In this document: positions 1-39,111 of the stretch, in pieces
Layout of the letters: the number at the start of each line of letters is the position of its first letter
Position numbering within the stretch: position 1 is the first letter of the stretch
Source of the DNA: Clostridiales bacterium
GTDB lineage: Bacteria > Bacillota > Clostridia > DUOD01
Reading direction: 5' to 3'
Assembly (NCBI GenBank): GCA_012838995.1
Contig: DUOD01000067.1
Coordinates: 1 to 39,111, forward strand
Length of the DNA: 39,111 nucleotides
Position numbers and translations under genes: made by a program
Notes under the pieces: generated by a model
Seen by the model: only the letters and a program-made list of their open reading frames with translations
Told to the model about the DNA's origin: nothing
Database searches by the model: none

Positions 1-47
1 ATTGTACAATGAAAATTGGCCGCTTGTCCTTCTCTCTTATTCTCTTA

Positions 48-1971
<1,924 letters not shown>

Positions 1972-2065
1972 AAACAACCAACTCCTTCCTAGAATTTACA
2001 GAAAGTTTGTTTAAAGCATGATACCCTTTGGCTCTTTATTTTAAGACGTTGTTTGAAAGACGATG

Positions 2066-2172
2066 TTTGATTTTTAAATCAAAAAAAGCGTATTAACACC
2101 TTTCTGTCCATTATAAATAACAACAACGGCTTGTTATTTATATCAATAGGCGAAAGGGATATCAAACGCTTT
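2066..2172 (-). promoter_or_regulatory. Structured groES leader: long hairpin ending in a U-run (possible attenuator)
   Basis: Read on the minus strand, AAAGCGT (near 2172) pairs with ACGCTTT (2085-2091). UUGAUA pairs with UGUUAA including two wobble pairs, CCTTTC (2152-2157) pairs with GAAAGG (2099-2104), and ATAAATAACAA (2131-2141) pairs with TTGTTATTTAT (2113-2123). The helix is nearly continuous over about 88 nt and is followed directly by seven T (2081-2087). A second hairpin, TTTGATTT/AAATCAAA (2066-2084), reuses that T-run. The shape resembles an intrinsic terminator with a competing downstream hairpin, placed between the HrcA operator and groES. The pairing is read by eye; the function is inferred. 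Confidence 0.55.
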
Positions 2173-2173
2173 A

Positions 2174-2200
2174 TTAGCACTCGATAAGGATGAGTGCTAT
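2174..2200 (-). promoter_or_regulatory. CIRCE operator (HrcA binding site) of groESL
   Basis: The inverted repeat TTAGCACTC, 9-nt spacer, GAGTGCTAT differs from the consensus TTAGCACTC-N9-GAGTGCTAA in one base. It begins 4 nt after the -10 box, so HrcA bound here would cover the transcription start. hrcA itself is not in this window. Confidence 0.95.
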
Positions 2201-2204
2201 CAAC

Positions 2205-2233
2205 ATTTTAGTAAATTTTATTTTTTTTGTCAA
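2205..2233 (-). promoter_or_regulatory. groESL promoter
   Basis: On the minus strand there is a perfect -35 TTGACA (2233-2228), a 17-nt spacer and the -10 TAAAAT (2210-2205). It is a vegetative sigma-A type promoter placed immediately upstream of CIRCE. Confidence 0.9.
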
Positions 2234-2354
2234 TATATTTTTAAAATTTATATTATCAATCAATATACCTCATCTATAAATGTAAAATTTATTCTCCCAA
2301 TGGTATTTTTGCCTAAATCGTAAAAAAATAAAGATATAAAGATTAAAAAAACAG

Positions 2355-2383
2355 TTGACAAAACCAACGCCATTGGTTAAACT
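2355..2383 (+). promoter_or_regulatory. Promoter of the T-box/trpB2 unit
   Basis: A perfect TTGACA (2355-2360) is followed after 17 nt by TAAACT (2378-2383), a four-of-six match to the -10 box. Transcription would begin near 2390 and enter the T-box leader. It is divergent from the groESL promoter, with about 120 bp between the two -35 boxes. Confidence 0.7.
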
Positions 2384-2399
2384 GTAAATAAAATTTAAC

Positions 2400-2690
2400 A
2401 GAGTCATAAACCGTTGATTAAGAAGAGTAGGCAAGGCATTTCATTTGCAGAGAGCCTCAGGTTGGTGGGATTGAGGTATTTGAAACCTTGCTGAATGGGC
2501 TTATGAGGTCAGGAAGAAAGGCAAAGGTCCAAGTAATGCCTGACGGGTTCTCCATCCGTTATCATAGGAGCATATATGAAAGTATATGTAATGAGTGGGT
2601 GATTTTTCACCAATCGGGGTGGCACCGCAGAAGTCATGAATACATAGACTTTTGTCCCGGCATTTGCTGTGACAAAAGTCTTTTATTTTT
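2400..2690 (+). promoter_or_regulatory. Tryptophan T-box leader (tRNA-Trp sensing riboswitch)
   Basis: The leader holds the conserved T-box core GGGTGGCACCGC at 2617-2628, which binds the uncharged tRNA acceptor end in the antiterminator. Stem I contains the AGAGAG / GGTTGGTGGGA elements (about 2449-2471). The bulge GAA-TGG-GC places a TGG tryptophan codon (2496-2498) at the specifier position. The leader ends in the hairpin and T-run at 2646-2690. Uncharged tRNA-Trp should favour readthrough into the downstream trpB2 gene. The specifier was assigned by eye and agrees with the downstream gene. Confidence 0.92.
2646..2690 (+). terminator. T-box conditional terminator
   Basis: AGACTTTTGTC (2646-2656) pairs with GACAAAAGTCT (2671-2681), and a T-rich tract follows. 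It lies directly after the antiterminator core, which is the standard T-box arrangement. Confidence 0.9.
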
Positions 2691-2778
2691 ACCAGATAAA
2701 ACTACCATAGCCCGAATATCAGGCCCGCGGATCTATTTGCCTTGAAATAGAATAATAAAATGAAAGGAGATTATGACT

Positions 2779-4158
2779 ATGAAAACTATCCCACACAGAC
2801 TATATCTGACGGAGGAGCAAATGCCTAAAAAATGGTATAACCTACGTGCGGATATGATAGAGCAACCTGAGCCCATGCTTAATCCCTCAACCCTTGAACC
2901 CATAAAGGAGGAGGAGTTATATCCTGTTTTCTGCAAAGAACTTGCCCGTCAGGAAATGGATAGCACCACCAGATATGTTGAAATACCGGAGGAAATACTG
3001 AATTTTTATAAAATATATCGTCCTTCACCGCTAATTCGTGCCTATAACCTGGAGAAATATTTGAATACACCGGCTAAAATCTATTACAAATTTGAAGGAA
3101 ACAATACTTCGGGCAGCCATAAACTTAATTCCGCCGCTGCTCAGGCGTATTACGCAAAGAAAGAGGGATTGACCGGTCTTACCACCGAAACCGGTGCCGG
3201 GCAATGGGGCACCGCCTTGGCCGAAGCGTGCTCATATTTTGATATTGACCTGACGGTTTTTATGGTTAAATGCTCTTATGAGCAGAAACCGTTCCGCAAA
3301 GCCATCATGCATACCTTTGATGCAGACATAATTGCCAGCCCCAGCAATACCACCGAGGCCGGGCGCAAGATCCTCGCGGAAAATCCCCATACCGGGGGCA
3401 GCCTTGGATGCGCCATTTCGGAAGCCATAGAAAAGGCAGTGACCACTGAAGGATACAGGTATGTATTGGGGTCTGTTCTCAATCAGGTACTGCTCCATCA
3501 GTCCATTATAGGATTGGAAACCAAAACCGCCATGGAGTTATTAGGTGAATACCCCGACATTATCATCGGATGTGCCGGTGGTGGTTCCAATTTAGGCGGA
3601 TTGATCGCACCCTTTATGCAGGATAAACTGCTGGGCAAGGCAAATCCGAGGATTATCGCCGTTGAACCGGCTTCCTGTCCGTCCTTTACCCGAGGACGAT
3701 ATGCTTATGACTACTGTGATACCGGTAAAGTTACTCCTTTGGCAAAAATGTATACCTTAGGCAGCGGTTTTATGCCCTCCCCCAATCACGCAGGCGGGTT
3801 GAGGTACCATGGCATGTCACCGATTTTGTCAAAACTTTACCACGACGGATATATGGAAGCGGTAGCCGTGGAACAAACCAAGGTATTCGAAGCGGCCTGT
3901 CTCTTTGCAAAGAAAGAGACCATCCTACCGGCCCCGGAATCTGCCCATGCCATACGGGCAACCATCGACGAGGCAATTAAGTGTAGGGAATCGGGCGAAG
4001 CTAAAACTATCCTCTTTGGTCTAACGGGCACCGGATACTTTGATATGACGGCTTACAGCTCGTATTTGGAAAACACCATGACGGATTATATACCCACGGA
4101 CGAAGATTTGGAAAAGAGCTTATCACAGCTTCCAAAGATTCCCGGCATACAAGAATAG
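2779..4158 (+). CDS. trpB: TrpB2-type tryptophan synthase beta chain, 459 aa
   Basis: This PLP-dependent enzyme joins indole and L-serine to give tryptophan. The protein belongs to the longer TrpB2 branch (about 420-460 aa): it has the N-terminal extension with PKKWYN, the PLP-lysine motif SGSHKLNSA (Lys near residue 115), ETGAGQWG, and the phosphate-binding loop GCAGGGSN. GGAG at 2766-2769 is 9 nt from the ATG at 2779 but only 3 nt from an ATG at 2773, so the later start is preferred. No trpA or other trp gene lies nearby. TrpB2 enzymes often act without TrpA and are proposed to salvage indole. The tryptophan T-box upstream supports the assignment. A terminator follows at 4171. Confidence 0.93.
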   Translation: MKTIPHRLYLTEEQMPKKWYNLRADMIEQPEPMLNPSTLEPIKEEELYPVFCKELARQEMDSTTRYVEIPEEILNFYKIYRPSPLIRAYNLEKYLNTPAKIYYKFEGNNTSGSHKLNSAAAQAYYAKKEGLTGLTTETGAGQWGTALAEACSYFDIDLTVFMVKCSYEQKPFRKAIMHTFDADIIASPSNTTEAGRKILAENPHTGGSLGCAISEAIEKAVTTEGYRYVLGSVLNQVLLHQSIIGLETKTAMELLGEYPDIIIGCAGGGSNLGGLIAPFMQDKLLGKANPRIIAVEPASCPSFTRGRYAYDYCDTGKVTPLAKMYTLGSGFMPSPNHAGGLRYHGMSPILSKLYHDGYMEAVAVEQTKVFEAACLFAKKETILPAPESAHAIRATIDEAIKCRESGEAKTILFGLTGTGYFDMTAYSSYLENTMTDYIPTDEDLEKSLSQLPKIPGIQE

Positions 4159-4170
4159 ACTTTTTCACAA

Positions 4171-4204
4171 AGCAAAAAAAGGACGAAATCGTCCTTTTTT
4201 TGCT
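4171..4204 (+). terminator. Rho-independent terminator after trpB2
   Basis: AGCAAAAAAAGGACG pairs with CGTCCTTTTTTTGCT around an AAAT loop, so the 3' arm supplies its own T-run. The flanking A/T runs would allow it to work in both directions. From here to 4414 the DNA is AT-rich, and no gene is seen. Confidence 0.88.
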
Positions 4205-4414
4205 TTATAAAGTATAAAGACTGTCGATGCCCATATATAAACCGACACAAGATTTGACCAAACTTTGAAAAAATGAGGGCTTTTTATAACAATGTCCCAT
4301 ACCCACAATAAAACCATATTCTTTATATATACACATCATAATATAATTACAAAAATTAAATACATGTCTATTTTTAAGCTTACTTATATTTTTTTGGGGT
4401 AAAGTACCGTCGGA

Positions 4415-5263
4415 TCATGGACTGCGTTTTTTATTAAAACTTAATGTCACAAGACTTACAGCAAGACCGGCAGAAAATAATATCAAATCCACTGCCAAGT
4501 CCCGACCGGTGCGTAAGCCGGGGAATATTAAAAACATCGAGCCCAATAAAAAACCGGTTACCGCATAATATGCAAAACCCCTGAATCTTCGGAAAACAAA
4601 ATCCACAAGTTTTAGCATAACCAATGCAGTTATGGCAAATCCAACAGCAAGTATTATGAGTACCCTAAAATTCAAGTTGGTAACGGCAGCAAGCAGGCTT
4701 TGATAAGCACCGAGGTACATCAATATAAACGAGGAACTTATACCCGGTATGATTGTACCCACCGCCAGCACCATGCCGTATAAAAGGGAATGGATGGAAC
4801 TCATTTCCATACGGGCTGCAGGATTGGGAACCCGTCCGATTATTTTCCCAATATAAGCCACAACGAAAAAAGCAGCCGCCAAAACCCATAGGTACCTTTT
4901 TCGAAATCCCCCGCTGTTGGCCTCTTTTACCAATGCAGGCAAACTTCCTGCAACCAAGCCAAGAAAAACATATAAAACCATAAATTCCGCCACGGCCATC
5001 AATTTCTGCATGGCTTTACTAAATAGAAAAACGCCTATTGCCGTTCCGATGGCCAGGGGCAAAAGAAATACAAGATTTTTACGGAATTCTTTCTTTATGG
5101 TGACTATTGCATGGACCACGGGTTCATAAAGCCCAATGGCGGCGGCCACTACTCCGCCGCTTAGCCCAGGAGTAACAGATGAAATACCTATTAAAAGTCC
5201 AATAAATATCTTCTTTATAAAATCAACATAAAACCCCGTCGTCTTAAGGTCTCTGCTTTTCAT
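4415..5263 (-). CDS. DUF368 membrane protein, undecaprenyl-phosphate translocase family, 282 aa
   Basis: This is a polytopic membrane protein with about eight hydrophobic segments. It carries the two internally related family motifs: SVTPGLSGGVVAAAIGLYE near residues 29-47 and IIPGISSSFILMYLGAY near residues 165-185. DUF368 proteins have been shown to recycle the lipid carrier undecaprenyl phosphate across the membrane in other bacteria (called PopT in some). That role is transferred here by family. The ATG at 5263 follows AAAGGATAA. It is transcribed alone and divergent from the DUF2804 gene. No clear terminator is visible after its stop. Confidence 0.9.
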   Translation of the reverse strand: MKSRDLKTTGFYVDFIKKIFIGLLIGISSVTPGLSGGVVAAAIGLYEPVVHAIVTIKKEFRKNLVFLLPLAIGTAIGVFLFSKAMQKLMAVAEFMVLYVFLGLVAGSLPALVKEANSGGFRKRYLWVLAAAFFVVAYIGKIIGRVPNPAARMEMSSIHSLLYGMVLAVGTIIPGISSSFILMYLGAYQSLLAAVTNLNFRVLIILAVGFAITALVMLKLVDFVFRRFRGFAYYAVTGFLLGSMFLIFPGLRTGRDLAVDLILFSAGLAVSLVTLSFNKKRSP

Positions 5264-5463
5264 AAAGTATTTATCCTTTACATGGTTGCTTTTCTATAGA
5301 AAATATATATAACAAGACTTATGCATAAATTTATGCACATAATTTCACATAATTATACTCCTTTTCGCCGTGAAATTCAATAATACTAATATATGCTCAT
5401 TGTAACTTTATCGGTTTTTAATAATAAGATATACTGTGGAGAAAGTTTATGGAGGTAAGGAAA

Positions 5464-6486
5464 GTGCAATACCGCATTACACAGCCGTCAAAACTACTGG
5501 ATGGCCAAGGCCGGCTGATACAAACAGGATATGCCACCTCCCCCCTATTGATTTACAATAGAAAAAACGCAGCTAAAAAGTTTCGTTTGAAGGAATGGGA
5601 CTACTATTCAATCTCCTGCAGTAAATGGGCCTTTACGTTGACGGTGGGCAACAGCATGGGTTTTCTGATGATCAGCGCAACCCTATTGGACTTTAGGTAT
5701 GGACTTAACTACTCAAAAACCGTGGTAAGATTTGTCCCTGGATGGAAGTTGCCTGAATGCTCCCAGATAGGGGACATTCTCTTTAAAGATAAAAAGGTGG
5801 ATTTGGCCATTATCCATAAAGGCAACCAACGACATCTTTCGCTGTCCATGAAAAACTTTTTAGGTACTTCAGATTTAAAGATACATGTTATTTTAACAAA
5901 GGAGCCTCGCGATTCCATGGTAATCGCAACGCCCTTTGTCGAAAACAGCAAATACTTTTATTATAATAGGAAGATAATAGGGATGACCCCTTATGGGTAT
6001 GTACAAATAAAGGATAACACATATTTCTTTAAACCTTATAGTTCCTTCGGGGTGCTTGACTGGGGGCGTGGAATATGGCCTTATAAGACCAGCTGGTATT
6101 GGGGCTGCGCCCACGGTTTAATTGGCGATGATACCTTTAGCTTTAACCTGGGCTATGGATTCGGTGATACTTCTGCAGCAACGGAAAATATGCTGTTTTT
6201 CAATGGAAAGGCTGATAAACTAGCCCACGTTCGTTTTCACCTTCATAGAAAAATCAATAAAAATCAATATATGAAACCATGGCTTGTTACTTCATCGGAC
6301 AACCGGCTTGAAATGGTCTTTGTTCCGATCTTCCACCGGGCTGTTAATCTTTCAATTATCCTGCTTTCTACCCATCAACATTTGATCTTTGGGCGATTTT
6401 ACGGCCGAGCCTTCTTAAAAAACGGTAAAGCTATTTTTTTGAAAGGCCTACCGGGTTTTATAGAAAGATTCATAAACAGGTGGTAA
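5464..6486 (+). CDS. DUF2804 family protein, 340 aa
   Basis: The protein carries hallmarks of the DUF2804 family: N-terminal ITQPSKLLDGQG, GVLDWGRGIWPY, a WYWG motif, and FSFNLGYGFGD. No enzymatic role is established for this family. The fold is thought to be lipocalin-like or tocopherol-cyclase-like. Two starts compete. The ATG at 5449 has GGAG 7 nt upstream, while the GTG at 5464 has the stronger GGAGGTAAG 5-8 nt upstream and gives the N-terminus typical of relatives (MQYRITQPSK). I chose 5464. There is no signal peptide. A perfect dyad follows the stop. Confidence 0.85.
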   Translation: MQYRITQPSKLLDGQGRLIQTGYATSPLLIYNRKNAAKKFRLKEWDYYSISCSKWAFTLTVGNSMGFLMISATLLDFRYGLNYSKTVVRFVPGWKLPECSQIGDILFKDKKVDLAIIHKGNQRHLSLSMKNFLGTSDLKIHVILTKEPRDSMVIATPFVENSKYFYYNRKIIGMTPYGYVQIKDNTYFFKPYSSFGVLDWGRGIWPYKTSWYWGCAHGLIGDDTFSFNLGYGFGDTSAATENMLFFNGKADKLAHVRFHLHRKINKNQYMKPWLVTSSDNRLEMVFVPIFHRAVNLSIILLSTHQHLIFGRFYGRAFLKNGKAIFLKGLPGFIERFINRW

Positions 6487-6491
6487 AATAA

Positions 6492-6527
6492 AGCAAGGCT
6501 TGACAAATTTATTTGTCAAGCCTTGCT
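6492..6527. terminator. Perfect 16-bp dyad between convergent genes, likely bidirectional terminator
   Basis: AGCAAGGCTTGACAAA (6492-6507) is perfectly complementary to 6512-6527 around a TTTA loop. On the minus strand the dyad is followed by TTATTTT, so it should end the radical SAM transcript well. On the plus strand no T-run follows. Confidence 0.75.
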
Positions 6528-6568
6528 CAGTACCATATCCATTTATCTAATTATTCCTTAATTATAAA

Positions 6569-7987
6569 TTATACCTCTGCAGATAATTCCAGTTCTTCTG
6601 CCTGGGCCGTTAATTTTTCCCATGCAGCCTTATTGAATATACAGCCAGGATCGGGTGCTGTATAGTCTCCAAAGTAACCGTATGCTCGAGCTCGACATCC
6701 ACCGCACATGCTGCGGTAGTCGCAACTGCCACAACTTTCCTTTAAGGTGGATCGGTCGCGAACACCCTTCAAATCTTCTGCGTTACGCCAGATATCCGCC
6801 AGTCTTTGCTCGCGCAAATTGCCAACTTCTATGGGTAAGAATACACACGGAGTTATAACGCCGTTTGGCTGAATAGCGCAATATGCCCGTCCCACTCCGC
6901 ATCCGCCAACGTAGTCTGCTAACATTTTAGCATGCTCGCCTTTTGCATAACCGTAATGGCTGTTAATAATCACATCTTCGGGGGCATTCTGATAGCAATA
7001 ACGTCCGTATTGAGGACAAGTGGAAAAAGCACCAAGGTGTTCGTTTTCTATAAGGGCAGTGTGAAGAATACGTAACATTTCTTCACGCATCTCAGGCGTT
7101 AGATCATCCTTAATTATATCTTTGCCGCGACCAACGGGTATAAAATTAAACACATAAAAATAATCTACGTTTAAGTCCTTAGCCAGTTCAATGAGTTCTT
7201 CCAATTCTGAAAAATTATTTCTGGTCAACGTCGTGGCCATACCCACCTGTAGGCCGTCTACCTCAACACAATTCTTTATTCCCTCTATGGTACGTTGCCA
7301 GTAACCCTTTCCGCCTCGGAATTCGTCGTGAACCTCGGGTTTAACGCTATCCACGCTTATCTCTACATAATTTATACCAACTTCTTTCAATCGTGCAGCT
7401 ACATCCTTTGTAATTAATGTACCGTTGGTAGCTACTGAAAGGTGAAACCCTTTATCATGGGCGTATTTTGCAACCTGCCAAAAATCTTTATGGATCAAGG
7501 GTTCTCCCCCTGAAAAGGCCAGCGTAGAAATATAGTTGTAATCCAATTCATCGATTACTTTTAGACGTTCTTCCAAGGAAAGCTCATCTGGTAATACGTG
7601 ATGGGCATCCTGATAACAGTGCTTACAATTTAGATTACAAGCATTAGTAAAGTTCCATACAACGAGAATGGGAGTGGAGAAAATTTGTGGAGTGCTCAAA
7701 CCATATTCAGACACACTTTTGGCCACATTGCTGATAGCTTTGCGGTAATAAGGTGTAGAATAAATTTTTTTCAATTCTTTTGGGTCGGCTTTTAATATAT
7801 AGGGTAGCAGGGAAATAAAAATAAAATAAGGAATATATTTCAATTTAACCTTGCCCTGCCCTGCATAGGCCGCAAACATTTCATCGATAAACACTTTGCC
7901 GCTTTCCTGGCGTTTTGATAGCTTCTTCAATTGCCATCGTACAAAAGGGTTACTTAAAAATTTACGTACTTGCTCAGCTTTAACCAT
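6569..7987 (-). CDS. Radical SAM/SPASM domain protein, 472 aa
   Basis: This protein belongs to the peptide-modifying or cofactor-type radical SAM enzymes. The [4Fe-4S]/SAM site is C117-x3-C121-x2-C124 (CNLNCKHC), followed by the FSGGEP motif (159-163). The C-terminus has a cysteine-rich SPASM region (C363, C370, C381, C419, C422, C428, C431, C449) that could bind two auxiliary clusters. About 110 residues precede the radical SAM core and include a hydrophobic stretch (51-65), which could be membrane-associated. I saw no precursor peptide or dedicated partner beside it, so the substrate is unknown. GGGGGT precedes the ATG. It is a single-gene unit with its own promoter. Confidence 0.9.
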   Translation of the reverse strand: MVKAEQVRKFLSNPFVRWQLKKLSKRQESGKVFIDEMFAAYAGQGKVKLKYIPYFIFISLLPYILKADPKELKKIYSTPYYRKAISNVAKSVSEYGLSTPQIFSTPILVVWNFTNACNLNCKHCYQDAHHVLPDELSLEERLKVIDELDYNYISTLAFSGGEPLIHKDFWQVAKYAHDKGFHLSVATNGTLITKDVAARLKEVGINYVEISVDSVKPEVHDEFRGGKGYWQRTIEGIKNCVEVDGLQVGMATTLTRNNFSELEELIELAKDLNVDYFYVFNFIPVGRGKDIIKDDLTPEMREEMLRILHTALIENEHLGAFSTCPQYGRYCYQNAPEDVIINSHYGYAKGEHAKMLADYVGGCGVGRAYCAIQPNGVITPCVFLPIEVGNLREQRLADIWRNAEDLKGVRDRSTLKESCGSCDYRSMCGGCRARAYGYFGDYTAPDPGCIFNKAAWEKLTAQAEELELSAEV

Positions 7988-8078
7988 AAAACTACCCCCT
8001 TACATGTTATAGTTTTTTTGTATATCTTTATAAGTTAAAGCCTTCATAAGTTATATCGTTAAATTTTTTAGAATTATG

Positions 8079-8096
8079 TTGGCATGGCCATGCCAA
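8079..8096. promoter_or_regulatory. 18-bp perfect palindrome in the radical SAM gene leader
   Basis: TTGGCATGGCCATGCCAA is completely self-complementary. It lies about 30-45 nt downstream of the predicted transcription start and about 90 nt upstream of the start codon. It could be an operator for a dimeric repressor or an RNA hairpin. The regulator is not known. Confidence 0.5.
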
Positions 8097-8130
8097 ATAT
8101 TAATAATATAATTAATTGAACTTATAATAT

Positions 8131-8160
8131 ATAATAGACGTTAAATGCGCCGCTTGTCAA
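8131..8160 (-). promoter_or_regulatory. Promoter of the radical SAM gene
   Basis: On the minus strand, TTGACA (8160-8155) is followed after 18 nt by TATTAT (8136-8131). It is the best promoter upstream of the radical SAM gene and gives a leader of about 140 nt. Confidence 0.7.
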
Positions 8161-8702
8161 GATATACACAAAATGGGCAAATTGTATTGACATAAAAAAA
8201 TAATTGTGAAGGGAAGCTAAATCATTAATAAATACGCAACATCCTTTCAACTGTATGTAAAAGGACCCGCTATTTATGTCCTTAATTTCCGATTATATCA
8301 TATTTCACTATATATGAAAAGGGGCCATTATTTAAATGGTAGCAAAACAACAGGAATGATTTGCTGTTGTTTAACCCTCCCGCCTATCATGCTTGGCCTG
8401 TCTACATTCTATTCTATGTTATGACATACGTTTTAATGAAATTACTTTTCCCAAATTATTTAAAGTTTAATTCATCAGCATGTAACACATTTGGTCATTC
8501 CAAAATATATTAAAAAGTAGGATATATTATAACTATTACTATTCATAACCAACCACTGCCCCGTGCCATGCCTGGAAAATTATTTGTAGCACTCTCGGCC
8601 GTTGATTTAAACGACTTAATTAAATGACGTATATTTACCTTAAGCATAAAACCTGTTGGCAAGTTATGATATATCCTAAGACATGGGAAAAGAGGTGTTT
8701 TT
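8161..8702. other. AT-rich intergenic region without a recognisable gene
   Basis: I see no gene in this stretch. It contains weak hairpins only: AAGGAC/GTCCTT around 8261-8283, and AAACAACAG (8345-8353) with CTGTTGTTT (8364-8372). Neither is followed by a T-run. A TTGACA at 8187-8192 has no matching -10 box. A lone CIRCE-like half-site (TAGCACTC near 8587) has no partner. Confidence 0.5.
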
Positions 8703-8819
8703 ATGGGATTCTGTAAAGGCAAAGGCGATGAAGGAGCTGAACTTTTATTTTTCTTTTTGTTGCTCGTTCTGATTTGGCCCTTTTGCCGCAATATCTTCGG
8801 TTTTGATGCTGAAGAATAA
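8703..8819 (+). CDS. Small membrane peptide, 38 aa
   Basis: This short gene has an ATG preceded by AGAGGTG about 5-6 nt upstream. The peptide begins MGFCKGKGDEGAEL, continues with a leucine/phenylalanine-rich membrane segment of about 16 residues (LLFFFLLLVLIWPF), has a second cysteine and ends in an acidic DAEE tail. It resembles, in shape only, the short Gly/Cys plus membrane-helix peptides found in spore-forming Firmicutes; no function is known. A hairpin follows 11 nt after the stop. It might be a translated sporulation or membrane peptide. It does not look like a typical RiPP precursor for the radical SAM enzyme on the other strand. Confidence 0.6.
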   Translation: MGFCKGKGDEGAELLFFFLLLVLIWPFCRNIFGFDAEE

Positions 8820-8829
8820 GCAGACATTA

Positions 8830-8866
8830 CAATTGAGCCAGGGGCTTGACGTCCCTGGCTTAATTG
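8830..8866. terminator. Hairpin between the small peptide gene and L25
   Basis: AATTGAGCCAGGG pairs with CCCTGGCTTAATT (one G-T wobble) around a 9-nt loop. It lies between two convergent genes and probably ends both transcripts, although neither side has a proper T-run. Confidence 0.6.
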
Positions 8867-8959
8867 TTCCTTAGAAGCCGTCGTTTTTCTCTAAAAGTTT
8901 TTCTTTATCATACTCTAAAATAAAATTTTTTAAATGGAAATCCAGTCAATAAATGTATT

Positions 8960-9583
8960 TTATTCAGCCGATCCGTCCGATTCCGCAGGTTGGTCCGCTT
9001 CAGCGACTTCTTCCTTTTCAGCGGCTTCATCCACTTCTTCAATCTGGACATGCTCCGATACGCTAACTATTACTTCATCCTCCGGCAACAGGGGCTTAAC
9101 TCCTTCAGGCAGATCAATGTCTGCCACTGTAATTACGCTGCCGGCCTCCAGCTGTGAAACGTCGATATCAATAATCTCAGGCAAATCCTTTAATAGGCCC
9201 TCTACTTCAATTTCGTCATTTAAAATGTTTAAAACAAGGTCGCCCCTTGAAAACTGCTGTCTGCCTTTAAAGTTAAAGGGCAGCTTTATCTTCACGGGCT
9301 TGTCATGGGAAGAGGCATATAAATCAATATGAATAGGTCTTTTGCTTATTGGTTCATACTGTATGTCTTTAATAACACAAGTTAACTCCTTCTCTTTAAC
9401 TTTAACCCTAGTACTGATACTGGTTGAATGTTTATTTAAGAAACTGTTCATTTCATTTTCTTTAACTTGGATATATATATTACGCTCGACCCCAGGTCCA
9501 TAGATAATGCCGGGAATATATCCCATCTTCCTGGTCTTTCTCCCCCTTTCCGTCCGCTCCATTGCGTTTAATAAAATGCTCAT
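8960..9583 (-). CDS. rplY: Ribosomal protein L25/Ctc (TL5 family), 207 aa
   Basis: This protein binds 5S rRNA in the large ribosomal subunit; in Bacillus the homologue Ctc is a general stress protein. The N-terminal domain (about 1-90) has the L25 fold signature GYIPGIIYGPG and the YEPISKRPIHIDLY segment. The C-terminal TL5 beta-domain (about 95-185) includes IIDIDVSQLEAGSVI and LPEGVKPL. An acidic tail of about 20 residues follows. GGAGG lies 9 nt before the ATG. It stands alone. Its promoter carries a CIRCE element identical in layout to that of groESL, so HrcA control is predicted. The leader is about 325 nt long. Confidence 0.93.
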   Translation of the reverse strand: MSILLNAMERTERGRKTRKMGYIPGIIYGPGVERNIYIQVKENEMNSFLNKHSTSISTRVKVKEKELTCVIKDIQYEPISKRPIHIDLYASSHDKPVKIKLPFNFKGRQQFSRGDLVLNILNDEIEVEGLLKDLPEIIDIDVSQLEAGSVITVADIDLPEGVKPLLPEDEVIVSVSEHVQIEEVDEAAEKEEVAEADQPAESDGSAE

Positions 9584-9599
9584 TGGTAAATCCCTCCAT

Positions 9600-9880
9600 T
9601 TTTTCTTTTGTTTATGCGTTGTAAATTTTACTGACTGAAAACGACAGAAATACTAAGTTTTAAATTTTAGATTATGATATTAAGAAACCCCAAAAAACAA
9701 TAACTTGAGAATTTACAACCATCTAAAAAGCACATTTCAACAGTCAATGAAGACCTGTCCAATATATTATGCGGTTTGGCCGCAGTTGCATAACGCGGTA
9801 ACATAGCTGCTAGCCAGCCCTCGGGAATTTCAGGGGTATGGATATATTTATATAACAAGAATAAAAAACATTGATAAAAC
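9600..9880 (-). promoter_or_regulatory. Long 5' leader of L25/ctc, apparently structured
   Basis: From the predicted start near 9908 to the gene are about 325 nt. On the minus strand GTTGTAAATT (9719-9710) is perfectly complementary to AATTTACAAC (9627-9618), a 10-bp long-range stem that closes just upstream of the ribosome site. Further upstream GCGG-CCAAA-CCGC and GCTG-GCTAG-CAGC make small GC hairpins near 9770-9815. I do not recognise a known riboswitch. A 63-codon reading frame inside (9667-9858) starts with TTG and lacks a ribosome site, so I treat this as noncoding. Confidence 0.45.
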
Positions 9881-9883
9881 TTT

Positions 9884-9910
9884 CTAGCACTCTTTTTATT
9901 CGAGTGCTTA
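9884..9910 (-). promoter_or_regulatory. Second CIRCE operator (HrcA site), upstream of L25/ctc
   Basis: The plus strand reads CTAGCACTC, 9-nt spacer, GAGTGCTTA. The consensus is TTAGCACTC-N9-GAGTGCTAA, so there is one mismatch at position 1 and one at position 8 of the right arm. It begins 4 nt after the -10 box, exactly as at groESL. Confidence 0.88.
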
Positions 9911-9914
9911 CAGT

Positions 9915-9943
9915 ATTTTATTAAACAATCCTTCTTTTGTCAA
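9915..9943 (-). promoter_or_regulatory. L25/ctc promoter
   Basis: On the minus strand, TTGACA (9943-9938), a 17-nt spacer and TAAAAT (9920-9915) give the same boxes and spacing as the groESL promoter. Confidence 0.87.
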
Positions 9944-10474
9944 GGCAACTTAAAAACTCCTAACTGTCTCCATCCTTGGCCGCTTTGTAAAAGACTCCTT
10001 TAAATAAGTGCTTGCTATTTCATTCTTTAGAAATCTTTGCCCTATTTTCTGAATTTATTAATATTATACAATATATTTTGTCTAAAGATAAAAAAGGGGC
10101 ATTACAAAAATAAAATCCGGTAACATAGTAGCTATTGGAAATGATTTTATGCCGCTTATTCGAAAACCTTAGTAAACATTATACCGCCTAAAGCGGTAAA
10201 ATCTGCAAACATAGCCGGAATAGCCGGTGGCATAATATTACTACCTTTTTTACATATATAACCGTCACTAAAATAACGAACGCTTGTTATTTTCGCATAT
10301 TCGTGGCCAATGATTCTTTAATTTAATAATACCCTGGTGCAAACCTTAATGGGATGGATACCATGTTAATTGGAATTTAACAAAAACCCAATGATAACAA
10401 CAGGATTTTACCTTTATAAAATCCACCGGTAACTATATAATAAATGATACAGTGTAATAATCGGAGGTATTTGT
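9944..10474. other. 530-bp intergenic region with scattered hairpins
   Basis: I see no gene or known RNA here. Small inverted repeats are present: ACCGC/GCGGT (10183-10197), AAAATAAC/GTTATTTT (10270-10293) and GGATTTTA/TAAAATCC (10403-10424). Two related words, AAAATCCGGTAACATA near 10113 and AAAATCC-ACCGGTAACTATA near 10418, may be a diverged repeat. A TATAAT at 10436-10441 could be the -10 box of the next gene, but no good -35 is paired with it. Confidence 0.45.
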
Positions 10475-11173
10475 ATGGATATTCTAACTGATATTCCCGT
10501 TTCCATAGACAGAAAAAAACTTTTTAAACAAATTGGGTATAAGGATACATCGGCCATATCGCCTGCCGTGAAGGAATCAATAGAACAAGTAATTTCATCT
10601 GGACTTAGGCTCATCGAACCCAAGCTGGCGGCCAAGAGATGTAATATAAAGGTACAACGTGATAAAAGTCGGGTTTGGGTGGAGGGCAATGTATATTTTA
10701 ACGGGAATTTTACCACAAAACACCTTAAAAACTGTTGCGAGGCGATAATATTTCTGGTAACAGCAGGGCCGGTCATTTCAAAGGAAATCGAAAGCGCCTT
10801 TAAAGAAAACGATTATCTTAAGGCAATGATATTGGACGGGTTAGCCGATCTTGCCATAGAAAACATCATCATGCAGTATTGGAACCGATTGGTGGAAGAT
10901 ATTAAAGCAGAAGGCTTGGGCATAACGGGTTTCATTAGCCCGGGTCACCTTGATTTCGGCGTTGATCAACAAAGGTCGATATTTAAAATTTTAGACGGCA
11001 ATAAAATTGGCCTAAACCTAACGGACTCTTGCCTGATAATGCCCATCAAGTCGGCTTCCGGGCTGTACGGGCTGGGCAAAGGCATAGGTATATCCAGGGA
11101 CAATCATAATTGCCAGCACTGCACAATTCATGACTGCCCCTACAGAACATCGGAGTATATTATCTCCAAGTAA
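10475..11173 (+). CDS. Methionine synthase activation-domain-like protein, 232 aa
   Basis: The protein resembles the stand-alone form of the MetH C-terminal reactivation domain, which binds SAM and helps return oxidised cobalamin to the active state. Visible family features are the GYKDTSAISPAVKESIE start, SPGHLDFGVDQQRSIFKIL, LTDSCLIMPIKSASGLYGLG, and a C-terminal Cys cluster CQHC-x4-CPYR. In Clostridia such proteins often complement a MetH that lacks its own activation domain, but no metH is in this window. Good ribosome site: CGGAGG 7-8 nt before the ATG. The 3' end overlaps the opposing fxsA gene by 14 nt. Confidence 0.82.
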   Translation: MDILTDIPVSIDRKKLFKQIGYKDTSAISPAVKESIEQVISSGLRLIEPKLAAKRCNIKVQRDKSRVWVEGNVYFNGNFTTKHLKNCCEAIIFLVTAGPVISKEIESAFKENDYLKAMILDGLADLAIENIIMQYWNRLVEDIKAEGLGITGFISPGHLDFGVDQQRSIFKILDGNKIGLNLTDSCLIMPIKSASGLYGLGKGIGISRDNHNCQHCTIHDCPYRTSEYIISK

Positions 11174-11561
11174 AAAAATTTGTAACGCCGGCGTCTATCA
11201 TACGCCGTATTCTTTTTAGAATGTACTTTCGAATAATGTTTCTGGTAACCGGTACTATAAACAAAAAACCGATTATGTCGGTGAGTATGCCAGGAACTAC
11301 CAGCAAAATACCTCCTATCAATACACATAAGCCGTTAATTAGATTTACGCCGGGCATGATGCCTTCCCTTATGTCCCTTTTTATATTGTTCAAAATGATC
11401 ATGCCTTGGGATTTTGCCAATACAACTCCCAAAACACCTGTAGCCAGTAAAACAAGTAAAGTGTATCCTAAACCTATATATTGTCCCAATTTAATAAGTA
11501 GCCACAATTCAGCAATAACCACGACGGTAAACAATAATGCCAGTTTAGCAAGCAACTGCAT
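11160..11561 (-). CDS. fxsA: FxsA family membrane protein, 133 aa
   Basis: This is a small inner-membrane protein; the E. coli namesake suppresses phage T7 exclusion by the F plasmid, and the role in Firmicutes is unknown. About four hydrophobic helices are visible, including LALLFTVVVIAELWLLI and the conserved stretch GGILLVVPGILTDIIGFLFIVP followed by a basic tail. GGGAGGA directly precedes the ATG. It is the last gene of the dnaE-pfkA-pyk block, matching the pyk-fxsA order of Bacillus. Its last 14 nt overlap the opposing gene, and no terminator is visible between them. Confidence 0.9.
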   Translation of the reverse strand: MQLLAKLALLFTVVVIAELWLLIKLGQYIGLGYTLLVLLATGVLGVVLAKSQGMIILNNIKRDIREGIMPGVNLINGLCVLIGGILLVVPGILTDIIGFLFIVPVTRNIIRKYILKRIRRMIDAGVTNFFTWR

Positions 11562-11581
11562 TCCTCCCGGTTATACTGCAT

Positions 11582-11995
11582 TTATATAACATCCATTAAA
11601 GCCTCGTACACTTTTATGTACTTCTTTTTTATGTTAAGTGGCTTTAACCGCGCATCGGTAAATACATGTACCGTTTTACCCTCTGCCAGCAGCCGGTTGG
11701 TTGCCTCATTGAACACCTTATAATCAAATGTCAACCTTAATCCTTTAAACTCTTCTATGAAGACTTCAATCGTTAAACGGTCATCATATCTTGCCGGCGC
11801 TTTATAATGACATTCAGCTTTTATCAGTGGGAGCAATACACCTCTCCGTTCCATATCCCTATATGAAAACCCCAGTTCCTTAAAAAACTGGGCACGGGCC
11901 ACTTCAAACCATGAATAATAATTGGAGTGGTGCACAATACCCATCTGGTCTGTTTCCTTATACCTGACAGTAATTCTGGCTCTTGTAACTTTCAT
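11582..11995 (-). CDS. Acyl-CoA thioesterase, YbgC/4HBT hotdog family, 137 aa
   Basis: This single-domain hotdog protein probably hydrolyses acyl-CoA thioesters; the substrate cannot be read from sequence. It begins with the 4-hydroxybenzoyl-CoA thioesterase signature RYKETDQMGIVHHSNYYSWFE (catalytic Asp in ETDQMG), followed by the long hotdog helix (ARAQFFKELGFSY). AGGAGA precedes the ATG. It sits 27 nt after pyk and 20 nt before fxsA in the same operon. Confidence 0.9.
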   Translation of the reverse strand: MKVTRARITVRYKETDQMGIVHHSNYYSWFEVARAQFFKELGFSYRDMERRGVLLPLIKAECHYKAPARYDDRLTIEVFIEEFKGLRLTFDYKVFNEATNRLLAEGKTVHVFTDARLKPLNIKKKYIKVYEALMDVI

Positions 11996-12022
11996 ATTTC
12001 TCCTCCGTATACCGGGCTCTTG

Positions 12023-13777
12023 TTACAAGATCTTAGCCTTTCCGTTAAAAACAAATCCCCTAAAGGGATCTACCGTTACTATACTCCCATCATATAATGT
12101 CTCCGTGGCTTCCGGGGCACCCACGATAACCGGTATTTCCAGGGCAAGGCCTACCACGGCTGCATGGGATGTTATCCCCGGTTGTTCCACTATTAATGCA
12201 GCGGCCTTTTTTATATACGGCATCATGTTATTATTGGTGCTGGGCGCAACGATAATATCTCCTTCCTGGAACTTCTCCCGGGCTTGCATGGAATTTTGTA
12301 TAATGCACACCCTACCATAGGCGGTCTTATCCCCTATTCCCGTACCTTTAACGAGTATATCGCCCACTATATGCACCTTAATGAGGTTTGTGGTACCGCT
12401 CATTGCCGAAGGTACTCCGGCAGTGATGACCACCAGATCGCCGTTCTTAACCAACCCTGTATTTTTGGCTATCTCCACCGATTGCTCTATCATATCATCG
12501 GTATTGTCCATAGTAGGTGCCAAAAAGGGCTGTACCCCCCATACCATGGAAAGCTTATAATACGTATGGTAGTTGATTGTTGTTGCTATAATAGGCGCCC
12601 TCGGTCGATGCTTAGAAACCATCCGGGCGGTATACCCCGACTTGGTGGCCGTAATTATGGCAGAAGCCCCCAGATCATGGGCGGTGGTACAGGTGGAATG
12701 GCAAATTGCATCGGTCACCGTTGGTTTTTTCGGCATATCCATATTATTTAGGTGCCGATCGTATTCAATTTGGTTTTCTACCCTACTGGCAATGCTGGCC
12801 ATGGTCTTTATGGCTTCTATGGGATATTTCCCAATGGCAGTTTCCCCGGACAGCATTATACAATCGGTACCGTCATATATGGCATTGGCAACATCGCTGG
12901 CCTCCGCACGGGTGGGTCTGGGATTGCGTATCATAGAATCCAGCATTTGTGTGGCCGTTATTACCGGTTTTCCTGCCACATTACACTTGCGGATAATACT
13001 TTTTTGTACTATGGGCACCTCTTCTATGGGTATTTCCACCCCCAGATCACCCCGGGCTATCATAATGCCGTCCGATACCGCTATGATGTCATCTATATTG
13101 TCTACCCCTTCTTGGTTCTCTATCTTTGAGATTATATCTATATGTTGCCCGTTGTTTTCCTCCAGTATCTTCCTTATTTCCAGAACATCGGAAGGCCGTC
13201 TGACAAAAGAAGCCGCAACAAAATCTATCCCGTTTTTTATGCCGAATTTTATATCCTCTACATCCTTATCCGTCAGGGAAGGCAGGTTCAGATTTATACC
13301 GGGTATGTTAACACTTTTTTTATCGCATAAAATACCCCCGTTGATAACGGTACAAACTATATCCCTACCGTCCAGTTCATCTACTTTAAGCTGGATCAAG
13401 CCATCATCCAGCAAAATTTTGCATCCCTTATGAATATCCTGGGCCAAATTTTTATATGTTATACTTACTTTTTCGTTATTACCGTTTATGTCGTCGGCTG
13501 TTAAAACAAACTTCTGACCGTTTACTAACTCTACCCGATGATTCTCCACCTCACCCGTTCTAATTTCCGGCCCACCGGTATCCAACAATATGGCCAGAGG
13601 AACATTTAACCGTTCTCTGACCTTTTTTATCATATCTATTAATTTTAAATATTGTTCATAGCTGCCATGGGAAAAATTTAGTCTTATTATATTTGTTCCG
13701 TAAGTTACCAAATCGATCAATGCCTTTTCGCTGCTTGTGGATGGTCCTATTGTACTTACTATCTTGGTTTTTCGCAT
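12023..13777 (-). CDS. pyk: Pyruvate kinase with C-terminal PEP-utiliser domain, 584 aa
   Basis: It converts phosphoenolpyruvate and ADP to pyruvate and ATP, the last step of glycolysis. The barrel shows LNFSHGSYEQY, the active-site signature KIENQEGVDNIDDI (catalytic Lys), MIARGDLGVEIP, and the TATQMLDSM segment. A regulatory alpha/beta domain follows. The last ~110 residues form the extra PEP-synthase-like swivelling domain (PGITSHAAVVG) that is usual in Bacillus and Clostridia but absent from E. coli enzymes. It lies 14 nt downstream of pfkA. AGGAG is about 11 nt before the ATG. Confidence 0.97.
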   Translation of the reverse strand: MRKTKIVSTIGPSTSSEKALIDLVTYGTNIIRLNFSHGSYEQYLKLIDMIKKVRERLNVPLAILLDTGGPEIRTGEVENHRVELVNGQKFVLTADDINGNNEKVSITYKNLAQDIHKGCKILLDDGLIQLKVDELDGRDIVCTVINGGILCDKKSVNIPGINLNLPSLTDKDVEDIKFGIKNGIDFVAASFVRRPSDVLEIRKILEENNGQHIDIISKIENQEGVDNIDDIIAVSDGIMIARGDLGVEIPIEEVPIVQKSIIRKCNVAGKPVITATQMLDSMIRNPRPTRAEASDVANAIYDGTDCIMLSGETAIGKYPIEAIKTMASIASRVENQIEYDRHLNNMDMPKKPTVTDAICHSTCTTAHDLGASAIITATKSGYTARMVSKHRPRAPIIATTINYHTYYKLSMVWGVQPFLAPTMDNTDDMIEQSVEIAKNTGLVKNGDLVVITAGVPSAMSGTTNLIKVHIVGDILVKGTGIGDKTAYGRVCIIQNSMQAREKFQEGDIIVAPSTNNNMMPYIKKAAALIVEQPGITSHAAVVGLALEIPVIVGAPEATETLYDGSIVTVDPFRGFVFNGKAKIL

Positions 13778-13791
13778 ACCTGTTCTCGCTC

Positions 13792-14769
<978 letters not shown>

Positions 14770-14795
14770 TTATTTGCATATTTATAAAAGTGCTG

Positions 14796-14993
14796 TTAGA
14801 ACCCCTGCTCCATCAATATATCATGGACTTCGCTGGCCTCAGATTGTGGTACCAATATCTCGTAGTAATTATCCTTGGATGAAACTCTTTTATAAACAGG
14901 CTTCAGTTTCACCAAAAATCCTTCCCTAGACAGTAAATCCTTTATCTTATCCGCGGTAGATTTGTTCTGAGCCATATACACTACCATCCACAT
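14796..14993 (-). CDS. Small conserved protein, 65 aa, between dnaE and pfkA
   Basis: I do not know its function. The 65-residue sequence begins MWMVVYMAQNKSTADKIKDLL and ends with YYEILVPQSEASEVHDILMEQGF. The layout suggests one small alpha/beta domain of the kind found in DUF2007-like 'signal-transducing' proteins, which also read as a beta-alpha-beta-beta-alpha unit; this is a shape comparison only. AGGAGG lies 8 nt before the ATG. It is co-transcribed with dnaE upstream and pfkA downstream. Confidence 0.75.
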   Translation of the reverse strand: MWMVVYMAQNKSTADKIKDLLSREGFLVKLKPVYKRVSSKDNYYEILVPQSEASEVHDILMEQGF

Positions 14994-15139
14994 ATAATGA
15001 CCTCCTATGTGAATAAGATATTACGCCCACACCACTTCCATTTAACACCCATATTATATCATATAGACACTTTATTGTTCTACCAAACTTCTACCGTATT
15101 GTATAAAATACAAGACCCATTTTTCTGCAAAATCCGATT

Positions 15140-18100
15140 CTATACCGTTATTTTGACACAGTTGCTCCCCAAAAGACGGCGCAAGTCGTCCAGCAAATGC
15201 TCGTTTTCCTTTACCCAATATGCCTTGTTGACCATAAACTTCTTGTCCTCTGCCTCTAAATAAACATACACGGGTATGTTTCCTTTATACCTAGACAACA
15301 AGGGTGATAATTGTTTTTTTACATCTATATGCCTGTCCCTTGCAATCTTTAAGTAAAGCCTTTTTCTGGCATGCCCTTCTATGGGATGGGCATCTTCGCA
15401 TATTATTTTTGGTTCCTGGTCTTCCCTTAAGCTAAGTCTACCCTTTACAATCAAAACATTATCTTCATGCAATACATCCATAAGTTTCTCGTATATAACC
15501 GGAAAGACTAATATTTCTATGGTGCCGTGCAAATCCTCCAGGGTGACAAAGGCCATTATTTTACTGTTTTTCGTTGCCTTTACTTTCTTGCTTGTTATTA
15601 CACCGCCTATAACCACCCAGTCACCGTCTCTTAAGCTTTGCCCGCTATCATTAATACCCCCGCCCTCTTGATACTCATCCTGTAAATTGTTAATTTCCGA
15701 AGTATTTGTACTTACTATATCCTCTATTATATCCTTATATTCCATGAGGGGATGGCCGCTTATATATATGCCCAATATTTCCTTTTCCATTGCCAACAGC
15801 ATCTTCTGGGGAAATTCATCGATATCCGGCAGTATATCCCTGTTTACGCTATATGCCCCATCTTTTTTCTCTATTCTATCAAATAAGGAAACCTGACCGT
15901 CTATATTATTTTTCCGGCTACGAAGCTGACTGTCCATTATCTTTTCAAATACGGCCAGCAATTGGGAACGTTTAAACCCTAGGGAATCAAAGGCACCACA
16001 TTTTATCAAGCTTTCCACTGTTTTTTTGTTAATATCCGACAGTCCGGTCTTACGGCAAAAATCCGTAAAACTGGAAAATGCGCCCTTCTCGTTGCGAGTC
16101 TTTATTATATTGGCAATGGCGCCATGCCCGACGTTTTTAACGGCAGCCAGCCCGAATCTTATTTTATCGCCAATTACCGTAAAGTTTTCATAACTCTCGT
16201 TAATATCGGGGGGGAGTACCTTTATGCCCATTCTGTTGCAGTTGTTTATATAGGTGGCTATCTTAGCCGTATTACCCATAAAACTGGTCATCAAGGCCGC
16301 CATAAACTCCACAGGATAGTGGCACTTAAGCCATGCCGTTCTATATGCAATAACGGCATAGGCCGCCGCGTGGGACTTGTTAAAGGCATACTTGGCGAAT
16401 TCCATCATTTCATCAAAAATCTTGCTGGCAACAGACGGTGGTACGCCGTTCCTTACCGCACCGGGAACCTCTACCTCGCCGTCATCCCCTACTATACCGT
16501 AGATAAAATTCTGTCTTTCCCTTTCCATAACATCAGTCTTTTTCTTGGCCATGGCCCTCCTTACCAGGTCGGCCCTACCCAGTGAGTACCCGGCCAAATC
16601 CCTTACTATCTGCATCACCTGCTCCTGGTAAACCATACATCCATAGGTAACATTTAATATGGGCTCAAGTTTAGGATGGTGATAGGTAATGTTTTGGGGA
16701 TTATTTTTATTGGCAATGTACCTGGGTATCTGATCCATGGGACCGGGACGGTATAGGGAGATACCTGCTATTATATCTTCAAATCGTGAGGGCTTGAGCT
16801 CCTTCAAAAAGGCGCGCATGCCTGAGCTTTCCAACTGAAAAACGCCCTCGGTTTCGCCTTGGCTGATCATGTTGTATACCTTGGGATCGTTGAAATCTAT
16901 GGTGTTTATGTCTATCTCAATCCCTCTGTTATGCTTTATCAACTGCAAGGTGTCCCTTATAACCGTCAGCGTCCTAAGTCCAAGGAAATCCATTTTTAAC
17001 AGGCCCAATTCTTCCAAAACGCCCATGGAAAATTGTGTGGTAATAATGTCATCGTTGCGCTGCAGGGGAACATATTCCGTCAAGGGTTGTTTGGAAATGA
17101 CCACCCCTGCGGCATGGGTGGACGCGTGTCGGGGTAGGCCTTCCAACTTTAGGGACATGTCTATCAATTGCTTTATCCTGGGGTCAGACGTGTACATATC
17201 CTTCAACTGAGGATTAAGTTCCAGGGCACGTTTTAATGTCATGCCCAGCTCAAGGGGGATGAGCTTGGCTACCCGATCCACCTCATTATAGGGCATGTCT
17301 ATAGCCCTGCCCACATCCCGGATAACGGCCCGGGCCGCCATGGTACCAAAGGTTATTATTTGGGCCACCCGGTCCACCCCGTATTTCTTTACCACATAGT
17401 CAATTACTTCGCCCCTTCTTTCAAAGCAAAAGTCAATATCTATATCGGGCATGGTAATGCGGTCGGGGTTTAAAAACCGCTCAAACAGCAGGTTATATTT
17501 CAGCGGATCGATTTCGGTAATCCCCAAACAGTAAGCCACCAGGCTGCCGGCGGCGCTGCCCCTTCCCGGACCTACCATAATACCACGGTCCTTGGCATAT
17601 TTTATGAAGTCCCAAACTATAAGAAAATAATCCACATACCCCATCCTTTGGATAAGGTTTAGTTCGTAATCCAATCTTTGTTTTACATCCTGACTGACGA
17701 TATCACCAAACCGTCGTTTTACCCCGTCATTGCACAGTTTTCTTAAATACTCGGCCGGTTCATAGCTCGACGGCACCTGGTATTTAGGCATGTGCACCTC
17801 ATCAAAGCGAAACTCCACATTACATCGCTGGGCTATTTCAACAGTATTTTCCAGGGCATCGGGTACATGGGCAAATAAGACTGCCATCTCTTCAGCCGAT
17901 TTTAAATAAAACTCATTGGTGGACATCTTCATCCTGTCTTGATCATAAATCCGTTTACCTGTCTGTATGCACATTAAAATATCATGGGCCTGAGCATCTT
18001 CTTTCATCACATAATGAACGTCATTTGTTGCTACCAGGGGTATATCCAATTGCCTCCCGATTTCTATTAAACCCTGGTTGACGAATTTTTGGTCCCGTAT

Positions 18101-18652
18101 ACCATGATCCTGCAGTTCCAGGAAGAAATTTCCCTGGCCGAATATGTCATTGTACAACTGTACCCTTTTTAACGCATCCTTTTGTCTTTGCTGAAGCAGT
18201 AATTTGGGAATATCGCCGGCCAAGCAGGCGCTGAGGGCAACGATACCGCGATGATACCGTCGTAACGCTTCAATATCCACCCTGGGCTTGTAATAAAAGC
18301 CCCTGGTAAACCCTAAGGAAACCAATTTCACTAAATTTTTATAGCCCTGCTCATCCTGGGCAAGCAATACCAGGTGGCTGTACGCACCGTCACCACTGCC
18401 TTCTTTTACGTCCATGGACTCGGGAGCCACATATACTTCACAGCCGATTATGGGTTTGATTCCATTATTTACGGCTTCCTTATAAAAATCAATTACTCCG
18501 TACATGACACCGTGATCGGTAATGGCCAAGCTGTCCATCCCCAGCTCCCTGGCTCGAGCTATTATTCCCTTTATCCTGGCCGCACCGTCCAATAGGCTAT
18601 ATTCAGTATGGCAATGTAGGTGTACAAAACCGTTTCCTTTAATCGGATTCAT
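15140..18652 (-). CDS. dnaE: DNA polymerase III alpha subunit DnaE, 1170 aa
   Basis: This is a replicative C-family DNA polymerase; in Firmicutes DnaE usually works beside PolC, for example in primer extension. The N-terminal PHP domain has FVHLHCHTEYSLLDG (residues 10-24). The polymerase core shows GPGRGSAAGSLVAYCLGIT and the catalytic PDIDIDF acid cluster. A tandem helix-hairpin-helix region and a C-terminal OB fold (DWVVIGGVITSKKVKATKN) follow. Length matches DnaE rather than the longer PolC, and no exonuclease insert is seen. GGGGT precedes the ATG. It lies 12 nt downstream of the ytoI-like gene. Confidence 0.97.
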   Translation of the reverse strand: MNPIKGNGFVHLHCHTEYSLLDGAARIKGIIARARELGMDSLAITDHGVMYGVIDFYKEAVNNGIKPIIGCEVYVAPESMDVKEGSGDGAYSHLVLLAQDEQGYKNLVKLVSLGFTRGFYYKPRVDIEALRRYHRGIVALSACLAGDIPKLLLQQRQKDALKRVQLYNDIFGQGNFFLELQDHGIRDQKFVNQGLIEIGRQLDIPLVATNDVHYVMKEDAQAHDILMCIQTGKRIYDQDRMKMSTNEFYLKSAEEMAVLFAHVPDALENTVEIAQRCNVEFRFDEVHMPKYQVPSSYEPAEYLRKLCNDGVKRRFGDIVSQDVKQRLDYELNLIQRMGYVDYFLIVWDFIKYAKDRGIMVGPGRGSAAGSLVAYCLGITEIDPLKYNLLFERFLNPDRITMPDIDIDFCFERRGEVIDYVVKKYGVDRVAQIITFGTMAARAVIRDVGRAIDMPYNEVDRVAKLIPLELGMTLKRALELNPQLKDMYTSDPRIKQLIDMSLKLEGLPRHASTHAAGVVISKQPLTEYVPLQRNDDIITTQFSMGVLEELGLLKMDFLGLRTLTVIRDTLQLIKHNRGIEIDINTIDFNDPKVYNMISQGETEGVFQLESSGMRAFLKELKPSRFEDIIAGISLYRPGPMDQIPRYIANKNNPQNITYHHPKLEPILNVTYGCMVYQEQVMQIVRDLAGYSLGRADLVRRAMAKKKTDVMERERQNFIYGIVGDDGEVEVPGAVRNGVPPSVASKIFDEMMEFAKYAFNKSHAAAYAVIAYRTAWLKCHYPVEFMAALMTSFMGNTAKIATYINNCNRMGIKVLPPDINESYENFTVIGDKIRFGLAAVKNVGHGAIANIIKTRNEKGAFSSFTDFCRKTGLSDINKKTVESLIKCGAFDSLGFKRSQLLAVFEKIMDSQLRSRKNNIDGQVSLFDRIEKKDGAYSVNRDILPDIDEFPQKMLLAMEKEILGIYISGHPLMEYKDIIEDIVSTNTSEINNLQDEYQEGGGINDSGQSLRDGDWVVIGGVITSKKVKATKNSKIMAFVTLEDLHGTIEILVFPVIYEKLMDVLHEDNVLIVKGRLSLREDQEPKIICEDAHPIEGHARKRLYLKIARDRHIDVKKQLSPLLSRYKGNIPVYVYLEAEDKKFMVNKAYWVKENEHLLDDLRRLLGSNCVKITV

Positions 18653-18664
18653 ATGAATACCCCA

Positions 18665-19966
18665 TTATTTTCTCAATATTTTGACGGAAACCATGGCCTT
18701 GGCCATGAGTTTTTTATCGTGGGTCACCATTAATTCCGCCTTTCCGTAATTCCTCCCAATATCGATTATGTCAACTTCTACCTGTATCTCGTCATCCAAT
18801 TGAAGGGGTTTTATAAAATGGGCGGAAAAACTGTCAACCACTGCATTCATCCTGGTGACTTTTTTTATGGCAGCAACGCCTATGGTAGACATCACCAAGT
18901 TTAATGCGCCCTCGCTTGCCGTGCCTATTTCGCTAAGCATTATGGGCCCCACCCTACCTATAAACCTTATCCTTTGGCTGCTCTTATCCACTTCAAAGCT
19001 GTTTAGCACCATATCTTCCATGGCCTCTCCCACCTGGGGTTGGCTTTTCATATGATGTAATGCCCTTATGACGTCCTGTCGGCTAACCACTCCCACCAAC
19101 CGCTTGTCCTCCACCACAGGCAGCATCTCAATACTATCCCAGATCATAATATGGGCAGCATAGGCCACCGATGTCTTTGGAGTTACCGTAATAGGGTTTT
19201 TGGTCATTATCTTGGTTACCGGCCAGTCGTCCTCCAGGTCGGCAACATCCTTTGATGTTAAAATACCGATTACCCTGTCACGACCATCCACCACCGGAAA
19301 CCGGCTGTGGTTGGTGGTGGTAAGCAAAGTCTTCCAGTCGGCAATGGTGCTGTTATCGGTAAGGTATCGTACATTAGATTCCATAATATCCTCCACCAAC
19401 AGGATTTCTTTCTTTATCATTCTGTTTATGATAGCTTTGTTTATAAGGGTGACCACGGTAAAAGTATCGTATGTAGAAGAAATGACGGGCATTTCCTTTT
19501 GGTTTGCCAATGCCTTTATTTCATCATCACATTCGAAGCCACCGGTTATCAATACACCGCACTGGTTTTCAAGGGCAAGGCGGTAACATTCCTGTCGATT
19601 CCCCACTATTAGCAAAGCATTTTTTGAGATATATTTCTTCATCATATCAACGGTCATGGCACCTACAACGAACTTATTGAGGGGCTTGTCTAAGCCGTCC
19701 GTACCTCCCAGAACAACACCGTCCACAATTTTTTGCACCTCAGCAAAGATCAGTCTTTCGATGCCCTTCTTTTCCGAGCTTTCCATTCTAACGGTGCCTA
19801 CTCTGGGAATGGTCCTCACCATCCCTAAAGCCTGGGCATCCTTTATTGCCCTATAGGCCGTGCCTTGGCTGACGCTTAGATGACGGGAAATCTGCCTTAC
19901 CGAGATTTTGGTTCCTGGTTTCAACCGGCTTATATGTTCAAGAATCAAATTATGTTTTGTGGTCAT
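18665..19966 (-). CDS. ytoI: YtoI-like regulator: HTH, DRTGG, two CBS, hotdog domain, 433 aa
   Basis: This protein has the multi-domain order of Bacillus YtoI. An N-terminal winged helix (about 1-60, with ISRHLSVSQGTAYRAIKDA) is followed by a DRTGG domain (about 70-180), a pair of CBS domains (about 195-310, VVDGRDRVIGILTSKDV and VVEDKRLVGVVSRQDV) and a C-terminal hotdog domain (about 325-433). CBS pairs generally sense adenine nucleotides, so a ligand-responsive DNA-binding role is plausible but unproven. AAGGAGTG precedes the ATG. It heads the block leading to dnaE, pfkA and pyk. Confidence 0.88.
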   Translation of the reverse strand: MTTKHNLILEHISRLKPGTKISVRQISRHLSVSQGTAYRAIKDAQALGMVRTIPRVGTVRMESSEKKGIERLIFAEVQKIVDGVVLGGTDGLDKPLNKFVVGAMTVDMMKKYISKNALLIVGNRQECYRLALENQCGVLITGGFECDDEIKALANQKEMPVISSTYDTFTVVTLINKAIINRMIKKEILLVEDIMESNVRYLTDNSTIADWKTLLTTTNHSRFPVVDGRDRVIGILTSKDVADLEDDWPVTKIMTKNPITVTPKTSVAYAAHIMIWDSIEMLPVVEDKRLVGVVSRQDVIRALHHMKSQPQVGEAMEDMVLNSFEVDKSSQRIRFIGRVGPIMLSEIGTASEGALNLVMSTIGVAAIKKVTRMNAVVDSFSAHFIKPLQLDDEIQVEVDIIDIGRNYGKAELMVTHDKKLMAKAMVSVKILRK

Positions 19967-20031
19967 TCAAACACTCCTTCTTAGTAAACATTTTATCATC
20001 TCCCGCCTTTCTTTGCCAGTTTTCAAATTGA

Positions 20032-20056
20032 AAAGAGAAAGCTAAGCTTTCTCTTT
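20032..20056 (-). terminator. Terminator after the HPr gene
   Basis: AAAGAGAAAGC (20032-20042) pairs with GCTTTCTCTTT (20046-20056) around a TAA loop. On the minus strand it is followed by TTTTCAATTT. It separates the whiA-HPr array from the ytoI-dnaE block. Confidence 0.82.
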
Positions 20057-20094
20057 ATTATAATTTGCCATCCTTCTTAACTTGTCTTGCCATA

Positions 20095-20364
20095 TTACGA
20101 TTTATCATCGGGATTGGAAGTTACAAACTCCACCAGGGCCTTTAGCGCATCATTCTCATCCTCGCCTTGAGCAACTAAAGTTATTTGGGTACCGGTGGAT
20201 ATTCCAAGAGACATCACACCCATAATACTTTTTGCACTAACCTTCTTATTATCCTTTTCTATCCATATTTCCGAATTGAATTTATTGGCCATCTGCACGA
20301 ATTCAGCAGCCGGTCGGGCATGGAGACCGTCCTTATTTCTAACCTTAACAGTGCTTTGTTTCAT
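20095..20364 (-). CDS. ptsH: HPr family phosphocarrier protein, 89 aa
   Basis: HPr passes phosphate in the sugar phosphotransferase system and, when phosphorylated on a serine, acts as catabolite co-repressor. With the start at 20364 the numbering falls exactly on the canonical sites: His15 in DGLHARPA and Ser46 in [12 protein letters not shown]. That supports this start over the ATG at 20373, which abuts the GGGAG ribosome site. Both sites are present, so this is HPr and not the Crh paralogue that follows whiA in Bacillus. The gene overlaps the end of whiA by 20 nt and lies in the same array as its kinase gene hprK. Confidence 0.95.
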
Positions 20365-21325
20365 TATATCCATCTCCCTTCTTAATTAAGGCCTCGGCTA
20401 TAGCATCCAGCTTGCGCAGCCTATGGTTTACACCCGATTTGCCGATTGGGGGTGACAGCATCTCGCCCAATTCCTTAAGACTGGCTTCCGAATGGCTTAG
20501 CCTAAGCCGAGCTATTTCTTTTAAGTTATTCGGTAGTTTTTCAAGCCCTATTGTGTCCCGAATATATTCAATATTTCTTATCTGCCTTATTGCGGCATTT
20601 ACGGTCTTGCTTAAGTTGGCTGTTTCGCAGTTAACTATTCTGTTGACATTGTTCCTCATTTCCTTATATATTCTTATATTTTCCAGTTTCAGTAGGGCTG
20701 AATGGGCACCTATTATATTCAGCAGATCCACTATCTGCTCTCCCTCTTTTAGGTATATAACGAAATTTGATTTCCTCATGGTGATTTTCGAATTAAGCTG
20801 AAAATGATTTATTAACTCGCTTAAATTATGGGCATACTCCTCATGGGTGGTTACAAATTCTACGTGATACGTCTTCTCGGGATCGCTGATGGAACCACAA
20901 CCCAAAAAGGCACCTCGGATATATGCCCGTTTACAGCAGTTCTTCCTAACTATCCTTGGATTTATCCCATAGTTTAGGTCGTATGCTCCGGAACTGTTAC
21001 GCTTCAGTATTCCTATCCTTTCCAGTAGCTTTCCGGCTCCCATCTGAGATGTAACCAGCAGTACATAACTATTGTTCTTTTTTAACCTGATGTTCTTCCT
21101 TACCATCACTTCGGTATTGATATTAAAAACAGCCTTTAACAGCATAAACAAACGTCGTGCAATAGAGGCATTTTCAGTTATAACCTTTAGGTTAATCCTT
21201 TGCTGCCCGGCTATCTGTACTATACCGCTGGTTTGTATAAGGGCCGTCAATTCAGAAACAAGGCAACAATCGTTCTTTACCACCAGCTTTGACAGTTCAT
21301 TCTTTGTTTTAGAGGAAAAGGACAA
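20345..21325 (-). CDS. whiA: WhiA family DNA-binding protein, 326 aa
   Basis: WhiA is a conserved Gram-positive protein linked to cell division and, in Streptomyces, to sporulation. The N-terminal part has the degenerate LAGLIDADG fold ([24 protein letters not shown]). The C-terminal part has the helix-turn-helix ([26 protein letters not shown] shape). The start is TTG with a G-rich ribosome site (GGGGTGAGG). It is 77 nt downstream of rapZ. In many Firmicutes yvcK lies between these two, but there is no room for it here. Confidence 0.95.
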
Positions 21326-21402
21326 CCCCCCTCACCCCTTTAAATGGTTTTATGGTTTATTATATAAAAAAGTCCGCATAATATGGGCAATGCCTTTACT
21401 TA

Positions 21403-22269
21403 TTACCTGGGCGGGTCGTGATCCACATCTCGGTGATCAACCATTACCTTATAATTCTTATCCAATAGTCTTTCATACAAAAAATTGGCAATTGTGACCG
21501 AGCGGTGCTTACCTCCGGTGCATCCAATGGAAATAACCAACTGGCTTTTGCCTTCTTTTAAATATAAAGGTATCAGGAAATCCAGCATATCCTCCAGCTT
21601 ACTTAAAAACTCCTTTGCCTCCTTGGATTTAAGCACATATTCCCTCACCTCCGGTTGCCGCCCGGTGTAATGACGAAATCTATCAATCCAAAAGGGATTG
21701 GGTAAAAACCTAACATCAAAAACCAGGTCGGTATCCAGTGGTATTCCATACTTAAAACCAAAGGACATGATGGAAATAAATAAGCCGTGATGGTTCCTGT
21801 CGTCTAAAAAGAGTTTTACCAGCTCTTTTTTCAATTGTTTGGGTTGCAAGTTCGTGGTATCGATAATACTGTTGGCCCTAAGTTTTACGCCGGCCAGCAG
21901 TTCCCGTTCTTTATTAATAGCATCAACAACCCTGCCTGCACCTGCCAAGGGATGTTTTCTCCGGGTTTCTTTATACCTCTTAATAAGGGTTTCCGTTGTG
22001 GCTTCTAAAAACAATATCTCATACCTATACCCTTTATCCTCCAGGTCACGCAGGCATCCGAACAAGTCATCAAAAAACTCACCGCCTCTTATATCCACAA
22101 CTATGGCCACCCGTTCTATCTTCCCCTCAGACTGATAACATAGCTCAACAAACTTGGGTATTAGTTTGGGCGGTAAATTGTCGATACAAAAATACCCCAT
22201 ATCCTCTAGGTAACGCAAAGCTTGGGTTTTTCCGGCCCCAGACAGGCCCGTTACAATGAGAAATCTCAT
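21403..22269 (-). CDS. rapZ: RapZ/YvcJ nucleotide-binding protein, 288 aa
   Basis: This is a P-loop ATP/GTP-binding protein. In E. coli RapZ is an RNase E adapter that senses glucosamine 6-phosphate; in Bacillus the YvcJ homologue has a less clear role. The sequence shows Walker A TGLSGAGKT (residues 7-15), the Walker B region VAIVVDIRGG, and the C-terminal GCTGGKHRSV motif. The ATG at 22269 follows GGAGAAGGGG. It leads rapZ-whiA-HPr. Confidence 0.95.
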   Translation of the reverse strand: MRFLIVTGLSGAGKTQALRYLEDMGYFCIDNLPPKLIPKFVELCYQSEGKIERVAIVVDIRGGEFFDDLFGCLRDLEDKGYRYEILFLEATTETLIKRYKETRRKHPLAGAGRVVDAINKERELLAGVKLRANSIIDTTNLQPKQLKKELVKLFLDDRNHHGLFISIMSFGFKYGIPLDTDLVFDVRFLPNPFWIDRFRHYTGRQPEVREYVLKSKEAKEFLSKLEDMLDFLIPLYLKEGKSQLVISIGCTGGKHRSVTIANFLYERLLDKNYKVMVDHRDVDHDPPR

Positions 22270-22380
22270 AAAATATGCCCCTTCTCCTTTACACCCTTAA
22301 GTTTAATCTTTGCCCATCAATTTCAGTTTTAATAATCGGGTTGGTAGTCAATTGTGCTATCCTTTAACCCTCACCCATAA

Positions 22381-23121
22381 TTATAACATATTAACAATGT
22401 CTTCTTTTTTTAAACCGGCTTTTTTTACAATATCAATGGCCTTTGCAAAATTCCCCACGTCATCCGGTTTATGCGCATCGCTGTTTACAATAAATTTGGC
22501 GCCCTGTTCCTTGGCCACTCTGACATATTCTTCCCTCATATATCCGTGGCTGGCATTTATCTCCAGCAAAGTACCCCTGGCGGCTGCCTTTTGAGCCAGC
22601 AACCGAGTATCAATATTAATTTTGGCCCCGGGATGGGTTATGATATCTATTTTATGTCTTTCTATTGCCCTTACCATGGCTAGGGTATTCAGCTCCCTCA
22701 ACCGTCTGCTTAGTTCGGGCATAATGGGCGCTACTAAGTTTTTCAAAAACAGGTAGTATCCCGATTTAAAGTCCTTTGGCCAAACCGCTTTATGAAAACC
22801 CATTAGCACTATATCAAAATAATCCCTATACTCGTAGGGCAAATCTATGTCACCGTCCAGTGAGGTGAGATTTGTTTCGATGCCCATCAGTATTTTAATA
22901 TCAGGGTATTTTTTTTGTACATTATCTATTTCTTGTCTTAATTTCTTTATTTGACTCCGTTTTATACCGTAACTTATATGACTGATACCATGATCGGCTA
23001 TTGCAATTTCATTAAGTCCTTTACTTAAAGCTACCCTTACATTGTCTTCCACACTTCCGCTGCCATGGCTGTATACGGTATGGGTATGGTAGTCACCTAT
23101 AAATTTCACCTGTTCCACCAA
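22381..23121 (-). CDS. PHP-domain metal phosphoesterase, about 246 aa
   Basis: The PHP barrel protein shows the metal motifs DYHTHTVYSHG, IADHG, IETNL, ITHPGAKI and NSDAH, as in histidinol phosphatase and YcdX-type enzymes; the substrate is unknown. The start is uncertain. AGAAGG lies 6 nt before a TTG (23121) and 9 nt before a GTG (23118), but it touches the ATG at 23127. A GTG at 23151 would overlap the murB stop. It is one of two PHP genes that bracket murB and the ROK kinase. Confidence 0.83.
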   Translation of the reverse strand: MVEQVKFIGDYHTHTVYSHGSGSVEDNVRVALSKGLNEIAIADHGISHISYGIKRSQIKKLRQEIDNVQKKYPDIKILMGIETNLTSLDGDIDLPYEYRDYFDIVLMGFHKAVWPKDFKSGYYLFLKNLVAPIMPELSRRLRELNTLAMVRAIERHKIDIITHPGAKINIDTRLLAQKAAARGTLLEINASHGYMREEYVRVAKEQGAKFIVNSDAHKPDDVGNFAKAIDIVKKAGLKKEDIVNML

Positions 23122-23140
23122 TATCATCCTTCTGTTATAG

Positions 23141-24052
23141 CTATTCCTCACCTACCACCCTGATTTCAGGGGATAATTCAACCTGAAATTTTTCCTTGAC
23201 GGTATGAATTATATGATCCATCAACTGAAGTACATCCCGAGCAGTAGCATTTCCAACATTTATAATAAAACCGCAATGGAGTTCCGAAACCTGGGCATCT
23301 CCCACCCTGAAACCTTTAAGTCCCGCATCCTGGATGAGCTTACCTGCATAATAGCCTTCCGGTCTCTTAAAGACACTCCCTGCGCTGGGATAGGTTAGGG
23401 GCTGTTTTTTTTGCCTCCGCCTATTATAATCCCGTATTCTTTCCCTAATCTCATGACTAGGCTCTTTCTTTAAGATAAAGGTACCCTTTAATATAACCAT
23501 CGGTCTTTCTTGGAATATGCTGTGCCTGTATCCCAACTTCATGTCCCGATTACCCAAGGTAATAATATTCCCATCCGAGTCCAGGGCCTCTGCCTCCTCC
23601 ACCACATCCTTTATCTCACCGCCGTAGGCACCTGCATTCATGAACAGGGCACCGCCCACCGTACCGGGTATACCATGGGCAAATTCCAGACCACCCAAAC
23701 CGTGGTTTGCGGCTTCGTTGACCAGAGAACTTAAGGTTACACCGGCTGCTGCGGTTATCCTAAGACCTTTCACTTTCATGACCTTAAATCTTTCACCAAG
23801 TTTTATTACAACACCCCGTATGCCTCCGTCTCTGACCAGCAGGTTGCTTCCCCTTCCCATAACCAAAAATGGTATGTTATCCTGTCGGCATAATTCTATT
23901 ATGGCCTTTATGTCCTCCGGATCTTCCGGTGCTACAAAAACATCCGCCGGACCTCCTATTTTAAAGGATGTATGCTCCTTCATTTCCTCGTCCAGCCTAA
24001 CGTCCTTTATCCCTAAATCTTTTAAGCGTTTATATATTTCTTTTTTATTCAA
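23141..24052 (-). CDS. murB: UDP-N-acetylenolpyruvoylglucosamine reductase, 303 aa
   Basis: This FAD enzyme uses NADPH to make UDP-N-acetylmuramate for peptidoglycan. The FAD domain begins at HTSFKIGGPADVFV, with MGRGSNLLVRDGG, and GIPGTVGGALFMNAGAYGGEI. The C-terminal part has the catalytic YPSAGSVFKRP and LHCGFIINVGNATARDV. This is the short Firmicute (type II) form. The start is TTG with GGGGGTG upstream. It lies 30 nt after the glucokinase gene. Confidence 0.96.
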   Translation of the reverse strand: MNKKEIYKRLKDLGIKDVRLDEEMKEHTSFKIGGPADVFVAPEDPEDIKAIIELCRQDNIPFLVMGRGSNLLVRDGGIRGVVIKLGERFKVMKVKGLRITAAAGVTLSSLVNEAANHGLGGLEFAHGIPGTVGGALFMNAGAYGGEIKDVVEEAEALDSDGNIITLGNRDMKLGYRHSIFQERPMVILKGTFILKKEPSHEIRERIRDYNRRRQKKQPLTYPSAGSVFKRPEGYYAGKLIQDAGLKGFRVGDAQVSELHCGFIINVGNATARDVLQLMDHIIHTVKEKFQVELSPEIRVVGEE

Positions 24053-24082
24053 CTATACACCCCCAAAATGAAATCCATGGGC

Positions 24083-25027
24083 TCATCCTTTGGCAATCAT
24101 GGCGGCACCTATAATACCTGCATCATTACCCAACTGAGCAAGCTTGATATCAGCCCATCCCAGTTGGTTATAAAATATATGTTCCTCTACTTTTTTCTTG
24201 AGGGGCTCCAGTAGGAATTCCCCGGCCTTAGATACACCGCCGCCGATTATTATTGCTTCCGGATCAAAGATATTGATAATACTTATTATGCCCATGGCTA
24301 AATAATATATAAACCTATCAAAAACCTCAATTGCAACCCAGTCCCCTTTTCTAGCCGCGTCCACCACCACCTTGGCATCGATTCTTTCCACCTTACCACC
24401 TGCAAGCTCTAACATTAATGAGCCGCCCTTTTGCCCAACAGCCCCCTGGGCCATGGTGGACAGTGCGGTTGCCGAGACGTATTGTTCCCAACAACCTTTG
24501 TTACCGCAGTTGCATTGGGGACCGTTTATATCAAATATAAAGTGGCCCAATTCGCCACCTACCCCATGGCTGCCGGGGTAAACCCGGCCGTCCAATATAA
24601 TGCCGGAACCTAAGCCCGTGCCTATGGTTAGAGTTATGGACGAATTATAACCCCGGCCTGCACCAAGCATATACTCGGCAAGACCTGCAACATTGGCATC
24701 ATTATCTATGTATATCGGTTTATTGACATACTTTTCCAATTCATGGGAAATGGGCACATTCACCCACCCAAGATTATTGGCAAAGACAACGGTACCTTTA
24801 GAGTTGTCACATACTCCGGGTATGCCTATGCCAATACCCTTAATCTCATCCATAGACCAACCGCTGGATTCCATGATGCCGGATACCAAAACACCCATAT
24901 CCTTTATTATTTCCTGAAACGTCCTTGACCTTAGAGTAGGTGTGCTATCCTTAATCACAATATTTCCCTTTTCATCCACCAACCCTGCGGCTATATTGGT
25001 GCCTCCCAAATCAATACCGATATACAT
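24083..25027 (-). CDS. glcK: ROK-family glucokinase, 314 aa
   Basis: This sugar kinase of the ROK family most likely phosphorylates glucose. It has the N-terminal phosphate loop GIDLGGTNIAAGLVDE, the sugar-binding IYIDNDANVAGLAE, TIGTGLGSGIIL, the ROK consensus GGELGHF, and the zinc motif CNCGNKGCWEQ. It lacks the N-terminal HTH found in ROK repressors, which favours an enzyme. GGAGGG lies just before the ATG. Its position between hprK and murB ties it to carbon flow and wall precursors. Confidence 0.9.
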   Translation of the reverse strand: MYIGIDLGGTNIAAGLVDEKGNIVIKDSTPTLRSRTFQEIIKDMGVLVSGIMESSGWSMDEIKGIGIGIPGVCDNSKGTVVFANNLGWVNVPISHELEKYVNKPIYIDNDANVAGLAEYMLGAGRGYNSSITLTIGTGLGSGIILDGRVYPGSHGVGGELGHFIFDINGPQCNCGNKGCWEQYVSATALSTMAQGAVGQKGGSLMLELAGGKVERIDAKVVVDAARKGDWVAIEVFDRFIYYLAMGIISIINIFDPEAIIIGGGVSKAGEFLLEPLKKKVEEHIFYNQLGWADIKLAQLGNDAGIIGAAMIAKG

Positions 25028-25055
25028 ATCCCTCCGGCCTCCGAGTTAGTTTTTA

Positions 25056-25793
25056 TTACTCAAATTCTATTTCCTTTCCCCTACTCCTTAGAAAATTCAA
25101 TAATTTTTCAACAGATGTATTTATTACGTTTTCCTCGCCTAAACCTGCCTCTTTAATTAATTCCAAAGCCTTGTCAAAGATACCGATATGGAAGGATATA
25201 TGGGAATCACTACCCAAAGCCACAATCCCTCCGGCATCCTTTACCCTTTTTGCCAGCTTGAGGCAGTTTCTAAAGCTTCCCCTCCTAGCCCTGAAGGAAT
25301 GGTTGTTTATTTCCAACAACTTATTGTTATCCAGTGCCGCTTGGACAACGCTGTCTATGTCAATAGGAAAGCGTGGATTACCGGGATGGCCGATAATATC
25401 TATATATGGATTTTTAATGGCATTTATTAAAGCCTTTGTGTTGGAATGAATGTCCCGCGGGGGGATTATCGGTTCGTGTAGGCTGGCAATTACTATATCC
25501 AACCTCTTTAATGCCCTCTCGCTCAAGTCTATATTCCCATCTTCGTCTAAAATATTTACTTCCGCTCCCCGCAGTATTTTCACGCCATACATTTCCCTGG
25601 GAATAACCTTTATATTCCTAAAAAAAAATTCATTGTGCCCCGGAAGTAACTTTGGTCCATGCTCGGTCACTGCGAACAATTCAAGCCCTATATCCCTCGC
25701 TTGTTTGGCTATTTCTTGAACCGTGCTATAACCATGCTGGCATGCCACTGTATGACTGTGAATGTCCAGTACTATATTCAATTTGTTTTCCAC
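25056..25793 (-). CDS. PHP-domain phosphatase, YcdX-like, 245 aa
   Basis: This is a second PHP enzyme. Its motifs DIHSHTVACQHGYST, VTEHGP, LRGAEVNI, IASLHEP, IIGHPGNPRFP and LGSDSH match the trinuclear-metal YcdX branch, which contains phosphatases. The substrate is not known. It starts 12 nt after hprK. It is only distantly similar to the other PHP protein at 22381 and probably has a different substrate. Confidence 0.88.
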   Translation of the reverse strand: MENKLNIVLDIHSHTVACQHGYSTVQEIAKQARDIGLELFAVTEHGPKLLPGHNEFFFRNIKVIPREMYGVKILRGAEVNILDEDGNIDLSERALKRLDIVIASLHEPIIPPRDIHSNTKALINAIKNPYIDIIGHPGNPRFPIDIDSVVQAALDNNKLLEINNHSFRARRGSFRNCLKLAKRVKDAGGIVALGSDSHISFHIGIFDKALELIKEAGLGEENVINTSVEKLLNFLRSRGKEIEFE

Positions 25794-25804
25794 TCCTTAG
25801 ACAG

Positions 25805-26728
25805 TTACTTAATACTATCAATGGTCTTTTGAAGTCTTTTGTTCAATTCCTTGGCTGCATGGTAACCCATATTTTTCAGTCTAAAATTTCTTGCAGCTAC
25901 TTCAAGTACTATGGCTATGTTCCTGCCCGGCCGTACCGGTATGGTTAGCTTGGGAATCTTCACGTCCATTATGGTAATATACTCTTGTACCAATCCCAGC
26001 CTGTCATATTCCTTATTATTATCCCATAATTCAAGGCTAATAACCAAGTCTATAGACTTGCTGTCAATTACCGCACCGGCACCATACATGGCCTTCACAT
26101 CTATAATGCCCACGCCCCTTATTTCCATAAGATGCTTTATCAATTCCGGTGCCTGACCTACCAATCTGTTCTGGGTTACTTTCTTAATCTCCACGGCGTC
26201 ATCGGCTACCAACCTATGGCCCCTTTTTACAAGCTCCAAGGCAGTTTCGCTCTTGCCTATACCGCTCTCCCCAAGTAAATACATACCCACTCCGTAAACA
26301 TCCACCAAAACCCCGTGCTGGGTGGTCACCGGGGCCAGTTTTCTATCCAGAAAACCTATTGCCCTATGCACAAAGTTTGTAGTAGTATCCTTTGAATGGA
26401 GTATTATTCTGTTATATTTTTGAGCAATTTCAATCATTTCTTTTGGTATGTCCAAATTTCTACACACAACGGTACACGGCGTGTCATATTCAAAAAACTT
26501 TTCCAGTCTCTTGTACCTGACATCCGGGTCCAGGTCCTCCAGAAAGGTCATCTCCACCTTGCCTAAAACCTGAAGCCTGTCAAAAGCAAAATATTCGAAG
26601 AACCCGGCTATCTGCAGTCCAGGCCTGTTTATGTCGCTGGTGTTGATTTCAAAAGCATCATGATGTCCGCCGCAGACGATCTCAAGATCCAACGCTTCAA
26701 TAAACTCACTTAATAATATAGAAGCCAT
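25805..26728 (-). CDS. hprK: HPr kinase/phosphorylase, 307 aa
   Basis: This enzyme adds phosphate to, or removes it from, Ser46 of HPr and is the master switch of carbon catabolite repression in Firmicutes. The Walker A loop GESGIGKS is at residues 153-160, followed by LVADDAVEI and the signature MEIRGVGIIDVKAMYGAGAV. Length is standard. AGGAGG lies 4 nt before the ATG. The substrate HPr is encoded seven genes downstream in the same array. Confidence 0.97.
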   Translation of the reverse strand: MASILLSEFIEALDLEIVCGGHHDAFEINTSDINRPGLQIAGFFEYFAFDRLQVLGKVEMTFLEDLDPDVRYKRLEKFFEYDTPCTVVCRNLDIPKEMIEIAQKYNRIILHSKDTTTNFVHRAIGFLDRKLAPVTTQHGVLVDVYGVGMYLLGESGIGKSETALELVKRGHRLVADDAVEIKKVTQNRLVGQAPELIKHLMEIRGVGIIDVKAMYGAGAVIDSKSIDLVISLELWDNNKEYDRLGLVQEYITIMDVKIPKLTIPVRPGRNIAIVLEVAARNFRLKNMGYHAAKELNKRLQKTIDSIK

Positions 26729-26739
26729 AACTCCTCCTT

Positions 26740-27537
26740 TTATGATAATATAAATTTTTCAATAACATGGGCTACGCCGTCATTATAATGGGGCAGAGTA
26801 ATAAAATCCGCATGGGCTTTGACATCGTCAGGCGCATTGGCCACAGCAACCCCCAGCCCTGCCACTTCCAACATTGAGATATCATTAAAGCTGTCGCCTA
26901 TGGCAATTACTTGTTCCCTTGGAATACCCAGCATATTCATCAACGCCTTAACCCCATTACCCTTGGTAGCTTCCCAATGATTAAATTCCAAATATTCGGG
27001 GCAGGATATGGTAATGGCCAAGCTATCGCCAAATACCGCCACCGCCTCTTCCCATAATTTGCTTATATTATGCTGCTCATCAATAATCAACAATTTGGCC
27101 GGCGGATCGTTAACAAAAGCCATTAAATCAGAACAATACACCCCTCTTATTTTTGTTTGACTATAATATTTATCCTGCCATTGGCATTCCTTGGAATAAT
27201 AATAATTATTATCGTAGCTGACTTGTATATAAAGGTCTCTGTCCAAAGCAAATTTCAATATTTGTCTGGTAAGCTCCATGCTGACAGGCCTGCTGTGTAA
27301 TTTTTCCCCGGTAATGGGATGGATGATGGTGGCACCTTGGCAACTGATAATCGGAATATTTATCCCCAATTGCTTTGCAAAGGGCAGGGCCGAAGAAAAA
27401 ATCCTGCCTGTTGCGATAGTAACCATTACTCCCTTGTCCCTGGCCTTTTTTATGGCCCGTTGATTGCCTTCGCTTATTTGTGATACACAATTTAGCAACG
27501 AATCATCTAAATCCACTACAACCAGTTTGTAGTTCAA
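26740..27537 (-). CDS. Cof-type HAD phosphatase, about 265 aa
   Basis: This HAD-superfamily hydrolase probably acts on a sugar phosphate or similar small molecule. The nucleophile motif is VVVDLDDSLL, motif II is MVTIATGRIFSS, and motif IV is AIGDSFNDISML. The C-terminal cap fits the Cof family. The preferred start is a TTG (27537), 9 nt after AAAGGAG, giving MNYKLVVVDLDD. A longer frame exists upstream to 27600 but has no ribosome site. It is 80 nt downstream of uvrC. Confidence 0.88.
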   Translation of the reverse strand: MNYKLVVVDLDDSLLNCVSQISEGNQRAIKKARDKGVMVTIATGRIFSSALPFAKQLGINIPIISCQGATIIHPITGEKLHSRPVSMELTRQILKFALDRDLYIQVSYDNNYYYSKECQWQDKYYSQTKIRGVYCSDLMAFVNDPPAKLLIIDEQHNISKLWEEAVAVFGDSLAITISCPEYLEFNHWEATKGNGVKALMNMLGIPREQVIAIGDSFNDISMLEVAGLGVAVANAPDDVKAHADFITLPHYNDGVAHVIEKFILS

Positions 27538-27616
27538 TAATAACTTCTCCTTTCCCCGCTTTACGTCTGTATCAATAATATTATATATTGTGTATTGCAA
27601 TAAATTAATAGGTTTG

Positions 27617-29485
27617 TTAACTTTTATTAAAGTAATTATATATGTTTAACGCAGTCCTTTTATCTATACCCTCTATCTTTTCCAGCTGTTGGAAGGTGGC
27701 CTTCTTGATCTCTTCTATTGAATTGAAGGCCCTTAGCAGTGCCTTCTTCCTCTTTGCACCCACCCCCGGTATTTCATCCAATACCGATCTTTTAATGTCC
27801 TTACCCCTCAGGCTTCTATGATAGGTTATGGCAAATCTATGGGCTTCGTCCCTTATTCTTTGCAGTAAATGAAGGGCAGTATCATCCTCGGGCAATATTA
27901 TGGGCTGCTTGCTGTCTAAGATATAAACCTCTTCAAATTCTTCTGCCAGCCCCAGCATGGGAATATCTTCAAGTCCCAGCATCTCCAGGGAACGAAGGGC
28001 TGAAGTTAATTGACCCTTGCCCCCGTCAATTACAATAAGATCGGGAAGTTGGGAGAACTTACCTTCGCCCATATCCCTACCTTCCTTTTTAAGTCTTTCC
28101 CTTTCGTCAAGGCCACGACGAAAACGTCTAAAAACCACTTCCCCGATAGAAGCAAAATCATCAGGGCCATCCACCGACTTTATCTTAAACCGCCTGTAGT
28201 GCTTCTTTGCCGGTTTGCCATCTATAAACACCACCATGGAGCCCACCGCATTGGTGCCCTGGATATTGGATATGTCAAAGGCCTCTATTCTAAAGGGAGG
28301 TTTGTCTAGGTTGAGATGCTCCTGTAACCTGTACACAGCACCGATGGTTCTGGCCCTTTCCCCTTCCTTTTTCAAAGAGATACCGTTTAGCACATCTACA
28401 GCGTTCTTTACCGCCATTTCAAGTATTTTCTTCTTATCTCCCCGTTTAGGTATCTTAATATAAACCCTGCTACCCTTTTTCCACGACAGCCATCTTTCTA
28501 TTATTTGGATCTCGTCTATATCCCGTTGTAGTATTATCTCCCGGGGTATAAACAGGGTATCCATATAAAACTGTTTTATAAATGAACTTATTACTTCCTG
28601 GTAATCCACCGAACCGGTGTTATCCAATAATATATGCTGACTTCCCAGCAGTTTACCCCCTCGAATAAAGAACATCTGAACCACCGAGTCCTGCTGTCCT
28701 TGGGCCAAGGCTATTACATCGCGATCTTCCAGGGTAGAATTTATTATCTTTTGTTTTTGTGAAATTACTTTTAAAGCGGCAATTCTATCCCTAAGAAGGG
28801 CAGCCCGTTCAAAATTTAACTGGGCTGCTGCTTCTTCCATCTCGGCCTCTAATTGTTTCTGAAGTTTATCGTATTTCCCGCCTAATACAAGACATACTTC
28901 CTTTATGATTTGGTTGTATTCTTTCCTGTCCACATCCCCCCGACAGGGTGCCAGACACTGCTTAATGTGATAATTCAAACAAGGACGGTCTTTGTTACCA
29001 ACTCCACGGTCAACCTTTCTGTTGCACGTCCTTATGGGATAAACTTTGCGTAGCGCTTCTATTGTTTCCCTGACCGCGCCCATACTGGTATAGGGCCCAA
29101 AATACTTGGCACCGTCTTCTTCCACCCTTCTGGTAAGTAGTAACCTTGGATAGGATTCATTGACCGTAACCTTTATATATGGATAGTTTTTATCATCCTT
29201 TAACAATACATTATACTTGGGCATGTACTTTTTTATTAGATTGCATTCGAGTATCAAGGCTTCCAGTTCTGAATCGGTGATTATATACTCAAAATCGTGG
29301 ATATTGTTCACCATTGCCCTTACTTTTGGGCTGTGACCGCTTGAGCCGTTAAAGTACTGTTTTACCCTGTTTTTAAGGGATATTGCCTTCCCAATATATA
29401 TTATATTGCCCAATTTATCCTTCATAATATATACGCCCGGCTGATCGGGCAAAATATTTAGCTTGCCTTCCAATACTTTATTCAT
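27617..29485 (-). CDS. uvrC: Excinuclease ABC subunit C, 622 aa
   Basis: This is the dual-incision nuclease of nucleotide excision repair. The N-terminal GIY-YIG domain reads GVYIMKDKLGNIIYIGKA (about residues 17-35). A four-cysteine stretch near residues 150-185 (RTCNRKV, RPCLNYHIKQCLAPC) is typical of the family. The UVR helix pair is around 200-235, the RNase H-like second nuclease domain includes EAFDISNIQGTNAVGSMVVF, and helix-hairpin-helix motifs close the protein. AAAAGGTGAT precedes the ATG. It sits alone functionally within the wall/HPr array. Confidence 0.97.
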   Translation of the reverse strand: MNKVLEGKLNILPDQPGVYIMKDKLGNIIYIGKAISLKNRVKQYFNGSSGHSPKVRAMVNNIHDFEYIITDSELEALILECNLIKKYMPKYNVLLKDDKNYPYIKVTVNESYPRLLLTRRVEEDGAKYFGPYTSMGAVRETIEALRKVYPIRTCNRKVDRGVGNKDRPCLNYHIKQCLAPCRGDVDRKEYNQIIKEVCLVLGGKYDKLQKQLEAEMEEAAAQLNFERAALLRDRIAALKVISQKQKIINSTLEDRDVIALAQGQQDSVVQMFFIRGGKLLGSQHILLDNTGSVDYQEVISSFIKQFYMDTLFIPREIILQRDIDEIQIIERWLSWKKGSRVYIKIPKRGDKKKILEMAVKNAVDVLNGISLKKEGERARTIGAVYRLQEHLNLDKPPFRIEAFDISNIQGTNAVGSMVVFIDGKPAKKHYRRFKIKSVDGPDDFASIGEVVFRRFRRGLDERERLKKEGRDMGEGKFSQLPDLIVIDGGKGQLTSALRSLEMLGLEDIPMLGLAEEFEEVYILDSKQPIILPEDDTALHLLQRIRDEAHRFAITYHRSLRGKDIKRSVLDEIPGVGAKRKKALLRAFNSIEEIKKATFQQLEKIEGIDKRTALNIYNYFNKS

Positions 29486-29584
29486 GGCATCACCTTTTAA
29501 TCCCCATACCTATATCGTACATTGTAACAAAAGGCGGGGCTTTAGGCAAAGGATAGTACCCGGATATTTTTTTGAAAGTATCTG

Positions 29585-30985
29585 CTAATATCCAAACTTT
29601 ATCGCTTCCTTTAACAACTTTTTTGCTATAGGTCCACAATTTCCGGCACCGCTGCCGACATTCTCCAATATCACAACCACTGATAATGTGGGGTCATCAG
29701 CTGGCGCAAAGGCAACAAACCATCCGTGGGGCCGGGCATTACCCCCCACTTCGGCGGTACCGGTTTTGGCCGCCACCTGAGTACTATCCAAGGCTACCAC
29801 CCTTCCGGTGCCGGTATTCACCACTTCCACCATCATATCTTTTATTATCTGTGCAGTTTGGGGGCTGGTAACAGTGGTAACCTCCCTGGGCGACATTTTT
29901 TTTAGATCCATATTATTATAGGTTTGTATCGATCTAACCAGTCTTGGTTCCATCATCACACCGTCATTGGCAATTGAATTTACGATTAGCGCCATGTGTA
30001 AAGGCGTAACCACCACCTGGCCCTGACCTATAGCATTTTGGGCTAGCTCGCTGTCCCCGCCGCCGGTTGGAAAGTTGCTTGTAGTGTTTGTTATTATGTC
30101 CCTAAAATAAAAGGTTTTGTTAAACATGAAACTCTCTGCGGTTTTGAGCATAACATCCCTTTTCAGTTCACTGCCTATTTTGGCAAAGGTGGTATTGCAG
30201 GATACTCCAAAGGCGCCAAACAAGTCCACGTTTCCATGGGCGGTTCCGCCGGAACAGCTTAGCTGACTGCCCTGAATGGAGACGGTGCCCTCGCAATTGT
30301 ATTTTCTGTCCAGCATGCCCTCTATATTATCCAGGGCGCAAACCGATGTTACTATCTTGAATGTTGATCCCGGCGGGTATTTACCCTGGACGGCTCTGTT
30401 AACCAAAACAGATGATTCGCCCTTCTCCCTTTGCTCCTTTACAGCTTCCATATTATTGGGATCAAAGTCAGGTTTACTAACCATGGCCAAAATTTCACCG
30501 TTTTTGGGATTCATCAGCACAATTGCGCCTTTAACACCCGAAGGCATGGCATCGCAGGCAATTTTTTGCAACCTACTGTCTAAGGTTAGTTCCAGGTTAT
30601 TACCCTGTATCTCACCTAAAAATATCTTATGGAAAATTTTCCTGAATATGCTGTTGTTAAGGCCCTCCAATTCCCGGGTATGGCTGAGCTCTATGCCCGA
30701 TGCCCTCATATCCTTGTCCACAAAACCTACTACATGACTGAAAATATTGGCCATGGGATACTCCCTTACCCAAACATCACCCTGTCTAACGCTCCTGGCC
30801 AGCACCTGCCCGTCCCGGGACCTTATCTCACCCCTTTTATCCTGGGTGGTAATGCGTCTATTGTAAACATTATTATAGTTTCTATCGCCCTCAAAAACGA
30901 CGATATATACGAGGTATGCCGCCAGCATAAAAAAGGCAATGGTGAAAACCCCTAGCAACAGCTTTATGTTTCTTTTCATGGGCAT
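29585..30985 (-). CDS. Class B penicillin-binding protein (transpeptidase, PbpA-like), 466 aa
   Basis: This membrane-anchored DD-transpeptidase cross-links peptidoglycan. One N-terminal helix (about 7-30) is followed by a short dimerisation domain (DKRGEIRSRDGQVLARS) and the catalytic domain with the three signatures: PPGSTFKIV (active serine), VSCNTTF (SxN) and KTGTAEV (KTG). It is compact and lacks PASTA domains, which resembles the PbpA that pairs with RodA/FtsW. It begins 2 nt after the upstream ftsW/rodA gene. Confidence 0.93.
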   Translation of the reverse strand: MPMKRNIKLLLGVFTIAFFMLAAYLVYIVVFEGDRNYNNVYNRRITTQDKRGEIRSRDGQVLARSVRQGDVWVREYPMANIFSHVVGFVDKDMRASGIELSHTRELEGLNNSIFRKIFHKIFLGEIQGNNLELTLDSRLQKIACDAMPSGVKGAIVLMNPKNGEILAMVSKPDFDPNNMEAVKEQREKGESSVLVNRAVQGKYPPGSTFKIVTSVCALDNIEGMLDRKYNCEGTVSIQGSQLSCSGGTAHGNVDLFGAFGVSCNTTFAKIGSELKRDVMLKTAESFMFNKTFYFRDIITNTTSNFPTGGGDSELAQNAIGQGQVVVTPLHMALIVNSIANDGVMMEPRLVRSIQTYNNMDLKKMSPREVTTVTSPQTAQIIKDMMVEVVNTGTGRVVALDSTQVAAKTGTAEVGGNARPHGWFVAFAPADDPTLSVVVILENVGSGAGNCGPIAKKLLKEAIKFGY

Positions 30986-30987
30986 CT

Positions 30988-32238
30988 CTACCTTTCCTCC
31001 AAAGGATACCGCCGTAATTTATCTTCATGCTGTTCATTAACCGCATATATTGCTTGAAGTATGCCAAACATCATAAATTTGACCACCATGGAACTGCCGC
31101 CATAGCTGACAAAGGGCAGGGTAATACCGGTCAAGGGTATGAACTTGGTTACTCCGCCTATATTGATAAAAGCCTGGAGGGCTATCATAGCTACGGTGCC
31201 TATAACCACTAATGAATAAAATTCCTCCGTCGCCCTTAAAGCAATGGAAACTCCTCTTAATATTATTATAAAGAAGATAATTATTATAATAACGCCTATT
31301 ATTAACCCGAATTGCTCACAGATAACAGAAAAAATAAAATCCGATGAGGGCACCGGAATATCATTGGGCCTCCCATTTCCTAAACCGACACCCACCCAAC
31401 TGCCGCCGGCAATGGCAAAAAGGGACTGGGCTATTTGATAACCGCCACCGGTTATATCGGCCCAGGGATTTCGCCAGGCTAATATCCTTACCTTAACGTG
31501 CCCAAACAAATGGTAGCTGGCAAAGGCGCCTAACCCACCGACACCCAGGGCGGCCAGTGTCATGTACAGGTTAGACGTGGATATAAACATTAGGATTACA
31601 TATATGAGAAAATAAAGCATTGCAGCACCTAAATCCCTCTGCAGCACCAAAAAGATTAGACAGGTACCGGTAAAAGCACCGCCTATTATTATATGTTTAA
31701 AACCCTTACCCTCGGAAAACAGGCTGGCCAAGGCAAAGATCAGCATTACCTTGCCAAACTCCGAGGGCTGGAAATTATACCTGCCTATGGTTACCCAGTT
31801 TTTAGCTCCTCCGATCTCCTTGCCGAAAATCAATGTAAACAACAGCAGGCCTATGGTAGCAGCCATATACAAATATTTATACTTGTATATGTACTTTAAA
31901 AAATATCTTAAAAAAACAATTGTGGCAATTGATATAACAAAACCTATTAAATACCATTCAATCTGTCTTATCAACAGAGAAGTATCTAATACATATATGG
32001 CAATAAAACCCACACTTGCCAAGAACGAAATAAGCACCAATATAAGCTTGTCCGTTCTCTTGAGAAATAAAGTAAAGACCATATATTGAAATGCAAATAT
32101 TAGACTGATTATTCCTCCTAAAAGGATAGCATTGGTATCCAAGGGTTTTTGGGATAGGGTCAGCAAAGAAAAAGCCCCAATGTTAAACAGCAATACCAAA
32201 GACATAATGTCGCCATACTTTATCCTTTGTGCCGCCAC
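30988..32238 (-). CDS. FtsW/RodA/SpoVE family glycosyltransferase, 416 aa
   Basis: This polytopic SEDS protein polymerises lipid II glycan strands. About ten to eleven hydrophobic helices are visible, along with the family motifs GAKNWVTIGRYNFQPSEF, LVLQRDLGAAMLYF, GGGYQIAQSLFAI, VPSSDFIFSVICEQFG and PLTGITLPFVSYGGSSM. The sequence alone does not separate FtsW from RodA. The start is GTG (32238) after GGAGGGG. Together with the adjacent class B PBP it forms a SEDS-PBP pair. Confidence 0.95.
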   Translation of the reverse strand: MAAQRIKYGDIMSLVLLFNIGAFSLLTLSQKPLDTNAILLGGIISLIFAFQYMVFTLFLKRTDKLILVLISFLASVGFIAIYVLDTSLLIRQIEWYLIGFVISIATIVFLRYFLKYIYKYKYLYMAATIGLLLFTLIFGKEIGGAKNWVTIGRYNFQPSEFGKVMLIFALASLFSEGKGFKHIIIGGAFTGTCLIFLVLQRDLGAAMLYFLIYVILMFISTSNLYMTLAALGVGGLGAFASYHLFGHVKVRILAWRNPWADITGGGYQIAQSLFAIAGGSWVGVGLGNGRPNDIPVPSSDFIFSVICEQFGLIIGVIIIIIFFIIILRGVSIALRATEEFYSLVVIGTVAMIALQAFINIGGVTKFIPLTGITLPFVSYGGSSMVVKFMMFGILQAIYAVNEQHEDKLRRYPLEER

Positions 32239-32260
32239 AAGTTACCCCTCCATCCACCGG

Positions 32261-32752
32261 CTAGTTCAAAACCACCATAATTAATATATTGCCTACGTTG
32301 ATTATATCTCCATCCTTTAGTTTATAATCCCTTTTTATACGCCGGTTGTTGACATAGGTGCCGTTTTTGCTACCCAAATCCACCAAGTAATAGTGCCTTC
32401 CGTCCAGGTATATGCCCGCATGTTGTGATGATACCGTGGGATCGGCAATAACGATATCACAATCCCCTCGCCTGCCTATTATATTCTCGGTGTCCAGGAA
32501 GAAAACGTCACCGACATTAACCTTCTGAATACCGTTGTTATCAATTATTTTCAAATAGTCGCCCTCATATTCTTCAGCATGCCCGTTATCATAATAGTCC
32601 TCTACAGCTTCCCATTCCTCGTTATGTTCTACATCTTCAGTACCCTTAAACCCCATCCTGACCTTTTTTATCGTTTTAATAACCAGTAGGACGGCTATAA
32701 ATACAAAAAAATAACTGGCTACCGAAGCAAGGGTGGCATAATAACCGGGCAT
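32261..32752 (-). CDS. FHA-domain membrane protein, 163 aa
   Basis: The protein has one N-terminal helix (about 8-25) and a C-terminal FHA domain (about 75-163) with GRRGDCDIVIADPTVSSQHA and LVDLGSKNGTYVNNRRI, the phosphothreonine-binding core. FHA domains recruit Thr-phosphorylated partners. No Ser/Thr kinase or phosphatase is in the window. FHA-SEDS-PBP order recalls the fhaB-rodA-pbpA cluster of Actinobacteria, so it probably helps regulate wall synthesis. GAGGTGATG precedes the ATG. It leads the long array that runs down to the HPr gene. Confidence 0.9.
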   Translation of the reverse strand: MPGYYATLASVASYFFVFIAVLLVIKTIKKVRMGFKGTEDVEHNEEWEAVEDYYDNGHAEEYEGDYLKIIDNNGIQKVNVGDVFFLDTENIIGRRGDCDIVIADPTVSSQHAGIYLDGRHYYLVDLGSKNGTYVNNRRIKRDYKLKDGDIINVGNILIMVVLN

Positions 32753-32783
32753 CCGTCATCACCTCTATAGTTTTATAATAACC

Positions 32784-32789
32784 ATTATA
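32784..32789 (-). promoter_or_regulatory. Extended -10 box upstream of the FHA gene
   Basis: The minus strand reads TGATATAAT, a perfect extended -10 element, about 32 nt before the FHA start. The -35 region is poor. Confidence 0.5.
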
Positions 32790-32808
32790 TCATAATAATG
32801 CAATAATA

Positions 32809-32831
32809 AAGGACTGGCAGTAGCAGTCCTT
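32809..32831 (-). terminator. Hairpin at the end of the cupin gene
   Basis: AAGGACTG pairs with CAGTCCTT around a 7-nt loop. The dyad begins at the cupin stop codon and is followed on the minus strand by TTATTATT. It is a weak terminator ahead of the FHA gene. Confidence 0.6.
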
Positions 32832-33180
32832 AACTGCAAAGAAGTATTATCGCCAATACCTCCAATGGGGTATCACCGATGTTTTCGATGGCATGGCCGG
32901 CACCGTTACCCGTCAATACCACATCCCCTGCGTTCACCTGTTTCATGGTGCCGTTATCGTTTACCCGGCCTTCCCCCTTTAGAATATAAAATATCTCGTC
33001 TTCTCCCGCATGTTCATGATAACCGATGGAACAACCGGGCTGAAGCGTTAATTTGGCAAACAGTCTTGTCTTGGCTTTAATATCTTGTTCTGATAAGAGT
33101 TTTAGTATCTCCACATGCCCCTTGCCACCCCTCATTTTTTCCCTGATTTCCTTTTCCATATCCTGTGCTTTTTTTATCAT
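32830..33180 (-). CDS. Small cupin-domain protein, 116 aa
   Basis: This is a single conserved beta-barrel cupin. Motif 1 is GYHEHAGEDEIFYILKGEG (His, His and Glu metal ligands), and motif 2 is VVLTGNGAGHAIENIG. A helical N-terminus of about 30 residues precedes it. Such small cupins bind metal and often act on sugars or small acids, but the substrate cannot be assigned. AGGAGG lies 8-9 nt before the ATG. It has its own promoter at 33271-33300. Confidence 0.88.
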   Translation of the reverse strand: MIKKAQDMEKEIREKMRGGKGHVEILKLLSEQDIKAKTRLFAKLTLQPGCSIGYHEHAGEDEIFYILKGEGRVNDNGTMKQVNAGDVVLTGNGAGHAIENIGDTPLEVLAIILLCS

Positions 33181-33270
33181 AGATAATCCCTCCTATTCAT
33201 TTATCTTAAAATCCGTTTCCATCCGAATTATTAACGGAAAACGAATTCCCATAGTAGATATTTCCAATTT

Positions 33271-33300
33271 ATTATATCAAATGATTTATAAAAATGACAA
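33271..33300 (-). promoter_or_regulatory. Promoter of the cupin gene
   Basis: On the minus strand, TTGTCA (33300-33295), an 18-nt spacer and TATAAT (33276-33271) with an upstream TG (TGATATAAT). The stretch 33301-33574 is AT-rich, and no gene is seen there. A TATAAT at 33515-33520 may serve the DUF378 gene but lacks a clear -35. Confidence 0.7.
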
Positions 33301-33574
33301 CACGACGGACAGTACCGACGCTTGCTCTTTTTATCCCTTTGTTAAGGTATGGTTTTATTAAATACGATGGCAGAATTTTTAACAGACCCGGCTTTTTCTA
33401 ATAGGGATGAATTTTATTCTTCTATTTAAAATAATTTTATCACAGGATAAAGATAATAAAAATATAGTTATGGAGAAATGTTGTGTGCAGGGCAAATTTT
33501 AAATATAGGCATTTTATAATCCTAAATGGGAAATGCTATAACTATACAGGAAAGCTGATAAAGGAGTTGATAAT

Positions 33575-33772
33575 ATGGATAGATTGGCACTGGTTCTGCT
33601 GATTATTGGCGCTCTTAATTGGGGTTTAATAGGATTGTTTCAATATGATTTGGTGGCCTCGCTATTTGGCGGTCAGTATTCCATGTTTAGCAGGATAATA
33701 TATACCCTGGTGGGAGCGGCCGGTATTTATTCTATTAGTTTTCTCTTTAGGGAAAGAAGAACGGTTAAATAG
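33575..33772 (+). CDS. DUF378 family membrane protein, 65 aa
   Basis: This is a short membrane protein with two hydrophobic segments (LALVLLIIGALNWGLIGLF at 4-22 and IIYTLVGAAGIYSISFLF at about 42-59). It carries the DUF378 hallmark GALNWGLIG-x-F and a phenylalanine/glycine loop. The role is unknown. AAAGGAG lies 8 nt before the ATG. A terminator follows directly. Confidence 0.88.
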   Translation: MDRLALVLLIIGALNWGLIGLFQYDLVASLFGGQYSMFSRIIYTLVGAAGIYSISFLFRERRTVK

Positions 33773-33776
33773 ACAA

Positions 33777-33798
33777 AGCAGCCTCTGGCTGCTTTTTT
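33777..33798 (+). terminator. Terminator after the DUF378 gene
   Basis: AGCAGCC pairs with GGCTGCT around a TCT loop, and TTTTTTG follows. A classic intrinsic terminator, 5 nt after the stop codon. Confidence 0.88.
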
Positions 33799-33905
33799 GT
33801 TAAATCCATCAGAATATATTCTACTTTGTCCCAGCCATACCTATCAGCCGACTGCAGAATTACTTGTCCGGGCCCAGCATGGAAATAACATCGACTTTCC
33901 CAACT

Positions 33906-34244
33906 CTAGTCCATTTTACCGTCGGTTGCTATTAAGTGAAGTTCATCGGATATTTCTCGTGCAACTTTATAGGGTTTCTTTATTATCCGAATGGGCAGTG
34001 ACAGCAAGAATTGTTTAAAATCATTTTCCAATTCCTTGGTCATCCTTTTGGGCTTGGTAAGTATCCTTTTTACCCAACGGGCTACACAATACTCCAGCAT
34101 CCTCTCATGGATAATTTCCAAATTACGCCCGCAACTACAGCACTCAATAGCCTTGAGTTTATCATTCCAATATATAATAGAATGCTCACATTCCTGTCGG
34201 CATTCGATGCAATATAATTGTACTTTTATCCTATCTATCTTCAT
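33906..34244 (-). CDS. 'bh protein' type zinc-ribbon protein, 112 aa
   Basis: This is a conserved Firmicute protein of unknown function. The N-terminal part has two cysteine pairs, CIEC and CCSC, spaced like a zinc ribbon (LYCIECRQECEHS, AIECCSCGRN). The basic C-terminal part reads RILTKPKRMTKELENDF and LPIRIIKKPYKVAREI. GGAGG is 7 nt before the ATG at 34244. A GTG at 34265 also opens the frame but precedes that site. It is transcribed alone. Confidence 0.78.
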   Translation of the reverse strand: MKIDRIKVQLYCIECRQECEHSIIYWNDKLKAIECCSCGRNLEIIHERMLEYCVARWVKRILTKPKRMTKELENDFKQFLLSLPIRIIKKPYKVAREISDELHLIATDGKMD

Positions 34245-34467
34245 CCTAATTCCTCCATCATTCACAAGTTCCTGTTACTTTATATGAAATGTTAAATAAG
34301 TATCAAGGTTATATTACTATCATTTTATCATTTACTTTTCTTTTTGTATATTGCTATTTTTTCAATTATACAATCGATACTATATTTAAAAATCCGGTTT
34401 AAATTATAAAGGTCAATGAATTATTTTTCCCGACGGTAAGATAATACTAGGGAAAGGGGTTTTGAAC

Positions 34468-35910
34468 ATGAAGAACAAAATCGGTAATGTGGGTAAAGCA
34501 CTCCTTATCGGCGCGTCGGTACTGGGCGGGTACGGATGCTTAAAATATTTAATAAGAAGAGCGATAAAGTCCGCAAGTACAACCTTCCTTAAAACTTTAA
34601 TGGAAGACGATTATACCGAAAATCTATGGGAGATTGCTACTTCGACGGCAAGGATTGGACTGCAACAGGTCTTTGAAACAAACTTGAGGGCCACCAAAGG
34701 TCGTGCAATTTCAAGGCCCTTTGGCACTCCCAAAAAACTTCCTTCTTTGGACGATATTATGTTTTCTCCGGCACAATTTTACAGATTTCCTTCGGACATC
34801 GAAGACCAAGTCTCTTTAAAGGTTACCATCGGTAAAAAGGCAAAAAAGCCCTTTACCATTGAAATGCCCGTGATGATAGCACCGATGGCTTATGGTACCG
34901 CATTGAGTAAAGAAGCTAAGATGGCGCTTGCCAAAGCATCCTCCATGGCTAATATTGCCTTTTGCAACGGCGAAGGTCCGTATCTGCCCGAAGAACGGGA
35001 ACTGGCGGAAATATACATATATCAGTACCATAGGGGTGACTGGGATAAAACCGAAGAAATACTCAGCTGTGCCGATGGAATAGAAATACAATTCGGTCAG
35101 GGTGCCATAGCAGGAGTGGGTCATGTTGTACACAGCAAAGATATAGATAACACACTAAGATCGGCCTTTAAACTTAAAAAAGGGGAGGACATAGTAGCCC
35201 ATTCTCGGCAGCCCGGGGTTAATAACCCGGCTCAAATAACCCAGCTGGTTGACTATTTGAAAAGGGTGGGTGGCGGTGTACCCATAGGCGTATCAATGAC
35301 GGCGGGCAAATACCTGGAAAAAGACCTGGAAGTGATATGCAATGCAGGCATCGATTATATATCCATTGACGGGTGCGAAGCAGGCACCAAAGGCTCGCCG
35401 CCTATCCTTCAGGATGATTTTGGAATTCCCACCGTCTTTGCCATAAATCGAGCGGCGGAGTGGTTGTATAAGAGTAATTTCAACCAACAGGTTTCACTTA
35501 TAGGTGCCGGTAAGGTTAGAACCCCCGGTGACATCCTCAAACTGCTGGCCCTTGGAGCCGACGCGGTATATATCGGCTCCATAGCCCTATTTGCCATGAG
35601 CCATACCCAGGTATTAAAATCCCTGCCCTTTGAACCTCCCAATCAAATAATTTGGTACGAAGGAAAACAAGCCGACAAATTCAACATGGAGGAAGGTGCC
35701 ATGGCTCTTAAAAGATTTCTCGAAGCTTGTAGGGAGGAATTGGCCATCGGTATTAGGGCCTTGGGTAAGCTAAATATTGCCGAGGTTTCCAAAGACGACC
35801 TTGTTTCTCTAAGCCAAACGATATCAAAGGGTTGTAATATACCCACGGCCTATCATAGCTGCTATCAAACCGATTTGCATCTTAAAAAGTTGAAAATTAA
35901 AAGGATATAA
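34468..35910 (+). CDS. FMN-binding glutamate synthase-like protein, membrane-anchored, 480 aa
   Basis: This protein is related to the FMN barrel domain of the glutamate synthase large subunit. It has one N-terminal helix (about 8-30), then the barrel from about residue 85: MIAPMAYGTALSKEA, CADGIEIQFGQGA, GYISIDGCEAGTKGSP-like DYISIDGCEAGT, and GADAVYIGSIALFAM. The cysteine cluster that binds the 3Fe-4S centre in true GltB is not visible after that last motif. There is no amidotransferase domain. It is therefore not a complete glutamate synthase, and its reaction is unknown. GGGG lies 8 nt before the ATG at 34468; a TTG at 34462 is too close. Confidence 0.85.
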   Translation: MKNKIGNVGKALLIGASVLGGYGCLKYLIRRAIKSASTTFLKTLMEDDYTENLWEIATSTARIGLQQVFETNLRATKGRAISRPFGTPKKLPSLDDIMFSPAQFYRFPSDIEDQVSLKVTIGKKAKKPFTIEMPVMIAPMAYGTALSKEAKMALAKASSMANIAFCNGEGPYLPEERELAEIYIYQYHRGDWDKTEEILSCADGIEIQFGQGAIAGVGHVVHSKDIDNTLRSAFKLKKGEDIVAHSRQPGVNNPAQITQLVDYLKRVGGGVPIGVSMTAGKYLEKDLEVICNAGIDYISIDGCEAGTKGSPPILQDDFGIPTVFAINRAAEWLYKSNFNQQVSLIGAGKVRTPGDILKLLALGADAVYIGSIALFAMSHTQVLKSLPFEPPNQIIWYEGKQADKFNMEEGAMALKRFLEACREELAIGIRALGKLNIAEVSKDDLVSLSQTISKGCNIPTAYHSCYQTDLHLKKLKIKRI

Positions 35911-35919
35911 AAGTTTGAA

Positions 35920-35949
35920 TTAAAAAAGCCCTGATCAGGGCTTTTTTAA
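35920..35949. terminator. Perfect 30-nt bidirectional terminator
   Basis: TTAAAAAAGCCCTGA and its exact complement form a loop-free palindrome centred at 35934/35935, with A-runs and T-runs on both sides. It ends both converging genes. The TGA stop and last codons of the Re-citrate synthase lie inside it. Confidence 0.92.
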
Positions 35950-37344
35950 TAAGCTTTCTTTTTTAGCCATTAAAGTTTCATAGTACTGAGGATTTACCGT
36001 CTTTAACATTTCTTCCAGTTCCTGACCGGAAATTGAAGTGGTCCTACCCTCTGCATATTGCTTGTCTACCAATTCTTTCATCTTGACTATAACTTCATCC
36101 TTTTTGTCTATCGTTTCTTCACCTTTTAGGCCGAAATAAGAGTTAAACCAATGGGCCAATCCTGCCAGACCGGAATGGGAGTCAACGGCAACGGTTACCG
36201 GACGGTTCAAAATCTTTTGGGTATCAAAAATATTATAAATTTCTTCATCCTTTAATAAGCCATCGGCATGGATACCGGCTCGGGTACAGTTGAAGTTTTT
36301 GCCTACAAAGGGTGTTTGGGGTGGTATTTTATAGCCCACTTCCTTTTCGAAATACTCTGCAATTTCCGTAATTACCGTTAAGTCCATACCATCGGTAGTT
36401 CCCCTTAATGATGCGTATTCAATCACCATGGCCTCCAAAGGACAGTTGCCCGTTCTTTCGCCTATCCCCAGCATGGAACAATTTACGGCAGAGGCGCCGT
36501 ACAACCAAGCACACGCTGCATTGGTAACCACCTTATAAAAATCGTTATGGCCGTGCCATTCCAGAAGTTCACTGGGCACACGGGCATAATGCCTTAAACC
36601 GTAGATTATTCCGGGCACACTTCTGGGTAGAGCCACACCGGGATATGAAACACCATAACCCAGGGTGTCACATGCCCTAATCTTAATGGGAATACCGCTT
36701 TCCTTAGATAATTCCATTAACTCATTTACAAAGGGTACTACAAAGCCGTAAAAATCGGCCCTGGTTATATCCTCTAAATGGCACCTGGGTCGAATACCAA
36801 AATCCAGCGCCCTCTTAACAATGCTCAAGTATTTATCTAAGGCCTGTTTTCTTGAAATCTTTAACTTCTTAAATATATGGTAATCCGAACAGCTAACCAA
36901 GATTCCCGTTTCTTCTAGCCCCATATCCTTTACCAGCTGAAAATCGCTGTTGGTCGCCCTTATCCAGCTGGTAACCTCGGGAAATCTATATCCCCTTTCC
37001 TTACACTTCATTACCGCTTCTCTGTCCTTTTTGGTATACAAAAAGAACTCCGTCTGACGTATAAGACCCTTGGGCCCTCCCAATCTGTGCAGCATATCAT
37101 ATAAATCCAAAATCTGCTTTACCGTAAACGGCGACCTTGCCTGTTGCCCATCTCTGAAGGTGGTATCGGTAATCCATATTTCATCTGCAACGTGCATGGG
37201 TACGTGTCTATGATTAAAGGGCACCTTGGGAATGCTGTCATAAGGGAATAAATCTCTATATAAATTAGGTTCTTTTACGTCCTGAAGGGAATATTTATAT
37301 GCCGACTGTTCCAGCGTATTAGTCCTTTTACTGTATTCTAACAT
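35935..37344 (-). CDS. Re-citrate synthase (HMGL/isopropylmalate synthase-like), 469 aa
   Basis: It probably joins acetyl-CoA and oxaloacetate with Re-face stereochemistry, as in Clostridium kluyveri; this anaerobe enzyme is unrelated to the normal Si-citrate synthase. Evidence is the long N-terminal extension with DVKEPNLYRDLFPY, the barrel motif ITDTTFRDGQQARSP, IRQTEFFLYTKKDRE, PRCHLEDITRADFYGFV, LEWHGHNDF (metal His pair) and GERTGNCP. These strings fit the Re-citrate synthase branch better than homocitrate or isopropylmalate synthase, but the family is easy to confuse. Relatives are sometimes labelled as isopropylmalate synthase in databases. GGGGGTTGG precedes the ATG. Confidence 0.82.
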   Translation of the reverse strand: MLEYSKRTNTLEQSAYKYSLQDVKEPNLYRDLFPYDSIPKVPFNHRHVPMHVADEIWITDTTFRDGQQARSPFTVKQILDLYDMLHRLGGPKGLIRQTEFFLYTKKDREAVMKCKERGYRFPEVTSWIRATNSDFQLVKDMGLEETGILVSCSDYHIFKKLKISRKQALDKYLSIVKRALDFGIRPRCHLEDITRADFYGFVVPFVNELMELSKESGIPIKIRACDTLGYGVSYPGVALPRSVPGIIYGLRHYARVPSELLEWHGHNDFYKVVTNAACAWLYGASAVNCSMLGIGERTGNCPLEAMVIEYASLRGTTDGMDLTVITEIAEYFEKEVGYKIPPQTPFVGKNFNCTRAGIHADGLLKDEEIYNIFDTQKILNRPVTVAVDSHSGLAGLAHWFNSYFGLKGEETIDKKDEVIVKMKELVDKQYAEGRTTSISGQELEEMLKTVNPQYYETLMAKKESLLKKP

Positions 37345-37393
37345 TAAAAAACCAACCCCCTATCTCTCCATGGATTGTATGAATTTATGTATA

Positions 37394-37422
37394 ATTGTAT
37401 ACACTGATACATCCTTTGTCAA
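37394..37422 (-). promoter_or_regulatory. Promoter of the Re-citrate synthase gene
   Basis: On the minus strand, TTGACA (37422-37417), 17 nt and TACAAT (37399-37394). It is near-consensus. The rest of the gap, 37423-37585, is AT-rich without a visible gene. Confidence 0.85.
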
Positions 37423-37666
37423 CATTTCTTTTATGTTTGACAAAACATTTTACCTCATTTGAAAAATTAAGGTATCAAGAATAAAATGATACCTTTCAAC
37501 TCTAACACAAGAAAATTACATCAAAACTTTAAATTTTAAATCCCAAATAGGAGCAGGTTTATACCTTTATTTATACAAAAGCGGCTTAACCCCTCAAAAT
37601 TGGACAAAAAGGTCTAATAACTCACTAAAACATAGTATCTCAAAGTAATCCTTTAACAAGCGGTCG

Positions 37667-37781
37667 CCATTGACATGGGGCCCCTGGGAGCATGGGTCAA
37701 CCTCTTTGGGCGGACCCAGTGGAAAGGGATCCCAGGGCCGCGCCCGGTTAGGGTACCATACTCCCCTCCCCATGTAAATGG
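37667..37781. repeat. Nested GC-rich inverted repeats in the IS tail
   Basis: The outer arms CCATTGACATGGGG (37667-37680) and CCCCATGTAAATGG (37768-37781) match except for one base. Inside, CCCCTGGGA (37681-37689) pairs with TCCCAGGGC (37730-37738, one mismatch), and TGGGTC (37693-37698) pairs with GACCCA (37713-37718). A short GGTCG/CGACC pair (37662, 37792) extends it. The stretch is much richer in GC than its surroundings and lies between orfB and the IS end. Confidence 0.8.
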
Positions 37782-37808
37782 TATGCTGCGCCGACCTTAT
37801 TGCTGTAG

Positions 37809-38771
37809 TTACACCCTCACTTCAATAGCTTTGACCGTGTTTTGGCTAACTGCTTTACTGTATTCAATAGGGGCTAACCCGTGAATGCTGCCATGGATTC
37901 TACGAGTATTGTAGAACCTCACAAACTCAGCAACTATTTCATAGGCCTCCGCATAACTACTGAATGAATGACGGTTGAGACATTCATCCTCAAGAATACT
38001 ATGGTAGGACTCTATATGAGCATTAAGGTTAGGTGATTTATATGGTATTCTCTCATGCTCTATGCCATACCCCGAACAAGTATCGCCAAATATATGGCTG
38101 ATAAATTGAGGGCCATTATCACTACGAATTACAGGCTTCTCCTTTGAGCCAAAGAGATCTCGCTTAAGCAGAGCCCTTTTCAAGGTGGTTACAGCATCTT
38201 GAGCAGTACAAGAAAGTCCCATATGATAATCTATAATACTACGATCAAAAACATCGATATAGGAAAGTATAAAGAAAAAGCGATCCTCTCCATGAATGAA
38301 CCCGTATTTAATATCTACTTCCCACAGCATCTTGGATGCAGTAATGGTACGGTTTCTGGAAATTCTCTTTGGATGCTTTGGCTTTATTTTACGCTGAGGG
38401 CGAAGAATATCCAGTTCCTTGCATAATCGATATACCTTCTTCTTGTTAATAACAAGGTGCTTATACTTTCTAAGAGCTATGGTTAACTTCACATATCCGT
38501 AAGCGTAACCTTCATTTTCAATGAACTGAAGTAGCCATTCCTTAATCTGCTCATCAGCCATTTTACGGTCATCCTTTGTTCGTGAATATCCTGGAATAGG
38601 CCTGCCACCGCTTGGTTTTCTGTTCTTTCCTTTATTCTTAATACGGTAATAATAGGTAGAACGGCTTACTCCTACTATTGAAAGAACCCAGACAGCAGGA
38701 TGACCCAGTGAGATATATTTATAAGCTATTTCAATTTTGTCAGTGAGTGAGGGTTGGTTTTTTTTAGTAGA
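37809..38771 (-). CDS. IS3-family transposase OrfB (DDE domain), reached by -1 frameshift
   Basis: This is the catalytic half of the transposase. The frame opens right after a TGA at 38774-38772, so ribosomes can enter it only from orfA through the run of eight A (minus strand, 38765-38758). A conserved stretch (TDKIEIAYKYISLGHPAVWV) precedes the ATG at 38561. The integrase core has the DDE residues in WEVDIKYGFI, VIRSDNGPQFI and NAHIESYHSILEDECL. It ends at EVRV. It appears intact. Confidence 0.9.
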   Translation of the reverse strand, partial: STKKNQPSLTDKIEIAYKYISLGHPAVWVLSIVGVSRSTYYYRIKNKGKNRKPSGGRPIPGYSRTKDDRKMADEQIKEWLLQFIENEGYAYGYVKLTIALRKYKHLVINKKKVYRLCKELDILRPQRKIKPKHPKRISRNRTITASKMLWEVDIKYGFIHGEDRFFFILSYIDVFDRSIIDYHMGLSCTAQDAVTTLKRALLKRDLFGSKEKPVIRSDNGPQFISHIFGDTCSGYGIEHERIPYKSPNLNAHIESYHSILEDECLNRHSFSSYAEAYEIVAEFVRFYNTRRIHGSIHGLAPIEYSKAVSQNTVKAIEVRV

Positions 38772-39034
38772 TCACGCAGTATTTGATTCTCGAGTTCCTT
38801 TTCACCTATTAGCTTCTTTAATTGCTCATTCTCGCTCTTTATCTGCTTTACTTCTGCAGCGTTTGTAGACGCTGGTATTTGTGCCCGCCCCTGTTTCTTC
38901 ATTTCCCTCACCCACCTGCAAACCATATTGGAATTAAGTTCGTATCGTCTTGCAACGATAGATGTATTACCCGTTTCCATTGCTTCCTTTACGGCTTGAG
39001 CTTTGAATTCAGGTGTGTATTTCTTCCTTTGCAT
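38726..39034 (-). CDS. IS3-family transposase OrfA (HTH/leucine zipper), 102 aa
   Basis: This is the DNA-binding half of the transposase. The N-terminal helix-turn-helix reads YTPEFKAQAVKEAMETGNTS followed by IVARRYELNSNMVCRWV. A leucine zipper follows (IKSENEQLKKLIGEKELENQ). Near its end CTA CTA AAA AAA ACC contains the A_AAA_AAA slippery heptamer for the -1 shift into orfB. GGAGGAG precedes the ATG. Confidence 0.92.
   Translation of the reverse strand: MQRKKYTPEFKAQAVKEAMETGNTSIVARRYELNSNMVCRWVREMKKQGRAQIPASTNAAEVKQIKSENEQLKKLIGEKELENQILRDLLKKTNPHSLTKLK
38758..38765 (-). other. Programmed -1 frameshift site of the IS3 transposase
   Basis: Eight A in a row on the minus strand give the A_AAA_AAA heptamer in the orfA frame. 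The orfB frame has a stop just upstream and stays open afterwards, as expected for an OrfAB fusion made by -1 slippage. Confidence 0.85.
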
Positions 39035-39060
39035 TTCGATGCTCCTCCTAACTTGAACTT

Positions 39061-39089
39061 ATTGTAACATATTGTTGTTTACTGTCCAA
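39061..39089 (-). promoter_or_regulatory. IS3 transposase promoter
   Basis: On the minus strand, TTGGAC (39089-39084), 17 nt and TACAAT (39066-39061). The -35 box lies within the terminal inverted repeat, as is common in IS3 elements. Confidence 0.65.
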
Positions 39090-39111
39090 GTTCGTCAAGG
39101 GGCTAAATAGG

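Follow-up and report, generated by a model that had tools for sequence, protein, structure and literature searches.

HrcA is usually seen as a narrow regulator of chaperone genes, and both the regulator and its operator, CIRCE, belong to textbook knowledge. The ctc gene of Bacillus, by comparison, is controlled by sigma-B. In Gram-positive bacteria HrcA represses CIRCE promoters with an activity that depends on free GroESL, and the HrcA regulon of C. acetobutylicum comprises hrcA-grpE-dnaK-dnaJ, groESL, CAC2705 and htpG (PMC3828012). For ctc, induction under stress has been reported in Bacillus and Listeria (PMC5491136).

We analyzed a window of 39,111 nucleotides of a Clostridiales bacterium (contig DUOD01000067.1, positions 1 to 39,111) that carries, on its minus strand, a CIRCE operator ahead of a gene for ribosomal protein L25, here named L25-B. 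The locus resembles the HrcA/CIRCE (class I heat-shock) regulon of C. acetobutylicum in having the same operator in the same place beside a housekeeping promoter and in the presence of an encoded HrcA, but here the operator precedes the gene of a ribosomal protein paralog, and L25 is absent from that regulon (PMC3828012). With stress-induced ctc (PMC5491136) it shares an L25-family protein, a TL5-type C-terminal domain and stress control, the last being predicted here. L25-B, likened to ctc of Bacillus by family and domains, differs from it in having a CIRCE operator and in sitting beside another L25. In the window there is also a second groESL under a control region of its own (groESL2), which recalls duplicated groEL genes with differing control such as those of Myxococcus (PMC9040617). 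Compared with the latter, the second chaperonin is here itself under CIRCE and co-occurs with L25-B, and clostridial groESL2 shares operons with L25-B (genome G271) or with mannoside genes (G044). Two frames at the contig end (37809-39034) resemble an IS3-type transposase pair.

The L25-B gene and its promoter-operator module

The gene (8960..9583, minus strand) encodes a bL25/Ctc-type ribosomal protein of 207 aa with a Ribosomal_L25p domain (PF01386, 64.7 bits) and a TL5 C-terminal domain (PF14693, 72.2 bits). Among solved structures, L25 and CTC chains come nearest to it, and 41 solved L25/CTC sequences were matched. The gene picked out by the sequence-only reading of this DNA is not the sole L25: the genome has two L25 paralogs, and the one bearing CIRCE is the second. 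The other copy, on contig C61, is 31% identical to it, and no CIRCE was found upstream of that copy. A maximum-likelihood tree computed from the N-domains of 199 L25 sequences of Bacillota, unrooted and built from only 101 columns, placed the window copy inside a supported clade of 69 sequences (98/91), the L25-B clade, and the C61 copy outside.

Both the sequence and a promoter scan place a -35 box TTGACA (9938..9943) upstream of L25-B, followed after 17 nt by a -10 box TAAAAT (9915..9920) and, 4 nt further on (9914-9911), by the CIRCE operator (9884..9910), all on the minus strand and just as and where the sequence-only reading had described them. From 9910 to 9884 the dyad reads TAAGCACTC-GAATAAAAA-GAGTGCTAG, so that the operator, TAAGCACTC-N9-GAGTGCTAG, matches the consensus TTAGCACTC-N9-GAGTGCTAA at 16 of 18 positions (2 mismatches). 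The promoter, of sigma-70 type in the hexamer scan, agrees at 11 of 12 hexamer positions and is the top promoter-like site within 8500-10600. Judged against dinucleotide-shuffled versions of the window, 0.04 CIRCE matches with up to 3 mismatches are expected by chance; two were found, and no shuffle gave two.

The second match heads the groESL2 operon (CIRCE, 2174..2200, 17/18 positions, 1 mismatch; groES2, 1687..1977; groEL2, 48..1694; all on the minus strand). The observation that groESL and L25 share one promoter-CIRCE layout is borne out, since the groESL2 site likewise reads TTGACA-17-TAAAAT-4-CIRCE, and at both genes the operator lies at the predicted transcription start, just past the -10 box. 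The two modules have motifs and geometry in common but not the wider sequence, and therefore are not copies of one another. An origin of the L25 module by duplication from groESL2 was rejected on this ground, similarity being confined to the motifs.

HrcA is encoded in this genome (1.92 Mb, 98% complete), in which a genome-wide scan recovered only four CIRCE sites and none of the reversed control pattern. These sites stand before hrcA itself (a perfect match, 9 nt from the frame start), the standard groESL1 operon on contig C59, groESL2 and the window L25, so that hrcA and groESL carry the operator as expected of an HrcA regulon. In its anatomy the L25-B locus matches a standard HrcA target.

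A leader of 300 nt (9584..9883, minus strand) separates CIRCE from the ATG of L25-B. Its length, the frames within it and a weak promoter-like site at 9625-9598 (9/12 positions) would fit a CIRCE promoter serving mainly a leader RNA or a 63-aa frame (9667-9858), with L25 transcribed from a promoter of its own. However, the eight promoter-like sites in the region equal the number expected by chance, and several relatives have CIRCE right before L25-B with short leaders. An RNA element in the leader was also rejected, with no Rfam family above its gathering score and ordinary folding (z 0.09). We regard a separate L25 promoter as very improbable, the least likely of the alternatives weighed here.

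CIRCE directly before L25 in other genomes

In all, 276 L25 loci drawn from class-wide, order-wide, phylum-wide and public-genome searches were scanned for CIRCE within 1 kb upstream of L25 at no more than 3 mismatches. Sites were confined to the loci listed below, which make up 7 of 199 Bacillota L25 genes with CIRCE directly upstream; at the observed CIRCE density, the 199 kb of upstream sequence should hold 0.27 (p = 1.5e-8). All seven genes belong to the L25-B clade (7/69 versus 0/130 outside; Fisher p = 0.0005). They are those of the window genome (locus L031, 2 mismatches), G391 (L089/L172, 1 mismatch), G397 (L176, 2 mismatches), G232 (L270, 1 mismatch), G311 (L276, 2 mismatches), G321 (L235, 2 mismatches) and G357 (L242, 3 mismatches). 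Just ahead of each CIRCE lies a TTGAC[AT]-type promoter, and G391, G397, G232 and G311 have short units in which CIRCE stands 35-78 nt before the L25 domain. Conservation of the CIRCE-L25 pairing in relatives had been named beforehand as a test; with CIRCE upstream of L25 in at least six other genomes, directly, and in more via operons, the pairing passes at the class level.

The proposal that HrcA represses L25 and so links chaperone demand to ribosome repair stands in part. Comparison supports HrcA control well, through an encoded HrcA, four CIRCE sites found only at hrcA, groESL and L25, and the recurrence within the class. The link is not general to L25: most clostridial L25 genes lack CIRCE, and even among the 69 L25-B genes the majority show no site within about 1 kb, which counts against the HrcA-control explanation. 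CtsR boxes, tried as a candidate upstream of other L25-B genes, gave weak matches only. G021 has an L25-B of 94 aa, consisting of the N-domain only, some 400 bp downstream of a sequence resembling 5S rRNA (L039:1-811).

The state of the window operator also has to be weighed. Its two mismatches and the confinement of perfect pairing to the inner 7 bp of the arms (AGCACTC/GAGTGCT in the predicted fold), with the outer arm positions unpaired, count against HrcA control and would suit a decayed dyad that HrcA no longer binds, leaving L25 constitutive. Relatives do show clear cases of operator decay: at three G397 orthologs (G394-G396) a promoter of similar geometry persists beside a decayed operator, CIRCE control therefore being dispensable there, and G044 has a decayed CIRCE-like site with 5 mismatches. 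In the window, however, neither the core AGCACTC-N9-GAGTGCT nor the promoter geometry is damaged, the operator of groESL2 itself has one mismatch, and sites of mannoside operons in relatives have up to three. Loss of binding at the window dyad is very unlikely.

Mannoside operons, groESL2 and other CIRCE neighbours

The direct CIRCE-L25 link proposed from the sequence proved incomplete, since in relatives the two are also joined via CIRCE-headed mannoside operons and groESL2. A mannoside operon headed by CIRCE contains L25-B in G081, G054, G221, G148, G192 and G260. These operons combine a nucleotidyltransferase, a GT4 and a further glycan enzyme, with GH130, PMM or PMI in some; in G054 the GH130 gene is divergent relative to the operon. 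All 11 of 11 examined clostridial mannoside-type operons, with or without L25-B, are headed by CIRCE (0-3 mismatches). Loci of this type are L326, L327, L328, L333 and L435-L441, and the nucleotidyltransferase has hexapeptide repeats.

These operons raise the question of where the L25-B operator came from. CIRCE may have been inherited from a mannoside operon whose genes were lost, leaving L25-B, formerly the last gene, behind the operator as a mere passenger whose heat control is not under selection. The space between CIRCE and L25-B in G321 is occupied by the remains of a nucleotidyltransferase gene (tblastn E ~1e-27), a pseudogene broken by stops and deletions. Among the genomes with direct sites, G000 (the window genome, best E 5.8e-4), G232, G357, G391, G397 and G321 lack a GT4 closely homologous to that of the operon, and in G311 the GT4 homolog is located elsewhere. 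The long leader of 300 nt in the window points the same way, yet no remnant of mannoside-operon or groESL genes was detectable in it. Moreover, the promoter-proximal short units of G391, G397, G232 and G311 argue against such descent, as does G271, where L25-B follows CIRCE-groES2-groEL2 by 146 bp, with a terminator-like sequence (by eye) in between. Passive inheritance is a possibility to which we give a minority share, clearly above that of the alternatives considered so far; it would account for the origin of the operator and not for its function, and L25-B would remain HrcA-controlled.

The window GroEL belongs to a distinct clade, GroEL2 (75-79% identity), which no more than 10 of the 391 genomes sampled from the class possess. 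In nine of the ten, CIRCE (0-1 mismatch) lies close upstream of groESL2. In the tenth, G044, CIRCE is at the head of a larger operon in which groESL2 comes last, after GH130, nucleotidyltransferase, GT4 and glycan genes. L25-B occurs in 8/10 GroEL2 genomes versus 41/381 others (p = 1.3e-6, not corrected for kinship). The C-terminal tail of the window GroEL2 (48-1694) differs from the GGM-rich type, and G271 has a tail resembling that of the window protein.

A further neighbour is a family of 232 aa with the motif LLSIDWDYF and no Pfam match, present in 30 of 391 genomes. This DWDYF protein is encoded in 9/10 GroEL2 genomes versus 21/381 others (p = 2.5e-10, uncorrected for kinship), and its gene sits behind groEL2 (G053, G021), behind L25-B (G179, G853) or behind a CIRCE of its own (G030). 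Loci of the family include L446:3899-4597, L442:953-1651, L331:5827-6528, L381 and L456:1501-2202, the window genome's own copy being on contig C51. No CIRCE with up to 4 mismatches precedes the DWDYF gene of the window genome (L456); a TTGACT promoter followed by a possible, heavily decayed CIRCE (about 6 mismatches) was seen upstream at L456:1120-1200. Further clostridial CIRCE sites stand before genes that look, by eye from their translations, mecA-, htpG-, hsp20- or clpB-like (L378, L371, L377, L379, L383, L385).

A predicted extended HrcA module

The promoter and operator, the specificity for the L25-B clade and the operon links together argue that the window L25 is very probably an HrcA target within a wider clostridial module. 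We consider it highly likely that a housekeeping-type promoter, with CIRCE lying over its start region, drives L25-B, and that the gene is repressed by HrcA and released on heat shock. On the model of groESL and dnaK, HrcA would bind the operator at normal temperature, free GroEL keeping it active, and repress L25-B. When unfolded proteins occupy GroEL, HrcA would become inactive, and L25-B would be made together with GroESL1, GroESL2 and DnaK/GrpE. The predictions are that HrcA binds this operator and that heat induces L25-B, whose level should rise on heat shock. The extended module would include, in varying arrangements, groESL2, L25-B, the DWDYF protein and a mannoside operon of GH130, sugar nucleotidyltransferase, GT4, a further glycan enzyme and PMM/PMI.

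In the open-access literature we found no report of a CIRCE or HrcA link with L25, ctc, rplY or mannoside genes, nor of HrcA control of mannoside-operon genes. The regulator and operator are known, whereas neither the L25 target nor the wider clostridial module was found described in the open-access literature searched.

Because the CIRCE-L25 arrangement recurs in several clostridial lineages, the second L25 copy, a component of the ribosome, seems to be a member of the chaperone regulon in these lineages. That L25-B repairs or alters the 5S particle is only a hypothesis, prompted by its membership of the L25 family and by the reported response of Bacillus and Listeria ctc to stress (PMC5491136); any effect on the ribosome is speculative. 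HrcA might even command a heat-stress set of GroESL2, the mannoside operon, the DWDYF protein and an L25 swapped into the 5S particle, through which chaperone demand would alter ribosome composition, a scenario we think improbable, more so than passive inheritance of the operator. A recurrent CIRCE at one L25 clade, whether alone or in operons shared with groESL2 or mannoside genes, would extend the HrcA regulon so that it took in a ribosomal protein as well as glycan metabolism, and would offer a testable case of a chaperone sensor altering the make-up of the ribosome.
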